Positions 1 to 64,000 of a stretch of DNA of 64,000 nt are shown here, piece by piece (position 1 is the stretch's first letter; each line of letters opens with the position of its first letter). Under the pieces are notes generated by a model that saw nothing but the letters and a program-made list of their open reading frames with translations, made no database searches and was not told where the DNA came from. Source of the stretch: Actinomycetota bacterium (GTDB taxonomy: Bacteria; Actinomycetota; Acidimicrobiia; Acidimicrobiales; Ilumatobacteraceae); contig JAPLAA010000126.1 in assembly GCA_026393475.1 (NCBI GenBank), positions 1-64,000 on the forward strand, given 5' to 3'. The position numbers and the translations under genes are program-made.

Positions 1-131
1 GAATGGCTGAAGCTCTCGACCATCGCCAGCCCGTCGGCGATCTCGCTGAGCTCGTTGGTGGTGCGGTTCACCGGCTGGTCGGTGTGTCCGGAGTCGATGA
101 TGCGAGCGGAGAGATCGAGCAGATCGGCCAT
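1..131 (-). CDS. N-terminal fragment, probable MBL-fold metallo-hydrolase
   Basis: Only the first 43 codons are inside the window. They start at ATG 131-129 and run off the left edge. The peptide begins MADLLDLSARIIDSG and continues through VNRTTNELSEIADG to VESFSHS. From memory, actinobacterial MBL-fold (alkylsulfatase/lactonase-like) hydrolases begin with a similar VNR-T-NEL-EIADG-VESFSH stretch just before the beta-lactamase fold, but no metal-binding HxHxDH motif is visible here, so the assignment rests on this short match. No clear Shine-Dalgarno sequence precedes the ATG. It lies downstream of the lytic transglycosylase on the same strand, separated from it by a long palindrome that probably ends transcription. 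Confidence 0.45.
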   Translation of the reverse strand, partial: MADLLDLSARIIDSGHTDQPVNRTTNELSEIADGLAMVESFSH

Positions 132-169
132 GCGCGAAACCGTACTCCCGCACCCCTCCCGCCCCCGAG

Positions 170-253
170 ACCCGAGTGCCAGCGGTCCGCCCGAGTGCCA
201 TCCGCCCACCCGAGGTCTCCTGGCGCCCCCGGGTGCGCCGCTGGCACTCGGGT
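170..253 (-). terminator. Long palindrome after lytic transglycosylase gene
   Basis: Perfect 16-bp inverted repeat: ACCCGAGTGCCAGCGG at 170-185 and its complement at 238-253. The 52-nt loop contains a third copy of CCCGAGTGCCA at 190-200. The right arm ends 10 nt beyond the stop codon of the minus-strand gene at 263. No U-tract is visible, so it may be a terminator or an mRNA 3'-end stabiliser. The architecture (long arms plus an extra internal copy) recurs at 1309-1397. Confidence 0.55.
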
Positions 254-262
254 GAGGCGTCG

Positions 263-1255
263 TCAGGCGGCGTCGGCGGGATTCGCGGCGAGGTAGGCGG
301 CGGCGTCGATCGGTGCGGACTGCGCGTACCCCACCGGCAGCCGCACCGTGCCGGCAGCGCTGCCGTAGAACACCTGGAACGCGTGCAGCCCGCGGTACAG
401 GCCCGGCTCGTCGCGCAGCGATTCGGCGTACGCGGTGACCACGGCGACGTAGCCGTCGTTCGGGTTGTACTGGTACACCGCGGCGTTCATGTCGGCCGGC
501 CCGCCGCTCTGGGCGAGATAGGTGGCGGCGCCGATGATGGCATCGCGAGTGACGAGCGGGTCGCCCGTGCAGCACTCGGCCCACGTGGTCGGCAGGAACT
601 GCATCGGCCCCACGGCGCCCGCCGACGACACGCCCTGGATGCGACCCATGCGGGTCTCCTGCAGATGGATCGCCGCCAGCCAGTACCAGGGGATGCCGGT
701 GAGCGCTTCGGCCTCGGCGTAGTGGGCGAGCAGGACGTCGACGGACTCGGGCTCGACGATCGTCCACGCCGGGAGCTCAGTGGGCGGCTGGCTGGGAGTG
801 GTGTCGGCTGCGTTGCGTGCCTGCAGGAACTGGCGCGCTCGCACGATCCGCTCGATCGACGGCCGCGCCGCCGGGTCGAGCGCGACGAGCACCTCCTCGT
901 CGAGCTCCGGCACGTCGGCCAGCGCACGCAACAGCAGCTGCAGCTGCTGGCCGGCGAGGGCGGCAGCGTCGGCCGGTGCGGCAGGATCGCTGATCGTCGC
1001 GTGCGCAGCCGAGAAGCCGGCTGCGAACCCGGCAGCATCCGGCGCGACGGTCAGACGGGCATCGCCCAGCGCGCTGACTGCGGTGGGAGCCGTCGACACC
1101 GGCGGTTCGGTCGCATCGGTTGGCGGTGACGTCGGCGTCGTCGCGGGGCCGGTGATCTCGCTGCTCGCGATCGGTCCCTCGGTGTCGCCGCCCGAACATC
1201 CCCCTGCCACGAGCACGACGGTCGCGACGAAAGCGAGTTGGCACCGACGGATCAC
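263..1255 (-). CDS. Lipoprotein lytic murein transglycosylase (SLT domain)
   Basis: A 330-residue protein predicted to cleave peptidoglycan glycan strands at the cell surface. The chosen GTG start at 1255 puts a signal peptide (VIRRCQLAFVATVVLVAGGC) at the very N-terminus, with lipobox VAGGC and lipidated Cys20; a longer upstream frame would bury this signal. A Thr/Pro-rich linker follows. The C-terminal third holds the SLT fold: IPWYWLAAIHLQETRMG with the candidate catalytic Glu, then SSAGAVGPMQFLPTTW, then YNPNDGYVAVVTAYAE. Family members act in cell-wall turnover or division. It stands alone between two long palindromes, so it is probably monocistronic. The function call is firm; substrate preference is unknown. 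Confidence 0.88.
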   Translation of the reverse strand: MIRRCQLAFVATVVLVAGGCSGGDTEGPIASSEITGPATTPTSPPTDATEPPVSTAPTAVSALGDARLTVAPDAAGFAAGFSAAHATISDPAAPADAAALAGQQLQLLLRALADVPELDEEVLVALDPAARPSIERIVRARQFLQARNAADTTPSQPPTELPAWTIVEPESVDVLLAHYAEAEALTGIPWYWLAAIHLQETRMGRIQGVSSAGAVGPMQFLPTTWAECCTGDPLVTRDAIIGAATYLAQSGGPADMNAAVYQYNPNDGYVAVVTAYAESLRDEPGLYRGLHAFQVFYGSAAGTVRLPVGYAQSAPIDAAAYLAANPADAA

Positions 1256-1308
1256 GCCCCCGAGTCTCGCGTCCGCCCCCGTCCAGTCCGGGTCATCCCG
1301 CGAGATCC

Positions 1309-1397
1309 GTGAGCCACACGCCGCGTGTCGCGGCCGTTGGCTCACGAGCACCGATGGTCCGTGCGCGAGACGCCGCCAGACGCGGCGTTTGGCTCAC
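1309..1397 (-). terminator. Long palindrome after acyl-CoA dehydrogenase gene
   Basis: Arms 1309-1326 (GTGAGCCACACGCCGCGT) and 1380-1397 pair at 17 of 18 positions around a 53-nt loop. The loop carries a third copy of TTGGCTCACG at 1337-1346. The right arm ends 5 nt past the stop codon at 1403. The same layout as the 170-253 element but with different arm sequence suggests a structural, not sequence-specific, 3'-end role. No U-run. Confidence 0.55.
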
Positions 1398-1402
1398 GGA
1401 AC

Positions 1403-2500
1403 TCAGCGGGGGAGGCCGAGGACCCGTTCGCCGAGGATGTTGCGCATCACGTTCGAGGTGCCGCCCATGATCGTGTAGCCGGGCGTGTACAGCAGGCCGT
1501 GGGTGACGTCGCTCCACAGTGTGGCCTCGGCACCGAAGACCCGCGAGACGAAGTCGGACACGCGGGCCTCGTGCTCGGTGCAGAAGCACTTCGTCGCCGC
1601 CGAGAAACCGGCAGGTGCCTGACGCAGCACCTCGCGGATCACGAGGATGCGGCCGATGCGGTACTGGATCTCGAGCTGGGCGATCTCCTGGCGGATGACC
1701 GGGTCGCTGGTGTCGGCCCGCTCCTTCGCCATCAAGTACAGCGCCTGGTTGCTGACGAGGCGGTCGATGCCGCCGCGCTCGTGCTCGAGTTGGCGCATCG
1801 TCTGCTTGAACGCGCCACCCTCGGCGCCCACCAGGTTGATCGCCGGCACGCGCACGTCGGTGAAGAACACCTCGCAGAAGTGGCGGTTGGTGGTCATGTC
1901 CTTGATGGGCCGCACCTCGATGCCGGGCGTGTCCATCGGGACGATGATCTCGCTGATGCCGGCGTGCGGCGGGCCGTCGGTGCTGGTGCGGCAGATGAGG
2001 TAGCAGTAGTCGCTCTGGGCGCCGAAGCTGGTCCAGATCTTCTGACCGTTGATCACCCAGTCGTCGCCGTCGCGCACCGCCTGGGTCTTCAACGACGCGA
2101 GATCGCTGCCGGCGTTCGGCTCGCTCATGCCGATGCACCAGGTGGTCTCGCCGGAGAGGATCCTCGGCAGGAACTCGGCCTGCTGATCGGGGCGGCCGTA
2201 GGTGATGAGCGTCGGGCCCATCTGGCGGTCGCCGAACCACATCGCCGCGATCGGGGCGCCGGCCGCGATCATCTCCTCGCCCACGATGAGCCGCTCGATC
2301 GCCGGTCGGCCGCCGCCACCGAACTCGGTGGGCCAGGTCATGCCGATCCAGCCGTGGGCGGCCATCTCCTTGGCGAAGTCCTTCGAGTAGCCGTTGATCC
2401 AGCTGTCGTTGTGCCGTCCGAACCGGGCGACCGCCTCGGTGGCCACCCTGCGAGCGCGCTCGCGGAGTTCGATCTGCTCGGGTGTCCAGGCGAAGTCCAT
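1403..2500 (-). CDS. Acyl-CoA dehydrogenase family protein
   Basis: A 365-residue flavoprotein of the acyl-CoA dehydrogenase superfamily, oxidising an acyl-CoA at the alpha-beta bond in fatty acid, amino acid or xenobiotic catabolism. The start at ATG 2500 gives MDFAWTPEQIELRERARRV, the usual opening helix; longer frames upstream are intergenic. The substrate/FAD region shows WCIGMSEPNAGSDLAS and DDWVINGQKIWTS, and the C-terminal helix bundle ends GYTIMGGTSNVMRNILGERV. The Glu normally found in the YEGTNE motif is replaced by Gly (MGGTSN). This is common in actinobacterial FadE proteins, where another residue may serve as base. The substrate cannot be deduced. No operon partner is visible. 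Confidence 0.9.
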   Translation of the reverse strand: MDFAWTPEQIELRERARRVATEAVARFGRHNDSWINGYSKDFAKEMAAHGWIGMTWPTEFGGGGRPAIERLIVGEEMIAAGAPIAAMWFGDRQMGPTLITYGRPDQQAEFLPRILSGETTWCIGMSEPNAGSDLASLKTQAVRDGDDWVINGQKIWTSFGAQSDYCYLICRTSTDGPPHAGISEIIVPMDTPGIEVRPIKDMTTNRHFCEVFFTDVRVPAINLVGAEGGAFKQTMRQLEHERGGIDRLVSNQALYLMAKERADTSDPVIRQEIAQLEIQYRIGRILVIREVLRQAPAGFSAATKCFCTEHEARVSDFVSRVFGAEATLWSDVTHGLLYTPGYTIMGGTSNVMRNILGERVLGLPR

Positions 2501-2624
2501 CGCCGGTGATGCTACGACGACCCGGCCCGGGGGAGCGGTGTCCGGCGGGCCTCTGCCGAGGTGACGTCCGCCCCAAACCCGATCGTGTCGATAAATGCGA
2601 TCGGATTCGTCAGGAATTGGTAAC

Positions 2625-3323
2625 GTGTCGTCCGTGACCGATGCAGCCGCCACCTCGTTCGACGCTTCGAGCCTCGATCTCGACGCCCTGAACGAGGAGT
2701 TCGAATCCCACGGCGACGCCACGAAGATGATCCAGTGGCTCGTCGACTCCATCCCGCTCGACCGCCTGATCGTCGCCTCGGCGATGACGTCGGACACCGT
2801 CCTCGTCGACGTGTCTGCCAAGGTGGCGCCCGGCATCGACGTGCTCTTCCTCGACACCGGCTACCACTTCGCGGAGACCCTGCAGACGGTCGATGCGGTC
2901 GGCGCCAAGTACCCGATCAAGCTCGTCGTCACCCCGGCCCCGCCGATCGGTGATGAGCGCTACCTCAGCGATCCCGACGGCTGCTGCCACCAGCGCAAGG
3001 TCGTGCCGCTCGAGGAGGGCCTCGCCGGCCGTCTCGGGTGGATCAGTGGCGTGCGCCGCAGCGACAGCGAGGTGCGCGCCAACACCCCGTTCGTGCAGCT
3101 CGACAAGCGCGGCATGGTGAAGCTCAACCCGCTCGCCGCCTGGACCGACGCCGATCTCGCCACCTACGCCGCCATCCACGAGGTGCCGCTCAACCCGTTG
3201 CTCGACCAGGGCTATCCGTCCATCGGGTGCATGCCCTGCACCCGCAAGCCGGCCGACGGCGAGCACGCCCGCGCCGGTCGGTGGAGCGCCCACGCCAAGA
3301 CCGAGTGCGGCCTGCACCTGTAG
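2625..3323 (+). CDS. cysH: APS reductase (adenylyl-sulfate reductase), Fe-S type
   Basis: A 232-residue reductase that converts adenylyl sulfate (APS) to sulfite in assimilatory sulfate reduction. The [4Fe-4S] signature is complete: CCHQRKVVPL in the middle and GCMPCT near the C-terminus. FLDTGYHFAET is the nucleotide-binding region, and the protein ends TECGLHL, carrying the catalytic Cys. Having both Cys pairs favours APS over PAPS as substrate (family knowledge), which fits a CysN with no kinase domain. GTG 2625 is preferred because AGGA lies at 2612-2615, nine bases upstream; ATG 2595 and GTG 2634 are alternatives. First gene of the sulfate operon, 113 nt before cysD. Stop codon TAG. Confidence 0.93.
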   Translation: MSSVTDAAATSFDASSLDLDALNEEFESHGDATKMIQWLVDSIPLDRLIVASAMTSDTVLVDVSAKVAPGIDVLFLDTGYHFAETLQTVDAVGAKYPIKLVVTPAPPIGDERYLSDPDGCCHQRKVVPLEEGLAGRLGWISGVRRSDSEVRANTPFVQLDKRGMVKLNPLAAWTDADLATYAAIHEVPLNPLLDQGYPSIGCMPCTRKPADGEHARAGRWSAHAKTECGLHL

Positions 3324-3348
3324 TCACCGCCCCACCGACTGCCCCAGT

Positions 3349-3380
3349 CGTTTCCGCCCGCCGTTTCCGCCGTTTCCGCC
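3349..3380 (+). repeat. Short tandem CGTTTCCGCC repeats between cysH and cysD
   Basis: The decamer CGTTTCCGCC occurs at 3349-3358, 3362-3371 and 3371-3380 in the 113-nt cysH-cysD gap. The pyrimidine-rich tract could arise by slippage. No function is evident. Confidence 0.5.
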
Positions 3381-3436
3381 CATCCCGCACGACCTGCCAG
3401 ACCTGCTGACACCAGCCGCCGACGAGGAGAGATGAC

Positions 3437-4384
3437 GTGACCGTGATCGACCAGACCAGCACCGAGTTCGACGACGCCGACCGCGTCGGTCTCGACCACC
3501 GCCTCGCCCAGCTCGAGGCGCATGCCATCTTCGTGATCCGCGAGGTCGCTGCCGAGTGCGAGCGCCCCGTGCTGCTGTTCTCCGGCGGCAAGGACAGCGT
3601 CGTCATGCTGCACCTCGCCAAGAAGGCGTTCGAGCCCGGCGTGATCCCGTTCCCGGTGATGCACGTCGACACCGGCCACAACTTCCCCGAGGTGATCGAG
3701 TTCCGCGACCGCCTCGTCGAGCAGATGGGCGTGCGGCTCGTCGTGGCGAGCGTGCAGGACGCGATCGACGAGGGCCGTGTGGCCGACCCGGGCCCCACCG
3801 GTTCGCGCAACCGGCTGCAGACCCAGCCGCTGCTGTACGAGGTGGGTCGCAACAAGTTCGACGCAGCCTTCGGTGGCGCCCGCCGCGACGAGGACAAGGC
3901 CCGCGCCAAGGAGCGCATCCTCAGCTTCCGCGACCTGTTCGGCCAGTGGGATCCGAAGAACCAGCGCCCCGAGCTGTGGCGTCTCTACAACCCCCGCGTC
4001 CGCGCCGGCGAGCATCTGCGGGCGTTCCCGATCAGCGACTGGACCGAGCTCGACATCTGGCGCTACATCGCCGTCAACGACATCGAGCTGCCGCAGATGT
4101 ACTACGCCCACCAGCGCGAGGTCGTCGAGCGCGACGGCATGCTGCTCGCCACCAGCGAGGTCACGCCCGCGCTGCCCGGCGAGACGCCGTTCGTCGAGAC
4201 CGTGCGCTACCGCACCGTCGGCGACATGACGTGCACCGGCGCGGTGCGCAGCGATGCCGCCACGCCGCTCGAGGTGCTCACCGAGATCGAACAGAGCCGC
4301 ATCACCGAGCGCGGCGCCACGCGTGCCGACGACAAGTTCAGCGAAGCCGCCATGGAAGACCGAAAGCGCGAGGGGTACTTCTGA
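3437..4384 (+). CDS. cysD: Sulfate adenylyltransferase subunit 2
   Basis: A 315-residue catalytic subunit of the heterodimeric ATP sulfurylase, making APS from sulfate and ATP with energy from CysN GTP hydrolysis. The PP-loop motif LLFSGGKDSVVMLHLA lies near residue 50, followed by HVDTGHNFPEVIEFRD. The C-terminus ends KREGYF, as in CysD proteins generally. GTG 3437 is preceded by GAGGAG at 3424-3429, a strong ribosome binding site. The stop codon overlaps the cysN start by one base (TGATG), so the two subunits are translationally coupled. Length and motifs are typical. Confidence 0.96.
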   Translation: MTVIDQTSTEFDDADRVGLDHRLAQLEAHAIFVIREVAAECERPVLLFSGGKDSVVMLHLAKKAFEPGVIPFPVMHVDTGHNFPEVIEFRDRLVEQMGVRLVVASVQDAIDEGRVADPGPTGSRNRLQTQPLLYEVGRNKFDAAFGGARRDEDKARAKERILSFRDLFGQWDPKNQRPELWRLYNPRVRAGEHLRAFPISDWTELDIWRYIAVNDIELPQMYYAHQREVVERDGMLLATSEVTPALPGETPFVETVRYRTVGDMTCTGAVRSDAATPLEVLTEIEQSRITERGATRADDKFSEAAMEDRKREGYF

Positions 4385-5628
4385 TGGAGCTGTTGCGCTT
4401 CGCCACCGCCGGGTCCGTCGACGACGGCAAGAGCACGCTGATCGGTCGCCTGCTGCACGACACCAAGGCGCTGTTCGACGACGTGATCGATGCCGTCGCG
4501 GCCACCACGGCACGGCGCGGGGGAGAAGGCCTCGACCTCGCCCTCGTCACCGACGGCCTGCGCGCCGAGCGCGAGCAGGGCATCACGATCGACGTCGCGT
4601 ACCGCTACTTCTCCACGCCGCTGCGTTCGTTCGTCATCGCCGACACGCCGGGCCATGTGCAGTACACGCGCAACATGGTCACCGGTGCGTCCACCTCCGA
4701 CGTCGCGGTCATCCTCGTCGACGCCCGCCACGGCCTCCGCGAGCAGTCGCTGCGCCACGCCGCACTCTCGGCGCTGCTCGGCATCCAGCACCTCGTGCTC
4801 GCGGTCAACAAGATGGACCTCGTCGACTGGAGCGAGGCCCGGTTCACCGAGATCCGTGATGAGTTCGCCGCTCTGGCCGAGCGCCTCGACGTGCCTGTGG
4901 TGACCGCCATCCCGCTGTGCGCGCTCGACGGCGGCAACGTGGTCGACCCGTCGCCGCACACGCCCTGGTACGACGGGCCGTGCCTGCTCGAGCACCTCGA
5001 GACCCTGCCGTTGCCCCGCTACGACGAGGGTGCGTTGCGTCTGCCGGTGCAGCTCGTGATCAAGCCGGCCGTCGGCAGCGGTGCGGGCGTCACCGCCGAG
5101 CGCCGCTGGTACGCGGGTTCCCTCGCGGCTGGCATCCCGCAGGTCGGCCAGGAGATCGTCGTGCTGCCCTCGGGCACGCACAGCCGCATCGCCGCCGTCG
5201 AGGGCAACGCCCCCGCCGTGCGCGTGCAGCTCGAGCACGAGCTCGACGTGTCGCGAGGCGACGTGATCGCCGACGCGCACGACGCGCCGCACGCGGTTCC
5301 CCAGATCCTCGCCCGGGTGGCGTGGATGGCCGACAAGCCGTTGCGTGCCGGCAGTCATGTGCTGCTCAAGCACGGCACGCGTACGGTGAAGGCCGTGGCC
5401 ACCCAGTTGCACGACCGCCTCGACGTCGCAACGCTCGACACGCACACCGGTGTCGACGAGCTCGGGCTCAACGAGATCGGCACCGTCACGTTCATCACCT
5501 CGCTGCCGTTGCCGATCGATGCATATGCAACGAACCGCACGATGGGCAGCTTCATCGTGATCGACGAGGTCACCAACGGCACCGTGGGCGCCGGCATGGT
5601 GGCCGAACCGGTGGGCGCGCCCGCGTGA
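4384..5628 (+). CDS. cysN: Sulfate adenylyltransferase subunit 1 (GTPase)
   Basis: A 414-residue EF-Tu-like GTPase subunit of ATP sulfurylase. G1 is AGSVDDGKSTLIGRL close to the N-terminus, the switch region reads EREQGITIDVAYRYF, G3 is ADTPGHVQYTRNM and G4 is AVNKMDLVDW. Beta-barrel domains follow. At 414 residues it lacks the C-terminal APS kinase domain of CysNC fusions, and no cysC is in the window, consistent with direct reduction of APS by CysH. Starts at ATG 4384 inside the cysD stop codon and overlaps cobA by four bases (GTGA). Confidence 0.96.
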   Translation: MELLRFATAGSVDDGKSTLIGRLLHDTKALFDDVIDAVAATTARRGGEGLDLALVTDGLRAEREQGITIDVAYRYFSTPLRSFVIADTPGHVQYTRNMVTGASTSDVAVILVDARHGLREQSLRHAALSALLGIQHLVLAVNKMDLVDWSEARFTEIRDEFAALAERLDVPVVTAIPLCALDGGNVVDPSPHTPWYDGPCLLEHLETLPLPRYDEGALRLPVQLVIKPAVGSGAGVTAERRWYAGSLAAGIPQVGQEIVVLPSGTHSRIAAVEGNAPAVRVQLEHELDVSRGDVIADAHDAPHAVPQILARVAWMADKPLRAGSHVLLKHGTRTVKAVATQLHDRLDVATLDTHTGVDELGLNEIGTVTFITSLPLPIDAYATNRTMGSFIVIDEVTNGTVGAGMVAEPVGAPA

Positions 5629-6377
5629 GCGAGCCGCACGTCTGGCTGGTGGGCGCAGGCCCGGGTGATCCCGAGCTGTTGACGCTCAAGGCTGCCCGGC
5701 TGATCGCCGAAGCCGACGTGGTGCTGTACGACCGGCTGGTGTCGCCGGAGATCCTCGCGATGGCACGGCCCGATGCCGATCTGATCGACGTCGGCAAGCG
5801 CCCGGGTGGCAGCCACACCCAGGGCGTGCTCAACGAGCTGCTCGTGCTCCACGCCCGCTCGGGCCGTCGGGTGGTTCGACTGAAGGGCGGCGATCCGTTC
5901 CTGTTCGGCCGGGGTGGCGAAGAGGTCGAGGTGCTCGCCGAGGCGGGCATCGAGTGCGGGATCGTTCCCGGCATCAGCTCGTCGCTGGCCGGCCCCGCCG
6001 CAGCCGGCATCCCCGTCACCCACCGTCAGGTCGCCCGTGCGGTCACGATCGTCACCGGCCACGAGGCCAGCGACAGCGATCCGGTCGACTGGTCGGCCGT
6101 CGGTCGCCTGGGTGGCACGCTGGTGGTGCTGATGGGTATCGAGCGCCGTGTTGCGATCGTGGCGAAGCTGGTCGAGGCCGGCCTCGCCGCCGACACGCCG
6201 GCCGCGGTCGTGATGCACGCCACCACGCCCCGCCAGCGCATCTGGACCGGCCGGCTCGAGCAACTGCCCGACACCGACGTCGAGTCGCCCGCGGTGATGG
6301 TGATCGGCGCCGTCGCGACCTTCGCGCACGATGCGGCGGTGCTCGTGGCGGCACATACGCTGCCGCTCGATGGCTGA
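5625..6377 (+). CDS. cobA: Uroporphyrinogen-III C-methyltransferase
   Basis: A 250-residue SAM-dependent enzyme that methylates uroporphyrinogen III at C2 and C7 to give precorrin-2, the branch point to siroheme and cobalamin. Diagnostic motifs: VWLVGAGPGDPELLTLKA at the N-terminus, DVVLYDRLV, VVRLKGGDPFLFGRGGEE, VPGISSSLAGPAAAGIPVTHR and a C-terminal TGRLEQLP. GTG 5625 overlaps the cysN stop by four bases, and the gene end overlaps the next gene by eight. Placement in a sulfate operon indicates siroheme for sulfite reductase as the purpose, although cobalamin supply is possible too. Confidence 0.95.
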   Translation: MSEPHVWLVGAGPGDPELLTLKAARLIAEADVVLYDRLVSPEILAMARPDADLIDVGKRPGGSHTQGVLNELLVLHARSGRRVVRLKGGDPFLFGRGGEEVEVLAEAGIECGIVPGISSSLAGPAAAGIPVTHRQVARAVTIVTGHEASDSDPVDWSAVGRLGGTLVVLMGIERRVAIVAKLVEAGLAADTPAAVVMHATTPRQRIWTGRLEQLPDTDVESPAVMVIGAVATFAHDAAVLVAAHTLPLDG

Positions 6378-6945
6378 CCCGATCGACCTCGCCAACGCCC
6401 GCCGCATCGACGACGGGTACCCGATCGTCGTCCGCCTCGCCGGTCGGCCGGTGCTCGTGGTGGGTGGAGGAGTGATCGCCCTGCGCAAGACCGAGGGCCT
6501 GGTCGCCTCGGGCGCGACGATCACCGTGGTGTCGCCCGACTTCGCCGAGGGCTTCGAGACGCTCGAGGGCGTCACGCTCGTGCAGGGCCGCTACGAACCC
6601 GCTGATCTCGACGGTGCATGGCTGGTGGTGGCGGCCACGAACGACCCCGTGGTGCAGCAACAGATCTTCGACGAATGCGAGTCCCGCGGCGTGTTCTGCA
6701 ACGCCGTCGACGACCCCGACCGGTGCAGCTTCATCCTCCCGGCGATCGAGCGCCGTGGCCCGGTGATCGTGGCCGTCAGCACCCAGGGCCGCAGCCCCAG
6801 CCTGGCCAAGTACCTGAAGGAACACCTCGCGGCCGCCATCCCGGAGAACATCGAACACCTCGCCGACGAACTCGCCGCCAAGCGCAAGGCCATCCAAGCG
6901 TCCGGCGAGTCCACCGAAGACCGCGAGTGGCCCAACCCCCTCTAG
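6370..6945 (+). CDS. Precorrin-2 dehydrogenase / sirohydrochlorin ferrochelatase (Met8/CysG-N type)
   Basis: A 191-residue NAD-binding enzyme completing siroheme synthesis after CobA. VVRLAGRPVLVVGGGVIALRK is the dinucleotide-binding loop. WLVVAATNDPVVQQQIFDEC and CNAVDDPDRCSFILPA are the conserved CysG-N segments, and VAVSTQGRSPSLAKYLKE follows. ATG 6370 gives MADPIDLANARRIDDGYPIVV and overlaps the cobA stop by eight bases, so translation is coupled. Whether it also inserts iron (as Met8 does) cannot be read directly. Last gene of the operon, with a hairpin at 6980-7001 behind it. Stop codon TAG. Confidence 0.92.
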   Translation: MADPIDLANARRIDDGYPIVVRLAGRPVLVVGGGVIALRKTEGLVASGATITVVSPDFAEGFETLEGVTLVQGRYEPADLDGAWLVVAATNDPVVQQQIFDECESRGVFCNAVDDPDRCSFILPAIERRGPVIVAVSTQGRSPSLAKYLKEHLAAAIPENIEHLADELAAKRKAIQASGESTEDREWPNPL

Positions 6946-6979
6946 TCGTTTGATCACGTTCGCGTCGCACCGACCAGTT

Positions 6980-7001
6980 CGATCGGCGCGTCGGCCGATC
7001 G
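6980..7001. terminator. Hairpin between convergent siroheme and anti-sigma genes
   Basis: Perfect 8-bp inverted repeat CGATCGGC / GCCGATCG with the 6-nt loop GCGTCG, in the 69-nt gap between two converging genes. It has no U-tract on either side and could serve both strands. Confidence 0.5.
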
Positions 7002-7014
7002 ATCGTGTGCTCGG

Positions 7015-8469
7015 TCAGCGGCTGGCAGGGACGTCGGCGATGAAGACGCCGTTCGGTGTGCCGTCTCGGTACAGGGAGCAGGCGAAGGCCTGATCCATCG
7101 AAACAGGGATCAGGAGCATGACCCGTTGGTCGCCGTTGGGCGCGACGGCGGCTCGGGCTCCCTGCAGTTCTGCACCTTCGCACGGATCGAGGTCGGCCTC
7201 GATGTCGCCGACCGCGACCCACGTCCCGTCCGACAGGGGGATGCCCGTCGTCGGAGCTGCCTCTGGAAGGCTGCCGTCGGCCATCACGCCTTCGAGGAAT
7301 GCGCACCCGGTGACCCCGTCGTCGCGGTCGATGCAGATCCCGCTCACCGCTCCTCGCAGGTGAGCAGTGATCGTGTGACCCAGCAGTTGGAAGTTCGCGA
7401 CGGTTGGAGCTCCACGGAGGATCACTTCCGGATCGGGGGCGGTCGTTCGCCACGCCTCCTCGTTCGCCGGAGCAAGAGCCACGAGCATCGCAACGAGTTC
7501 ATCGACCGTGGCGCTCTCATCGAGGCTGTAGGCCTCCACCTGGACGTCACCGAGCATTCGCACCACTGCACGAGTGCGATCGTCGACGAGGAAGACGTCA
7601 TCGGTGCCTGCGATCAACGTGCCGATATCGCTCCCTCGCAGACCGTCGACTCGGGAGGCCGCCACGGTGGCCGTCGCACCGAGGTCGGAGACGAGGCGGA
7701 TGCTGTTGTTTCCGGACGTGACGACTGGTGTCCCATCCAACAGGTACTCGCGGGTCTTCACCCACTCGGATCCATTGGCGACGGTGAAGGTGGTTCGGTT
7801 TCCGGCCTGTTGTGTCTGGAGGTCGGCGGCGAGTGATCGCGCGCTCGTCTCCACATGGTCGGTCGTGGTGAGCATGATCGTCCGCCCGCCTTGCTGCCAC
7901 TGCAGCGCCGGGAGCGTCTCGTCCCACACGGCGTCCAACGGGGACGACGGGATGGGGGAGGCCTCGAAGGTGGAGCCTGTCGCCGGATCCAGGGCTGGCT
8001 CGGTCGAGGCAGTTGTCTCGCCGGTGTACGAGGGTGTCTGCGACACGACGCCTCGGATGCCACCGGTGCCGAGTTGGAAGACGGCGACATCGCCCGAGTA
8101 GTAGACGTCCCCACCCTTGGTGCGCTCCATGCCGACGATCATCCAGCCCGCCGGCAGTTCACTGGGGAGGTAGTAGGCGTCGAGGAACTGGCCGGCGACG
8201 ACCTCGGGGACGGTGGAGTCGGCGGGGTCGACGTCGTCCTCGGCGGACGGCCACAGCACCAGCGCACCGACGGCCAGGACCGCCACGGCAGCGGCGACGG
8301 CGGTGAGCGGGCGGAACCACTCCCTGCGGGGTTCGGGGCCGACGCTCACCAACGTGTCGAGGTCGGCGACGGACGGGGGAGCGGGCGGCTCGGCCACGGC
8401 GGTGCGCATCATCGTGCGCAACCGGTCGTCGAGGCGTTCGTCGGTCGGGTCGTTCAGCAGATCGTTCAC
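7015..8469 (-). CDS. Single-pass membrane protein, probable anti-sigma factor
   Basis: A 484-residue protein with a cytoplasmic N-terminus of about 50 residues, one membrane segment (PLTAVAAAVAVLAVGALVLW) and a large extracytoplasmic part. Its GTG start (8469) overlaps the stop of the upstream ECF sigma gene by four bases, the classic sigma/anti-sigma arrangement, so I infer that it holds the sigma factor inactive. The N-terminus lacks a zinc HxxxCxxC anti-sigma motif. The outer part has no enzyme motif I recognise; its C-terminus has several Cys residues and could be a ligand-sensing domain. Third codon positions are less GC-rich than in neighbours. Function is inferred from context. Confidence 0.6.
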   Translation of the reverse strand: MNDLLNDPTDERLDDRLRTMMRTAVAEPPAPPSVADLDTLVSVGPEPRREWFRPLTAVAAAVAVLAVGALVLWPSAEDDVDPADSTVPEVVAGQFLDAYYLPSELPAGWMIVGMERTKGGDVYYSGDVAVFQLGTGGIRGVVSQTPSYTGETTASTEPALDPATGSTFEASPIPSSPLDAVWDETLPALQWQQGGRTIMLTTTDHVETSARSLAADLQTQQAGNRTTFTVANGSEWVKTREYLLDGTPVVTSGNNSIRLVSDLGATATVAASRVDGLRGSDIGTLIAGTDDVFLVDDRTRAVVRMLGDVQVEAYSLDESATVDELVAMLVALAPANEEAWRTTAPDPEVILRGAPTVANFQLLGHTITAHLRGAVSGICIDRDDGVTGCAFLEGVMADGSLPEAAPTTGIPLSDGTWVAVGDIEADLDPCEGAELQGARAAVAPNGDQRVMLLIPVSMDQAFACSLYRDGTPNGVFIADVPASR

Positions 8470-9002
8470 TTCAGTACCTCACGCAGTCGGTCCTTGGCGC
8501 GGGCCAGTTGGCGGCGCACCGTTCCTTCGGAGACGTCGAGCCAGGTGGCGACGTCGGGGATGGTCATGTCCTCCCAGTAGACGAGGTAGGCGATCGCTCG
8601 TTGCTGCGGGCTCAGCCGGTCGAGCGCACGTCGCACGTCGACGGCGTTCGTCGGATCGACCGAACTCGTCACCACCAGGCGACCGGCCCGCTCCTCGCGA
8701 TCGGTGCGTCGCCGGCTGGATCGCACCCGATCGGTCGCACCGTTGACCACCGCTCGGGTGAGGTAGGCGCGTTGGTCGCTCACCTGCGACCAGTCGGGTC
8801 GGCGCACCAGTCGACCGACCGTGTCGGCGACGAGGTCGTACGCCTCGTCCCGTCCGACGATCGCCGTGGCCAGGCGCATCAGGCGTGGGGCCTCGCTCCG
8901 GTAGAGCTCGGCCCACGGTGGTTCGTTCGGAGATCCACTGACGGCCACCGGCGATGCCGTGGTCGACCAGGTCTCGGTGTCGGGCTCACCCGTGGAGGAC
9001 AT
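8466..9002 (-). CDS. ECF-family RNA polymerase sigma factor
   Basis: A 178-residue sigma-70 family factor with two domains. Region 2 is LYRSEAPRLMRLATAIVGRDE through QVSDQRAYLTRAVVNGATD. Region 4 is ALDRLSPQQRAIAYLVYWEDM followed by the helix-turn-helix VATWLDVSEGTVRRQLARAKD, typical of SigE/SigM-like actinobacterial ECFs. GTG 9005 and ATG 9002 lie back to back; ATG is chosen. The last four bases overlap the anti-sigma start. A GAAC-N16-GTC promoter at 9039-9061 points to autoregulation. Signal unknown. Confidence 0.88.
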   Translation of the reverse strand: MSSTGEPDTETWSTTASPVAVSGSPNEPPWAELYRSEAPRLMRLATAIVGRDEAYDLVADTVGRLVRRPDWSQVSDQRAYLTRAVVNGATDRVRSSRRRTDREERAGRLVVTSSVDPTNAVDVRRALDRLSPQQRAIAYLVYWEDMTIPDVATWLDVSEGTVRRQLARAKDRLREVLK

Positions 9003-9038
9003 CACGCCCCGAAGACGTCACCGGCCCACCCTAGGTGT

Positions 9039-9061
9039 GACAACTCGATCAGGAATCGTTC
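9039..9061 (-). promoter_or_regulatory. Candidate ECF-type autoregulated promoter
   Basis: Read on the minus strand, GAAC (9061-9058) and GTC (9041-9039) are separated by 16 bases. This matches the GGAAC/GTC style of actinobacterial ECF promoters, with transcription predicted to begin about 25-30 nt before the sigma gene. Sequence-only inference. Confidence 0.4.
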
Positions 9062-9190
9062 GGCATGCGCTGTGCGTGTGTTCACGTTCGCGTGGAAGTG
9101 ACGCGCCAGCGACCGAACGCAGCGCGAGCCGCGACCTCGACCGGCGGCGTCACCGATGCGCGATCGAGCTCGGTCGCCTAGCGTGGTCGA

Positions 9191-12145
9191 GTGGCAACGA
9201 CGGAGACCTTCGGCGCGTCGCTGCGACGACTGCGGACGGCTGCCGGGCTCACCCAGGAACGTCTCGCCGAACGATCGGGGATCAGCGCAGCGGGTGTCGC
9301 CGCGCTCGAAGCGGGCCGTCGCACGTCTCCCCGACTCACCACGGTCGGACTGCTCTGCGACGCGCTGGGTGTCGACGCGGAGCAGCGAGCCGCCCTGATC
9401 GCCTCGGCGACGGGCGATCCGGTGACCGCTGTGACCGGTCGGCAGCTCGCCCAGCGCGGCTCGGCGGAGCCCGACATGCCGCGTCCGGGCCATCACCCCT
9501 TCGTCGGTCGGGTCGTGGAGCTGCAGGCCCTGCGGGATGCGTGGGCGCGGCGGGCCCGGGTCGCGTTGGTGACCGGCGAGGCAGGGGTGGGCAAGACCAC
9601 CCTGGCGGACGAGTTCGCAGCCGAACTGGCCGGCCACGGCGTCACGGTGCTGGTCGGTCGCTCGACGACACACCAACTCGGCGTGTTCGAAGCGTGGATC
9701 GAGCCGATCCGGACGGCCTTGCGACGCTTCGACACGGGGGTGCCGATCGAACTGCGCGATCTGGGTCGCCTCGTGCCTGGGCTCGTCGACGGTGCATCGG
9801 ATCCGCTGATGCCGAGCCGCTCCGACCCGACGGTGGAGCGGCGCCTGCTCTTCGAGACCGCGGCGAACCTCCTCGGCTCGACCGGACCGACGCTGGTGGT
9901 GCTCGACGACCTGCATTGGGCCGATCAGGGCACGCTCGCCATGCTCGCCTTCCTCTCGGCGCACGAGCGGCTCGCCGACGTCATGATCGTGGGCACGATC
10001 CGGTCGACCGACGTCACGACGGCGACCGGCGCAGCGCTCGCCGAACTGCGTCGCCGGTGTGTCGTCGCGTCGGTGCAGCTCGACGGACTCAGCCGTGCCG
10101 AACTCGTCGAGCTGGTCTCCGACGTGGCCGGTGCCGAGACGTCCGACGGGTTGATCGACGCGGTCAGCGGCGCCACCAACGGGAACCCGCTGTTCATCCG
10201 TGAGCTCACCGAGCACCTCCTCCGCCACGGCGTGGAACCGGGGAGCGCGACGCCGACGGTCCCCGAGGGCATCAGGCAGACGATCGATCTCCGTGTCGCC
10301 GGGCTGTCGACCGAGGCACAGGCACTGCTGCGTGCGGGCGCGGTGCTCGGCCAGCAGTTCGACCTCCACGTCGCAGGCCGGATGGCCGGCCTCGAGGGTG
10401 AGGCGCTGCTCGCGGCAGCTGAGGATTCGTTGCTGTCGAGCCTCGTGGTGGAACGCGCCGCCGCCGCGGCGGTCGCGTTCTCGCACGGCCTCGTGAGCTC
10501 GGCGATCTACGAGGGCACATCTGCGCTGAGGCGGCTGGGTCTGCACCGCGCCGCAGCGACCTGGCTCGCCGATCTGAACCCCGTCGCCGCGGGCGAGGTC
10601 GTCGACGTCGCCAGACACTGGGCGATCGTCGCGGCAGGCGATCCGACCGCGCGGAGCACCGCCGCGCGATGGTCCGCACGCGCCGGTATCGCCGCCTCCG
10701 CCGCGGCCTCGGTCGACGAGGCGATCGCCTGCTTCGAACGTGCGATCGCGACCTGGGACGAGCCGAGCGCCGAGTACGCCGACACCCTGGTGCGCCTCGG
10801 GTCCGCGTTGATGGCGGCCGGCAGCCTGAGCGAGGGCAAGGAACACCTGCTCGACGCGCTGCGGGTTGCCGACGCGGCCGGCGACGCATCGGTGTTCGCC
10901 CGCGCGGTCCTCGGGCTGTCGGCGAGCGTGCGCTACACCCAGAGCGACCCCGTGCGGATCGCCGAGTTGGAGGACGCGATCGCCCGGCTCGACCCGGGCG
11001 AGATGGTCCTGCGTCCCGCGCTGCTCGCGACACTGCGTCGTCAGCTGGGTTTCGTCGACTCCGACGAGGCGGAGCTGCGCCGTCGCGAAGCGGCCGACCT
11101 GGTGGCCGAGGCTGTGTCGAGTCCCGACGTCTCCGAGGAGCTGCTCATCTCGCTCGGCAGCCTGCGTGACTCCTTGGTCGTCGACGATCCCGAGCCGCTC
11201 GGACGCCTGGCGCGCGACATCATCCGTGTCGCCCAGGCCAGGCAGGATCTGCCGGTGCTGTCGACGGGCTGGTACCGGCAGGCGTGGGCAGCCCTCGAAC
11301 TCGGCGAGGCGGCGCGCTTCCGGGAGGCGGTGTCGGAGTACCGGACGATCGCCGAGCGCCTCCGGCGGCCGTACGAACTCGCGCTGTCGTCGAACATGCT
11401 CGCGGCCGTGGCCCAGATCGAGGGCCGCTACGACGACGCCGAGGCGGCGGGCCAGGAGGCGTTGGCCCACGCGTCGACGATCGACGACGGCAACTTCAGC
11501 TGGGTCTACTTCGCGAACTCCGGCATCCGTGCCTACGACACCGGCCCGTCGAGGCCGACGTTCGAGATGATGACCGCGGTGCGCCCCGACTTCGGGAACC
11601 TGGCGACGTTCGAGGCGGCCTATGCCGCCATGGCGGGTGCCGTCGGGGAACGATCGCTCCTCGAGGAGTTGTTCGAGCAGCAGATCGGTCGCAACGGTGA
11701 GGTGGTCGACGCGAACTGGGCGTATCTCAGCGCCGAACGCCTCCCGGTGATCGGCATGTGGGCGTGGGCCTGTGGCAGCGATGGCGACGTCGGTCGTGCG
11801 GCGATCGTGCGCGATCGCCTCGCCCGGGTCGCCGAACTCGGTGTGCGGGTCGTTCGCATCGCGCCGGTGGGCGCGTGGATCGGGCCGCTCGACCACCACC
11901 TCGGCGTGCTGAGTCGGGTGGTGGGCGACCTCGATCGTGCCGACGTGCACCTCCAGCGTGCGCTCGTGGTCGAAGACGAGCTGAACGGCCGCCCGTACAC
12001 CGTGCGAACGTTGATGGAACTGGCAGCGGTCGCCCGAGCGCGAGGTGGACCGGACGCATCTGCCCGGATTGACACCCTGACCGACCGGGCACAGCGGCTC
12101 GCCGCCGACATCGGTCTCGAATCGATCCTCGACACCTGCCACTGA
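9191..12145 (+). CDS. XRE-HTH / AAA ATPase regulator with TPR-like C-terminus
   Basis: A 984-residue STAND-type regulator. Residues about 8-60 form a Cro/C1 helix-turn-helix (LRRLRTAAGLTQERLAERSG with AGVAALEAGRR). Around residue 129 comes Walker A, GEAGVGKTTLADE, then Walker B near 240, LVVLDDLHWADQ, and ATPase-associated segments. The remaining 550 residues are Ala/Leu-rich helical repeats resembling TPRs. Proteins of this build bind DNA after a ligand or partner relieves ATP-dependent autoinhibition. GTG 9191 is the start; no strong ribosome binding site is seen, so the mRNA could be leaderless. It diverges from the ECF sigma operon across 185 nt and may share control with it. The regulon is unknown. 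Confidence 0.88.
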   Translation: MATTETFGASLRRLRTAAGLTQERLAERSGISAAGVAALEAGRRTSPRLTTVGLLCDALGVDAEQRAALIASATGDPVTAVTGRQLAQRGSAEPDMPRPGHHPFVGRVVELQALRDAWARRARVALVTGEAGVGKTTLADEFAAELAGHGVTVLVGRSTTHQLGVFEAWIEPIRTALRRFDTGVPIELRDLGRLVPGLVDGASDPLMPSRSDPTVERRLLFETAANLLGSTGPTLVVLDDLHWADQGTLAMLAFLSAHERLADVMIVGTIRSTDVTTATGAALAELRRRCVVASVQLDGLSRAELVELVSDVAGAETSDGLIDAVSGATNGNPLFIRELTEHLLRHGVEPGSATPTVPEGIRQTIDLRVAGLSTEAQALLRAGAVLGQQFDLHVAGRMAGLEGEALLAAAEDSLLSSLVVERAAAAAVAFSHGLVSSAIYEGTSALRRLGLHRAAATWLADLNPVAAGEVVDVARHWAIVAAGDPTARSTAARWSARAGIAASAAASVDEAIACFERAIATWDEPSAEYADTLVRLGSALMAAGSLSEGKEHLLDALRVADAAGDASVFARAVLGLSASVRYTQSDPVRIAELEDAIARLDPGEMVLRPALLATLRRQLGFVDSDEAELRRREAADLVAEAVSSPDVSEELLISLGSLRDSLVVDDPEPLGRLARDIIRVAQARQDLPVLSTGWYRQAWAALELGEAARFREAVSEYRTIAERLRRPYELALSSNMLAAVAQIEGRYDDAEAAGQEALAHASTIDDGNFSWVYFANSGIRAYDTGPSRPTFEMMTAVRPDFGNLATFEAAYAAMAGAVGERSLLEELFEQQIGRNGEVVDANWAYLSAERLPVIGMWAWACGSDGDVGRAAIVRDRLARVAELGVRVVRIAPVGAWIGPLDHHLGVLSRVVGDLDRADVHLQRALVVEDELNGRPYTVRTLMELAAVARARGGPDASARIDTLTDRAQRLAADIGLESILDTCH

Positions 12146-12181
12146 CCCGAAGAGGTCGGTTCGCGGGCGCGTGAGACCGGT

Positions 12182-12201
12182 TGTGAGGGTGATGTGAGGG
12201 T
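12182..12201 (+). promoter_or_regulatory. 11-bp-spaced direct repeat upstream of lysE-like gene
   Basis: TGTGAGGGT occurs at 12182-12190 and again at 12193-12201, exactly 11 bp apart, 45 nt before the exporter start. GTGAGACCG at 12171 is a weaker third copy. Direct repeats one helical turn apart are typical of OmpR/PhoB-family response regulator sites; such a regulator (TCS1) lies just downstream of this gene. Confidence 0.4.
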
Positions 12202-12245
12202 CGTGTCACTGGTGACGACGCCTCGACGAGCGCATCGTCGTGGTC

Positions 12246-12890
12246 ATGAGTTCGCTCCTCGACACCCGCCTGTTGCTCAGCTTCTGCTTGACCGCCGCGG
12301 TGATCGTCGTCATGCCCGGACCCAGCGTGATGTTCATCGTGAGCAGGGCGTTGGCGGTCGGCCGGCCCGCGGCGATCGCTGCGGCAGCCGGCAACTCGCT
12401 GGGGCAGACGTTCCAGGGTCTGCTCGCTGCGTTCGGCATCGGCTCGATCATCGCCGAGTCCGATCTGCTCTACGACGTCATCAAGTTCGGTGGGGCGATC
12501 TACCTCGTGTCGGTCGGCGCCAAGACGCTGAGGAACCGGCAGTTCGCATCGGCGGACACCGCGGTTGCCGAGGGCCCCGGCCGCCGGACCGAGCTGCGTC
12601 ACGGCTTCATGGTCGGCGCGACCAACCCGAAGACCATCGTGTTCTTCGCTGCGGCACTTCCCCAGTTCGTCGATCGGGACCGTGGGTTCGTGGTCGGGCA
12701 GATGCTCATGTTGCTCGCCGCCTACGGGACGATCTCGTGGTTCAGCGACACCTCGTGGGGCGTCGCCGGCGGATCGATCCGGCGGTGGTCCGCCGGGTCG
12801 CCCCGTCGCATCGAGCGACTGATCGGCATCGGCGGATGCTGCATCATCGCCGTCGGAGGATGGATGGCGCTGTCGCACGGCGCCGCCTGA
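12246..12890 (+). CDS. LysE/RhtB family amino acid exporter
   Basis: A 214-residue inner-membrane protein with about six hydrophobic segments. The family signature is near the N-terminus: FCLTAAVIVVMPGPSVMFIV, followed by GRPAAIAAAAGNSLG. A second marker, FMVGATNPKTIVFFAAALP, opens the C-terminal half. The family exports amino acids or related small molecules. ATG 12246 is chosen; GTG 12240 in the same frame is possible. It is probably monocistronic: a GTGAGGGT direct repeat lies upstream and a hairpin downstream. Exported compound unknown. Confidence 0.88.
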   Translation: MSSLLDTRLLLSFCLTAAVIVVMPGPSVMFIVSRALAVGRPAAIAAAAGNSLGQTFQGLLAAFGIGSIIAESDLLYDVIKFGGAIYLVSVGAKTLRNRQFASADTAVAEGPGRRTELRHGFMVGATNPKTIVFFAAALPQFVDRDRGFVVGQMLMLLAAYGTISWFSDTSWGVAGGSIRRWSAGSPRRIERLIGIGGCCIIAVGGWMALSHGAA

Positions 12891-12909
12891 GACCGACGTC
12901 TCGCGCCGC

Positions 12910-12951
12910 GGTGATCGCCCAGGTCTGTTGGAGAGGCGCTGGGCGGTCACC
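12910..12951 (+). terminator. Hairpin after lysE-like gene
   Basis: GGTGATCGCCCAG (12910-12922) pairs with 12939-12951 at 12 of 13 positions around a 16-nt loop, 19 nt after the stop codon. TGATCGCCCAGG is shared with the terminator arm at 16733-16756, suggesting related elements. Confidence 0.55.
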
Positions 12952-13062
12952 TGCGGTTGCACACGGTGTGAGACGGGCCGATCCCCTGGGTCACGTCGAT
13001 CACATCGATCACCGCAGCCGGGCACTGCCACGGGTCCTCACATCGCTCGGAGGCGGCCGAGC

Positions 13063-13084
13063 GATCGCTGAGAGATCGCTGAGA
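13063..13084 (+). promoter_or_regulatory. Perfect 11-bp tandem repeat, candidate TCS1 operator
   Basis: GATCGCTGAGA is repeated head-to-tail at 13063-13073 and 13074-13084, 53 nt upstream of the response regulator start. The spacing equals one DNA turn, as for OmpR/PhoP-family dimers. TCTCAGCG and TCTCAGGG, the reverse orientation of the same core, appear at 15297 and 15329 before the protease gene. Confidence 0.5.
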
Positions 13085-13137
13085 GCGACGAGGAGAGGTC
13101 GCTCGGCATCGGAGTGCCCGGCTGCGATGATGCATCG

Positions 13138-13812
13138 ATGCGGATCCTCGTGGTGGAAGACGAACCGGTGATCGCCCAGGCGCTCGTCGACGGCCTCCGC
13201 GGCGAGGGCTACGCGGTCGACCACGCGCCACGTGGCGACGAGGGGCTGTGGATGGCCACCGAGCAGCACTACGACGCAATCGTCCTCGACGTGATGCTGC
13301 CGGGCATGAACGGCTTCCTCGTGTGCCGCACCCTGCGCGAGCAGGGAAACGACACGCCGATCCTGATGCTGACTGCGAAGGATGGCGAGTACGACCAGGC
13401 GGAAGGGCTCGACACCGGTGCCGACGACTACGTGGTCAAGCCGTTCTCGTTCGTCGTGCTGCTCGCCCGTCTGCGCGCCCTGGTCCGCCGGGGGCCGGCC
13501 GAACGGCCGGCGGTGATGCAGGTGGGCGATCTGGTCCTCGACCCCGCCGAGCGCCGCTGCCGTCGCGGCGACACCGAACTCGAGCTCACCCCGCGCGAAT
13601 TCGCGCTGCTCCGATTCCTCATGCACCACGTCGGTCGAGCGGTCACCAAGCGCGAGATCGTCGAGGGTGTGTGGGGCGACGACGAGCTCGACCCGAACGT
13701 CGTCCAGGTGTACATCGGCTACCTGCGCCGCAAGGTCGACGAGCCGTTCGGCACCGCGACCATCCAGACCGTGCGCGGCATCGGCTACCGGGTCGAAGCG
13801 GAACGCCGATGA
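13138..13812 (+). CDS. OmpR-family response regulator (TCS1)
   Basis: A 224-residue two-domain regulator. The receiver opens MRILVVEDEP with the acidic pair, phospho-acceptor Asp51 (IVLDVMLPG), switch Thr in LMLTAKDG and Lys in YVVKPFSF. The C-terminal winged helix shows LELTPREFALLRFLM and VVQVYIGYLRRKVDE with TVRGIGYRVE. ATG 13138 is the first methionine that gives a normal receiver start. The last four bases (ATGA) overlap the kinase start. A perfect 11-bp tandem repeat upstream suggests autoregulation. It is followed by a secreted protease gene that may be its target. The stimulus is unknown. Confidence 0.94.
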   Translation: MRILVVEDEPVIAQALVDGLRGEGYAVDHAPRGDEGLWMATEQHYDAIVLDVMLPGMNGFLVCRTLREQGNDTPILMLTAKDGEYDQAEGLDTGADDYVVKPFSFVVLLARLRALVRRGPAERPAVMQVGDLVLDPAERRCRRGDTELELTPREFALLRFLMHHVGRAVTKREIVEGVWGDDELDPNVVQVYIGYLRRKVDEPFGTATIQTVRGIGYRVEAERR

Positions 13813-15224
13813 CCGCGTCACCCACCGTGCACCGGCATGCACGACGACCATTGAGGTCGCTCAGGGCCCGCATCGTCGCCCTGGTCGCCGTCGGCGTCGC
13901 GGTCTCCGCCGTCGCCGTCACGCTGCTCGTGGCCCACCGCGACTGGCGTCTCGCCGACGCGACCCTGCTCGACGTCGTGATGGACGAGACCGACCGTCTC
14001 GACCGAGCGGTCGCACAGCAGTTCGACGACGGCGACGAGGCCACGATCGAGGATCCGGTGGACGGCGATGCCGTGGCCATCTTCGACGTCGACGGGGAGA
14101 TCGCCGACACCGTCGGCGACCTCTCGACCCGCGACGTCGAAGCGATCGCGGACGAGTTCGAGATCGACACGCTCAGCGAGTTCGACATCGTGTCCGACGA
14201 CGTCGAGATCGACGGCACGGTATGGGCGGTCGGCGTCACCGGATGCATCGAGCCGGCGGCGTGCGCGGCGATCGTCGTCGCCCGCGAACGTTCGTCGTTC
14301 GGCGCGCACGTGGCCGATCGGCTCGCCTGGATCCTCGGGATCGTGCTGGTCTCGACCCTGCTCGCTGCGTTCGCGTCGCGCTGGGTCGTCGGCAGGTCGC
14401 TGCGGCCGGTCGATCGGATGCGACGCGAGGTCGACGAGATCACCACCGACGACCTGAGCCGCCGGGTGGCGGTCCCGGCGACGGGCGACGAGGTGGAGGC
14501 GCTCGGCTCGAGCTTCAACCGGACGATCGACCGCCTCGAACGTGGCGTCGACGCCCAACGTCGGTTCGCGTCCGACGCGGCCCACGAGCTGCGCAGCCCG
14601 CTCGCCGGGATGCGGGCGGTGCTCGAAGTGGGTCAGCGGCACCCCGAACGGGCGACCGAGTCGATGGCCACGGCGATCGCCCAGATCGATCGCGCGAGCC
14701 GGCTCATCGACGATCTGCTGGTGCTCGCCCGACGCGACGGCGATCGGACGCCACTCGAGCGCAAGGCGGTCGACCTCGACGATCTCGTCGTCGAGATGGT
14801 GCGTGAGGCCACAGCTCGGTATCCGGAGATCTCGTTCGACCGTCGTGGCGTCACTCCCGTGCAGGCGCTGGTGGTCGGCCCGGCGATCGCCCGCGTCGTG
14901 CAGAACCTGCTCGACAACGCGGCCCGCCATGCGCACGGCCGTGTCCGGGTGCGCCTCGGCGCGGCGATGGGCCGTCCCGGGGCCGAACTCGGCTGGGAGC
15001 TGTCGGTCGACGACGACGGACCGGGCGTGCCCGCGGTCGATCGTGAGCGGGTCTTCGAACGCTTCGCTCGTCTCGACGAGTCGCGCAGCCGCCATACGGG
15101 TGGCACCGGGCTCGGGCTCGCGATCGTGCGCGACCTCGTCACCGAACACGGTGGCACCGTCCACGTCGCCGACAGCGACCTCGGCGGCGCCTCGTTCGTC
15201 GTGCGCGTGCTCCCGGCCGTCTGA
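13809..15224 (+). CDS. Sensor histidine kinase (TCS1)
   Basis: A 471-residue membrane kinase paired with the preceding regulator. TM1 is at residues 21-42 and TM2 at 173-191. The roughly 130-residue extracytoplasmic loop between them is extremely acidic, with many Asp/Glu clusters (EIDTLSEFDIVSDDVEIDG) and two Cys near 146 and 152, suggesting cation or envelope sensing. HAMP follows TM2, then the H-box DAAHELRSPLAG with His259, N-box VQNLLDNAARHA, and the ATP lid DDDGPGVP and GGTGLGLAIVRDL. ATG 13809 overlaps the regulator stop. All catalytic motifs are intact. Confidence 0.93.
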   Translation: MTASPTVHRHARRPLRSLRARIVALVAVGVAVSAVAVTLLVAHRDWRLADATLLDVVMDETDRLDRAVAQQFDDGDEATIEDPVDGDAVAIFDVDGEIADTVGDLSTRDVEAIADEFEIDTLSEFDIVSDDVEIDGTVWAVGVTGCIEPAACAAIVVARERSSFGAHVADRLAWILGIVLVSTLLAAFASRWVVGRSLRPVDRMRREVDEITTDDLSRRVAVPATGDEVEALGSSFNRTIDRLERGVDAQRRFASDAAHELRSPLAGMRAVLEVGQRHPERATESMATAIAQIDRASRLIDDLLVLARRDGDRTPLERKAVDLDDLVVEMVREATARYPEISFDRRGVTPVQALVVGPAIARVVQNLLDNAARHAHGRVRVRLGAAMGRPGAELGWELSVDDDGPGVPAVDRERVFERFARLDESRSRHTGGTGLGLAIVRDLVTEHGGTVHVADSDLGGASFVVRVLPAV

Positions 15225-15422
15225 TTCGCGTACCGAGCCGCCCAGTCCGTCCGCTCCGGTCGCTCAACGCTGCGGCACGGAGGTGTCCGGCGCCCTTCTC
15301 AGCGTTCTCTTCGCATCGCACCGCGGTCTCTCAGGGGCGGATCGTCATGGTGTGCGATGTCGTCGCACAGCGCGCTCGGCCGGGCCACGCCGCATCGTGG
15401 CGAGCTCCCGAGGAGACCCCCC

Positions 15423-16694
15423 ATGAACCGCTCCGTTCCCGCCCGTCACACCGACACCCCGATCCGCGTGGTCGGTCGTCGTCGCCGACTCGTGTTCGCC
15501 TTGGCCACCCTCACCGCCGCCGGTGCCGCCGGTGCGGTGGTGTTGCCCTCGCCCGCCTCGGCGGTGGTCGACGGCCAGCCGACCGCCATCACCCAGGCGC
15601 CCTGGCAGGTGTCGCTGCAGGACGGCTCCGGCCACTTCTGCGGCGGCACGGTGATCGATGCCTCGACGATCGTGACCGCTGCGCACTGCGTCGAGGGATC
15701 GACCGCAGCCGACTTGTTCGTGCGCGCCGGCGTCACCGATCGGACGGACGCGGCGGGTCAGGACCGCGACGTCGCCCGGGTGATCGTGCACCCGGGCGGG
15801 TTCGACGCCGCCGCCGACGTGGCGCTGCTCGTGCTCGCCCGCCCGCTGTCGCTCGGCACCTCGGTGCAGGCGATCGGGCTCGCCTCGGCCGCGGACGTCG
15901 CCGGGGCGTCGTCGGCCGTGGTCTCGGGCTGGGGCGCACGCGCCGAGGACGACGCCGACGGCTCGACGACCCTGCTGTCGGCCGAGGTGCCGATCCTCGA
16001 CGACGCCACCTGCCAGACCGCGCTCGGTGGCGACGGCGGGATCGTGGCCGCCAACGAGTTGTGTGCGGAGGGTCTCGGCGCCGGCTCGTGCTACGGCGAC
16101 AGCGGCGGCCCGCTCACGGTGGTGGGCGTCGACGGCACGGTGAAGCTCGCCGGCGTCGTGAGCTGGGGGATCGAGTGCGCCGTGTCGCCCGGCGTGTTCG
16201 CCGAGGTGCCGACGTTCGCCGGCTGGATCGTCGACGGCGCCGCCGCCGGCGTCGACGGCACGCCCCACCCGGACGGCGAGATGTCGCCCGACGAGGTGGC
16301 GACCGACGTCGGCACCGGTGACGGCTGGGACGAGAGCTGGGACGACAGCTGGGACGACAGCTGGGACGACAGCTGGGACGAGGAGGGCGTGGGCGGGGCT
16401 GCCGGCGGCGGAGCCGACGCCGGCTGTCTCGACGACCTCGGTGTCGACGCCGGCGACGCCGGCGACGCCGGCGACGCCGGCGACGAGGGGTGGATCCCTG
16501 CCGACGGCGACGAGGACGGCTGGCTCGACGACGCAGCGATCGAGGACGTGTGGGACGACGGCACGGAGTGGGACACCGAGTGGGACGACACCTCCGGGGA
16601 CGACACCTCCGGGGACGACGGCGAGTGGGACGATGACTCGAACTCCGACGACGAGATCGATTGGGACGACGACGGGAACGGCTGGATCGGCTGA
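15423..16694 (+). CDS. Secreted S1-family serine protease with acidic Trp-Asp tail
   Basis: A 423-residue exported protease. The signal peptide runs to about residue 47 (PSPASA), so the next residues VVDG occupy the place of the trypsin IVGG N-terminus. The triad is His88 (TAAHC), Asp132 and Ser227 (GDSGGP). The residue equivalent to trypsin Asp189 is Gly221, so cleavage after Arg/Lys is unlikely and chymotrypsin- or elastase-like specificity is more probable. Cys73/89 and Cys223/252 suit conserved disulfides. The C-terminal 150 residues are an acidic tail made of DDSW, DAG and EWDD repeats. ATG 15423 follows CGAGGAGA. It lies 198 nt after TCS1 and ends at a shared terminator. Confidence 0.9.
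   Translation: MNRSVPARHTDTPIRVVGRRRRLVFALATLTAAGAAGAVVLPSPASAVVDGQPTAITQAPWQVSLQDGSGHFCGGTVIDASTIVTAAHCVEGSTAADLFVRAGVTDRTDAAGQDRDVARVIVHPGGFDAAADVALLVLARPLSLGTSVQAIGLASAADVAGASSAVVSGWGARAEDDADGSTTLLSAEVPILDDATCQTALGGDGGIVAANELCAEGLGAGSCYGDSGGPLTVVGVDGTVKLAGVVSWGIECAVSPGVFAEVPTFAGWIVDGAAAGVDGTPHPDGEMSPDEVATDVGTGDGWDESWDDSWDDSWDDSWDEEGVGGAAGGGADAGCLDDLGVDAGDAGDAGDAGDEGWIPADGDEDGWLDDAAIEDVWDDGTEWDTEWDDTSGDDTSGDDGEWDDDSNSDDEIDWDDDGNGWIG
16335..16380 (+). repeat. Four 12-nt tandem repeats encoding the DDSW tail motif
   Basis: AGCTGGGACGAC recurs at 16335, 16347, 16359 and (last copy incomplete) 16371, encoding SWDD four times in the protease tail. The near identity at DNA level indicates recent slippage expansion. 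Confidence 0.85.
16446..16481 (+). repeat. Four 9-nt tandem repeats encoding the DAG motif
   Basis: GACGCCGGC is repeated four times without interruption, encoding DAG-DAG-DAG-DAG in the acidic tail of the secreted protease. Exact copies suggest a length-variable tract. Confidence 0.85.
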
Positions 16695-16701
16695 CGCGCT
16701 C

Positions 16702-16758
16702 CTGTTGCGTGTGATCGCTCGGGCCCGCAGGACGGGCCTGGGCGATCACACGCGACAG
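16702..16758. terminator. Strong bidirectional hairpin between protease and PPOX genes
   Basis: The arms run 16702-16727 and 16733-16758 and pair with 3 mismatches in 26 bp around a 5-nt loop (CAGGA). It fills the 65-nt gap between converging genes: 7 nt after the protease stop and 1 nt after the stop of the minus-strand gene. It probably terminates both transcripts. Confidence 0.75.
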
Positions 16759-16759
16759 C

Positions 16760-17179
16760 TCAGGGGCCGACGACCCGCTTCTCGATCATGTCGGCGAAGT
16801 AGGTCTCGGCGCCCTCGTTGATGTTCCAGCTCCACACGATCTCGGGATGCACGAGGATCCGGCCGGTCGTGCCCTCGCGCTCGACCGTCTCGGCCCGGCC
16901 GTAGATCTTGATGCCACGCACCACCCACGGATCCTCGGAGGCGATGTCGTCGATGGTCACCGACGCACGCCCGTTGCGGACGACGTTGTGCCACTTGTAC
17001 GTCGCCGGGTTCACCCGGCCCCCGATGTCGATCGCATCACCGTTCAACTGGTAGCGCACCGCGGCAACGTCGGGCCGGCCGTTGGGCGAGGCGGTGCCGA
17101 TGCGGGCCACCCGCTGCGAGGTGAGGTAGGCGCGCTCGGCGTCGGTGAAGACGCTCGCGGTGCCCGGCTCGTCGCTCAC
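16760..17179 (-). CDS. PPOX-class (probably F420-dependent) oxidoreductase
   Basis: A 139-residue split-barrel flavin/F420-binding protein of the pyridoxamine 5'-phosphate oxidase superfamily. It starts SDEPGTASVFTDAERAYL and continues with RVARIGTASPNGRPDVAAVRY, the usual opening of PPOX-class F420-dependent enzymes. RPDVAAVRYQLNGDAIDIGG and NGRASVTIDDIASEDPWVV follow. GTG 17179 overlaps the stop of the upstream DUF3237 gene by four bases, making a two-gene operon. Cofactor and substrate cannot be read with certainty. Confidence 0.8.
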   Translation of the reverse strand: MSDEPGTASVFTDAERAYLTSQRVARIGTASPNGRPDVAAVRYQLNGDAIDIGGRVNPATYKWHNVVRNGRASVTIDDIASEDPWVVRGIKIYGRAETVEREGTTGRILVHPEIVWSWNINEGAETYFADMIEKRVVGP

Positions 17180-17586
17180 TTGACCTCGTAGACCTCGTAG
17201 GTCACCTGGCCGCCGCCGCTCGTGCCCCGGCCGATCGCCACCACGTTGTTCAGCCACGTGTAGTTCTCGTGGGCGGTCTGGAACATCGGGGCGGTGGTGA
17301 TGTGGGTGGCGCCGTCGAGGCCTATGCCCTTGTACTCGCAGTAGATGTCGGCGCCGTCGTCGGTCTTGAGCAGGATGCGCACGTCGAGCTGCATCGTGCC
17401 GTCGGCGCGAACGGTCACCCAATCGCCGCCGGGGCCGCTCACGGTGCCGCGCATCCGCGGTCCCTCGAACGTGCCGGTGCTCGCATCGACGATGACGCGG
17501 GTGCCCATCGGGCCGTTCGCGATCATCCCCGTGAGGGTGGTGTCGGCGGTGAGGGTGAAGAGGAGTTCGAGTGCAGGTGCAGCCAT
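17176..17586 (-). CDS. DUF3237 domain protein
   Basis: A 136-residue beta-rich protein. ATG 17586 gives MAAPALELLFTLTADTTLTG. The segments NGPMGTRVIVDASTGTFEGP, GTVSGPGGDWVTVRADGT and LDVRILLKTDDGADIYCEYK, with a final TYEVYEVK, match the DUF3237 pattern as I know it. The biochemical role is unknown; the family is often adjacent to flavin or F420 enzymes, as here, where it overlaps the PPOX gene. No signal peptide, so cytoplasmic. Confidence 0.75.
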   Translation of the reverse strand: MAAPALELLFTLTADTTLTGMIANGPMGTRVIVDASTGTFEGPRMRGTVSGPGGDWVTVRADGTMQLDVRILLKTDDGADIYCEYKGIGLDGATHITTAPMFQTAHENYTWLNNVVAIGRGTSGGGQVTYEVYEVK

Positions 17587-17653
17587 GGCGGCAACGTACA
17601 GCGGCCGAACCATGTGGCTCGACGCGGAGGGTTCGGCCTAGGTTGGTGGCGTC

Positions 17654-18148
17654 ATGGAGATCCGCCGCATCGCCGATCACGACGACCACGGGCACGCCGG
17701 TCGTCTCGTGCAGGCCGCGTACGGCGCGCTCGCCGGCATGCCGGAGGAGCCCGAGTACCTCGAGTACCTCGGCGACGTCGCCGCCCGTCGCCACGAGGCC
17801 GACGTGATCGTCGCGGTGGTCGACGAGCGCATCGTGGGATGCCTCACGTTCGTGCCGGGGCCGGGCACCGATCACCACGAGTTCGACGATCCCGACTCGG
17901 CGAGCTTCCGGTACTTCGGGGTCGACCCGGCGGTGCAGGGCGCCGGTGTGGGCCGGGCCATGGTGCAGTGGTGCATCGACGAGGCCCGCCGCCTCGGTCG
18001 GCCGCGGGTGCGGATCCACACGCTGCCGGTGATGGTCGCGGCGCAGCGCCTGTACGCGCAGATGGGCTTCGTCCGCACACCGGAGTTCGACGAGAACTGG
18101 GACGGCGTCGAAGGCATCGCCTACCTGCACGACCTCGCCGCGACCTGA
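17654..18148 (+). CDS. GNAT-family N-acetyltransferase
   Basis: A 164-residue acetyl-CoA-dependent acetyltransferase. It opens MEIRRIADHDDHGHAGRLVQ, has the strand VIVAVVDERIVGCLTFV, and shows the acetyl-CoA loop FGVDPAVQGAGVGRAMVQWC (V-x-x-x-x-Q/R-G-x-G-x-A). It ends with AAQRLYAQMGFVRTPEFDE. The substrate is unknown. It diverges from the DUF3237-PPOX pair over 67 nt and is not clearly linked to the downstream gene. Confidence 0.88.
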   Translation: MEIRRIADHDDHGHAGRLVQAAYGALAGMPEEPEYLEYLGDVAARRHEADVIVAVVDERIVGCLTFVPGPGTDHHEFDDPDSASFRYFGVDPAVQGAGVGRAMVQWCIDEARRLGRPRVRIHTLPVMVAAQRLYAQMGFVRTPEFDENWDGVEGIAYLHDLAAT

Positions 18149-18256
18149 GTTGCGACCTGGGTCGGCGGCCAGGGCACCTCACACGGCGTAACGTTCCGAC
18201 GTCGACACCGGTATGGCAGCACATCGTCGTGCACGTGGACGGAGAAGGGGGCAGTG

Positions 18257-19924
18257 ATGGAGTTCCGTTGGGACCCACCGGGTCCGGGTCGTTGGGCGTG
18301 CGATCGATCGCACATGCCACCGGGTGCCACGCCCATCATCCAGCACATCGCGACCACAGCGATGCCCGCCGGGATGCGGCGCACGTTCGCCGAGTTCGGC
18401 ACGCCACTCGAGACGCTCGACGTTCGATTCGTGAACGGGCAGTTCTACTCGCGCCTGCGCCCGCTCATCCGCCCCGACCGGCCGTCGGCGTCGACGCCGC
18501 CGAAGTTCGTGCTGAAGCTCGCCGTGCGCCTTCATCCGGAGATGCGACGCCGCAACGTGACGGCCGGACGGGTCGTCGTCGAGCAGCCGTGGAACCAGGT
18601 GATCCACGACTGGCACCACGGTGGCAAAGCCGTGCTCGTCGCCGCCAACCTCACTCTGCAGGACGTCGACCTCGGATCGCTCGACGACGCAGCGCTCCTC
18701 GCCCACGTCCGCCGTTGCCTCGATCACTGCACGAGCAGCTGGGAGCACCACTTCTGGCTCCACGGCCACGATCTCGGTCCGCTGGGGCAGTACCTGCAGG
18801 AGATGATCGCCTGGGGTCTGGCCGCCGACGAGGCGCTGTCGCTGCTGGAGGGGGCCTCGCCGTCGACCAGCGCTCCGTCCCGGGAGTTGCGCGAGATCCG
18901 CGACCTCGCGGAGGCATCGGGTCGCCAGCCCGCGACCCTCGACGAGCTGCGATCGATCTCGCCCGACATCGCGGCGCTCGTCGACGACTACCTGCGCCAC
19001 CGCGGCATGGTCCTGTTCTCCCGGTACGACCTCGACGGCATCACCCTCGGCGAACGACCCGACCTCGTCCTCGCCGCGATCATGAACGCAGAGGTGCACG
19101 ACGCCTCGGCCGAGGTCGCCGCACGCACCGCCCGCGTGCGCTCGACCATCGCCCCCGATCGCCTCGCCCGGTTCGACGACCTGCTCGCGCAGGCGCGGTC
19201 GGCGATGGATCTGCGCGACGACAACGGACCGACGACCGCCGAGTGGCCGGCCGGGCTGCTGCGGATGGCGCTGCTCGAGGTGGGCCGGCGGCTCGCCGGA
19301 CGCGGCCTGCTCGGGCGCAGTGACCTCGTGTTCGGACTCCGTCACGACGAGCTGACGCCGGCGCTGTTCGACGGCACGCCGTCGGGCTCGGCGCTCGAGG
19401 AGCGGGCCGCCGTCCGCGCCGCACAGAAGACCGCGGTCGCACCGGCGGTGCTCGGGCCCGACGAGCCGCCCCCGCCGCTCGACGTGCTGCCGGCGAACCT
19501 CGCCCGGCTCACCGGGATGGTGACGACGATCATGGAGCACCTGGGCATGGACGGCAGCTCGGCGCAGAGCGGTCTCCACGGCATCGGTGTCGGCACCCGC
19601 GTGGTGCAGGGTCGCGCCCGCGTGGCCGCCTCGCCGGAGGACGCGCTCGACCAGCTCGAACCTGGCGACGTGCTCGTCGTCGCCGGCACGACGCCCGCCT
19701 ACAACCTGGTCCTGTCGCTCGCCGGTGGCGTGGTGACCGCTGACGGCGGCCCGATGAGCCACGCCGCCGTGATCGCCCGCGAGTTGGGCATCCCGGCGGT
19801 GATCGGTGCCCGTGGCGCGCTCACCGACATCCCGAACGGCGCGCTCGTCGAGATCGACCCCGTCGCCGGTGAGGTACGCGTGCTCGCCCCACCGTTGCCG
19901 GCAGCACCGGTGGGCGCGACCTGA
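18257..19924 (+). CDS. PEP-utilizing enzyme, mobile (phosphohistidine) domain protein
   Basis: A 555-residue protein whose last 90 residues form the swivelling phosphohistidine domain of PEP synthase, PPDK and rifampin phosphotransferase: EPGDVLVVAGTTPAYNLVLS then ADGGPMSHAAVIARELGIPA with the catalytic His. The first 450 residues are helical and Arg/Asp-rich, with no ATP-grasp or PEP-binding barrel motif I can find. It resembles proteins in which an unknown N-terminal domain is joined to this swivel domain. GTG 18254 and ATG 18257 are adjacent; GGAGAAGGGG upstream favours ATG. Soluble, no signal peptide. It may use a partner kinase or have lost catalysis. Confidence 0.7.
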   Translation: MEFRWDPPGPGRWACDRSHMPPGATPIIQHIATTAMPAGMRRTFAEFGTPLETLDVRFVNGQFYSRLRPLIRPDRPSASTPPKFVLKLAVRLHPEMRRRNVTAGRVVVEQPWNQVIHDWHHGGKAVLVAANLTLQDVDLGSLDDAALLAHVRRCLDHCTSSWEHHFWLHGHDLGPLGQYLQEMIAWGLAADEALSLLEGASPSTSAPSRELREIRDLAEASGRQPATLDELRSISPDIAALVDDYLRHRGMVLFSRYDLDGITLGERPDLVLAAIMNAEVHDASAEVAARTARVRSTIAPDRLARFDDLLAQARSAMDLRDDNGPTTAEWPAGLLRMALLEVGRRLAGRGLLGRSDLVFGLRHDELTPALFDGTPSGSALEERAAVRAAQKTAVAPAVLGPDEPPPPLDVLPANLARLTGMVTTIMEHLGMDGSSAQSGLHGIGVGTRVVQGRARVAASPEDALDQLEPGDVLVVAGTTPAYNLVLSLAGGVVTADGGPMSHAAVIARELGIPAVIGARGALTDIPNGALVEIDPVAGEVRVLAPPLPAAPVGAT

Positions 19925-19967
19925 GTCGGGCCGAGGCGCAGCAGGACGCTGTGTGAGACTGCACGGC

Positions 19968-20945
19968 ATGCGCGCCGTCGTCCTGCACAGCCATGGTGGT
20001 CCCGAGGTCCTCACGATCGAAGAGGTCGCCGGACCGGTCCCCGGACCCGACGAGGTGGTCGTCGATGTCGCCGCCACGGCGCTCAACCGCGCCGACCTGC
20101 TGCAGCGCATGGGGTTCTACCCCGACCCGCGCAAGCTGCAGCCGGAGATCCCCGGCCTCGAGTTCGCCGGCACTGTCAGCGCGGTCGGTGCGCGGGCCAC
20201 GATGTGGCGTGTCGGCGACCGGGTGATGGGCATCGAGGCAGGCGGCGCCTATGCCGAGCAGATCGCCACCCACGAGCGCCAGCTCCTCGCCGTGCCTGCC
20301 GGCATCGATCTGGTCGACGCAGCTGCCATCCCCGAGGTCTTCCTCACCGCATGGGACGCGCTCGTGCTGCAGGGCGGCCTCACCAGCGGCCGGTGGGCGC
20401 TCGTCCACGCGGGCGCCAGTGGCGTCTGCACGGCGGCCATCCAGATCGCGAAGGCCATCGGCGCACGGATCGCCGTCACCTGCTCGAGCGGCAAGGCCGA
20501 CGCATGCCGCGAGCTCGGCGCCGACGTGGTGCTCGAGCGTTCCCCGCACGACTGGTTGAGCGATGCGAAGACAGCCGTGCCGCAGGGCTTCGACACCGTG
20601 CTCGACGTGATCGGTGGCGAAGAGGTCGACCGCAACCTGCAGGCCGTCGCCACGAGGGGCACGATCGTCCAGGTCGGTCTGATGGGCGGCGGCACCACAC
20701 CGGTGAACGTCGGCCTCCTGCTCGCGAAGCGCGCCACGTGGGTCGGCACCACGCTGCGCACGCGCCCGTTGGAGGAGAAGGTCGCGGTCACCCGGCGCTT
20801 CGCTGCCGAGATGCTCCCGCTGTTCGACACCGGTGCGCTGCGCCCCGTGATCGACAGCATCTACGACTTCGACGCGATCGCCGACGCGCACCGCCACATG
20901 GAGGCCAACGCGAACACCGGCAAGATCCTCGTCCGGGTCCGCTGA
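19968..20945 (+). CDS. Quinone oxidoreductase (MDR superfamily)
   Basis: A 325-residue NADPH:quinone reductase/zeta-crystallin-like enzyme. MRAVVLHSHGGPEVLTIEEV is a typical start. TALNRADLLQRMGFYPDP resembles the PIG3/TP53I3 subgroup, and WALVHAGASGVCTAAIQIAK is the NADP-binding loop. The structural zinc Cys cluster of alcohol dehydrogenases is absent. Likely role: NADPH reduction of quinones or enones. ATG 19968 is chosen. It converges on the DUF1501 gene, with three 12-bp repeats in the gap. Confidence 0.88.
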   Translation: MRAVVLHSHGGPEVLTIEEVAGPVPGPDEVVVDVAATALNRADLLQRMGFYPDPRKLQPEIPGLEFAGTVSAVGARATMWRVGDRVMGIEAGGAYAEQIATHERQLLAVPAGIDLVDAAAIPEVFLTAWDALVLQGGLTSGRWALVHAGASGVCTAAIQIAKAIGARIAVTCSSGKADACRELGADVVLERSPHDWLSDAKTAVPQGFDTVLDVIGGEEVDRNLQAVATRGTIVQVGLMGGGTTPVNVGLLLAKRATWVGTTLRTRPLEEKVAVTRRFAAEMLPLFDTGALRPVIDSIYDFDAIADAHRHMEANANTGKILVRVR

Positions 20946-20965
20946 CCGGCCCGCGCACCGTTCGG

Positions 20966-21001
20966 AAACCGGTTCAGAAACCGGTTCAGAAACCGGTTCA
21001 G
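20966..21001. repeat. Three exact 12-bp tandem repeats at a convergent gene junction
   Basis: AAACCGGTTCAG is repeated three times without change at 20966, 20978 and 20990. Each unit contains the palindrome AACCGGTT. On the minus strand each repeat supplies a TGA; the DUF1501 stop (20998-21000) is the first, so the gene end is followed by two more stops in frame. Confidence 0.85.
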
Positions 21002-22365
21002 AAGATGCCGGGGATCGCCGTCGCCCCGGTGTCGAGCACCTCCGACGCCGACACGCCGAACCAGCCTTCGGCGACCGTGGCGTAGTACTGGTCGAGACCC
21101 ACGGTCGCGCGCAGGTTGCCGTTGTCGTCGAGGTCCGTGAGCGACGGGTGCTCGCCGAACCGGCCGGCGTTCACCGGGCCGACGAGCAACGCGTTCGACG
21201 CGGTGCCGTGGTCGAGCCCGCCAGAGTCGTTGTCGCGGGCGGTGCGCCCGAACTCGCTGGTGGTCATCACGAGCACGCGCTCCGACAGGCCGCGAGCGGC
21301 GAGGTCGTCGAGGAACGCGTTCAGCGACGTGTCGAGGTCGTCCATCAGCGCCGGGTAACGACCGTTGTGGTCGTCGTGGGTGTCGAAGTCCCGGTGCATC
21401 GGGACGTGCACGATGCGCACACCCTGCTCGCCGGCGAACAGCTGGGCGGCGAGCCGCAGCCCCTGGCCCAGGTCGCTGCTCGGGTAGCCGCCGTCGCCCT
21501 CCTCGCCGGCCAGGCCGTCGAGCACGCTCGCGAACGCGGCGCTCTGGGTCTTGAGACCGCGGATCCGGGCCTCGAGCTCGAACATCGACGCCCCGGTGCC
21601 GAACGCGGCGAACCCCTCCTGGAACAGGCGTCGGAACGGGTCGTCATCCCCGGCGCCCGCCAGGTAGCCGGCGGCGTCGGCCCCGGGGATCGCGACCGTC
21701 GACGCCGATCGCGACGCGATCGCCGGCGTGGCCCCCGAGCCGACCGACAACGCCACGGCCGGTGCCGCCGGGTCGCCGATGACGTCGGCGAGCCGACCGA
21801 GGAAGCCCGTGTCGCGGATGCCACCTGCGGAGGGCGCGCCGGCCCACCACCGGGCGAGCATCTCGAAGTGCGAGCCGTCGCTGTCGAACGATCCCACGCC
21901 CTGCACGATCGCCGCGCCGCGTCCGTGGAGCCGGGTGAGCGCAGGGTGCAGGCCCACCTCGTCGTCGAGCGCCAGCACGTCGGTCGCAGCGATCGCCGTC
22001 GACCGGCGCAGGTCGTAGTACGCGCCCTGGCCGTACGGGGCGAGCATCGACATGCCGTCGTTGCCCCCGGCCATCTCGACGACCACGAGCAGCCGTTGCC
22101 CCACGTCGACCGGGCTCTGGACGGGCGCGATGGGCGACGGCGCGGTCGGCGTCACGGCCACGGATCCGTCCGGCGACCGGGGACGCTGTCCGGCCGAGGC
22201 GGGTGCCATGGTCGGGTCCGACGCCGCGGCCAGGACGCCGCTCGCCGAGGGCGTGCCGCTGCGCCCGGCGGCGTACGTGCCCACGCCGACCGCGGCCGCG
22301 CCGGCCCCGGCGCTCGCCCACTTGAGCAGCTCTCGACGTGTGATCCTCGCGGGTGTTGCGGGCAT
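20998..22365 (-). CDS. DUF1501 family Tat-exported protein
   Basis: A 455-residue protein with a twin-arginine signal, ITRRELLKWASAGAGAAAVG, near residue 10. DUF1501 proteins belong to the alkaline-phosphatase/sulfatase-like fold. Visible landmarks: LLVVVEMAGGNDGMSMLAPY, RLHGRGAAIVQGVG, RDFDTHDDHNGRYPALMDDL and MTTSEFGRTARDNDSGGLDH with conserved His/Asp positions. Function is unknown in the family. ATG 22365 follows GGAGGA at 22372-22377. It is the second gene of a pair with DUF1800, separated by 52 nt. These two families occur together in many bacteria. Confidence 0.85.
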   Translation of the reverse strand: MPATPARITRRELLKWASAGAGAAAVGVGTYAAGRSGTPSASGVLAAASDPTMAPASAGQRPRSPDGSVAVTPTAPSPIAPVQSPVDVGQRLLVVVEMAGGNDGMSMLAPYGQGAYYDLRRSTAIAATDVLALDDEVGLHPALTRLHGRGAAIVQGVGSFDSDGSHFEMLARWWAGAPSAGGIRDTGFLGRLADVIGDPAAPAVALSVGSGATPAIASRSASTVAIPGADAAGYLAGAGDDDPFRRLFQEGFAAFGTGASMFELEARIRGLKTQSAAFASVLDGLAGEEGDGGYPSSDLGQGLRLAAQLFAGEQGVRIVHVPMHRDFDTHDDHNGRYPALMDDLDTSLNAFLDDLAARGLSERVLVMTTSEFGRTARDNDSGGLDHGTASNALLVGPVNAGRFGEHPSLTDLDDNGNLRATVGLDQYYATVAEGWFGVSASEVLDTGATAIPGIF

Positions 22366-22417
22366 GTGGTTCCTCCAGGGATCGATCGGGTGTCGATGGG
22401 GTCGGGGGTCGTCGCGT

Positions 22418-23707
22418 TCAGGCGAGCGAGAACTCGGGCGACATGGCGAGCAGCCCGTGGAGCAGCGTCGAACGATCACGGCGCGACTCGACCGCCCCGG
22501 CCGCCTGCCACAGCACGTCGAGCGTCGGCTGGCCCACTTCGTACAGGGCCGCCCGGCCGAGCAGATCGCCCACGGGGTCGCCCTCGTCGAGCGTCGCGGT
22601 CTCCCAGGCGTTGTCGTAGGCCACCTGCGCCTTGGTCATCTCGGCGCCGACCGACAGCCAACGCGCCGTGCCCGACCAGCCGGCGACGTTCGGCGGATTG
22701 AACGGCACCTGGCCGAGCAGGTCGAGCGGCCACCAGTCGATCGACAGGTCGAACAGCCGACGGACGGCGATGAACCACTCCACGGCCGACCTCGGCCGGT
22801 TCAGCCGCTGTTCGAGGAACGACGGGTGGCGCACGATCGCCTCGACGAGCGGTCGGATCTCGAGGCCGCTGTCGGCGAACACGCGGGCGAGCTCGTCGAG
22901 GCGGCCCGGTTCCGGCCACGCGCCCACCAGGTGTTCGTGCACGTTGCCCGCCACGAACGGTGCACAGGCGGGGTGATCGCACACGGCGTCGACCACCTCC
23001 GAAGCACTCGCCACGGATCGATCGAGGAACGGCAGCGACTCGGTGGGTCCGCTGTCGGGGTCGAAGCGCACCTCGTCGTCGGTGTCGCCGTCCACCCACC
23101 ACCCGGCGAGCGCCCGCGCCGCGGATCGGATGTCGGCCTCGGTGTAGCCGGCGCCGTGGCCGAGCGCGAACAACTCCATCAGCTCACGGGCGTAGTTCTC
23201 GTTCGGTGCACCGGCGTAGCTGCCCGCGCCGTCGAGCCAGTAGAGCATCGCGGCGTCGACGGTGATCTCCTGCAACATGCTGCGGAAGTTCCCCATCGCA
23301 TGGGTGCGCAGCAGTTGGTGCTGCCGGTACATCAGCGACGGCGACGCCTTGTCGAGCCCGCTCGTGAGATGACCGTGCCAGAACCAGATCATCCGGTCGT
23401 GCACACCGGCTCGCTCGTCGCTCATCACGTCGAGCCACCACGCCGGCAGCCGGCTGTAGTCGTCGTCGCTGCCCAGCACCGGATCGTCGGGCCAGAACGG
23501 TTCGGCGCCGAGCAGCTGCTCGATCAGGTCGGTCGGCGACGTGCCCTCCAGCTCCTCCACCTGCCAGGCGCGGGCGCCGAACGAGAGCCGGCGCAGCACG
23601 TGGGCGCGCAGCGCCCGATCGTCGATCACCGTCGGAACGGCACGTCGCGACTGCAGCGGGGACAGCGAACGTGTGCGGCGTTGGGTGCTCAGGGTCTGCG
23701 GTGCCAT
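22418..23707 (-). CDS. DUF1800 family protein
   Basis: A 429-residue helical protein of the DUF1800 family. Characteristic segments: LRRLSFGARAWQVEEL, HDRMIWFWHGHLTSGLDKA, LLRTHAMGNFRSMLQEITVD, NENYARELMELFALGHGAGY and GQVPFNPPNVAGWSG. No cleavable signal peptide is obvious near ATG 23707; a start at 23758 in the same frame would add 17 residues. DUF1800 and DUF1501 are usually partners; their joint function is unknown, and secretion or surface display has been suggested. It diverges from TCS2 over 173 nt containing two 11-bp-spaced repeats. Confidence 0.85.
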   Translation of the reverse strand: MAPQTLSTQRRTRSLSPLQSRRAVPTVIDDRALRAHVLRRLSFGARAWQVEELEGTSPTDLIEQLLGAEPFWPDDPVLGSDDDYSRLPAWWLDVMSDERAGVHDRMIWFWHGHLTSGLDKASPSLMYRQHQLLRTHAMGNFRSMLQEITVDAAMLYWLDGAGSYAGAPNENYARELMELFALGHGAGYTEADIRSAARALAGWWVDGDTDDEVRFDPDSGPTESLPFLDRSVASASEVVDAVCDHPACAPFVAGNVHEHLVGAWPEPGRLDELARVFADSGLEIRPLVEAIVRHPSFLEQRLNRPRSAVEWFIAVRRLFDLSIDWWPLDLLGQVPFNPPNVAGWSGTARWLSVGAEMTKAQVAYDNAWETATLDEGDPVGDLLGRAALYEVGQPTLDVLWQAAGAVESRRDRSTLLHGLLAMSPEFSLA

Positions 23708-23729
23708 GGGTGCATCGTGCGGGAGCGAA

Positions 23730-23749
23730 CATGAACCGACCATGAACCG
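23730..23749 (-). promoter_or_regulatory. 11-bp-spaced CATGAACCG repeat before DUF1800 gene
   Basis: CATGAACCG occurs at 23730-23738 and 23741-23749, 11 bp apart, 23 nt upstream of the DUF1800 start. Read on the minus strand it is CGGTTCATG twice, sharing TTCAYG with the repeat at 23839. A single CTTCATG lies at about 23764. Candidate TCS2 binding site. Confidence 0.45.
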
Positions 23750-23838
23750 CACCCTCATCCGGACTTCATGTTCGGACGTGCACGGCGAACCGAGTTCGAC
23801 CGACGGCCGGCGCCGCCGACCGGGGGGGTCATGCGGGG

Positions 23839-23857
23839 CTTCACGAACGCTTCACGA
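23839..23857 (+). promoter_or_regulatory. 11-bp-spaced CTTCACGA repeat before TCS2
   Basis: CTTCACGA occurs at 23839-23846 and 23850-23857, one helical turn apart and 23 nt before the response regulator GTG. It fits an OmpR-family operator for autoregulation. Confidence 0.5.
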
Positions 23858-23880
23858 CCGATGTGGAACGATGAGCGCTC

Positions 23881-24546
23881 GTGCGGGTGCTGGTGGTCGA
23901 GGACGACGTCTCCCTCGGAGGAGTGGTGCAACGAGGGCTGTCCGAGGACGGCCATGCGGTCGACCTCGAACGCACGCTGGCCGGCGCGCGGCGGGCCTGC
24001 GCGATCAACGCCTACCATCTCGTCGTGCTCGACCTCGGTCTGCCCGACGGCGACGGCCTCACCCTCTGCCGTGAGCTCCACGAGAGCGAACACCCGCCAC
24101 GGGTGCTCGTGCTCACCGCCCGCGACACCACCGGAGACAAGGTGCTCGGCCTCGATGCCGGCGCCGACGACTACCTCACGAAGCCGTTCGACTTCGCCGA
24201 GCTCGGTGCCCGGGTCCGCGCCCTGCTCCGCCGCCCCGAGAACGCACGGGCGCCACTGCTGAAGGTGGCCGACATCGAGCTCGACCCCGCCGCACACACC
24301 GTGCGCCGATCGGGGGTGATGGTGCCGCTCACGGCCCGCGAGTTCGCGCTGCTGCATTTCCTGATGGACCGCGCCGGCGACGTGGTCACCCGCACCGAAC
24401 TGCTCGAAGCCGTTTGGGACGCGAACTACGACGGGCTCTCCAACGTCGTCGACGTGCACGTCGCCAACGTGCGCCGCAAGCTCGAACTGCCGGGGAAGCC
24501 GGCGCCGATCGACACCGTCCGCGGCGTGGGGTACCGGTTCGGCTGA
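23881..24546 (+). CDS. OmpR-family response regulator (TCS2)
   Basis: A 221-residue regulator. The receiver starts MRVLVVEDDVSLGG, with phospho-acceptor Asp51 (VVLDLGLPDGDG), LVLTARDTT and YLTKPFDFAEL. The DNA-binding winged helix shows VPLTAREFALLHFLMD, NVVDVHVANVRRKLE and TVRGVGYRFG. GTG 23881 is the start. Its TGA overlaps the kinase ATG by one base. It diverges from the DUF1800-DUF1501 operon, which shares the intergenic repeats, so that operon is the most likely target besides itself. Confidence 0.94.
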   Translation: MRVLVVEDDVSLGGVVQRGLSEDGHAVDLERTLAGARRACAINAYHLVVLDLGLPDGDGLTLCRELHESEHPPRVLVLTARDTTGDKVLGLDAGADDYLTKPFDFAELGARVRALLRRPENARAPLLKVADIELDPAAHTVRRSGVMVPLTAREFALLHFLMDRAGDVVTRTELLEAVWDANYDGLSNVVDVHVANVRRKLELPGKPAPIDTVRGVGYRFG

Positions 24547-25721
24547 TGCGGCTTCGACGGGTCCGACCGATGCTGGCGCTGCTGTTCGCGGCGCTCACGA
24601 CCGCGATCGCGATCGCGCCGCTGCTGCTGTGGCGCAGCGAGCGCGCCGACGCCATCCGTTCGAGCCTCGACACGTCGCTCGTGACGCAGATGGAGGACGT
24701 GCTCTACGGCGAGGTGGCCGGCGCCCGCACGTCGGAGTACCTCACCTGGTACGTGAACGTGAACGACGGCTGGACCGACCCGTTCGCCGAGACCGACCTC
24801 GAGCCGCCGCTGTTCACGTGGATGCGCGAGAGCGGAGGAGAGCCCGACTTCCGCGAGTACGCGCTCGACAACGGCGAGCGCTACCGCGGCTTCATCCGTC
24901 CCGTGTTCGAGGGACAGGGCTTCGTCACGCTCGCCGAGGCGACCGACCGCGACGACGAGCTCGATGCACTCGACCGTCGGGCCCTGCTGATGGCCCTCGG
25001 CATCCTCGCCGGCAGCCTGCTGCTGGGCGCCGTGCTCAGCAGCCTCGCGATCAGCCCGATGCGGCGCATGATGGGTGACCAGCAGAGCTTCCTCGCCGAC
25101 GCCGCACACGAGATGCGCACCCCGCTCGCCGTGATCATGGCGTCGAGCAGTCAGGCCCTCGCCCGACCCCGGTCGAGCGAGGAGTACGTCCGGTCGCTGT
25201 CGGAGATCCGCTCCGCCGCGGAACGGGCCGCGACGGGCGTGAACGAGATGCTCGACCTGGTGCGCTTCGAGAGCGGTCAGACGATGCCCCGGATCGGCCC
25301 GCTGCGCCTCGATCTGCTCGCCGAGGAGGTCGCCGCCGCCGTGCGCCCCGAGGACGCGGTGGTGATCGCGGAGCCGAGCGACGCGGTGGTGGTCGCGGCC
25401 GACATGGCATTGCTGCGCCAGGCCGTCGAGAACGTCGTGCGCAACGCTGCCCGGCGGGCCGGGCGTGTCGAGCTGCTCACCCGCGTCGACCGCCACGACG
25501 GCGTGATCGACGTGGTCGACGACGGGCCCGGGTTCGACCCGGCGGTGCTGCCCCGGGTGTTCGAGCGCTACCAGCGCGGCGACCGACGTGGCGAGGCCGG
25601 TATCGGGTTGGCGATCGTGCGCGCGATCGCGCTCGCCCACGGTGGGTCGGTGTCGGCCACGAACAACGCCGACGGCGCCGGCGCGACCGTCAGCATCAAG
25701 GTGCCGCTCAGCCGGTCCTGA
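24546..25721 (+). CDS. Sensor histidine kinase (TCS2)
   Basis: A 391-residue kinase. TM1 lies at residues 9-28 ([20 protein letters not shown]) and TM2 at about 147-168. Between them is a sensor domain of some 115 residues, rich in aromatic and acidic residues ([18 protein letters not shown]). There is no obvious HAMP. The H-box is [15 protein letters not shown] with His188, the N-box [12 protein letters not shown], and the G boxes VDDGPGFDP and [12 protein letters not shown]. The ATG overlaps the regulator stop codon. Ligand unknown; the exposed sensor could monitor the envelope process served by the divergent DUF1800-DUF1501 genes. Confidence 0.93.
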
Positions 25722-25755
25722 GCCGCTCTCGCGCGTCCGACGGCATGATGGGGAG

Positions 25756-26691
25756 ATGACCGACGCCCCACGCCCCCGACGCCTGCCCGCCCACGGGGCC
25801 GGCACCGTCGCCCTCGGCGATCGCACCGTCCACCGCCTCGGGTTCGGTGCGATGCAGATCACCGGCGACGGCGTGTGGGGGCCGCCCGCCGATCGCGACG
25901 AGGCGATCCGCGTGCTGCGCCGCGCCGTCGAGCTCGGCGTCGACCTCATCGACACCGCCGACTCCTACGGGCCCGACATCAGCGAGGAGCTGATCCGCGA
26001 GGCGCTGCACCCGTACCCCGAGCAGCTCGTCATCGCCACCAAGGCCGGCCTCGAGCGGCCGGGACCGGGGGAGTGGCGCACCGACTGCCGCCCCGAGCGC
26101 CTGACGTCGCAGTGCGAGGGGAGCCTCCGCAAGCTCGGCGTCGAGCGCATCGACCTGTTCCAGCTCCACCGGATCGATCCGGCGGTCCCGTTCGCCGACC
26201 AGCTCGGCGCGCTCGTCGAGCTGCAGCAGGCCGGCAAGATCGCCCACATCGGGTTGAGCGAGGTGACCGTCGAGCAGCTCGTCGATGCGGGCACCATGGC
26301 CACGATCGTGTCGGTGCAGAACATGTACAACCTGGTCAACCGAGGTGCCGAGGCGCTCGTCGACCACTGCGAACGCGAAGGCATCGCGTTCATCCCGTGG
26401 ATCCCACTCGGCAGCGGTTCGCTGAGCAGGCCCGGCGGCCCGCTCGACACCGTCGCCTCCCGGTTGCGGGTCACGCCCGCCCAGGTGGCGCTCGCGTGGC
26501 TGCTCGAACGTTCACCGGTGATGCTGCCGATCCCCGGCACCTCGTCGGTCGCGCACCTCGAGAGCAACGTCGGCGCGGCCGCGGTGCGGCTGATCGACGC
26601 GGATCTCGAGGCGATCGACTCGGCGGTCGGGGGCTCGTTCGTGAACCGCGGGATGCGCTCGATGCGCAAGCTGCTCAACCGGCGACGCTGA
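25756..26691 (+). CDS. Aldo/keto reductase family protein
   Basis: A 311-residue NADPH-dependent oxidoreductase of the AKR superfamily. The barrel is recognisable by [18 protein letters not shown], then [20 protein letters not shown] with the catalytic Asp and Tyr, [10 protein letters not shown] with the Lys and [12 protein letters not shown] with the His. [20 protein letters not shown] forms the cofactor end. ATG 25756 follows GGGGAG. The substrate is unknown. Its 3' end overlaps the convergent Mo enzyme gene by 17 nt, so the two transcripts are antisense at their ends. Confidence 0.92.
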
Positions 26692-28330
26692 CCGTCCTCG
26701 TGTGCCACCCCGTGGCACCGTCGGGATCGGGGCGGCTGACCTCCTCGGTCTGGGTGTCGCCGTTCGCATCGGTGGCACGCACCTGGATGCGGTGCTCACC
26801 GGCGGACACCGACGTGGTGTCCCAGTCGTACCGCCACTGGCGCCACGAATCGATCGTCACGTCGGTGGCCAGGCTCGCCTCCTGCCAGTCGCCGTCGTCG
26901 ATGCGCACCTCCACCTTGGCCACGCCGCGCTGCTGCGCCCACGCGATGCCGGCGATCGGCACGGTGCCGCGCGGCACCTCCTCGCCTCGGTCGGGCACGT
27001 CGATGCGCGACTGGGTCTTGATCGGTGCATCGCGCGACCAGCCGCGAGGGATCCAGTAGCCGACCGCCTCGTCCCACGTGGTCAGGTCGAGCCGGCTCAG
27101 CCACTTCGTGGCGCTCACGTAGCCGTACAAGCCGGGCACGATCATGCGGGCCGGGAAGCCGTGCTGGAGCGGCAACGGCTCGCCGTTCATGCCGATCGCG
27201 ATCATCGCGTCGCGGCCGTCGAGAGCGGCTTCGATCGGGAAGCCGCACGTCCAGCCGTCGACCGACGTGCCGAACACCTGCTCGGCCTCGGGTTGCACAC
27301 CGGCCTGCTCGAGCAGATCGCGCAACAGCACGCCCTGCCACACCGCGTTGCCGATCAGGTCGCCACCGACCTCGTTGGAGACGCAGGCGATCGTGATGAT
27401 CCGCTCCACCTGCGGCAGCGCGAGCAGGTCGGCGTAGGTGAGCGTGATCGGCGTGTTCACGCGGCCGCCGATCTCCATCGACCAGGTGTCGAGACGGATG
27501 CGCGGCACCGACAGCGCCGTGTCGATCAGGTAGAAGTCGTCGTTCGGGGTGAGGTACGGCGTGACCGGGCTGAGCGTCGCGTCGGCCGGCACCTCGGGCG
27601 CGGTCGACATCACTTCGGCGTCGGCCAGCGTCGGGTCGTCGAGCACCTCGGGCAGGGTGTCGGGCGCCGCCGAGCGGATGCGGTCGATGCGGTCGTTCTC
27701 GAGCTTGCGGGCGGCGGCCGTCGCGATGATCGCCGTGCCGGCGACGGCACCGGAGGTGGTGACGAAGCGGCGCCGGTCGAAGCCGTTGCGGGCGCGGGTC
27801 GGCGTGCTCGGCACGTCGCTGGCGGGGTCGTCGGCCCGTACGAGTCGCACGAGGTACCAGATCACCGCGCTGCCCACGACGGCGCCGAGCGCAGCCGGCA
27901 CACCGGCGGACACCGACTGGTTGGGTCGGCCGGCAGCGACGATGCCGCCGACCAGGCCGAACACCACCATGGCCGCCGGGCCGACGAGCGGCCGTCGGCG
28001 GGCGAGTGCGCCGACGACGAGGCTCAGCGCGGCGATCACGGTGACGATGCCGACCCGCAGGGCGAGCTTGTCGTTGGTGCCGAACAGGTCGATGGCGAGC
28101 GTCTTCAACCATTTCGGGGTGTGGTCGATGAACTCGCTCCCCACGGCGTTCAAGGGGGAGTCGACGTCCATGATCGCGGCGATGACGAGGCCGGTGGCGA
28201 TGGCCGCGGCGCCGGCGAGGAACCCGCTGAGCGGGCCCGCCCAGCGGGGGGCCGGCGATGCCTGTCGGACGGGAGCGGTTGGGTCGATCTCGGGCGGATC
28301 GATCGCAGGGGGATCGAGCTGGATGGTCAT
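26675..28330 (-). CDS. Membrane-anchored molybdopterin (sulfite oxidase family) oxidoreductase
   Basis: A 551-residue protein. The first 165 residues hold about four membrane helices (for example [20 protein letters not shown] and [18 protein letters not shown]). A twin-arginine-like [16 protein letters not shown] precedes a fifth hydrophobic stretch. The outer part is the sulfite oxidase fold: [20 protein letters not shown] with the Mo-ligand Cys, [20 protein letters not shown] and [21 protein letters not shown] Mo-co dimerisation Ig-like domain ends the protein. Possible substrates are sulfite or, by operon analogy with MsrP, methionine sulfoxide. ATG 28330 overlaps the kinase stop by four bases, so it is the last gene of the TCS3 operon. 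Confidence 0.88.
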
Positions 28331-29634
28331 GAGGCAGGTCCGTTCGCAGAGGGTGGTGCAGAGGGGGAGGCGGGGAGGCTGGTAAGGGTGGGGAGTGTGA
28401 CGTGGACGGTGCCGCCGGTGCCGTCGCCGAGCGAGATCCGACCGCCGTGCGCGGTGACGATCGCCTTGCAGATGGCGAGGCCGAGACCGGTGTTGCCGGT
28501 GCGGGCATTGCGCGACGGGTCGGCACGGCGGAACGGTTCGAACGCCTGCGCACGGAACTCGGCGGGGAAGCCGGGTCCGTCGTCGCGCACGGTCAGGTGC
28601 ACCTCGGTGCGGTTGGCGCCGACCAGGAGATCGACCCGACCACCGGTCGGGCTGTGGCGGATCGCGTTGTCGACCAGGTTGCGCACCACACGGGAGAGTT
28701 CGAGCGGGCTGCCGCTCACGTGGGCCGGGCCGTCGGCGCGCAGGCCGAGGGCGATCCCCTTCGCTGCCGCCAACGGTCCGAGCGCCTCGACGCACTCGTC
28801 GGCGAGCTCGGCCAGCGAGACGCGCTCGACGGTGGACGACACGTGCCCGGATTCGAGCCGTGAGAACTCGACCAGCTGATCGAGCATGCCGTCGATGGCG
28901 CGCACCTGTGCGAGCAGGGTGGCGGTCGCGGTCCTCGGGTCGGCGGTGACGCCGTCCTCGATGCTCTCGAGCGACGCCCGCATCGCTGCCAGCGGGGTGC
29001 GCAGATCGTGGCCCAAGCTGGTGAAGAGGTGCTGGCGAGCAGCGACCGCGGCCTCGCGCTCGGCCGCCGCGACGGCCAGCGACTCGACCATCGTGTCGAT
29101 CGCGGTCGCGGTGGTGCCGACCTCGTCGGCGCGCCGGATGCCGGTGCGCACGGTGAGGTCGCCATCGGCGACCTGGGCCGCCACCTGACCGAGCCGGTGC
29201 AGGTCGCGAGCGAGCGGACGGGTGAGCTGGCCGCCCACGATGAGGGCGATACCGGACGAGACGAGCAGCACCACGAGGAACAGTCGGTAGTCGCGGCTCG
29301 ACACGAACATCGCGTTCGAGGCCGCCGAAGACGACACCGCGCCGAGGGCGAGCGAGCACAGGGCGACCGTGAGCCCGACGCCGGCAACGCTCGCCCGGGT
29401 CGACACCCAGCGGGCGAGCAGCGGGGTCAACGCCGCGGCCAACAGCGCCGGGCCGACGATGACGAGCCACAGGCGGAATCGGTCGTCGGCGGCGGGTTGC
29501 ACGAGCAACTCCGCAAGGCCGATGGCGACGACCACGAGCACGCCGAGCGCCGTGAGGAGCCGCCGGGTGTTCCCCGGTGAGGAGGACCGCTCCGATGACG
29601 TCGTGTTGCTGCCGGTCGTGTTGCTGCCGGTCAT
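28327..29634 (-). CDS. Sensor histidine kinase (TCS3)
   Basis: A 435-residue kinase with about four N-terminal membrane segments between residues 25 and 136 and only short loops outside, so it may sense within or close to the membrane. HAMP (RPLARDLHRLGQVAAQVADG) is followed by the H-box LFTSLGHDLRTPLAAM with His209, N-box VRNLVDNAIRHSP, and the G boxes RDDGPGFPAE and GNTGLGLAICKAI. ATG 29634 overlaps the regulator stop (ATGA), and its own stop overlaps the Mo enzyme start. The regulator-kinase-Mo enzyme order resembles the E. coli hprRS/msrPQ locus in logic. Confidence 0.93.
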   Translation of the reverse strand: MTGSNTTGSNTTSSERSSSPGNTRRLLTALGVLVVVAIGLAELLVQPAADDRFRLWLVIVGPALLAAALTPLLARWVSTRASVAGVGLTVALCSLALGAVSSSAASNAMFVSSRDYRLFLVVLLVSSGIALIVGGQLTRPLARDLHRLGQVAAQVADGDLTVRTGIRRADEVGTTATAIDTMVESLAVAAAEREAAVAARQHLFTSLGHDLRTPLAAMRASLESIEDGVTADPRTATATLLAQVRAIDGMLDQLVEFSRLESGHVSSTVERVSLAELADECVEALGPLAAAKGIALGLRADGPAHVSGSPLELSRVVRNLVDNAIRHSPTGGRVDLLVGANRTEVHLTVRDDGPGFPAEFRAQAFEPFRRADPSRNARTGNTGLGLAICKAIVTAHGGRISLGDGTGGTVHVTLPTLTSLPASPSAPPSANGPAS

Positions 29635-30308
29635 GGTTCGAACCGGTAGCCGACGCCCCACACGGTGGCGATCCAACGGGGCTGCTCGGGGTCGCGCTCG
29701 ATCTTGTTGCGCACCCGGCGCACGTGGACGGTGACCGTCGCGGGATCCTGATAGTCGGGGGACGAGTCCCACACCGCCACGAGCAGCTGCGCCCGGGAGA
29801 ACACCTGCCGAGGATGGGAGGCGAGGTGGGCGAGCACGTCGAACTCCTTGGCGGTGAGCGCGACCACCTCGCCGGCCACCCGCACCTCGCGGGCGGCGAG
29901 GTCGATGCTCAGGTCGTCGAAGGTGAGCACTGCGGTGCCGGTGGGAGCGCCCGAGCGACGGAGCACGCTGCGCACCCTCGCCACCAGCTCGCGCGGCGAG
30001 AACGGCTTCACCACGTAGTCGTCGGCACCGAGCTCGAGGCCGAGCACACGGTCGGTCTCGTCGGTGCGGGCGGTGAGGAGGATGACCGGCACCCGGTTGC
30101 CGAGCTCGCGCAGCACGTCGAGGCCCGATCTGCCGGGCAGCATCACGTCGAGCACCACCAGGTCGGGTCGGAAGCTCTCGATCGCCGCGGCGACCTCGTC
30201 GCCGTCGCCGACCTCACGCACGACGTACCCGTCACGTTCGAGATAGCGCGCGACGACGTCGCGAACCGTCGGTTCGTCGTCCACCACGAGCACTCGTTGT
30301 GCGGCCAT
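29631..30308 (-). CDS. OmpR-family response regulator (TCS3)
   Basis: A 225-residue regulator. The receiver starts MAAQRVLVVDDEPTVRDVVA, with phospho-acceptor Asp54 (VVLDVMLPGRSG), ILLTARTDE and YVVKPFSPREL. The winged helix has VALTAKEFDVLAHLAS, TVTVHVRRVRNKIE and TVWGVGYRFEP. ATG 30308 is the start. It is the first gene of an overlapping operon with kinase and Mo enzyme and is divergent from the lipoprotein-thioredoxin-CcdA operon; a TTTCTCGG direct repeat lies between the two. Confidence 0.95.
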   Translation of the reverse strand: MAAQRVLVVDDEPTVRDVVARYLERDGYVVREVGDGDEVAAAIESFRPDLVVLDVMLPGRSGLDVLRELGNRVPVILLTARTDETDRVLGLELGADDYVVKPFSPRELVARVRSVLRRSGAPTGTAVLTFDDLSIDLAAREVRVAGEVVALTAKEFDVLAHLASHPRQVFSRAQLLVAVWDSSPDYQDPATVTVHVRRVRNKIERDPEQPRWIATVWGVGYRFEP

Positions 30309-30359
30309 GCAGGAACCATACGGAGCCGACCCCCTGGTTGGAAGCGGATCGACGGTGAG

Positions 30360-30378
30360 TTTCTCGGATGTTTCTCGG
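30360..30378. promoter_or_regulatory. 11-bp-spaced TTTCTCGG repeat, candidate TCS3 operator
   Basis: TTTCTCGG occurs at 30360-30367 and 30371-30378, exactly 11 bp apart, in the 164-nt divergent region. It is 52 nt from the regulator start and 95 nt from the lipoprotein start, so one site could control both operons. Confidence 0.5.
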
Positions 30379-30472
30379 GTGGTCCGTGGGTGGTCAGAAC
30401 CGTCGCGGAGGCTGGTCCCTGCACCGATCGGTGCCCCCGAACCACGTCATACGAACCATTTCAGGAGAACCC

Positions 30473-30793
30473 GTGAACATCAGCACCATGTCCCGATCGA
30501 CCCGTCGCCTCGCCGCCGGCAGCCTCCTCGCGCTCACCGCCGCCATCGGCCTCGCCGCCTGTGGCGACGACGAGCCCGCCCAGCAGATGGAGGAGCAGCC
30601 GCAGGAGCAGATGGAGGACTCAGGCTCCGACGTCATGACCGAGACGACCGAGGCGATGATGGAGGACGACGCGATGACCGAGTCGACCGAGGCCATGACC
30701 GATGAGTCGATGACCGAGTCGACGGAGGCCATGACCGACGAGTCGATGACGGAATCGACCGACGCGATGACCGAGGCGACCACGGCGCCATGA
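30473..30793 (+). CDS. Methionine-rich acidic lipoprotein
   Basis: A 106-residue lipoprotein. The signal peptide MNISTMSRSTRRLAAGSLLA ends at lipobox LAAC, with lipidated Cys30. The mature chain of 77 residues contains 11 Met and otherwise almost only Glu, Asp, Thr, Ser, Ala and Gln, with no aromatic residue and no other Cys. The unit MTESTEAMTDES occurs twice, followed by a degenerate third copy. Such a chain is probably disordered. I infer an exposed sacrificial methionine pool, as in Met-rich peptides paired with Mo-dependent methionine sulfoxide reductases; metal binding through thioethers is an alternative. GTG 30473 follows AGGAG. The ATGA overlap couples it to the thioredoxin gene. Confidence 0.75.
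   Translation: MNISTMSRSTRRLAAGSLLALTAAIGLAACGDDEPAQQMEEQPQEQMEDSGSDVMTETTEAMMEDDAMTESTEAMTDESMTESTEAMTDESMTESTDAMTEATTAP
30674..30775 (+). repeat. 36-nt tandem repeats coding the Met-rich unit
   Basis: Two near-identical 36-nt units (30674-30709 and 30710-30745) and a partial third (from 30746) encode MTESTEAMTDES. The third copy has diverged (gag to gaa, acg for acc). Copy number probably varies between strains. Confidence 0.85.
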
Positions 30794-31434
30794 GCCGTGC
30801 CCGCATCGGGCGGCGCGAAGCGCTCGCGATGGGAACGCTCGGTGCCGCCGGCGCCGCGATCGTCGTGTCCCGTCGAACCGCCCCGGCGTCGGTCGACGCG
30901 GCGGCCGGTGCGTCCACCGGCGTCGTCCGCAGCGCCGCCGATCTCCCCGTCCTCGCCACCGGCGGCGCGCCGTCGGTGGCCGGGGCATCGGGGTGGCTGA
31001 ACATCGACGACGGCCTCACCGACCCGCAGCGCGACGCCGACCTCGCCGGTCGCGTGGTGTTGTACGACTTCTGGACGTTCGGCTGCATCAACTGCCGGAA
31101 CACCCTCGGTCACACCACGGCCTGGCACGACCGCTACGCACCGGACGGCCTCGTGCTGTTGTCGATCCACACCCCCGAGTTCGACTACGAACGCGACCCC
31201 GACGCGGTCGCCGAGTTCGTCGCCGACGAAGGGATCCGCTATCCGGTGGCGCTCGACCCCGACAAGGTGATCTGGCGCCGCTGGGCAAACCGGTACTGGC
31301 CCGCGTTCTACCTCTACGACGCCGACGCGGCCCTCCGCCGCCGGCATTTCGGCGAGGGAAGGTACGACGAGATGGAGGACGCCGTGCGCGCCCTGCTCGG
31401 CGTCGACCCGGCGAGCCCGCGCGTCGACGTGTGA
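30790..31434 (+). CDS. Tat-exported thioredoxin-like protein (DipZ C-terminal type)
   Basis: A 214-residue protein with a twin-arginine-type leader (GRREALAMGTLGAAGAAIVV) and a TlpA/thioredoxin fold. The active site is FWTFGCINCRNTL, a CINC pair as in mycobacterial DipZ, followed by GLVLLSIHTPEFDYERDP and RYWPAFYLYDADA with the cis-Pro region. It should act outside the membrane as a reductant fed by CcdA, which follows with a four-base overlap. DipZ fuses CcdA and such a domain; here they are separate genes. Candidate targets are oxidised envelope proteins, possibly the redox partner of the Mo enzyme nearby. ATG 30790 overlaps the lipoprotein stop. Confidence 0.88.
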   Translation: MSRARIGRREALAMGTLGAAGAAIVVSRRTAPASVDAAAGASTGVVRSAADLPVLATGGAPSVAGASGWLNIDDGLTDPQRDADLAGRVVLYDFWTFGCINCRNTLGHTTAWHDRYAPDGLVLLSIHTPEFDYERDPDAVAEFVADEGIRYPVALDPDKVIWRRWANRYWPAFYLYDADAALRRRHFGEGRYDEMEDAVRALLGVDPASPRVDV

Positions 31435-32105
31435 ACGAGCTCGTCGCGATCGTGGCGCTGTTCGGTGCCGGGATCACGGCGACGCTCAGCCCGTGCGTGC
31501 TGCCGCTGGTGCCCGGCATCGTCGGCGTCCTCACCGGCGCCGCCGATGTCGGTCACCGGGTGCGGGCGATGGCCGCGTTCGCCGCGGGAGCCATCACCGT
31601 GTTCGCCGTGCTCGGTGTCGCCGTCGGGGGCATCGGTGCCCTCGGCGTCCGGTCGGGGAGCGACCTGCAGCGCGTGGCCGGCGTGGTCCTCGTCGGGCTC
31701 GCCGTGATGTGGTTCGCCGCGCAGCGAGGCATGACCGTGCCGTCGGCGCGCCTGGTGCGGGTGTTGCCCGACTCGCCCCTCGCTCGGGCACTCGCCCTCG
31801 GCGTCGGGTGCGGCGCCGCCTGGACCCCGTGCGCCGGCCCGCTGCTGGGCGCGGCCCTCACGGCAGCGGGCGCAGCGAGCGGCACCGGCGGTGTCGCCCG
31901 CGCGACGGTGCTCCTCGTCGCCTACGCCGCCGGCGTGCTGGTCCCCTTCATCGCCCTCGCCGCGCTCGGGCTGCGCCGCGTGCCCGACGCGTTCCGTACC
32001 GCCGGCAGGGTGCTCGCACCGATGAGCGCGGTCGTGATGCTCTTGCTCGGGGTGGCGCTCGCCACGGGCTGGTACGGGGCGCTGGTGAGCCGACTGGTGG
32101 CCTGA
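31431..32105 (+). CDS. CcdA-family thiol-disulfide electron transporter
   Basis: A 224-residue membrane protein with six predicted helices. The two redox Cys sit in conserved ITATLSPCVLPLVPG (helix 1) and GAAWTPCAGPLLGAALTA (helix 4). It carries electrons from cytoplasmic thioredoxin to an exported partner, here surely the overlapping thioredoxin-like protein. No cytochrome c assembly genes are adjacent, so a role in envelope thiol redox is favoured. GTG 31431 overlaps the upstream stop. A strong hairpin follows at 32111-32138. Confidence 0.92.
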   Translation: MNELVAIVALFGAGITATLSPCVLPLVPGIVGVLTGAADVGHRVRAMAAFAAGAITVFAVLGVAVGGIGALGVRSGSDLQRVAGVVLVGLAVMWFAAQRGMTVPSARLVRVLPDSPLARALALGVGCGAAWTPCAGPLLGAALTAAGAASGTGGVARATVLLVAYAAGVLVPFIALAALGLRRVPDAFRTAGRVLAPMSAVVMLLLGVALATGWYGALVSRLVA

Positions 32106-32110
32106 CGCGA

Positions 32111-32138
32111 CGAGACCCGCCCGAGCGGGCGGGTCTCG
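32111..32138. terminator. Perfect 13-bp hairpin between ccdA-like and gltA
   Basis: CGAGACCCGCCCG and CGGGCGGGTCTCG flank AG: a 28-nt perfect hairpin 5 nt after the CcdA stop and 30 nt from the end of the convergent citrate synthase gene. Serves both directions; no U-tract. Confidence 0.85.
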
Positions 32139-32168
32139 ATCAGGATCGGTGCGAGCCGGGAGCCGGGA

Positions 32169-33437
32169 TCAGCGAGCGCTGAGCGGCACGTAGTCGCGGG
32201 TGTCGGGGCCGGCGTACCACTGGCGAGGACGGCTGATCTTCTGGTCCTTGTCCTCGAGCAGCTCCTGCCAGTGCGCCAACCAGCCGACGGTGCGGGGGAT
32301 GGCGAACAGCACGGTGAACATGGCCACCGGGAAGCCGAGTGCCTGGTAGATGAGGCCCGAGTAGAAGTCGACGTTCGGGTACAGCTTGCGGTCGACGAAG
32401 TACGGATCGCTGAGCGCGGTCTCCTCGAGCTTGAGGGCGATGTCGAGCAGCGGGTTCTTGCCCGTCACCTCGAACACGTCGTACGCGGTCTTCTTGATGA
32501 TCGTGGCCCGCGGGTCGTAGTTCTTGTAGACGCGGTGGCCGAAACCCATGAGCCGGCTGCCCTTGCCGCTCTTCACCTCGTCGATGAAGGCCGGCACGTT
32601 CTCGATCGAGCCGATGTCGGCGAGCATGCGCACGACGGCCTCGTTGGCGCCACCGTGGAGCGGGCCGTAGAGGGCCGACGCCGCAGCAGCGGCCGACGTG
32701 TACGGATCGGCATGGCTGGAGCCGACGACTCGCATCGCCGTGGTGCCGCAGTTCTGCTCGTGATCGGCGTGGAGGATGAACAGCACGTCCATGGCCCGCT
32801 CGAGGCGGGGATCGACCTCGTACTCGCCGACCTTCCACATCATGTTGAGGAAGTTGGCAGGGAAGCTGAGGTCGTTGTTCGGGTACACGAACGGCAGACC
32901 GACCGAGAAGCGGTACGCCATCGCGGCGAGCGTCGGGGTCTTGGCCACGAGGCGCAGGATCTGCTTGTCGCGGCTCTCCTTGGAGTGGATGTCCTTGGCG
33001 TCGTTGTAGAACGTGCCGAGGGCGGCCAGCGAGCTGACGAACATGCCCATCGGGTGGGCGTCGTAGTGGAAGCCATCGACGAAGCGCTTGCGCATGTTCT
33101 CGTGGATGAACGTGTGGTGGACCACGTCGTGGGTCCAGGTGTCGAGCTGCGCCGGGGTGGGCAATTCGCCGTTGAGCAGCAGGTAGGCGACCTCGAGGTA
33201 GGTGCTCTTCTCGGCCAGCTGCTCGATCGGGTAGCCGCGGTAGCGGAGGATGCCCGCATCACCGTCGAGATACGTGATCGCGCTCTTGCACGCCGCGGTC
33301 TGCATGTAGGCAGGGTCGTAGATGTACAGCGACGGATCGAGCTCGCGGACCGCGGAGGCCGGGAAGACGCCGTCGGTGATCGGGACGGTCACGGTCTTGC
33401 CGGTGCGGTCGTCGGTGATGGTGATGGTGTCGGGCAC
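32169..33437 (-). CDS. gltA: Citrate synthase
   Basis: A 422-residue enzyme condensing acetyl-CoA and oxaloacetate at the entry of the TCA cycle. Catalytic segments: ALYGPLHGGANEAVVRML with the first His, LMGFGHRVYKNYDPRA with the second, and FTVLFAIPRTVGWLAHWQE near the C-terminus. The N-terminal beta domain (TITITDDRTGKTVTVPITDG) is typical of hexameric type citrate synthases, which in proteobacteria are NADH-sensitive. GTG 33437 is preferred because GAGGGAGC lies just upstream; a longer start would enter sequence without coding character. Monocistronic between two hairpins. Confidence 0.96.
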   Translation of the reverse strand: MPDTITITDDRTGKTVTVPITDGVFPASAVRELDPSLYIYDPAYMQTAACKSAITYLDGDAGILRYRGYPIEQLAEKSTYLEVAYLLLNGELPTPAQLDTWTHDVVHHTFIHENMRKRFVDGFHYDAHPMGMFVSSLAALGTFYNDAKDIHSKESRDKQILRLVAKTPTLAAMAYRFSVGLPFVYPNNDLSFPANFLNMMWKVGEYEVDPRLERAMDVLFILHADHEQNCGTTAMRVVGSSHADPYTSAAAAASALYGPLHGGANEAVVRMLADIGSIENVPAFIDEVKSGKGSRLMGFGHRVYKNYDPRATIIKKTAYDVFEVTGKNPLLDIALKLEETALSDPYFVDRKLYPNVDFYSGLIYQALGFPVAMFTVLFAIPRTVGWLAHWQELLEDKDQKISRPRQWYAGPDTRDYVPLSAR

Positions 33438-33587
33438 GTTGCTCCCTCGAAGACACGGATGTGGTTGCGGGGCTTTCTCCCCGGCGGGTGACACTAGCGG
33501 CGGTTCGCTCCGGCCCGCAGAACCGAGAACCGATCCGTGGCACCGTCCCCCGCCTGCCCGTCGACCGTCCGGACGAGCGGCGTCGCT

Positions 33588-33605
33588 CGCCCGCAGGTGC
33601 GGGCG
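33588..33605 (-). terminator. Hairpin after acyl-CoA carboxylase gene
   Basis: CGCCCGC / GCGGGCG with the loop AGGT, 4 nt after the stop at 33610; a smaller hairpin (GAGCG-GCGT-CGCTC) lies next to it. The remaining 150 nt up to the citrate synthase start show no gene. Confidence 0.55.
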
Positions 33606-33609
33606 GATC

Positions 33610-34950
33610 TCACAGCGGGGTGTTGTCGTGGGGCCTGGGCTGCAGCTGCTCGCGCTTGTCGACCAGCGCCTCGAGGGCGTGGCCGATCACCGCTCGCGTC
33701 TCGGCGGGCTCGACGACGGCGTCGACGTATCCCCGTTCGGCCGCGATGTACGGGTTGAGCAGCCGTTCGGTGTAGTCGGCCTCGAACGCAGCCCGTTCCT
33801 CGGGTGTGGCCCGCCGCTGCAGGATCGCGGCCGCCTGGCCTGCGCCCATCACCGCGAGTTCGGCCCACGGCCAGGCGATGCACAGGTCGTTGCCCATCTT
33901 CTTGGAGTCCATGACGATGTAGGCGCCGCCGTAGCTCTTGCGGAGGATGACGCAGACGCGCGGCACGGTGGCCCGTCCGTAGGCGAACACCAGCTGCGCG
34001 CCGTGGCGGATCATGCCGCGCCACTCGAGGTCCTTGCCGGGGTAGAAGCCGGGTGTGTCGACCAGGGTGATGATCGGCAGGTTGAACGCATCGCAGAACG
34101 CGACGAACCGGGCCGCCTTCTGGGAGGCGGGGATGTCGAGCGTGCCGGCCAGCGAGATCGGCTGGTTGGCGACGATGCCCACGGGCATCCCGCCGAAGGT
34201 GGCGAACGCCGTCACGACGTTGGCCGCCCACCGGGCGCGCAGCTCGAGCAGGTCGCCGTCGTCGGCGAGCGCGCGGATGACGTCGCGGACGTCGTAGCTG
34301 CCGGTGCTGCTGGCCGGGATCACCGATCCGGCCTCGGGCGTCTCGCGGTCGATCGGGTCGTCGGTGGGGAAACGGGGCGGTTCCTCGTCGTTGTTCGACG
34401 GCAGGTACGACAGGAGCTGGCCCACCATCTCCGTCGCGACCTCGAGATCGGGGGCGACCAGGCTGGCGGCGCCCGTGTAGCGGGCGTGCGACGACGCACC
34501 GCCGAGCTCCTCGTTGTCGATCATGACCCCGGTGAACTCGGCCACCATCGTCGGCCCGCTCACGAACGCATACGAACCTGCCGTCATCACCACCAGGTCG
34601 GCGAGGCCGATCAGCAGCGCCGGGCCGCTGACGGCCGGGCCGTCGACCACCATGATGACCGGGACGACGCCCGAGCAGTCGGCGATCGCCCGTGCCGCGA
34701 GACCCCAACCGTGCAGCGCGGCCAGGCCCTCGGCGATGTCGGCCCCGCTCGACCGGACGATCGCCACGAGGGGGAAGCCCTTCGTGCGGGCCAGCACCGC
34801 GGCCGCCTCGATCTGCGACGACGACACCGACGACAGGGCACCCTGCTTCTCGGTCGCGTCGACGTCGACCCACACCACCGGGCGTCCGTCGACCTCGCGG
34901 ACGTCGGCGGAGACGATCCCGGGCACACGGGCACGGATGGCGAGCGACAT
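33610..34950 (-). CDS. Acyl-CoA carboxylase carboxyltransferase (AccD/PccB family)
   Basis: A 446-residue biotin-dependent carboxyltransferase. The C-terminal half is canonical: LDIPASQKAARFVAFCDAFN, TLVDTPGFYPGKDLEWRGMI, ILRKSYGGAYIVMDSKKMGN and AWPWAELAVMGAGQAAAIL. The N-terminal half has drifted: the usual DSGGARIQEG reads RSSGADIAEG, and about 80 residues normally preceding it are missing, since family members are generally 510-530 long. ATG 34950 is the only good start after a terminator-like hairpin. Substrate (acetyl, propionyl or other) cannot be assigned. No biotin carboxylase subunit gene is nearby. Confidence 0.83.
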   Translation of the reverse strand: MSLAIRARVPGIVSADVREVDGRPVVWVDVDATEKQGALSSVSSSQIEAAAVLARTKGFPLVAIVRSSGADIAEGLAALHGWGLAARAIADCSGVVPVIMVVDGPAVSGPALLIGLADLVVMTAGSYAFVSGPTMVAEFTGVMIDNEELGGASSHARYTGAASLVAPDLEVATEMVGQLLSYLPSNNDEEPPRFPTDDPIDRETPEAGSVIPASSTGSYDVRDVIRALADDGDLLELRARWAANVVTAFATFGGMPVGIVANQPISLAGTLDIPASQKAARFVAFCDAFNLPIITLVDTPGFYPGKDLEWRGMIRHGAQLVFAYGRATVPRVCVILRKSYGGAYIVMDSKKMGNDLCIAWPWAELAVMGAGQAAAILQRRATPEERAAFEADYTERLLNPYIAAERGYVDAVVEPAETRAVIGHALEALVDKREQLQPRPHDNTPL

Positions 34951-34963
34951 GGCGGTCACCCTA

Positions 34964-34991
34964 CTCATCGCGGCCCGCCGGGCCCGATGAG
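34964..34991 (-). terminator. Hairpin between LysR gene and carboxylase
   Basis: CTCATCGCGGCCC pairs with GGGCCCGATGAG around GCC, allowing one bulge. It lies 25 nt after the LysR stop and ends 14 nt before the carboxylase ATG, so it can end the first transcript or fold in the second leader. Confidence 0.55.
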
Positions 34992-35018
34992 CCGAACTGG
35001 TTCAGCCGAACTGGTTCA
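34991..35018. repeat. Two exact 14-bp tandem repeats spanning a stop codon
   Basis: GCCGAACTGGTTCA is repeated at 34991-35004 and 35005-35018. The second copy contains the TGA stop of the LysR gene (minus strand). Its layout resembles the 12-bp repeat at 20966-21001. Confidence 0.8.
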
Positions 35019-35960
35019 GCCGAGGCGGCCGGTACCGAACGGGAAGGCGTCGGCGCCGACGTGCACGCCGGGCTGACGTTCCCCCTGCTTGGAGATGACG
35101 TCGCGCAGCGCCTCGTGCAGCGCCTTGGTGGGGGCGCTGGGCGACGGGCGCTTGCGCTGGACCCAGCCGACGACGCGTCGGGGCAGCTCGGGCACGGCGA
35201 TGCGCTTGAAGTCGCCCTTCAGCCACCGCGGGATCGCGGTGGCAGGCACGATCGCCGCGCCGTAGCCCTCGAACGCGAGCGACGCGAGCAGCCGCACCCC
35301 GTCGATCTCGGCCTGGGCCACGAGCGAGGTGTCGACGGCGCCGCACGCCCGGTCGATGATCCGCCGGAGCGCGGTGCCGGTGGGCGGCAGCAGCAGCGGG
35401 GTGTGGGCGAGGGCGGGCAGCCGGATCGAGTCGTGCTGGGCGAGGGGGTGCTTGTGGTGCGCGAGCAGCACGAGGTCCTCGGCGAACAGGGGGTGCACGG
35501 TGACGTCGACATCGTCGATCGGCAGGTGCACGACGGCCGCGTCGAGGTGCCCGGAGGCCACGCGGGGCACGAGCGCGGTGGTGTTGCCCTCGTGGACGGT
35601 GACGTGGACGCCGGGGTGCACTTTCTCCATATGGGGCAGGAGCTGGGGGAGGAGCCACCGGGCGGTGGTGCCGATCGACCCGAACCGGGCCTCGCCGGTG
35701 ACCTCGTCACCCCGGGAGGCCATGTCGGCCGCGATGTCCTCGAGTTCGTGGAGCACCCGTCGCGCCCGCTCGACCACGACCATCCCCTCGTCGGTGAGCC
35801 CGCCGCGCTGGCGGTCGACGAGGACCACGCCCAGCTCCTTCTCGAGCCGGGCGATGTGGCCGCTGACGTTGGACTGCACCGTGTACAGCGCTCGAGCAGC
35901 TGCAGAGAACGATCCGTGGTCGGCGATCGCCACGAGGGTGGTGAGCTGCCGGAGATCCAT
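35016..35960 (-). CDS. LysR-family transcriptional regulator
   Basis: A 314-residue regulator. The N-terminal winged HTH is standard: MDLRQLTTLVAIADHGSFSA, AARALYTVQSNVSGHIARLE. The inducer-binding domain follows (EARFGSIGTTARWLLPQLLP, HLDAAVVHLPIDDVDVTV). ATG 35960 is chosen over an upstream in-frame GTG because it gives the usual LysR opening. It faces away from the 6C RNA promoter, 36 nt away, and may or may not regulate it. The coinducer is unknown. Confidence 0.92.
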   Translation of the reverse strand: MDLRQLTTLVAIADHGSFSAAARALYTVQSNVSGHIARLEKELGVVLVDRQRGGLTDEGMVVVERARRVLHELEDIAADMASRGDEVTGEARFGSIGTTARWLLPQLLPHMEKVHPGVHVTVHEGNTTALVPRVASGHLDAAVVHLPIDDVDVTVHPLFAEDLVLLAHHKHPLAQHDSIRLPALAHTPLLLPPTGTALRRIIDRACGAVDTSLVAQAEIDGVRLLASLAFEGYGAAIVPATAIPRWLKGDFKRIAVPELPRRVVGWVQRKRPSPSAPTKALHEALRDVISKQGERQPGVHVGADAFPFGTGRLG

Positions 35961-35995
35961 CTCGAAAAACGATACCAAGTATCCGGGATTCCAAC

Positions 35996-36024
35996 TTGAA
36001 AGATCAGTTGTTCACGTGCATACT
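35996..36024 (+). promoter_or_regulatory. Sigma-A type promoter of the 6C RNA
   Basis: TTGAAA (35996-36001), 17-nt spacer, CATACT (36019-36024): four and five matches to the -35/-10 consensus. Predicted transcription start near 36031, ten bases before the first hairpin. The region is much more AT-rich than its surroundings. Confidence 0.7.
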
Positions 36025-36030
36025 TTCACA

Positions 36031-36150
36031 TGTTGATCGAAGCGATCCTTCCCCCAAAGGATCGCTCGACAAGAACCCATGAAGGCGGTTCCCCCAAACC
36101 GCCGGGTTTCGGTTGAGAAGCGCCACTTCCCCCAAGTGGCGCTTTTCCCG
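36031..36150 (+). ncRNA. 6C small RNA (three C-loop hairpins)
   Basis: Three consecutive perfect stem-loops have C-tract loops. Stem 1 AGCGATCCTT/AAGGATCGCT at 36041-36066 (loop CCCCCA). Stem 2 GGCGGTT/AACCGCC at 36084-36103 (loop CCCCCA). Stem 3 AGCGCCACTT/AAGTGGCGCT at 36119-36143 (loop CCCCC), followed by TTTTCCCGTTTT, an intrinsic terminator. C-rich loops are the hallmark of actinobacterial 6C RNA, which normally shows two such hairpins; I recall the mycobacterial 6C (B11) lying next to a HAD-hydrolase gene, as here. Its loops pair with G-rich mRNA leaders. Ends are estimated from promoter and terminator. Confidence 0.85.
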
Positions 36151-36219
36151 TTTTCGGGTTTCGCAGGATTCCTCACCACACCTGTTTCCCCACGTCAGCG
36201 GCTGCCGTAGTGTGCCTGC

Positions 36220-37740
36220 ATGGCGACGGCGACGCCGCGTGGAGCGGCCTTCTTCGATCTCGATCGCACCCTGCTCGCCGGGGCGTCCGGTGAGGTCTTC
36301 TCGCACGCGATGAAGGCGGCCGGGCTGGTCAGCCGATCGATCCCCGGCGAATCCCTGCTGTACAAGGTGTTCAACACCGTCGGCGAGACCCTGCCGTCGA
36401 TGGCGCTGGCCCGCCAGGGCGCGGCGCTCGCCAAGGGCAAGTCACGGTCGGCCGTGCAGCGTGCCGCCGAGATGGCCGCCCCCGACCTCGCCGCACTCGT
36501 CCAACCGCTGGCCGCCGGACTGTTCGCCGAGCACCGTGCCGCCGGGCGGCCGATCGTGCTCGCCACGACCACGCCGTTCGACCTGGTCAAGCCGCTCGCC
36601 GACATCCTCGGGCTCGACGACGTCGTCGCCACCCGCTACGGCGTGAACGCCGACGGCACCTACGACGGCACGATCAGCGGGCCGTTCGTCTGGAGCGCCG
36701 GCAAGCTCGCCGCCGTGCGCGACTGGGCCGAGCGCAACGGCGTCGACCTGGCGCACAGCTTCGCCTACAGCGACAGCGTCTACGACACGCCGCTGCTCGC
36801 GTCGGTGGGCAAGCCGTTCGTCGTGAACCCCGACCCGCGCATGATCCTCGTGGCGGCGGCCCGCCGCTGGCCGGTGCTCGACCTGTCGGGCAGGAAGGGC
36901 GCAGCTGCCGGGGACGCCGGTGACGGTGAGATCGACACGCATCAGCAGTACGAGAGGCACGAGGGGAACGAGGGGCACGGCATGGCGAAGATCCCGGTGG
37001 TCAACCTCGAGATCCAGCGTCTCGCGCTCAGCTTCACGCACCCGGTCTTCTTCCCGTACGCGAAGTTCGACATCGCCGGCACCGAGCACATCCCGGCCAG
37101 CGGCCCGGCGATCATCGTCGGCAACCACCGCAGCTACTTCGACGTCGCCGCCATGGCGCTCACGATCGCGAAGACCGAACGGATGGTGCGCTTCCTCGGC
37201 AAGAAGGAGGTGTTCGACGCTCCGATCATCGGCCAGATCGCCAGCGCGATGGGTGGCATCCGCGTCGATCGCGGCACCGGCAGCGACGAGCCGCTCCAGG
37301 CCGCCGCCGAGGCGCTGCGCAACGGCGACATGGTGGCGATCATGCCCCAGGGCACGATCCCGCGGGGCAAGGCGTTCTTCGATCCCAAGCTCAAGGGACG
37401 TTGGGGCGCGGCACGGCTGGCGGCCCTCACCGGTGCGCCCGTCATCCCGATCGGGCTGTGGGGCACCGAGAGGGTGTGGCCTCGGTCCGCACGGCTGCCG
37501 AACCTGCTCAACCTCGTCGACCCGCCACAGGTGCGGGTGCGTGTGGGAGCGGCCGTGCCGCTCAAGCACAAGGATCCCGACGCCGACACGAAGAAGATCA
37601 TGAAGGCGCTGATGGAGTTGCTGCCGCCGGAGAGCCGTACCAAGCGTGAGCCCACCGAGGCCGAGCTGCTCGCGTCGCTGCCGCCCGGCTACAAGGGCGA
37701 CCCGACCGCCGAGGTGAAGCGGCGCCCCGGCAAGGACTGA
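36220..37740 (+). CDS. HAD-IB hydrolase fused to lysophosphatidate acyltransferase (PlsC)
   Basis: A 506-residue two-domain protein. Residues 1-225 form a HAD-IB phosphatase: AAFFDLDRTLLAG with the nucleophile Asp, TTTPFDLVKP, and AYSDSVYDTPLL. Residues 250-470 form a PlsC acyltransferase: AIIVGNHRSYFDVAAMAL with the HX4D motif, MGGIRVDRGTGSD and AIMPQGTIPRGKAFFDPK. Together they could make phosphatidate and remove a phosphate, or act on lyso-phospholipids; such fusions are known in actinobacteria. ATG 36220 follows the 6C RNA terminator by about 70 nt. The C-terminus is rich in Lys and Pro. Membrane-associated through the acyltransferase part. Confidence 0.9.
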   Translation: MATATPRGAAFFDLDRTLLAGASGEVFSHAMKAAGLVSRSIPGESLLYKVFNTVGETLPSMALARQGAALAKGKSRSAVQRAAEMAAPDLAALVQPLAAGLFAEHRAAGRPIVLATTTPFDLVKPLADILGLDDVVATRYGVNADGTYDGTISGPFVWSAGKLAAVRDWAERNGVDLAHSFAYSDSVYDTPLLASVGKPFVVNPDPRMILVAAARRWPVLDLSGRKGAAAGDAGDGEIDTHQQYERHEGNEGHGMAKIPVVNLEIQRLALSFTHPVFFPYAKFDIAGTEHIPASGPAIIVGNHRSYFDVAAMALTIAKTERMVRFLGKKEVFDAPIIGQIASAMGGIRVDRGTGSDEPLQAAAEALRNGDMVAIMPQGTIPRGKAFFDPKLKGRWGAARLAALTGAPVIPIGLWGTERVWPRSARLPNLLNLVDPPQVRVRVGAAVPLKHKDPDADTKKIMKALMELLPPESRTKREPTEAELLASLPPGYKGDPTAEVKRRPGKD

Positions 37741-37771
37741 CCCGGTCCCGGTCTGCCGGGTCGGCCGGGTC
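37739..37771. terminator. Nested hairpin between converging lipid genes
   Basis: GACCCGG (37739) pairs with CCGGGTC (ending 37771), and inside it CCCGG-TCTG-CCGGG forms a second stem. It covers the entire 29-nt gap and both stop codons. Confidence 0.6.
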
Positions 37772-38552
37772 AGACCCGCTTGGGCGGGCGGGGGATGAAC
37801 GGCGAGGTGCGCTCGATGTACTCCTGGTAGCCGGCGCGGCGCTTCACGATCGTCTTCTCCAGGAACGTCACGCCAGACACCCGCCGCAGCAGCACGGTCA
37901 TCACGACGGCGCCGATCAGACCGATCGCACCCGTGCCCGTCTCGGCGGCCACGAGGGCGATGCCCCACCAGACACAGCAGTCGCCGAAGTAGTTGGGGTG
38001 GCGGGTGTACTTCCACAGGCCACGGTCCATCACTTTCCCGGCGTTCGCGGGGTCGGCCTTGAAGCGGGCGAGCTGCGCGTCGCCGACGACTTCGAAGAAC
38101 ATGCCCACGAGCCAGACCACCACGCCGATGATCGCGATCACGCCGATGTCGGGGGTGTCGTCGGTCTGGCCGATCTGCACCGGCAGCGACACGATCCACA
38201 TCAGCACGCCCTGCAGGCCGAACACGGTGTAGAGGCTGATGATCGGGAACTTGGGGCCGTGGTGCTTGCGCATCGCCCTGTAGCGGTAGTCCTCGCCGTG
38301 GCCGAGGTTGCGCCACGCCAGGTAGCCCGCGAGCCGCAGCCCCCAGATCGTCACCATCGCGACGAGCAGCCATCCGCGGGCGGCGTCGAGTTCGTCATCG
38401 GCGGTGAGGCGCACCGTCCAGGCCACCACGACGAAGCCGAAGCCCCACACGATGTCGACGATCGATGCGTTCTTGATCGCGAGGCTGATGCCCCACGTGA
38501 CGAGCATCAGCACCACGATCGCGAGGGCGGCGGAGAGCATGGCGGTGGGCAT
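37770..38552 (-). CDS. DUF1295 membrane protein (steroid 5-alpha-reductase-like)
   Basis: A 260-residue protein with about six membrane helices (MLSAALAIVVLMLVTWGISL, WLLVAMVTIWGLRLAGYLAW, IGVIAIIGVVVWLVGMFFEV). The C-terminal signature RGLWKYTRHPNYFGDCCVWW, with YQEYIERTSPFIP, marks the DUF1295/ICMT-like family, which includes reductases or methyltransferases acting on lipids or sterols. ATG 38552 follows GAGG; ATG 38540 is an alternative. It lies 26 nt after the downstream end of the acyltransferase gene, so both probably share one mRNA. Confidence 0.88.
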   Translation of the reverse strand: MPTAMLSAALAIVVLMLVTWGISLAIKNASIVDIVWGFGFVVVAWTVRLTADDELDAARGWLLVAMVTIWGLRLAGYLAWRNLGHGEDYRYRAMRKHHGPKFPIISLYTVFGLQGVLMWIVSLPVQIGQTDDTPDIGVIAIIGVVVWLVGMFFEVVGDAQLARFKADPANAGKVMDRGLWKYTRHPNYFGDCCVWWGIALVAAETGTGAIGLIGAVVMTVLLRRVSGVTFLEKTIVKRRAGYQEYIERTSPFIPRPPKRV

Positions 38553-38578
38553 GTGGCCTCGAAGGTGGAGTGTGCGGG

Positions 38579-39577
38579 TCAGACCCGACTGAGCGTGGAT
38601 TCGGACAGCAGTGCGTCGACGGCCCGATCGGCGTCGAGCCAGCGTTCGTCGAGCCAGACCGTGAGGGCCGGCACGTCGTCGGACGAGGGTACGTCGTCGC
38701 GGGGGACCCGGGTCGCAGCGAAGCGCACCCGGGGTGCGCCACGGGCGAGCGAGCGGAGGATCCCGCCGAAGGTGTCGAGCCCTTCGAAGCCTGTGTGCCA
38801 CGCGATCACCACGTCGCTGGTGGGCGAGCCGGCGAGCAGCGCTGCCGTGCCGGCGGGTCGTGGCGGCAGCAGGTGTCGCAGCCCGGCGAGGCGCGCGGCC
38901 CGCGCCGGGTCGCGCTCCGCGATCCGCTCGAGCGCACGGGCCCGCTTCGCCTCGGCCGCCCGGGTGCCCTCGGGGAAGATGATCGCCACGTCGTCGGGGC
39001 CGAGGCCGTCGGCGAGCGCGGTGAGCGCCGACAACTCGCCCGCCGAGTCGGCGGCGTCGCGGTCGAGGAAGTGGTTGGGCAGGCGATGACCGACGACGTC
39101 GAGGCACGGGTCGGCCAGGAGCTCCCGCTTCAGGACGTACCGCGGCTGCTTGCCGGCGAGGCTGGTCACCACCCACGCGCTGACGAGGGAGTCGGCGAGG
39201 CTGGCGTGCCGGCAGAGCAGCACGACGGGACCGGGTGAGAGCGACTCGACACCGGCGACCTCGATCGTCAGGCCGGTGGTGCGGCGCAGCACCCTCATCA
39301 GGTTGGCCGCCCACCATCGCTGCAGCGCGTAGTGGCGGCGGTGATCGCGGCCCCGACCCGTGAGCCAGAGCCACGTCGCCGCCACGACGCCGGTCGTCTC
39401 GAGCCAGCTCCATCCCAGTGCGAAGGCGAGCAGGCGGGCGGTGGGCACTCGTGTGCGGCCACGCACGAGATCGGCGAGCACGGCGAGCGGCACCCACACG
39501 GGCAGGAGAAGTGTGAGCGCGACGGCGGCGATCACCAGGAGCGGAATGCTCGTCAGTCGGCGTCTCGCCGTCCCCAC
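38579..39577 (-). CDS. PlsC-like 1-acylglycerol-3-phosphate acyltransferase
   Basis: A 332-residue acyltransferase. An N-terminal hydrophobic region (LLVIAAVALTLLLPVWVPLA) anchors it. VVLLCRHASLADSLVSAWVV carries the HX4D motif, and PNHFLDRDAADSAGEL and VAIIFPEGTRAAEAKRARAL complete the active site. It resembles the large LPLAT family rather than the bifunctional protein upstream. GTG 39577 is my start; the sequence TAACGT eight bases before it would suit a -10 element of a leaderless mRNA. An in-frame start at 39670 is possible. Substrate lipid unknown. Confidence 0.8.
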   Translation of the reverse strand: MGTARRRLTSIPLLVIAAVALTLLLPVWVPLAVLADLVRGRTRVPTARLLAFALGWSWLETTGVVAATWLWLTGRGRDHRRHYALQRWWAANLMRVLRRTTGLTIEVAGVESLSPGPVVLLCRHASLADSLVSAWVVTSLAGKQPRYVLKRELLADPCLDVVGHRLPNHFLDRDAADSAGELSALTALADGLGPDDVAIIFPEGTRAAEAKRARALERIAERDPARAARLAGLRHLLPPRPAGTAALLAGSPTSDVVIAWHTGFEGLDTFGGILRSLARGAPRVRFAATRVPRDDVPSSDDVPALTVWLDERWLDADRAVDALLSESTLSRV

Positions 39578-39767
39578 GGGTGGGTACGTTACGCGGTGTC
39601 CGGGCAGCGTGCGTGCTGGAGCGGCCGTCGGACCCGAGCGGTGATCGCATCGGGCAGCGGCGCACCCCAATCGTGCCGCGTCGTCTCGCCTCCCGGACGT
39701 CCGGCGCCGCCGCCGGACGTTTCACGAGATCTCGCCCGAGCGTGCGAATCGCACCCCGACACGACCG

Positions 39768-39789
39768 CCTACCGACCGGTAGGTAGACT
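39768..39789 (+). promoter_or_regulatory. Palindromic operator abutting -10 of the desaturase gene
   Basis: CCTACCG-AC-CGGTAGG at 39768-39783 has perfect 7-bp arms. It is followed immediately by TAGACT (39784-39789), a good -10 element seven bases before ATG 39797. A repressor bound here would block RNA polymerase. The shape is typical of TetR-family operators controlling fatty acid genes; the regulator is not in the window. Confidence 0.5.
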
Positions 39790-39796
39790 GAGGATC

Positions 39797-40765
39797 ATGA
39801 ACGAGGTCCAGCTCCTCCACGAACTGACCCCGGTGGCCGCGCAGTTGACGGCACGCCACTACGAGACCTGCAAGCCGTGGTACCCGCACGAGTTCGTGCC
39901 GTGGAGCCTCGGCCGCGACTTCGTCGAGGGTGAACAGTGGGACGCCCGCGAGGTGCCCCTGCCCGACTCGGTCCGCAGCGCCCTGTTCGTCAACCTCCTC
40001 ACCGAGGACAACCTGCCGTACTACTTCCGCGCGATCGACCGCATGTTCGGCCGCGAGGGCGCCTGGCGCGAGTGGTCGCACCGTTGGACCGCCGAGGAGG
40101 CGCGTCACTCGATCGCCCTGCGCGACTTCATGACGGTCACCCGGGCCATCGACCCCCGTGCGCTCGAGGACGGCCGGATGAGTCAGATGTCGGGCGGACA
40201 GGTGCCCGATCCCGACAGCGCCGTCGACGGCTTCGTGTACGTCGCCCTGCAGGAGCTCGCCACCCGCATCGCCCACCGCAACACCGGCAAGGCGTTGCAG
40301 CAGCACCTCGGCGGCCATCCGGTCGGCGAGGCCGGCTACGAGGTCATCAGTCGAGTTGCGGCCGACGAGAACTTCCACTTCCTCTTCTATCGCGACCTCA
40401 CCTCCGCGGCGCTCGAGATCGCCCCGTCGCTCGTGCTGCCGGCGATCGAGCGCCAGGTGCGCGAGTTCGAGATGCCCGGCACCGGCATCCCGGGGTTCAA
40501 GAAGCACGCCGAGGCGATCGCCCGCGACGGCCTCTACAACCTGCAGCAGCACCACGACCAGATCCTCCAGCCGGTGGTCGTGCGCTGGTGGAAGATCGAG
40601 TCGCTCTCCGGGCTCACCAGCGAGGCCGAGCAGGCCCGCGATGCGGTGCTCGACCGCATCACCCGCATCGGTGTCGCCGCCCGTCGGCTGGCCGACCGCG
40701 CCCTCGAGGCGGCGGAGCGTGCCCGCACCGCCATCGCCGGGCCGACGGCAGCTCCCGCCGTCTGA
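39797..40765 (+). CDS. Acyl-ACP desaturase (diiron, fatty acid desaturase 2 family)
   Basis: A 322-residue soluble diiron enzyme introducing a double bond into acyl-ACP chains. The iron ligands are visible: Glu in SHRWTAEEARHSIALRDFM (EEARH) and ADENFHFLFYRDLT (DENFH). MNEVQLLHELTPVAAQLTAR is the expected N-terminus. The plant and mycobacterial DesA proteins have the same layout. ATG 39797 lies only about eight bases after the predicted -10, so the mRNA is nearly leaderless. A TetR-type palindrome covers the promoter. Nearby acyltransferases support a role in membrane lipid composition. Confidence 0.93.
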   Translation: MNEVQLLHELTPVAAQLTARHYETCKPWYPHEFVPWSLGRDFVEGEQWDAREVPLPDSVRSALFVNLLTEDNLPYYFRAIDRMFGREGAWREWSHRWTAEEARHSIALRDFMTVTRAIDPRALEDGRMSQMSGGQVPDPDSAVDGFVYVALQELATRIAHRNTGKALQQHLGGHPVGEAGYEVISRVAADENFHFLFYRDLTSAALEIAPSLVLPAIERQVREFEMPGTGIPGFKKHAEAIARDGLYNLQQHHDQILQPVVVRWWKIESLSGLTSEAEQARDAVLDRITRIGVAARRLADRALEAAERARTAIAGPTAAPAV

Positions 40766-40811
40766 AGCCGCTCGGGTCGGTCACGTCGGTCAGGCGGCCA
40801 TCGCGCCGCCG

Positions 40812-41324
40812 TCAGTCGCCCGTCGCGCCGTCGATGTGCTCGCGCAGGAAGTCGGCGTGGCCGAGGTGCCGCGCGTACTCCTCGATCATGTGGATCATGA
40901 TCCAGCGCAGCGAGATCTCGCCGCGGCTGCCGGAGGTATGGGCGCCGATCGTGTCGAGATCGGTCGACGCAGCGACGATCTCGCGAGCGCGGGCCACCTC
41001 GACCTTCCAGATGTCGCGTGCCTCGGCGATGGTGTCGGCCGGGCCGTGGTGCCAGTCGAGGTCCGGGTCGTCGCTCTCGTAGTTGCCGACGGTGGTCTCA
41101 GCGGTGAACACCATCCGGAACCACCAGCGCTCGACGTCGGCGAGGTGGCGGGTCATGCCGAGCAGGTCGAGGTCGCTCGGCGGCAGGCGCTGCCGCGACT
41201 GCTCGTCGGTGAGGTCCTCGACCTTGCGCAGGAAGACCGTGCGGAAGTAGTCGAGGAACTCGGTGAGCATCGCGTGCTCACCGTTGACGTGGGCGATGTC
41301 GGGCAGGGCCGTCGGCTCAGGCAT
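40812..41324 (-). CDS. DinB/DUF664 family protein
   Basis: A 170-residue four-helix-bundle protein. HLADVERWWFRMVFTAETTV and LRWIMIHMIEEYARHLGHAD hold the three conserved His (LADVERWW, HMIEEYARH) that bind a metal in DinB/YfiT-like enzymes. Actinobacterial members may be bacillithiol- or mycothiol-dependent transferases. ATG 41324 overlaps the nitroreductase stop region by eight bases, so it is the second gene of the operon. Substrate unknown. Confidence 0.85.
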   Translation of the reverse strand: MPEPTALPDIAHVNGEHAMLTEFLDYFRTVFLRKVEDLTDEQSRQRLPPSDLDLLGMTRHLADVERWWFRMVFTAETTVGNYESDDPDLDWHHGPADTIAEARDIWKVEVARAREIVAASTDLDTIGAHTSGSRGEISLRWIMIHMIEEYARHLGHADFLREHIDGATGD

Positions 41325-41967
41325 CGAAGGAGTCTCCGTCGAACCGGTCGATCGTGGCGAACGAATTCACGGGGTGCCGCGTCAGCTTCGTGTTCTGATG
41401 CGTCGGGTACCCGAGGAAGATGGTCGCCACCAGCGCATGGTCGGTGGGCAAGCCGAGGCGCGGGGCGATCGCCGGCTCCTCCCGCGACAGGAACGTGGTG
41501 AGCACGCCGCCGAGGCCGTGCTCGCGAGCGGCGAGCAGGATGCTCCAGCAGAACGGGTAGATCGAGGCGCCGCCGGTGACGGGCGGCCGCTCGAGGTTGC
41601 CGTCCATCATCGCGATGTGGTGCAGGTCGGCGGCGATCGCGAGCACGACCGGGACGGTCTCGATCTCGTCGAGCAGTGCGTTGGGCGCGGCGATCGGCGG
41701 TGCGTCGATCGAACGTCCGAACGCGAAGGCGGTCACGCCAGTGGCGTTCGCGCCGACGTACTCCTCCCACACCGCGCGCATCAGTCCGCCCATCTCGTGG
41801 CGGGTGTCGAGGTCGCGCACGATCGCCACGCGCCACGGCTGACGGTTGCCGCCGCTCGGCGCGAACCGGGCCGTGTCGAGCACGGCGTGGAGGGTGGCGT
41901 CGTCGACGGGGCGGTCGGTGAACGAGCGGACGGCACCGTTGGAGCGCAGCGCGTGAATCAGTTCCAT
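41317..41967 (-). CDS. Nitroreductase family protein
   Basis: A 216-residue FMN-dependent oxidoreductase. MELIHALRSNGAVRSFTDRP is the family start with the R-S/R-F motif. LDTARFAPSGGNRQPWRVAI is the FMN-binding segment, and HGLGGVLTTFLSREEPAIAP and VATIFLGYPTHQNTKLTRHP close the fold. It may reduce nitro groups or quinones, or act as a flavin-dependent reductase of unknown substrate. ATG 41967 is the start. The DinB-like gene follows with overlap; joint expression could link reduction with thiol conjugation. Confidence 0.88.
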   Translation of the reverse strand: MELIHALRSNGAVRSFTDRPVDDATLHAVLDTARFAPSGGNRQPWRVAIVRDLDTRHEMGGLMRAVWEEYVGANATGVTAFAFGRSIDAPPIAAPNALLDEIETVPVVLAIAADLHHIAMMDGNLERPPVTGGASIYPFCWSILLAAREHGLGGVLTTFLSREEPAIAPRLGLPTDHALVATIFLGYPTHQNTKLTRHPVNSFATIDRFDGDSFDA

Positions 41968-41998
41968 GCGCCGAACCTAGGCGCGCGTACCGGTGCTC

Positions 41999-42041
41999 CC
42001 GGTCGCGAATCGTCCCGCTCTGCGAGAAGATCCGCGACCGG
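41999..42041 (-). terminator. Hairpin after the aconitase gene
   Basis: CCGGTCGCG (41999-42007) and CGCGACCGG (42033-42041) pair perfectly across a 25-nt loop. It lies 16 nt past the TGA at 42057, that is, where a terminator would sit if aconitase originally ended at the TGA and not at the upstream TAG. Confidence 0.55.
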
Positions 42042-42119
42042 TCGCGTCGGCTCGGATCAGGCCTGGCCCTCGGCGACCTTCTTGCGGACGACGTTGAGGG
42101 CCGAGCCGGCGAGGAACCA

Positions 42120-44327
42120 CTAGACCTGCTCGTCGCTGAAGGTGTGCACGCCCTCGAAGTCGATGACGGTGCCGTCGGGCTTCACGATCTGGCAGCGCAC
42201 GTTCTGGCCGGGCTTGGGCGGCAGGTCGAGCACGTTGATGCGGTCGTCCTCACCCACGAGGTCGTAGGTGGCCGGGTCGGCGAAGGTGAGGGGCACCATG
42301 CCCTGCTTCTTCAGGTTCGTCTCGTGGATGCGGGCGAAGCTGCGGGTGATGATCACCACGCCGTTGCGGAACCGGGGCTCCATCGCCGCGTGCTCACGCG
42401 ACGAACCCTCGCCGTAGTTGCGGTCGCCGATCGCCACCCAGCGGATGCCCGCCTCGCTGTACTTCTTGGCGAGGTTGGGGAAGGTGTCGACGCTGCCGTC
42501 GCGGACGTCCTTGCCGTGGCCCGCTTCGTACTGGTCGCCGTATGCGTTGATCGCGCCGAGGAACAGGTTGCCCGAGATGTTCTCGAGGTGGCCGCGGTAG
42601 GTGAGCCACTTGCCCGCCGCCGAGATGTGGTCGGTGGTGCACTTGCCCTGGGCCTTCATCAGCACCGGCAGGCCGAGGTAGTCGTTGCCGTCCCATGCCG
42701 GGAACGGCTGCAGGAGCTGGAGGCGGTCGCTGGTGGGGGAGACCTCCACGAGCACGCCCGATCCGTCGGCCGGCGGCGCGGTGAAGGTGTTCTGGCCCGG
42801 GTCGTAGCCGGCGTCGGGGAGCACCTCGCCCACGGGCGGATCGAGCAGCACCTCGGTGCCGTCGGGTGCCGTGATCGTGTCGGTGGTGGGGTCGAAGTCG
42901 AGGCGCCCGGCGAGCGCGAGCGCCACCACCGTGTCGGGCGAGGTGACGAAGCTGAGCGTGTTGGCCGAGCCGTCGTTGCGCTTCGGGAAGTTGCGGTTGT
43001 ACGAGTTGACGATCGTGTTCGGCCTGCCGGTGACGCTGGCCGGGCGGTCCCACTGGCCGATGCACGGGCCGCACGCGTTGGCGAGCACGGTGGCGCCGAT
43101 CGCCTCGAGGTCGGCGATGAGGCCGTCGCGCTCGATCGTGGCGCGGGTCTGCTCGGAACCGGGCGTGACCAGCAACTCGACCTTGGCCGTCAGGCCACGG
43201 GCCGCTGCCTGGCGGGCGATCGACGCGGCGCGGGTGATGTCCTCGTACGAGCTGTTGGTGCAGCTGCCGATGAGGGTGGAGCTGATCTCGAGCGGCCAGT
43301 CGTTGGCGCGGGCCTCGGCACCCACCTGGGCGCCGACTCGGTTGGCGCGGTCGGGGGAGTGGGGGCCGTTGATGAGCGGCTTCAGCTGGTCGAGGTCGAT
43401 CTCGACGAGCTGGTCGTACTGGGCGCCGTCGTCGGGGCGCAGGTTCGCTGCGGCCTTGTCGGCGGCGTCGGCGATCGCCTCGCGGCCGGTGGCCTTCAGG
43501 TACTGGGCCATGTTGTGGTCGTAGGGGAACACGCTGCACGTGGCGCCGATCTCGGCGCCCATGTTGCAGATGGTGGCCTTGCCGGTGGCCGAGATGCTGT
43601 CGGCGCCCGGGCCGTGGTATTCGATGATCGCGCCGGTGCCGCCCTCGACGGTGAGCACGCGGGCGACCTCGAGGATGACGTCCTTCGGCGACGACCAGCC
43701 CGAGAGCGTGCCGGTGAGCTTGACGCCGATGACCTTCGGCCAGCGGACGTTGAACGGGAAGCCGGTCATGACGTCGACGGCGTCTGCGCCGCCCACGCCG
43801 ATCGCGACCATGCCGAGGCCGCCGGCGTTGGGGGTGTGGCTGTCGGTGCCGATCATCATCCCGCCGGGGAACGCGTAGTTCTCGAGCACGACCTGGTGGA
43901 TGATGCCGCTGCCGGGGCCCCAGAAGCCGATGCCGTACTTGGCGCTCACGGAGCGGAGGAAGTCGTAGACCTCCTTGTTGGTGTCGACCGCGACACCGAG
44001 GTCGATGCGGGCGCCGACCTTGGCCTGGATCAGGTGGTCGCAGTGCACGGTCGACGGCACCGCGGTGGTGGGCAGGCCGGCGGTCATGAACTGCAGCAGC
44101 GCCATCTGCGCGGTCGCGTCCTGCATCGCGACGCGGTCGGGGTGGAAGTCGTTGTAGGTGCCGCCGCGCTCGATCGGCTCGGTCGGGTCGTACAGGTGGT
44201 TGAGGAGGATCTTCTCCGTGAGGGTGAGCGCGCGGCCGAAGCGGGCGCGGCCTGCCGCGGCGCGCTCGTCGAGCGTGGCGTAGACGCCCTGTACGAGTTC
44301 GATCGGTGTTCCGGCGGTGACGGTCAT
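42120..44327 (-). CDS. acn: Aconitate hydratase (mitochondrial type), C-terminus cut by TAG
   Basis: A 735-residue enzyme interconverting citrate and isocitrate. Fe-S ligands occur in [11 protein letters not shown] and [33 protein letters not shown] and [14 protein letters not shown] are active-site loops. The start at ATG 44327 follows GAGGAG. The frame stops at TAG (42122-42120) after FSDEQV, but the same frame then reads WFLAGSALNVVRKK and ends at TGA 42057 after 20 codons. WF-AGSALN is the conserved C-terminal motif of this aconitase type (EWFRAGSALN in human ACO2), so a Glu codon GAG seems to have become TAG. Activity may be reduced, or readthrough may occur; a sequencing error is possible. 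Confidence 0.95.
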
Positions 44328-44431
44328 GGTGGCTCCTCTATCCTCGGGTGTTCAGTCGCGAACTGGTCGTGACGAGATCGATCGTGCGGTCGCCCGCACC
44401 TCCGACCGGTGCGAGTCCCCGCACCGCTCGA

Positions 44432-44449
44432 TGTAGACAACTCTAATAC
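44432..44449. promoter_or_regulatory. AT-rich divergent promoter patch between acn and GHMP operon
   Basis: TGTAGACA (44432-44439) resembles a HutC/GntR operator half-site (GT-N-TA-N-AC), and TAATAC (44444-44449) could be a -10 element. It sits next to GTG 44452 and 105 nt from the aconitase ATG. On the minus strand TTGT recurs 11 bp apart. The GntR gene two positions downstream is a candidate binder. Weak evidence. Confidence 0.35.
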
Positions 44450-44451
44450 AA

Positions 44452-45603
44452 GTGACCTCTCCCCACAATCATCTCCCCGACTCGACGATCACGCGGCCGC
44501 TGCGGCGGCCGCCCGTGATCCTCGTGCACGCCACCGCCCCCACGCGCACCGCCGACGTGGGCGGTTGGACCGATACGTGGTTCGCCCGCCGCGGCAGCGT
44601 GTGCAACATCGCGATCGACCACCGCTCCGACGTCCGCCTCCGCGCCCAACCCGGATCCGAGCGCTGGGTCCGTCTCATCGTCCGCATGACGGGCGAGGAC
44701 TACGAATTCTCGATGGGCGACCCACCGGGCCGCCACCCGATCATCGAGCACGCGATCGTCGCCTCCGACATCCCCGGCTCGATCGAGGTCGACATCGCCG
44801 ACTCGACGGTCCCGGGTTCGGGCCTCGGCACCTCCGCCTCGGTCATGGTGGCACTCGTCAGCGCGCTCGCCGCCGCGATCGGCGACCCGCTCGACGCAGG
44901 CGAGGCAGCGGCGATGGCGCACTCGTACGAGACGGTGACGGGCAAGCAGTCGGGCGTGCAGGACCATGCGGCTGCCGCGTGGGGCGGCATCAGCCGGTTC
45001 GACGTCCAGTACCCGATGGTGCGGCGCGAGCTGATCGTGCCGCCGCCGGCCGCCGCTGCACAGCTCGCCGCCCGCCTCCACACGATCTACCTCGGCGCGC
45101 CGCACGCCTCGTCGGCACTGCACGACGAGGTGATCGCACGGCTCGACGCCGGCCACGGCGAGGACGAACTCGAGCAGATGCGCATGGCCGCCCGGGCCGC
45201 CGCCGACGCGCTCGCCCTCGGCGACCTCGGCGCCTACGGCATGGCGCTGCACGAGAGCCACGAGGCGATCGAGTCGATGCACGCCGGGCTCGTGGGCGAC
45301 GACGCGCACGCCCTCGCGGTGCTCGCTCGTGAGCACGGCGCCCGCGGCTGGAAGGTGAACGGCGCCGGCGGTCACGGTGGTTCGATGGCCGTGCTCGGCC
45401 CCGAGGACCCCGAAGCCGACCTTGCGTTCCGCGCCGCGATCGCGCAGCATGCCGGGTGGCAGCGGTTCGACGCGGCGCTCGGCGCGCCGGGCGTCACGAC
45501 GGAGGTGTCGGTGATGGAGGGCAAGGATCTCGCGGAGCTGCGGGCAGCGCTCGCCGACGACGACAGCGACCCCACCGGCGACCTGCTCCGGAGCCATCCG
45601 TGA
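44452..45603 (+). CDS. GHMP-family sugar kinase
   Basis: A 383-residue ATP-dependent kinase of the galactokinase/heptose-7-phosphate kinase group. ATAPTRTADVGGWTDTWFAR is motif 1 (substrate end), PGSGLGTSASVMVALVSAL the ATP-binding motif 2, and WKVNGAGGHGGSMAVLGPED motif 3. Substrate: most like D-glycero-alpha-D-manno-heptose 7-phosphate or fucose kinases, but this is not certain. The chosen start is GTG 44452; GTG 44515 would place the protein right at VILVHATAPT and is a good alternative. The four-base GTGA overlap ties it to the GntR regulator. Confidence 0.82.
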   Translation: MTSPHNHLPDSTITRPLRRPPVILVHATAPTRTADVGGWTDTWFARRGSVCNIAIDHRSDVRLRAQPGSERWVRLIVRMTGEDYEFSMGDPPGRHPIIEHAIVASDIPGSIEVDIADSTVPGSGLGTSASVMVALVSALAAAIGDPLDAGEAAAMAHSYETVTGKQSGVQDHAAAAWGGISRFDVQYPMVRRELIVPPPAAAAQLAARLHTIYLGAPHASSALHDEVIARLDAGHGEDELEQMRMAARAAADALALGDLGAYGMALHESHEAIESMHAGLVGDDAHALAVLAREHGARGWKVNGAGGHGGSMAVLGPEDPEADLAFRAAIAQHAGWQRFDAALGAPGVTTEVSVMEGKDLAELRAALADDDSDPTGDLLRSHP

Positions 45604-46325
45604 GGACCATCCGCTACCAGCAGATCGCCGACGAGCTCCGCGCTCGTCTCAGCGCCGTCGGCGCGGGCGAGGTGCTGCCGAGCGAGGCCGATCTCTCCAC
45701 CGAGTTCGGCGTGAGCCGCGTCACGATCCGGCGTGCCCTCGAGATCCTGCGCGACGAGGGCCTCGTCGACGCCCGTCAGGGCTTCGGCTGGTACGTCGCC
45801 GGTGAACCGCTGCGCCAGCATCTCGACGAGCTCGGCACGATCGAGGGCCAGCTCGAGCGTCGCGGCATCAAGCCCGAGCGGCGGGTGATCGAGTTCGACT
45901 TCCGGGCCGCGCCCAAGCGCGTCGCGGAGGTGCTCGGTGTCGATCAGGTCCTGCGTGTGAAGCGTCTGAACCTCGCCGACGGTCAGCCGTTCGCGGTGGT
46001 CACCGTGTGGTGCCCGGCCGAGCTCGGCCAGCACCTCAGCCGACACGACGTCGAGCAGCGGCCGTTCTACGAGATGCTCGGCGTCGCCCTGCGCGGTGCG
46101 ACCCAGACCATCGGTGCCGACTCGGTCGACGGCGCCGACGCGAAGCTGCTCGGGGTCCCGGCCTCCAGCCCGGTCCTTCGCTGCGAACGCATCACGACCG
46201 ACACCCAGGGCCGCCCCGTCCTGATGAGCGAGCACGTCTTCCCGGCCCGTCGCACCGAGTTCGTCGTCGAGCTCCCGACCGCCGAACCGAGCGTGTTGCC
46301 CACCGGGCTGCGCCTGGTGGAATGA
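45600..46325 (+). CDS. GntR/HutC-family transcriptional regulator
   Basis: A 241-residue regulator with an N-terminal winged helix (YQQIADELRARLSAVGAGEV, LSTEFGVSRVTIRRALEILR) and a C-terminal UTRA ligand domain (LRVKRLNLADGQPFAVVTVW, VLRCERITTDTQGRPVLMSE). UTRA proteins usually sense sugars or small phosphorylated metabolites, fitting the kinase that overlaps it by four bases. It may act at the AT-rich site before the kinase gene. GTG 45600 is the start. Confidence 0.92.
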   Translation: MRTIRYQQIADELRARLSAVGAGEVLPSEADLSTEFGVSRVTIRRALEILRDEGLVDARQGFGWYVAGEPLRQHLDELGTIEGQLERRGIKPERRVIEFDFRAAPKRVAEVLGVDQVLRVKRLNLADGQPFAVVTVWCPAELGQHLSRHDVEQRPFYEMLGVALRGATQTIGADSVDGADAKLLGVPASSPVLRCERITTDTQGRPVLMSEHVFPARRTEFVVELPTAEPSVLPTGLRLVE

Positions 46326-46340
46326 CCGGCTGAAGGGACG

Positions 46341-47288
46341 ATGACGGCGATGTTCATCTGGGCTCCCACCGTGGTTCCACCGACCATCGAGGCGGTGCTC
46401 GACGGGAGCGACGGCGGGTTCTGGGACCGCGTCGGCGAGTGGTTCCGCACGACCGGCATCACCATCGGGGTGATCCTGATCGTGGCGTTGGTGCTCACCA
46501 AGGTGGTCAGCCTGGTCGCCAAGCGTCAGGCGCGGAAGTTCAGCGAGCGGCAACGGCTCACGACCGATCCGCGGACCAGCACGGTCGGCGCACACCAGCA
46601 GGCGCTGATGGGCGCGCTGCGCTGGGCGATCAACTTCTCGATCGTGTTCATGGCGATCATCTGGGTGCTGATCGAGCTCAACCTGCCGTCGACCGCCGTC
46701 GTGCCGCTCGCGTCGGTCGTCGGTGCGGGGCTCGGCTTCGGTGCCCAGCAGATCGTGGGCGACGTGCTGTCCGGCATGTTCATCCTCAGCGAGCGCCAGT
46801 TCGGCGTCGGCGACCTGGTGAGGGTCGGCCCGCTGATGGGCGTCGGCTGGGTCGAGGGCCACGTCGAGGAGATGACGCTGCGCGTCACCAAGCTGCGCAC
46901 CTTCGACGGCGACCTGGTCACGATCGCGAACGGTGAGCTGCGCCAGAGCGTCAACGCGTCGCGCGACTGGGCCCGGGTGCTCATCAAGGTGCCGCTCGGT
47001 CGCGATGTCGACCTCGACGAAGTGGCGGCGCGCCTGGACGAGGTCGGGGCGGCGATGGCGATCGAACCGCAATGGGCGCCGATCGTGCTCGAGGCGCCGA
47101 AGGTGTCAGGCCTCGACGATCTCGGCGCCGACAGCGTGCACATGCGGGTCGTGGGCCGAACGCTCCCGGCGCAGCAGTGGAAGGTGGCGCGCGAACTGCG
47201 TCGACGCATCGCGCTCGCACTGCGGGCCATGGACGTCAAGGTGCGTCCGAGCGAGGAACCGAACTCCCTCGCCGCCGACGACGACTGA
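46341..47288 (+). CDS. MscS-family mechanosensitive channel
   Basis: A 315-residue membrane protein. TM helices lie near residues 38-60 (TGITIGVILIVALVLTKVVS), 90-112 and 120-145. The pore helix is VVPLASVVGAGLGFGAQQIV followed by GDVLSGMFILSERQFGVGDL, the classic MscS region, with the beta domain beginning GHVEEMTLRVTKLRTFDGDL. It protects against hypo-osmotic shock. ATG 46341 lies 15 nt after the GntR gene, so it may share that mRNA. Confidence 0.92.
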   Translation: MTAMFIWAPTVVPPTIEAVLDGSDGGFWDRVGEWFRTTGITIGVILIVALVLTKVVSLVAKRQARKFSERQRLTTDPRTSTVGAHQQALMGALRWAINFSIVFMAIIWVLIELNLPSTAVVPLASVVGAGLGFGAQQIVGDVLSGMFILSERQFGVGDLVRVGPLMGVGWVEGHVEEMTLRVTKLRTFDGDLVTIANGELRQSVNASRDWARVLIKVPLGRDVDLDEVAARLDEVGAAMAIEPQWAPIVLEAPKVSGLDDLGADSVHMRVVGRTLPAQQWKVARELRRRIALALRAMDVKVRPSEEPNSLAADDD

Positions 47289-47305
47289 TCGAGCCGGTCG
47301 ACGCC

Positions 47306-48109
47306 TCAGGCCCGGATGTACGCGTCGTCGACGAGGCGGGCCGCCTGGTCGGTGACGTCGAGCGCGGCGCTGGTCGCCACGTCGTCGGCCCAGCCGCGAC
47401 CGATGAGTTCACGACCCGAACCAGAGCCGGCGATCGCGTCGAACAGACGGGGCCGGGCCGCCACGAACGCGGCCCGAGCGGCCGCCGCTTCCGGCGAGCA
47501 CCCTGGGGCGGACACTGCGGCGGCGGGATCGAGCGCGGTCAGGACCGCACCGGCGCCGAGCAGGTCCTCCACCGCCGGCCGGATCGGGCCGGTGGCGCCG
47601 TGCCAGCGTTCGCCCGCGGCGATCACAGCGATCGTGCCGGTGGCCCCTGCGAGGCGACGGGCGAGGCGGGCGGTCGCCGTGGCGTTGCGGAGGCATCCGG
47701 CCAGCACGTGACGGGCGCCATGATCGCGAGCGGCGAACGACAGCGCCGACCCGTTGGGTGACGGGAGGACGAGCCGCAGTGGGGTGGAGACCGCGAGCAG
47801 GTCGGTGGGTGACAACGACAGCTCGCCGTGCTCGCGCCGACCGGCGAGGTGAGCGTCGCGGGCCACCGCGTACGCGGCGGCACCGTCGTCGGCCCAGCGG
47901 TAGGGGAACACCGTGCTGCCGCTCTCGACCGCGGCGCTGACCGCCGAGGTGAACCGCAGGACGTCGACGATCACGACGACGTCGGCGAGGGGTGCCAGGG
48001 TGCGCAGGCCGTTCGGGCCCCAGTCGAACCGGTAGGAGAAGCCCGCCTGGGTGCACCACTCGGCACCTCGGGCGCCGCTCGGTTGATCGGTGTCGAGCTC
48101 CGCGACCAT
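47306..48109 (-). CDS. comB: 2-phosphosulfolactate phosphatase family protein (ComB)
   Basis: A 267-residue hydrolase of the ComB family. VVIVDVLRFTSAVSAAVESG carries the DVxR motif typical of ComB near the N-terminus, with LVLPSPNGSALSFAARDHGA, LAGCLRNATATARLARRLAG and the ending ARLVDDAYIRA. In methanogens ComB serves coenzyme M synthesis; bacterial homologues are common, but their substrate is unclear and no other CoM gene is present here. It converges on the MscS gene, with 17 nt between stop codons. Confidence 0.85.
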   Translation of the reverse strand: MVAELDTDQPSGARGAEWCTQAGFSYRFDWGPNGLRTLAPLADVVVIVDVLRFTSAVSAAVESGSTVFPYRWADDGAAAYAVARDAHLAGRREHGELSLSPTDLLAVSTPLRLVLPSPNGSALSFAARDHGARHVLAGCLRNATATARLARRLAGATGTIAVIAAGERWHGATGPIRPAVEDLLGAGAVLTALDPAAAVSAPGCSPEAAAARAAFVAARPRLFDAIAGSGSGRELIGRGWADDVATSAALDVTDQAARLVDDAYIRA

Positions 48110-48177
48110 GCGTTCCGTCCCCGCCTCGTTCCCGCCCCGTCGGCGTCCGTGTGTCCTGCCCGTCCGTGCGGGTCAGC

Positions 48178-48825
48178 TCACCACTGGTCCCAGTGGAGGA
48201 TGGGCTCGAGGGGGAGGCGCTTGGCCTGCTTGAACTCGGTGCCGATCGTGTAGGCGATCGGGAACATGCCGGCCTGGGTGACGCCGTCGGGGATGCCGAG
48301 GAGCTCCTTGGCCTGCTGCTCGCCACCACCGATGAGGTGGATCGTGGTCCACGCCGTGCCGAGTCCGCGCTCGCGGGCGGCGAGCATGAAGTTCCACACG
48401 GCCGGCAGCAGCGAACCCCACGCCGATGCGGCCTGGAAGGTCGGTGCCCGGTCGAGGTCGCCCATGATGCACGGCACCATGATCACCGGCACGCGGTGGA
48501 AGTTCTCGGTGAGGTACGTCGCCGATTCGGTGATCTTGTCCTTCTGCTCGTAGCGCAGGTCGCCGGGCTCGTAGGTGTTCGACTTGGCGCTGCCCGCGTA
48601 GATCGAGAAGTTGTGGGCGTAGATGTCGGCGAGGCCCTTCTTCTTCTCCGGGTCGGTCACCATGATCCACTGCCAACCCTGGCTGTTGGAACCCGTCGGC
48701 GCCTGGAGTGCGATCTGCAGGCACTCCTCGATCACCTCGCGCTCGACCGGCGTGTCGAAGTCGAGGCGCTTGCGGACGGCGCGGGTGGAGGTGAGGACTT
48801 CGTCGGCGGAGAGGTTGAGCTTCAT
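48178..48825 (-). CDS. Nitroreductase family protein
   Basis: A 215-residue FMN-dependent oxidoreductase distinct from the one at 41317. MKLNLSADEVLTSTRAVRKR holds the R-A-V-R-K-R motif. CLQIALQAPTGSNSQGWQWI is the flavin segment, AARERGLGTAWTTIHLIGGG and LLGIPDGVTQAGMFPIAYTI the C-terminal one. The subgroup is frequent in actinobacteria. Substrate unknown. ATG 48825 diverges from the TM2 gene. Confidence 0.88.
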   Translation of the reverse strand: MKLNLSADEVLTSTRAVRKRLDFDTPVEREVIEECLQIALQAPTGSNSQGWQWIMVTDPEKKKGLADIYAHNFSIYAGSAKSNTYEPGDLRYEQKDKITESATYLTENFHRVPVIMVPCIMGDLDRAPTFQAASAWGSLLPAVWNFMLAARERGLGTAWTTIHLIGGGEQQAKELLGIPDGVTQAGMFPIAYTIGTEFKQAKRLPLEPILHWDQW

Positions 48826-48960
48826 ACGGAGCGCAGCTTGCCACCCGTGGCGGCGGCACGTCGCCGTGGAGGTCGACGGCGCCGGGTCGGTCGGGTCCGG
48901 GGAGCGGTCCGGCCGACCGAACTACCATCGGGCGCGGTTCGGGTGCTCGACACCCGCACC

Positions 48961-49010
48961 AGCGATGACCAGCGATGACCAGCGACGACCAGCGACGACC
49001 AGCGATGAGG
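48961..49010 (+). repeat. Five 10-bp tandem repeats upstream of TM2-domain gene
   Basis: AGCGAYGACC is repeated at 48961, 48971, 48981 and 48991, followed by a degenerate AGCGATGAGG at 49001. The last copy includes the ribosome binding site (GAGG) of the TM2-domain gene. The 10-bp period is not a multiple of 3, so an upstream in-frame start (ATG 48965) would not yield a repetitive peptide. Confidence 0.8.
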
Positions 49011-49015
49011 TCCCG

Positions 49016-49567
49016 ATGCATGAGCAACCCATGGGAGCACCACGACCGGCCGCCGGCTGGTACCCCGACACGGAACGTCCGGGTGGCAACCGCTACTGGG
49101 ACGGCGAACGCTGGACCGAGCATCGGCAGGCCCCGGTCGGTGACGCGCCTTCGTGGGGTGCCGGCGCGGCGTCGGCTCCGCCAGGTCCCGGGCCGGCACC
49201 GGCAGGGGACCTGTTCTGGGTGAGCACCCTGGGGCAGGAGATGGGCCCGTACACGGGCGGGCAGCTCCAGGCGATGGCCATCGCCAAGCAGGTGACCGCG
49301 AGCACCCAGGTGCGCACGGCGACCGGTGGCTGGTTCCCGTTGGGGCAGCTGCCGGGCGTGTTCTCCGACAAGGACTGGACGACCGCGCTGATCCTGTCGG
49401 TGCTGCTCGGCAGCCTCGGGGTCGACCAGTTCTACCTGGGCAACACCGGACTCGGCATCGCCAAGTTGCTCACGTGCGGCGGCCTCGGCATCTGGGCGAT
49501 CGTCGACGTCATCCGCATCGCGATGAACCAGGTGCCCGACTCGCTCGGGCGCCCGCTGCGCAAGTAG
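49016..49567 (+). CDS. DUF2510 / TM2 domain membrane protein
   Basis: A 183-residue protein. The N-terminal DUF2510 motif AGWYPDTERPGGNRYWDGER is followed by a Pro/Ala linker, a GYF_2-like FWVSTLGQEMGPYTGGQLQA segment, and two C-terminal membrane helices of a TM2 domain (ILSVLLGSLGVDQFYLGNTG, CGGLGIWAIVDVIRIAMNQV). Its function is unknown; such proteins are found widely in actinobacteria. ATG 49016 follows GAGG inside a tandem repeat. Ends with TAG. Confidence 0.88.
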   Translation: MHEQPMGAPRPAAGWYPDTERPGGNRYWDGERWTEHRQAPVGDAPSWGAGAASAPPGPGPAPAGDLFWVSTLGQEMGPYTGGQLQAMAIAKQVTASTQVRTATGGWFPLGQLPGVFSDKDWTTALILSVLLGSLGVDQFYLGNTGLGIAKLLTCGGLGIWAIVDVIRIAMNQVPDSLGRPLRK

Positions 49568-49635
49568 CGCTCGGACGCAATTCGGCTCGCCGAAATCGAC
49601 GCGGCAGGCGCCGTGCGGCGTGCGACGCTCGCGGG

Positions 49636-50454
49636 ATGAGCGACGACTACCTGCGCATCAACCTCGCGAACTGGAACAGCCGCGTCCCGCACCACGAGAT
49701 CGGCTACGACCTCGCCGCGCATCACGATCCGGCGCACCTGTCGCAGGTGGTCACCTTCGACCGCCCACGCCTCGGTGACGTCAGCGGGCTCGACGCGGTG
49801 CACCTGCAGTGCCACATCGGCACGGACACGGTCTCGCTCGCCAAGCTGGGTGCCCGGATGACCGGCCTCGACTTCTCCGAGCCCGCGCTCGAGGTGGCCC
49901 GACGGCTCGCGGCCGACTGCGGCCACGACATCGACTACGTGTGCAGCGACGTGTACGGCGCGGTCGAGTCGCTCGGTCGTGAGCGGTTCGACCTCGTCTA
50001 TACCGGCATCGGTGCGCTGTGCTGGTTGCCCGACGTGCGCCGGTGGGCACGCGTGGTCGCCGAGCTGCTGCGGCCGGGTGGGCGCCTGTTCATCCGCGAG
50101 GGGCATCCGATGCTGTGGTCGATGAGCGACCCGCGACCCGACGGGTTGGTCGTGGTCGAGTACCCGTACTTCGAGGTGGAGGGCGGCACCCTGTTCAGCG
50201 AGCCGCTGTCGTACGTCGACCATGAGGGCGAGCTCGAGTCGCCGGACATCGTCCACTTCAACCACGGGTTGGCCGAGATCGTCAACGCGTTGTGGGACGC
50301 GGGGCTGCAGCTGACGATGTTCGTCGAGCACGACTCGGTGCCGTGGAACGCGCTCGGCGACGCGATGGTGGGCGACGAGGCGGGGGAGTACCGGCTCCGC
50401 GACCAGCCGGCGCGACTGGCCGCGAGCTACACGCTGCAGGCCCTGAAGGGTTGA
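49636..50454 (+). CDS. SAM-dependent methyltransferase
   Basis: A 272-residue class I methyltransferase. The SAM-binding region is VHLQCHIGTDTVSLAKLGA followed by MTGLDFSEPALEVARRLAAD. Motif II is FDLVYTGIGALCWLPDVRRW and LLRPGGRLFIREGHPM gives motif III. MSDDYLRINLANWNSRVPHH is the usual start of this group, often annotated as class I SAM methyltransferase. The substrate is unknown; no partner gene helps. ATG 49636 is the start. Confidence 0.88.
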   Translation: MSDDYLRINLANWNSRVPHHEIGYDLAAHHDPAHLSQVVTFDRPRLGDVSGLDAVHLQCHIGTDTVSLAKLGARMTGLDFSEPALEVARRLAADCGHDIDYVCSDVYGAVESLGRERFDLVYTGIGALCWLPDVRRWARVVAELLRPGGRLFIREGHPMLWSMSDPRPDGLVVVEYPYFEVEGGTLFSEPLSYVDHEGELESPDIVHFNHGLAEIVNALWDAGLQLTMFVEHDSVPWNALGDAMVGDEAGEYRLRDQPARLAASYTLQALKG

Positions 50455-50471
50455 GGTGACAAACTGCGGGC

Positions 50472-51317
50472 ATGTCAGATCAGCTCGCAGGCCGTGTCCA
50501 CATCTCGATCTCGCACGGCATCGCCGATGTGAAGATGATCCGTGCCGACAAGCGCAATGCGCTCGACGGCGCCATGTTCGCCGCGCTCGCCGAGGCGGGC
50601 GAGCGTCTGAAGACCGAGCCGGGCGTGCGCGTCGTGGTGCTCAGCGGTGAGGGTGGCTCGTTCTGCGCCGGTCTCGACTTCTCGAGCTTCACCGCGATGG
50701 CCGGCGGCGGCAACGGTGGCGGCGATGGTGGCAACGGTGGCGGCGAGAGCGAGGGCAACCCGGGCTCGATGAAGCAGGGTCGTATCACCCACCTCGGCCA
50801 GCAGGTGAGCTGGGTGTGGCAGGAGATCCCGGTGCCGGTGATCGCCGCGGTGCATGGCCACGCCCTCGGCGGTGGCATCCAGATCGCGCTCGGTGCCGAC
50901 ATCCGCATCGTGCACCCCGACACCCAGCTGAGCGTGCGCGAGGTGCACTGGGGTCTGGTGCCCGACATGACCGGCACGCTCACCCTCGCCCAGTTGGTGC
51001 GGGCCGACGTCGCCAAGGAACTCGTGTTCACCGCCCGCGTGTTCGACGGCCGCGAGGCGTTCGCGCTCGGCCTCGCCACCAAGCTGTCCGACACGCCCTA
51101 CGACGACGCGATGGCGATGGCAGCCGACATCGCCGGCCGCAGCCCCGACGCCGTGCGCGGTGCGAAGCAGCTGATCAACGGCTTGCTGCACGAGAAGGCC
51201 GAGTCGCAGTTCGCCGAGGAGCGCCGCATCATCGGTTCGCTGATCGGCAAGCCGAACCAGGTCGAGGCCGTGATGTCGAACTTCGAGAAGCGCCCCGCCA
51301 ACTTCATCGACGCCTGA
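50472..51317 (+). CDS. Enoyl-CoA hydratase/isomerase (crotonase) family protein
   Basis: A 281-residue crotonase. MIRADKRNALDGAMFAALAE and SGEGGSFCAGLDFSSFTAMA form the CoA pocket and first oxyanion residue. A Gly-rich insertion with Asn and Asp (GGGNGGGDGGNGGGESEG) follows at about residue 78. AAVHGHALGGGIQIALGADI is the second oxyanion element, and REVHWGLVPDMTGTL holds the catalytic acidic positions. The C-terminal helix FEKRPANFID resembles short-chain enoyl-CoA hydratases of actinobacteria. ATG 50472 lies 17 nt after the methyltransferase stop. Confidence 0.9.
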   Translation: MSDQLAGRVHISISHGIADVKMIRADKRNALDGAMFAALAEAGERLKTEPGVRVVVLSGEGGSFCAGLDFSSFTAMAGGGNGGGDGGNGGGESEGNPGSMKQGRITHLGQQVSWVWQEIPVPVIAAVHGHALGGGIQIALGADIRIVHPDTQLSVREVHWGLVPDMTGTLTLAQLVRADVAKELVFTARVFDGREAFALGLATKLSDTPYDDAMAMAADIAGRSPDAVRGAKQLINGLLHEKAESQFAEERRIIGSLIGKPNQVEAVMSNFEKRPANFIDA

Positions 51318-51383
51318 CCGTTCGGGCCCGGCCGGGCCGATATTCGGCGCGATCCGGCATCGACGGTTCCGTACCGTCGACAC

Positions 51384-51935
51384 ATGGACCTGCGGTGGCC
51401 GGACGAGACGATGTTGGCGAGTTACGTCGACGCGATCGAGCGCGGCTGGTCGCCGCACACGATGGTCGCCGACGAGGGCCTGCGCGAGCTGGCGTTCATC
51501 CGCCTCGATCCGGCGGCGTTCGTCCGTCAACTGGTCGATCTCGACGCGTCCGGGCCCGACATCCCGATGCCGGACGGGACATGTGCGCGGCGGCTGCCGG
51601 GCTATCGGAAGTGGATGTGGGACGGCGAGTTCTGCGGCTCGATCGGGTTCCGGTGGCAACCGGGGACGGCGGCGCTGCCGTCGTACGTGCTCGGCCACAT
51701 CGGCTACAGCGTCGTGCCGTGGAAGCGCCGGCAGGGATGTGCGACCGAGGCCCTGCGGCTCGTCCTCGTCGACGCGGCCGAACGAGGGCTGTCCTCCGTC
51801 GAGCTCACCACCGACCCGGACAACATCGGCTCGCAACGGGTGATCGAGGCCAACGGCGGCGTGATCGTCGAGCGGTTCCGTCGCGACGAGGCCTACGGAG
51901 CCACCGACGCCCTCCGCTACAGCATCCACCTCTGA
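51384..51935 (+). CDS. GNAT-family N-acetyltransferase (RimJ-like)
   Basis: A 183-residue acetyltransferase. MWDGEFCGSIGFRWQPGTAA is the strand region, VLGHIGYSVVPWKRRQGCAT the acetyl-CoA-binding loop (RRxGxA/T) and PDNIGSQRVIEANGGVIVER the C-terminal part. It resembles Rim/antibiotic acetyltransferases acting on an amine; the acceptor is unknown. ATG 51384. Stands alone in a run of small plus-strand genes. Confidence 0.87.
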   Translation: MDLRWPDETMLASYVDAIERGWSPHTMVADEGLRELAFIRLDPAAFVRQLVDLDASGPDIPMPDGTCARRLPGYRKWMWDGEFCGSIGFRWQPGTAALPSYVLGHIGYSVVPWKRRQGCATEALRLVLVDAAERGLSSVELTTDPDNIGSQRVIEANGGVIVERFRRDEAYGATDALRYSIHL

Positions 51936-51965
51936 CACCCCGCTGTTCGCCGCGGGCAGACTGGC

Positions 51966-52502
51966 GTGGTGGAACGAACGGTGGCACTGCTGCGTGGGGT
52001 GAACGTCGGTGGGCGGAAGCTGCCGATGGCTGCGCTGCGCGACGGGCTCGCCGCAGCGGGATGCACCGACGTCGAGACGTACATCCAGAGCGGCAACGTG
52101 GTGCTGCGACCTCCGGCGACGGCCGATCTCGATGGCTGGTTGTCCGAGCGGATCGGCGAACTCGCGGGCTTCGACGTCCCGACCGTCACGCGCTCGGCCG
52201 GCGAGCTGGATGCCGTGGTCGCCGGCAACCCGTATCCGCAGGCGACCGGCACCCAGCTGCACGTGGTGTTCCACGCAGCAGCTCCCGATCCGTCGGTCGT
52301 CGCGTCCGTGCAACACGAACGGTTCGCGCCCGAGGCATGCACTCTCGTCGGCCGCGACCTCTACCTGTTCGTGCCCGACGGACTCGGCCGCGCCAAGTTG
52401 CCGGTCGCACTCGATCAGGCCACCCGCCGGGCCAAGGCCCCGCCCGGCACCGCGAGGAACTGGAACACGGTGCTGCGGCTCCAGGGGATGCTGGGTGAGT
52501 GA
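51966..52502 (+). CDS. DUF1697 domain protein
   Basis: A 178-residue protein. TVALLRGVNVGGRKLPMAAL is the family hallmark at the N-terminus, followed by GCTDVETYIQSGNVVL and the C-terminal GTARNWNTVLRLQGML. The function of DUF1697 is unknown. GTG 51966 and GTG 51969 are adjacent starts. The end overlaps the following GNAT gene by eight bases, suggesting coupling. Confidence 0.88.
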   Translation: MVERTVALLRGVNVGGRKLPMAALRDGLAAAGCTDVETYIQSGNVVLRPPATADLDGWLSERIGELAGFDVPTVTRSAGELDAVVAGNPYPQATGTQLHVVFHAAAPDPSVVASVQHERFAPEACTLVGRDLYLFVPDGLGRAKLPVALDQATRRAKAPPGTARNWNTVLRLQGMLGE

Positions 52503-52965
52503 CGTCTCGTTCCGCGTGGTCGACGCGTCGTCGGCGGGCGCGGTGGGTGCGATGCGCGCCTACTTCGCCGAGCTCGACGAGCGCTTCGACGGAGGGTTCG
52601 CGATCGGCTCGGCGCTCGACGACGCCGGCGTGTGGATGAACCCGCCGCACGGCCGATTCCTCGTCGCCGATCGAGTCGGTCGGGTGGTCGGCTGCGGTGG
52701 CCTGCAGCGTGTGGATGCGTCGACCGTCGAGATCAAACGGATGTGGGTGGACGCGTCGGTGCGAGGCATCGGGCTCGGCAAGCGGCTGCTGGCCCGGCTC
52801 GAGGCGGAGGCGGTCGCGCTGGGTGCCGAGCGGGCGGTGCTCGACACCAATCGAGTGCTCACACAGGCGATCTCGATGTACACCGCCGCCGGCTACTCAC
52901 CGATCGAGCGCTACAACGACAACCCCTACGCCCACCACTGGTTCACAAAGCCCCTCACGAGCTGA
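52495..52965 (+). CDS. GNAT-family N-acetyltransferase
   Basis: A 156-residue acetyltransferase. GRFLVADRVGRVVGCGGLQR, then IKRMWVDASVRGIGLGKRLL with the acetyl-CoA loop (VRGxGLG), and ISMYTAAGYSPIERYNDNPY near the C-terminus, a sequence common in MarR-linked GNATs. GTG 52495 overlaps the DUF1697 stop by eight bases. Acceptor unknown. A 40-bp inverted repeat starts 39 nt after its stop codon. Confidence 0.87.
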   Translation: MSDVSFRVVDASSAGAVGAMRAYFAELDERFDGGFAIGSALDDAGVWMNPPHGRFLVADRVGRVVGCGGLQRVDASTVEIKRMWVDASVRGIGLGKRLLARLEAEAVALGAERAVLDTNRVLTQAISMYTAAGYSPIERYNDNPYAHHWFTKPLTS

Positions 52966-53004
52966 CCCGCCGCCCGCAGCCGAGTGGCGACGGATGTCGT
53001 TCTC

Positions 53005-53044
53005 TGTCGGGTTGTGGTCGTCTGACGACCGAAACCCGGCACAG
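53005..53044. repeat. Left 40-bp inverted repeat with internal hairpin
   Basis: Matches the right copy (54024-54063, reverse orientation) at 36 of 40 positions; the outer 26 bp starting TGTCGGGTTGTGG are identical. It folds on itself: GTTGTGGTCGTC-T-GACGACCGAAAC, with two mismatches. It precedes the AbiEi/DUF559 gene by 52 nt. Confidence 0.85.
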
Positions 53045-53096
53045 GACGTGTCGATTCCCTTCCAGCCAGCCCAGGACGCCGTGCACCTGTGGTGGT

Positions 53097-54032
53097 GTGA
53101 ATACTCACCACCTCGCGAACGCCGCACATCTGATCACCGCTCAGGACGGAATGGCAGCGGTCGATCAGCTCATCGCGCTCGGCGTCACTCGCGCCCAGAT
53201 CCGCGCTCGAGTGGAACGCGACGAATGGACACGGCTCGCCCGTGGCGTGGTTGCCTTCACCGGGCTGCAGATGACCTGGCGTCGACGATGTCGCTTGGCA
53301 CTCCTCATCGCACACCCTGATGCGGCGCTGGGTCACGCTTCCGCTGGGCGACTTCACCGATTCGACGGCTACGACCGTGAAGAGCGCGTCATCCTCTCGT
53401 TCCCGGGCGCGCTCCGACCGCGAACGTTGCCAGCCGGGGTGGTCGGTCGGACCTCGGCAGCCTTGACGCCCAAGGAGTGTGTCGTGGTGGACGGTCTGCG
53501 CTGCGTGATGCGGCCGGTGGCGCTCATTCAGGTGGCAGCCGATGACGGGGCCGATGCTGCCGGGAAGGCGCTCGACTCGATGCTTCGCCGGGGTGACTCT
53601 GCGGAGTGGGTGCGGCAGACGTCGGCCCGCTGGAGGAAGCGTGGCGTCGTCGGTCCGGCCGTGGTCATGCGGCTGTTGGACGAACGGGTCGATGGACGCC
53701 TCCCGCGAAGTTGGTTCCAGCGTCTCGCCAAGCGGACCCTCGCGGCACGAGGCATCCGCCTCGTCGACGAACTCGTCGTCCGAGACCCGTCCGGTGTTGC
53801 ACTCGCCGAACTCGACCTGGCGAACCCCGCCCTGAAGGTCGGGGTGGAGTGCCAGAGTTGGCGGTGGCATGCCACTCCCTCGGCCCGGGCCGCGGATGCT
53901 CGACGCAAGCGTCGGCTCCGCCATCTCGGCTGGGAGATCGTGGAGGTGTGGTGGAGCGATCTCGACGACATGGATGACGTCGAGGCCGAGCTCCGTCTCG
54001 TGATCGACCGCCGTCGGCCCCTTCTGTGCTGA
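53097..54032 (+). CDS. AbiEi-antitoxin-domain / DUF559 nuclease-like protein
   Basis: A 311-residue protein. Residues 15-60 resemble the AbiEi N-terminal winged helix (GMAAVDQLIALGVTRAQIRA, WTRLARGVVAFTG). The C-terminal 100 residues form a DUF559/Vsr-like endonuclease core: GVALAELDLANPALKVGVEC then QSWRWHATPSARAADARRKR, with the acidic D...ExQ pair and HLGWEIVEVWWSDLDD. No toxin partner gene is adjacent. Codon use has more A/T third positions than neighbours, so transfer is likely. GTG 53097 is the start; the last nine bases, including the TGA, are in the right repeat. Function unknown: phage defence, or action on its own flanking repeats. Confidence 0.8.
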   Translation: MNTHHLANAAHLITAQDGMAAVDQLIALGVTRAQIRARVERDEWTRLARGVVAFTGLQMTWRRRCRLALLIAHPDAALGHASAGRLHRFDGYDREERVILSFPGALRPRTLPAGVVGRTSAALTPKECVVVDGLRCVMRPVALIQVAADDGADAAGKALDSMLRRGDSAEWVRQTSARWRKRGVVGPAVVMRLLDERVDGRLPRSWFQRLAKRTLAARGIRLVDELVVRDPSGVALAELDLANPALKVGVECQSWRWHATPSARAADARRKRRLRHLGWEIVEVWWSDLDDMDDVEAELRLVIDRRRPLLC

Positions 54033-54063
54033 GTTGTGGTCGTCAGACGACCACAACCCGACA
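54024..54063. repeat. Right 40-bp inverted repeat with perfect hairpin
   Basis: Inverted copy of 53005-53044 (36 of 40 identical; outer 26 bp perfect). It contains GTTGTGGTCGTC-A-GACGACCACAAC, a perfect 12-bp palindrome with one central base. It overlaps the gene's last codons. Confidence 0.85.
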
Positions 54064-54170
54064 TGGAACGGGCCGACGGCGTCTGGGTCGAACGGAGCGT
54101 CGTGCGGCGAGGCCGGTCGAGCCTGGTGGTGTGGGCACCTGGCCACGGTGGGAGAGGCGGCCTCAATGGG

Positions 54171-54200
54171 TTGGCGGGGTGGCGCACGCGTGCGTAACAT
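54171..54200 (+). promoter_or_regulatory. Candidate promoter of gltBD
   Basis: TTGGCG (54171-54176), 18-nt spacer, TAACAT (54195-54200), predicting an mRNA leader of about 83 nt. Apart from this and the GGAG at 54276-54279, the 226 nt between the repeat and gltB hold nothing recognisable. Confidence 0.4.
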
Positions 54201-54289
54201 CCCTGTGACCGTTCGAGCCAGCGTTGTCTCGTGCGCCACTCCAGCCCGTTCGCCGTTCGCGGCGATGACTTCTGTGGAGCCGACAACAC

Positions 54290-57200
54290 ATGCGTTCCGA
54301 TCTTCCCCCGCCGTCGGGTCTCTACGACCCGCGCTTCGAACACGATGCCTGTGGCGTCTCGTTCGTCGCGAACATCAAGGGCATCCGCAGCCGCTCGATC
54401 GTCGAGCTCGGCATGAGCGCCCTCTGCAACATGGAGCACCGCGGCGCCACCGGCGCCGAGGCCGACTCCGGTGACGGTGCGGGCATCCTCATCCAGGTGC
54501 CCGACGCGTTCCTGCGGGCCGTCGTCGGCTTCGAACTGCCTGCCGCCGGCCACTACGCCGTCGGGCTCGCGTTCCTCCCGGCCGATGCACCCGATGCCGA
54601 GAAGGCACAGAGCTCGATCGAGACGATCATCGTCGAAGAGGGCCTCACCGTGCTCGGCTGGCGCGACGTGCCGATCAGGCCCGACTGCCTCGGCACCACG
54701 TCGCGTTCGGTGATGCCCAGCTTCAAGCAGCTGTTCATCGCGGATCCCGCCGGCGCCGCCGGGATCGACCTCGATCGACGGGTGTTCATCGCCCGCAAGC
54801 GGGTCGAGCACGAACTGGCACCCGAGCAGAGCACCTTCTTCCCGTCGTTGAGCAGCCGCACCCTCGTCTACAAGGGCATGTTCACCACGCCGCAGCTCGC
54901 CGAGTTCTTCCCCGACCTCGACGACGAGCGCGTCGAGAGCGCGCTCGCCCTCGTGCACAGCCGCTTCAGCACGAACACGTTCCCGAGCTGGCCGCTCGCA
55001 CACCCGTACCGCTACATCGCCCACAACGGCGAGATCAACACGGTGCAGGGCAACCGCAACTGGATGCGCACCCGCGAGGCGATGCTCCACAGCGACTTCC
55101 TGCCCGGCCTCGAGCGCGCCTTCCCCATCTGCACCCCGGGCGGCAGCGATTCGGCCAGCTTCGACGAGGTGCTCGAGTTGCTGCACCTCGGCGGCCGCAG
55201 CCTGCCGCACGCGATGCTGATGATGATCCCCGAGGCGTGGGAGAACCACGACACGATGGACGCCGACAAGCGGGCGTTCTACCGGTTCCACGCCTCGCTC
55301 ATGGAGCCGTGGGACGGACCGGCGTGCGTGTCGTTCACCGACGGCACCGTCATCGGCGCCGTGCTCGACCGCAACGGCCTGCGCCCCAGCCGCTACTGGG
55401 TCACCGACGACGACCTCGTCGTGCTCGCCAGCGAGGTCGGCGTCATCGACGTCCCGCAGTCGAAGGTCGTCCGCAAGGGCCGCCTGCAGCCCGGCCGCAT
55501 GTTCCTGGTCGACACCGAGCAGGGTCGCATCGTCGACGACGAGGAGATCAAGCGGTCGCTCGCCGCCGCCCAGCCCTACGCCCAGTGGCTGCACGACGGC
55601 ATCACCGAGCTCGACGAGCTGCCGGGCCGCGAGCACGTGGTGTTCAGCCACGACAGCGTGCTGCGTCGCCAGCAGATGTTCGGCTACACCCACGAGGAGC
55701 TCAAGCTCATCGTCGCCCCGATGGCCGCCAACGGCATGGAGCCGCTCGGCTCGATGGGCACCGACACCCCGATCGCCGTGCTCAGTGAGCGCAGCCGCCT
55801 GCTCTTCGACTACTTCCAGCAGCTGTTCGCCCAGGTCACCAACCCGCCGCTCGACGCGATCCGTGAAGAGGTCGTCACCGCCGTCAGCAGCTCCGTCGGC
55901 CCCGAGGCCAACCTGCTCCAGCCCGGCCCCGAGAGCTGCCGTCAGCTCGCGCTGCCGTTCCCGATCATCGACAACGACGACCTGGCCAAGATCATCCACA
56001 TCGACGACGACGGCCAGTACCCCGAGCTGCGCGCCGTCGAGATCAGCGGCCTGTACCGGGTGTCCGGCGGCGGTCTCGCCATGCAGCGTGCGCTCGACGC
56101 GGTGCGCTCGAAGGTGAGCAAGGCGATCGACGACGGCGCCCGCGTGGTCGTGCTCAGCGATCGCAACAGCGACTCGGTGTACGCCCCGATCCCGAGCCTC
56201 CTGCTCACCTCGGCCGTTCACCACCACCTGATCCGCGAGAAGAAGCGCACCATGGTCGGCCTCATCGTCGAGTGCGGCGACGCCCGCGAAGTGCACCACA
56301 TGGCACTGCTCGTCGGCTACGGCGCAGGAGCGATCAACCCGTACCTCGCCTTCGAGAGCATCGAGGACATGATCGCCCAGGACCTGCACAACCTGGGCGG
56401 TCTCGACCCGAAGAAGGCCGTCAAGAACTACATCAAGGCCGCCGGCAAGGGCGTGCTCAAGGTGATGAGCAAGATGGGCGTCAGCACCGTCGCGAGCTAC
56501 ACCGGTGCGCAGATCTTCGAAGCGATCGGTCTCGGTCGCGACCTGGTCGACGAGTACTTCACCGGCACGGTCAGCCGTCTCGGTGGCATCAGCCTCGACG
56601 ACGTCGCCCGCGAGGTCGCCGAGCGTCACCGCACCGCACACCCGAGCCGCCCCACCGAGCGTGCCCACCGCAAGCTCGAGCTCGGCGGCGAGTACCAGTG
56701 GCGCCGCGAGGGCGAGGTGCACCTGTTCAACCCCGAGACCGTGTTCAAGCTGCAGCACGCCACCCGCGCCAAGCGCTACGACGTGTTCAAGGAGTACACG
56801 GCGCTGGTCGACGACCAGTCGAAGCACCTGGCCACCCTGCGCGGCCTGTTCGAACTGCAGGAGGGCGTGCGCCCGGCCGTGTCGATCGACGAGGTCGAAC
56901 CGGTCAGCGACATCGTCAAGCGGTTCAGCACCGGCGCGATGAGCTACGGCTCGATCAGCATGGAGGCCCACGAGACCCTCGCGATCGCGATGAACTCCAT
57001 CGGCGGCAAGAGCAACACCGGTGAGGGCGGCGAGGATGCCGAGCGTCTGTACGACCCCACTCGGCGCAGCGCGATCAAGCAGGTGGCCAGCGGCCGCTTC
57101 GGTGTCACGAGCGAGTACCTCGTGAACGCCGACGACCTGCAGATCAAGATGGCCCAGGGTGCCAAGCCCGGCGAGGGCGGCCAGCTGCCCGGCCACAAGG

Positions 57201-58837
57201 TGTACCCGTGGGTGGCCAAGACCCGCCACTCCACGCCGGGCGTCGGTCTCATCAGCCCGCCGCCGCACCACGACATCTATTCGATCGAGGACCTCAAGCA
57301 GCTCATCCACGACCTGAAGAACTCCAACCCGTCGGCCCGCGTGCACGTGAAGCTCGTGGCCGAGGTGGGCGTCGGCACGGTGGCGGCGGGCGTGAGCAAG
57401 GCCAAGGCCGACGTGGTGCTGATCAGCGGCCACGACGGTGGCACCGGTGCCTCGCCGCTCACGTCGCTCAAGCACGCCGGCGCCCCCTGGGAGCTCGGTC
57501 TCGCCGAGACCCAGCAGACGCTGCTCCTCAACGGCCTCCGCGACCGCATCGTCGTCCAGGCCGACGGCCAGATGAAGACCGGCCGCGACGTGGTGATCGC
57601 CGCGTTGCTCGGCGCCGAGGAGTTCGGCTTCGCTACCGCACCGCTCGTGGTGAGCGGCTGCGTGATGATGCGGGTCTGCCATCTCGACACCTGCCCCGTG
57701 GGCGTCGCGACGCAGAACCCGGAGCTGCGCGCCAAGTTCAGCGGCAAGCCCGAGTTCGTCGTGAACTTCATGGAGTACATCGCCGAAGAGGTGCGCGAGT
57801 GGATGGCCAAGCTCGGCTTCCGCACGCTCGCCGAGATGATCGGCCACGTCGAGGTGCTCGACACCAAGGCGGCGATCAAGCACTGGAAGGCCAAGGGGCT
57901 CGACATCTCGCCGATCCTCGCGACACCGCAGAACCCGTACGGCCAGACCCTGGTGAACAGCGTCGGTCAGGACCACGGCCTCGGCGAGGCGCTCGACCAG
58001 GTGCTCATCGAGCGGGCCGCGGCCGCGATCGAACGTGGCGAGCGCGTCGAGATCGGGCTGCCGATCCGCAACGTGAACCGCACCGTCGGCACGATGCTCG
58101 GCAACGCGGTCACCAAGCGCCACGGCGGCGCAGGACTGCCCGACGACACGATCCGCGTGAAGTTCCGCGGGTCGGCCGGCCAGAGCCTCGGTGCGTTCGT
58201 GCCCGCCGGCATCACCCTCGAGCTCGAGGGTGACACGAACGACTACGTGGGCAAGGGCCTCTCCGGCGGCCGCGTCGTCGTGCGCCCCGACCGGGACGCC
58301 ACGTTCCCGGCCGAGGACAACGTCATCGCCGGCAACGTCATCGGCTACGGCGCCACCGGCGGCGAGATCTTCCTCCGCGGTGTGGTGGGCGAGCGGTTCT
58401 GCGTGCGCAACTCCGGCGCCACCGCGGTGGTCGAGGGCGTGGGCGACCACGCCTGCGAGTACATGACCGGCGGCCGCGTCGTCGTGCTCGGCGCGACGGG
58501 CCGCAACTTCGGCGCAGGCATGAGCGGCGGCATCGCGTACGTGCACGACCCCACCGAGGTGTTCGCAGCGAAGCTCAACCGGGACATGGTCGACCTGCTC
58601 CCGCTCGGCGACGAGCACGTGGCCGAGCTGCGCGGTGTCGTCGAGCTCCATGTGCAGTGGACCGACTCGGCCGTCGGTGCGGCGCTGCTCGCACGATGGG
58701 ACGACGCCGTCGGCGAGTTCCGGATGGTGATGCCCCGTGACTACGCGCGGGTGTTGAAGGTGATGAAGGACGCCGAGTCCGAGGGACTCGACGAGGCAGC
58801 GACGTTGGAGCGCGTGATGGAGGCCAGCCGTGGGTGA
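54290..58837 (+). CDS. gltB: Glutamate synthase large subunit
   Basis: A 1515-residue NADPH-GOGAT alpha subunit. Domains: class II glutaminase with nucleophile Cys21 after a 20-residue propeptide ([14 protein letters not shown]), the central domain, the FMN-binding synthase barrel ([40 protein letters not shown]), the [3Fe-4S] Cys set [15 protein letters not shown], and a C-terminal right-handed beta-helix GXGXG repeat ([20 protein letters not shown]). It makes two glutamates from glutamine and 2-oxoglutarate. ATG 54290 follows GGAG. It overlaps gltD by eight bases. Confidence 0.98.
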
Positions 58838-60281
58838 AGTGACCGGGTTCCTGAAGTGGCAACGCGCCACCCCCTCGCGCCGGCCCGTGCCGGTGCGCCT
58901 GCGTGACTGGAAGGAGGTCTACGAGGACTTCCCGACGGAGACGCTCAAGCTGCAGGCCGGACGCTGCATGGACTGCGGCATCCCGTTCTGCAACAACGGC
59001 TGCCCACTCGGCAACCTGATCCCCGACTGGAACGACCTCGTCTACCGCGAGCACTGGCGCGACGCGATCGACCGCCTGCACGCCACGAACAACTTCCCCG
59101 AGTTCACCGGCCGACTCTGCCCGGCACCGTGCGAGTCGGCCTGCGTGCTCGGCATCAACAGCGACCCGGTCGCGATCAAGCAGGTCGAGGTCGAGATCAT
59201 CGACCGCGCCTGGGACGAGGGGTGGGTGCTCCCGCAGAAGCCCACCGTCCGCACCGGTAAGCGTCTCGTGGTGATCGGCTCGGGCCCGGCGGGTCTCGCC
59301 GCCGCCCAGCAGCTCACCCGCGCCGGCCACGAGGTGATCGTGCTCGAGCGCGCCGACCGCATCGGTGGTCTCCTGCGATACGGCATCCCCGAGTTCAAGA
59401 TGGAGAAGCGCCACCTCGACCGTCGCCTCGCCCAGATGGAGGCCGAGGGCACCGAGTTCCGCACCAACGCCACGGTGGGGGAGAACGTCGACATCGAGGT
59501 GCTCCTCGCGTCGTACGACGCGATCGTGCTGGCCGCGGGCGCGACCGCGTGGCGCGATCTCCCGGTGCCCGGCCGCGAGCTGCGCGGCATCCACCAGGCG
59601 ATGGAGTACCTGCCGTACGCGAACAAGGTGCAGGAGGGCGACATCGAACAGTCGCCGATCGACGTCGCCGGCAAGCACGTCGTGATCATCGGCGGCGGCG
59701 ACACCGGCGCCGACTGCCTCGGCACGTCGCATCGTCAGGGTGCGGCCAGCGTCACCCAGCTCGAGATCATGCCCCGCCCCGGCGACACCCGGTCGCCCGG
59801 CAACCCGTGGCCGACGTTCGCATTCACGTACAAGGTCACCTCCGCCCACGAGGAGGGCGGTGAGCGCATCTACAGCGTGAACACCGAGCGCTTCGTCGAC
59901 GACGGCAACGGCAACGTCCGTGCGCTGCTCATCCACGAGGTGCAGATGGTGAACGGCAAGTTCGAGAAGGTCGAGGGGTCCGACCGTGAGCTGCCGGCCG
60001 ACTTCGTGTTCCTCGCGATGGGCTTCGTCGGTCCGGAGAAGGGCGGCTGGCTCGACCAGCTCGGCGTCGCCCTCGACCCCCGCGGCAACATCGCCCGCGG
60101 CGACGACTTCCAGACCAACGTGCCGGGCGTGTTCGTCGCCGGTGACATGGGTCGCGGCCAGAGCCTGATCGTCTGGGCGATCGCGGAGGGTCGGGCCTGC
60201 GCCTCCAACGTCGACCGGTGGCTGATGGGCGACACCTCGCTGCCCGCACCGATCGCACCCACCGCGCGACCACTTGTGTAG
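58830..60281 (+). CDS. gltD: Glutamate synthase small subunit
   Basis: A 483-residue flavoprotein delivering NADPH electrons to GltB. The N-terminal Fe-S motif is [20 protein letters not shown] with [20 protein letters not shown] loop: [25 protein letters not shown] loop: [21 protein letters not shown]-terminal FAD contact: [23 protein letters not shown] 58830 overlaps the gltB stop, ensuring coupled synthesis. Stop codon TAG. Confidence 0.98.
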
Positions 60282-60305
60282 CCACGCGGCGTAGCCTGCA
60301 CACCC

Positions 60306-60959
60306 GTGAAGTCGATGTTCGTGGGTATGGGGCTGGTCGTTGCTGCGACCTCGCTGGGTCTGGTGTCGTGCGGGACCGATGAGGCCACCACCAACACCAC
60401 CACGGTGCGGGTCGGTGCGACCAACTACGTGACGATCGCGCCCGCGCCGAGCACCAACGTGCCCGTCACCACCGCGCCCGACGCGCCGGGGTCGATCCTG
60501 CAGTTCCAGACCGAGTACGTGATCCTCGAGGGTGATTACCCGTCGACGGTCGCGGCCAAGTGGAAGGTCAAGTTCGAGGATCTGATGACCCTCAACGGCT
60601 GGACCCTGCAGGACAACGGCATCGTGCCCGAGTGGCCAGGCGTCGGTCAGACCATCCTCATCCCGGCGGGTGCCACGGTGCCCGGTGTGCCGCCCGATCC
60701 GGGCATCCCCACCAGCACGATCGCCGGCACCACGGCCACGCCCACCACGGCAGCGCCCGAGACCACCGTCGCCACCACCACGACCACCACCGAGGCCCCG
60801 GGCTCCGCCTGCGGCGAGTACACGGTGGCAGAGGGCGACTACCCGGGGCTCGTGGCCACCAAGCTCGACACGACGGTGGGCAAGCTCAACGCCGCCAACT
60901 CGGCGACGAACGGCTACAGCTCGTTCTACGTGGGCCTGGTCATCAACGTCCCCTGCTGA
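60306..60959 (+). CDS. LysM-domain lipoprotein
   Basis: A 217-residue lipoprotein. The signal MKSMFVGMGLVVAATSLG ends at lipobox LVSC with lipidated Cys22. A Thr-rich stretch follows, then two LysM-like units: YVILEGDYPSTVAAKWKVKF (with GQTILIPAG) and YTVAEGDYPGLVATKLDTTV (with YVGLVINVPC). Between them runs a Thr/Pro linker. LysM binds peptidoglycan, so the protein may organise the envelope. GTG 60306 lies eight bases after TAGCCT, allowing a leaderless mRNA. It is 24 nt downstream of gltD. Confidence 0.82.
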   Translation: MKSMFVGMGLVVAATSLGLVSCGTDEATTNTTTVRVGATNYVTIAPAPSTNVPVTTAPDAPGSILQFQTEYVILEGDYPSTVAAKWKVKFEDLMTLNGWTLQDNGIVPEWPGVGQTILIPAGATVPGVPPDPGIPTSTIAGTTATPTTAAPETTVATTTTTTEAPGSACGEYTVAEGDYPGLVATKLDTTVGKLNAANSATNGYSSFYVGLVINVPC

Positions 60960-60986
60960 CGGTCTGATGACGGTCAGGTAACGGTC
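60958..60986 (+). repeat. Three 11-bp-spaced GACGGTC copies at a convergent junction
   Basis: GACGGTC at 60958 and 60969 and AACGGTC at 60980 are spaced 11 bp, right after the LysM lipoprotein stop. No promoter context, so a regulator site is doubtful. Confidence 0.4.
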
Positions 60987-61025
60987 AGCCGACGTTCGGC
61001 CGATCCCCGCTGAGGCACGGCGGCG

Positions 61026-61379
61026 TCAGAACACCCGGGCGAACCACAGCCTCGAGACGATCGACATCGCCTGACGCTGCAGCTCCGGCTCCACACCGGC
61101 GTCGCTCAGCGCGGCCTCCAGATGGCCGAGCACCGCAGTCACCTGGTCATCGGTGATGTCGAGGCCGCGGTGGGCCGCTGCCAGATCGGCCATCGGTTGC
61201 CCCGGTGCACCACCGAACGCCGTCGTGAGCCAGGCCACCTGGGCCGCGCGCAGGCTCGGCAGACGCTCCTCGGCGAACTGGTGGAGCACCCGCGGATCGC
61301 GGGTGAGCCGGTCGTAGAAGTCGTCGACGACGGCGGTGATCGCGCTCCGTCCGCCGAGCCGGTCGAAGAGGGTCCTCAT
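61026..61379 (-). CDS. Truncated hemoglobin
   Basis: A 117-residue 2-on-2 globin. MRTLFDRLGGRSAITAVVDD is the typical group I start (LGG, then DDFYDRL). The A/B helices lead to VLHQFAEERLPSLRAAQVAW, and the proximal His is in LAAAHRGLDITDDQV. The family binds O2 or NO and often detoxifies NO. ATG 61379 overlaps the LAL regulator stop (ATGA), so the two proteins are made from one mRNA. No signal peptide. Confidence 0.9.
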   Translation of the reverse strand: MRTLFDRLGGRSAITAVVDDFYDRLTRDPRVLHQFAEERLPSLRAAQVAWLTTAFGGAPGQPMADLAAAHRGLDITDDQVTAVLGHLEAALSDAGVEPELQRQAMSIVSRLWFARVF

Positions 61380-63982
61380 GTCGGCGCTCCCAGCAGGCCC
61401 AGCGCATCGGCGAGTTCGGTACGCGACCGGACGCCGAGCTTGACGTACACCCGGGCGAGATGGCTCTCGACGGTGCGAACGCCGATGATCAACTCGTCGG
61501 CGACCTCACGGCTCGTGCGGCCCTCGGCCACGAGTTCGGCGATCTCGCGTTCGCGGCGGCTGAGCGAGATCTCCGGCCGAGCCTGGGCGAGCACCGGTGT
61601 GACGTGGACGTCGATGCCCTCGCGCAGCTCCTGGGCCCGGCGGGCGTACTGCGCGACCGTGCGCGTCTCGCCGTTGGCGTCGCGCACCATCGTCCACGCC
61701 GCCGTGGCCGCCTCGGCGGCATAGCCGAGGAAGCCGAGCTCGGCGAGCCGGTCGGTGACCGCAGCCATGCCGGCGGCATCGGCGGTCGCGGCGGCACGGA
61801 TGGCGTCGATCAGGGTGGGCAGGAGCTCGCCGTCGACGACGCACGGCACCGAGTCGAGGTGGGCGAGCGCCTCGCTCGGGTGGTTCAGGCGGACGACGTC
61901 GATCAGGTATCGCACCCGCGACGCGTGTCGCCCGCGGTCGGTCGCCTCGTCGGCGTGGTCGAGCAGCTCGCGGACGGCTCCGTCGACATCGCCCTGCACC
62001 GCCCGCAGCCAGGCCCGACCACGCAACTCGAGGTCGGCGTGGGCGCGGGCCTCGTGCGGGGGCACGCCCGAGAGGCGGTCGAGCACGAGCAGGGCGCCCG
62101 ACGGGTCGGTGTCCTGGGCTCGGGACAACAGGAGGCCGCCCAGCGCCCACCGCGTGCCGTGCACGGCCGCCGCCGATCGCTCGGCGAGCGTCGTGGCCCG
62201 ATCGAACCACTGCTCGGCGGCCCGTCGTCGACCGGCGTTGAGGTCGGCCCACCCGAGCGCGATCGCCCAGGCGACGCACCCGTGGCGGTCGTGGGCGCGC
62301 TCGGCCCGCTCCCACCCGTCGAGCGCGAACTCGGTCGCGTCGCGGAGCCGACCGGTCTCGACCAGTGCGAAGGCATGTGCCGCCGCGGCGATCGCGCCGC
62401 CGGTGTGGACGAACTCGGGATGGTCGCCGACGCGTTGCAGCGCGAGGGCAGGAGTGCCGGCTGTGGTGAGCGCGAGCAGGTCGGAGGCGACACCGGCCGG
62501 CATCGTCGCCGCGGGAGATCCGGGAGGGGTCAGCGCGAGCGCCTCGTTCGGTCGGCCTGCCGCCGACCAGATCGCGGCCTTGGTGGCATCGATGAGCGGA
62601 TGGGCCCCGCCGAGCTCGGCCGCCGCGGCGTCGAGCATCTCGATCGCAGGGGCGACCTTGCCGAACGCCCAGAACGTCATCCCGCCCTCGATCACGGCGC
62701 CACGGAGGCGGTCGATCGGCGCGGCCGCCTCGCGTCGCACCCGCGGGTCGGCGAGGATCGAGATCGCCTCGCCGTACTCGCCCTGCTCGATGTACGCGGA
62801 TGCCACTCTGCAGGCGGCGCGCAGGCCGTCGGGCGTGTCGGCGACCTGGTCGAACCAGGCGCGTCCGAGCCGTTCGGCGAGGTCGAAGTCGTTGCGCGAC
62901 GACGCGATGCGGGTGGCTGCAGCGAGCAACGAGGGGTCGGCGAGCGAGCCGCCGTCGAGCCGCCAGGTGGCGATGCGCAGCACGTCCTGCGGTCGACGTG
63001 GCGTGCGTCGATCGAGTGCGTCGGCGAGCTCGCGCAGCATCTGCCGCGCCGCGAGTCGGCCGACGGCGCGCCGCGCCGCGTCGGCGTACACCGGATGCAC
63101 GAACCCGACCATCAACGTGTCGTCGTGTTCGTCGGCGGTGAGCAGCCGGGCACTCTCGAGTTCGACCAGTGCATCGGGATCGACGAGCTGTTCCAACAGC
63201 TCGATCTCGAGCGGCCCGCCGATCGCGACCAACGAGACCGCCCGCTGATGCACGTCGCCGAGTGCCGCCAGGCGAGCGTCGACGAACTGGCTGAGCGAGG
63301 ACGGTGCCGGCAGGTCGCCGTCGACGTGGAAGACGCCGCCGCGGTCGACGATGACACCGGACGAGCGGGCCTCGAGCAGCAGTTCCTTCGCGAACAGCGG
63401 GTTGCCGAGCGTCCGGAGGAAGAGCTGTTCGGCGACGTCGTCGGACACCGGCTGGCCGAGGATCACCTCGGCGAACGTCGACAGATCGGCGGCGTCGAGC
63501 GGCTCGACGGGGATCCGGACCGCCACGCCCTCCTTCATCAGCGACGAGATCGCCTCCGGCGGCGCCTCGCCGGCGCGGATCGTGCCCACCACGAACGCAG
63601 TGAGGTCGTTCGCCAGTTGGTGGGCGAGCGCGGCCGAGGCCTCGTCGAGGAGGTGTGCGTCGTCGAGGCCGAGGAGCAGCGGCCGGTTGCCGGCACGCTC
63701 CTGCAACGCTCGACGGATCTGCACGAGGTCGCCCGCGTCGCCGGCCGGTCGACCCGGCAACAGCGCGGCGAACGCGGCGAGCGGGATGTCGCCGAGTGCC
63801 CGCGTGCCCGTGATCGACACGGTGACGAACCCGGCCTCCTCGGCGTGGCGCAGCGTGGCGTGGAGCAGGTGGGACTTGCCGACGCCCGCGTCGCCGATGA
63901 AGAGCGCGCCCGCGAGATCGGGGCGACGCAGGGCTGCCCCGATGGCTGCGAACTCGGCTTGCCGCCCGACGAGATCGTCCAC
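61376..63982 (-). CDS. LuxR-family (LAL) ATP-binding transcriptional regulator
   Basis: A STAND-type regulator of 868 residues from GTG 63982. The frame stays open to the right edge, so the true start may lie further upstream. N-terminus DDLVGRQAEFAAIGAALRRP, then Walker A LFIGDAGVGKSHLLHATLRH, and LLLGLDDAHLLDEASA as Walker B. TPR-like helices fill the middle, and the C-terminal LuxR HTH reads LSRREREIAELVAEGRTSRE then IGVRTVESHLARVYVKLGVR. Such proteins are pathway activators responding to a ligand. The overlapping truncated hemoglobin hints at an O2/NO-related signal. Confidence 0.9.
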   Translation of the reverse strand: MDDLVGRQAEFAAIGAALRRPDLAGALFIGDAGVGKSHLLHATLRHAEEAGFVTVSITGTRALGDIPLAAFAALLPGRPAGDAGDLVQIRRALQERAGNRPLLLGLDDAHLLDEASAALAHQLANDLTAFVVGTIRAGEAPPEAISSLMKEGVAVRIPVEPLDAADLSTFAEVILGQPVSDDVAEQLFLRTLGNPLFAKELLLEARSSGVIVDRGGVFHVDGDLPAPSSLSQFVDARLAALGDVHQRAVSLVAIGGPLEIELLEQLVDPDALVELESARLLTADEHDDTLMVGFVHPVYADAARRAVGRLAARQMLRELADALDRRTPRRPQDVLRIATWRLDGGSLADPSLLAAATRIASSRNDFDLAERLGRAWFDQVADTPDGLRAACRVASAYIEQGEYGEAISILADPRVRREAAAPIDRLRGAVIEGGMTFWAFGKVAPAIEMLDAAAAELGGAHPLIDATKAAIWSAAGRPNEALALTPPGSPAATMPAGVASDLLALTTAGTPALALQRVGDHPEFVHTGGAIAAAAHAFALVETGRLRDATEFALDGWERAERAHDRHGCVAWAIALGWADLNAGRRRAAEQWFDRATTLAERSAAAVHGTRWALGGLLLSRAQDTDPSGALLVLDRLSGVPPHEARAHADLELRGRAWLRAVQGDVDGAVRELLDHADEATDRGRHASRVRYLIDVVRLNHPSEALAHLDSVPCVVDGELLPTLIDAIRAAATADAAGMAAVTDRLAELGFLGYAAEAATAAWTMVRDANGETRTVAQYARRAQELREGIDVHVTPVLAQARPEISLSRREREIAELVAEGRTSREVADELIIGVRTVESHLARVYVKLGVRSRTELADALGLLGAPT

Positions 63983-64000
63983 GGAGGGCAGCTTGTCACA

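Follow-up and report, generated by a model that had tools for sequence, protein, structure and literature searches.

A predicted C-loop small RNA paired with a divergent LysR-type regulator in the Acidimicrobiales

Results

Genes and signals at the locus

The window analyzed here is a 64,000-nt stretch from an uncultured Ilumatobacteraceae bacterium (assembly GCA_026393475.1, contig JAPLAA010000126.1, positions 1 to 64,000 of the forward strand). A gene for a LysR-type regulator lies at 35016-35960 on the minus strand (Pfam LysR_substrate 138.5 bits, HTH_1 67.4 bits), divergent to a predicted C-loop small RNA (sRNA) at 36031-36154 on the plus strand. The conserved LysR start is the ATG at 35960 (MDLRQL); the longest frame begins at a TTG at 35978, inside a palindrome, and this is not the conserved start. 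The palindrome, GATACCAAGTATC (35971-35983; GATA-N5-TATC), is located between the LysR start and the RNA, exactly 12 nt before the -35 element, and is centred at about -54 relative to the predicted RNA start, making it a candidate upstream operator site for LysR. The -35 element TTGAAA (35996-36001, plus strand) and the -10 element CATACT (36019-36024, plus strand), separated by 17 nt, form the sole promoter-like site in 2.8 kb, with 0.1 expected.

On the other side of the RNA, a gene for a HAD-IB hydrolase fused to a PlsC-type acyltransferase (36220-37740, plus strand; Pfam HAD 92 bits, Acyltransferase 90 bits) begins 66 nt after the T run. A lipid-related cluster at 33610-40765 comprises a carboxyltransferase, this HAD/PlsC fusion, a second PlsC-like acyltransferase and a desaturase-like protein. 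A carboxyltransferase stands behind LysR in several families, and the coding neighbours (carboxyltransferase, PlsC domain) point to acyl-CoA and phospholipid metabolism. Antisense inside the desaturase-like frame, positions 40097-40164 (minus strand) match the TB sRNA ASdes of Rfam at 45.2 bits (gathering 40), a match that may reflect coding conservation only.

Three C-loop hairpins and their covariation

An earlier note, made from the sequence alone, had described three hairpins with loops of five C and a TTGAAA-N17-CATACT promoter, and both were confirmed by repeat search and promoter scan; its proposal of a C-loop sRNA with its own promoter is likewise supported. Hairpin 1 (36037-36069, plus strand) is a 10-bp inverted repeat with loop TTCCCCCAAA and its C5 run at 36051-36055. 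Hairpin 2 (36073-36109, plus strand) presents the same loop, with C5 at 36091-36095, on a 7-bp inner inverted repeat, and carries an extra 6-bp outer stem, GAACCC/GGGTTT, that pairs 36073-36078 with 36104-36109. Hairpin 3, which occupies 36111-36154 (plus strand) including its tail, is a 14-bp repeat reaching to 36149 with loop TTCCCCCAAG and C5 at 36129-36133, followed by CCCGTTTT. The three stems had been called perfect; the inverted repeats were found, but the third stem holds one G-U pair. Its shape makes hairpin 3 a probable intrinsic terminator, as had been claimed, although an atypical one because most of the U run lies inside the stem, and a simple terminator scan did not flag it. The RNA had been thought to stop at 36150 and probably reaches the TTTT at 36151-36154; counted from the start predicted by the promoter, its length is 124 nt. 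The fold energy is -65.9 kcal/mol (z = -8.1), and none of 200 shuffles was as good.

The RNA is single copy in its own genome (covariance model match of 143.8 bits). Using blastn, and leaving out chance-level matches, the locus was found in about 25 of 36 sampled relatives of the same family, at identities down to 68%. A covariance model (R1) was built from ten loci and 36 matches were then realigned, four of which are short or doubtful extra matches that were omitted from a 32-row version. Compensatory changes on both sides were present in 31 of 40 pairs of the 36-row alignment, which is fitted to the structure, and 96.3% of its pair cells were standard; this level of covariation was reached in 0 of 500 shuffles, and sliding the partners by 1-3 columns gave far lower values. 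The ten-sequence alignment, which is unfitted, gave the same picture, with compensatory change in 18 of 40 pairs. Stem covariance among relatives had been set beforehand as a refuting test, and the stems passed it strongly. By element, compensatory change was seen in 10 of 11 pairs of hairpin 1, in all 13 pairs of the two stems of hairpin 2, and in 8 of 16 pairs of hairpin 3, where 98.7% of cells are paired. As judged from comparative sequence analysis, covariation among the Ilumatobacteraceae relatives is proof of the predicted three-hairpin fold, and we regard the locus as a real structured C-loop small RNA.

The least variable parts of the RNA are the C runs and GGTTGAGA, which lies before and in the stem of hairpin 3 and is invariant in 25 sequences. 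Upstream, 25 family members show strong conservation of GCATACTTTCAC at the -10 element. Loop 1 contains six C in some relatives.

A LysR partner across the order

Of 198 Acidimicrobiales genomes, 158 have one clear LysR ortholog. The divergent side was read for 90 LysR genes from 45 families, and hairpins whose loop holds at least five C (C5+) were counted within 330 nt. At least one such hairpin was present at 65 of the 90 loci (58 of 83 outside Ilumatobacteraceae), compared with 5.5% of shuffles, 2 of 90 reverse strands and 9 of 240 other stretches; two or three were present at 30 of 90 loci versus 0 of 240 control stretches. Counted by family, 38 of 45 have a C5+ hairpin and 37 have the operator as well. 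This strict count misses cases that are visible by eye (L156, L165, L168, L183). Hairpin number ranges from one to three and C residues per loop from five to nine, and the last hairpin is usually the longest and terminator-like. The third C loop, which the earlier note set against the two hairpins of the usual 6C model, is not confined to this locus: relatives carry one to three hairpins, and an Rfam-valid 6C locus outside mycobacteria (L199/L041, 66.9 bits) also has three C-loop hairpins, of which Rfam models only two.

Against a strict pairing, about one quarter of the LysR loci are without a C-loop RNA. In genomes G408 and G383, C-loop double hairpins occur away from the LysR ortholog (L088 and L090, respectively) and the LysR loci have no C-loop hairpins; the RNA may have moved in these two genomes. 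The closest solved relative of the LysR protein is OxyR, but the LysR protein scores 130 bits with the NCBIfam OxyR model, far below the cut-off of 329.

The upstream palindrome is conserved along with the RNA. GAT-N7-ATC occurs in 68 of 90 LysR loci versus 2% in shuffles, and in 58 of these 68 a TTG follows after 11-12 nt. The cross-family consensus, aatGATg.cAc.tATC-N6-AACTGtTgGACaGAT, consists of this palindrome and then a second one over the -35; the second palindrome, CTGTTGGACAG, contains the -35 element in other families. Information is high at positions 19-33 after the palindrome start, which were not fixed by the search pattern. Such a pair of sites, the first upstream and the second over the -35, is the classic layout for activators of the LysR type. 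Palindrome and C-loop sRNA occur together at 63 of the 90 loci, one without the other at 5 and 2, and neither at 20, counts in which related genomes are not independent. The combination of palindrome, spacing and TTG occurs once in this genome and not at all in the reversed control, and of five test genomes with AACTGTTGGACAGAT, four have it at this locus only. The locus has the layout of a LysR-controlled sRNA, with a conserved divergent LysR gene and a palindrome at a fixed distance upstream of the promoter. We consider this order-wide pair of LysR and C-loop sRNA the stronger finding at this locus.

Relationship to the 6C RNA

The earlier note had assigned the RNA to the 6C family. When the Rfam 6C covariance model (RF01066; gathering score 47 bits) was run, it gave no match at gathering over the window and none at E<=10 on the locus; nor did it match this locus in a search of the RNA's own genome, or reach gathering in six family members. 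The usual 6C model has two hairpins with six or more C in the loop, whereas this locus has three hairpins with five C each.

Gene order had been cited as matching that of mycobacteria, and true 6C loci from 24 actinobacterial genomes were taken for comparison. In a first look at synteny, the window HAD had the 6C-side HAD as its top or near-top match in five genomes. At the 6C loci of mycobacteria and streptomycetes, however, the HAD gene, where adjacent, is divergent and upstream, and it is a different paralog. The HAD/PlsC protein beside the present RNA shares only 35-39% identity with the 6C-side HAD, whose closest relatives in Acidimicrobiia are separate genes at 50-54% identity; no C-loop RNA was found beside these orthologs. 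Synteny was rejected as proof of 6C homology since the Acidimicrobiia own a closer ortholog of the 6C-side HAD elsewhere, and the two neighbourhoods differ because both HAD orientation and paralog differ. In one mycobacterial genome (L032), Ms1 RNA lies at 63-363 on the minus strand, about 1.1 kb from 6C.

That the RNA is a strongly diverged 6C/B11 descendant, inherited from an actinobacterial ancestor with its neighbouring genes rearranged, is nonetheless a realistic minority possibility. Both RNAs follow the same plan within the same phylum, with C-loop hairpins of which the last is the terminator, and both lie near a HAD-IB gene. With the 6C model, two further families of the order reach 34 bits, below the gathering score, and 6C loci reach 10-24 bits with model R1. 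Against descent stand the lack of any 6C match in Ilumatobacteraceae, the different paralogs and opposite orientation of the two HAD genes, and the different divergent partner. The cross-scores between R1 and 6C were rejected as homology evidence and are not diagnostic, because ordinary terminators (L081, L082, L086) reach 26-32 bits with R1; weak order-level covariance model matches that were mere terminators were removed by eye.

A stand-alone RNA or a leader of the downstream gene

At 29 of 65 C-loop loci, a HAD gene lies immediately downstream. In the other 36 no HAD gene is present within 900 nt or within the stretch examined; what follows instead is, for example, a Mur-ligase-like gene or one on the opposite strand. 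With its own promoter, a terminator by shape and no fixed downstream gene, the RNA has the features of a stand-alone transcript, and its HAD/PlsC neighbour is probably outside its function. We consider it unlikely that the locus is instead a cis-acting leader in which hairpin 3 attenuates HAD/PlsC and the LysR promoter drives the whole unit. The 66-nt spacing and the 29 loci with HAD downstream would fit such a leader, as would the typing of 6C as cis-reg by Rfam and the C-loop hairpin found in whiB leaders of sister orders; but the 36 loci without HAD speak against it, the conservation of up to three exposed C loops goes beyond an attenuator's need, and we saw no competing pairing able to disrupt hairpin 3.

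whiB behind the same promoter block in sister orders

In other orders of the class (L236-L248), a LysR homolog with 35-41% identity is present, and the palindrome and -35 block are kept in nearly all of the 13 loci read. The gene behind the LysR-side promoter there is whiB (Pfam WhiB 56.6 and 49.5 bits in the two tested), and a single C-loop hairpin lies in the whiB leader in seven of the 13. In Acidimicrobiales, the sRNA occupies the promoter slot that whiB holds in these orders. Because whiB stands behind the same block, LysR did not evolve solely to serve the sRNA; the shared arrangement suggests that the sRNA may have taken over a whiB promoter.

The whiB relatives of Ilumatobacteraceae are elsewhere in the genome, some with G5 ribosome-binding sites. 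G5-G6 runs complementary to the C loops overlap or lie close to the ribosome-binding site of five whiB-like genes (L277, L278, L280, L281, L285), which come from Ilumatobacteraceae and one further family. G5 precedes 4 of 12 whiB starts versus 3.8% of genes (p = 0.0016), an enrichment that is post hoc, involves related genes and is only a lead. A speculative scenario, to which we give low odds, is that in the Acidimicrobiales ancestor a LysR-controlled whiB promoter was turned into one for a free sRNA, with the same signal now reaching G-rich ribosome-binding sites through C loops, perhaps among them those of whiB mRNAs elsewhere in the genome.

Discussion

We propose, with a probability of roughly 70%, that the locus encodes a LysR-controlled, stand-alone C-loop sRNA acting on G-rich ribosome-binding sites. 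Transcription, LysR binding, the sign of control and the targets are all things that we infer from conserved sequence. The divergent LysR-type protein would sense a signal, bind the GATA-N5-TATC palindrome upstream of the sRNA promoter and switch the sRNA on. The three C-rich loops would then serve as single-stranded seeds, the UUCCCCCAA loops pairing with G-rich ribosome-binding sites and lowering translation of several mRNAs, while hairpin 3 would additionally terminate transcription. Among 296 predicted genes, G5 runs per kb number 1.9 in leaders, 1.1 after stops and 0.4 in coding sequence, a weak trend that depends on crudely assigned starts.

In M. marinum, B11 (6C) has three stem-loops, two of them C-rich, its targets have G tracts near the ribosome-binding site, and a role of loop 3 was shown by mutation (PMC12395582). 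In M. abscessus, either C loop of B11 is sufficient on a G6 tract (PMC10470900). Since either loop suffices there, the third loop of the present RNA may by analogy provide redundancy or higher capacity and not a new site.

RNAs that titrate proteins, such as CsrB, typically carry an identical loop motif several times over. The C loops of the present RNA could accordingly be read as a sponge that binds a protein and not mRNA. We judge this improbable. The C run is kept but the flanking loop residues differ (TTCCCCCAA, ACCCCCCA, TCCCCCCC), a pattern that suits pairing with G runs more than a protein site of fixed sequence, and the closest studied C-loop RNAs base-pair with G tracts (PMC12395582, PMC10470900). 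A reading of the locus as fortuitous hairpins or as a small protein gene could point to short ORFs in some frames; it is refuted by the covariation counts, and no reading frame within the RNA is conserved among 32 sequences.

If the proposed reading is true, an RNA family with strong covariation that is absent from Rfam release 15 exists in a large, mostly uncultured actinobacterial order, and this family would gain a named regulator and a candidate operator. To our knowledge, the transcriptional switch is known for few sRNAs of actinobacteria; here conservation alone offers a putative one. Our findings further suggest that 6C-type C-loop sRNAs extend beyond what the Rfam model covers. One promoter block that precedes whiB in sister orders and an sRNA in this order also offers a case in which it could be possible to follow how an sRNA arose. 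A literature search for LysR with a small RNA in Acidimicrobiia found nothing.

Comparison with known systems

Like the 6C RNA (B11, or ncRv13660c, in mycobacteria), the present RNA comes from Actinomycetota, has C runs in its hairpin loops and appears to use its last hairpin as a terminator. It differs from 6C in having five C per loop and not six or more, a second, outer stem on hairpin 2, the conserved GGTTGAGA at the terminator stem, and a divergent LysR gene with a palindrome in place of a divergent HAD-IB gene. C-rich hairpin loops are also shared with ar14 (RF02344) and other CCUCC-loop sRNAs of Proteobacteria. The ar14 model gave the best sub-threshold Rfam score on the locus, at 27.4 bits against a gathering score of 58.8; these RNAs belong to another phylum and have UCCUCC loops, unlike the UUCCCCCAA loops here.

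In OxyR/OxyS and GcvA/GcvB of enterobacteria and VtlR/AbcR2 of alphaproteobacteria, a LysR-type regulator adjoins the sRNA that it activates. Papers on LysR-sRNA pairs of this kind include PMC1557403, PMC3658693 and PMC7486931. The present locus resembles them in that a LysR-type regulator adjoins an sRNA, which it would presumably activate, and differs in that the RNA is unrelated and the LysR protein falls under the NCBIfam OxyR cut-off. Our best reading is an sRNA that would be arranged like OxyR/OxyS or GcvA/GcvB and would act like 6C/B11.
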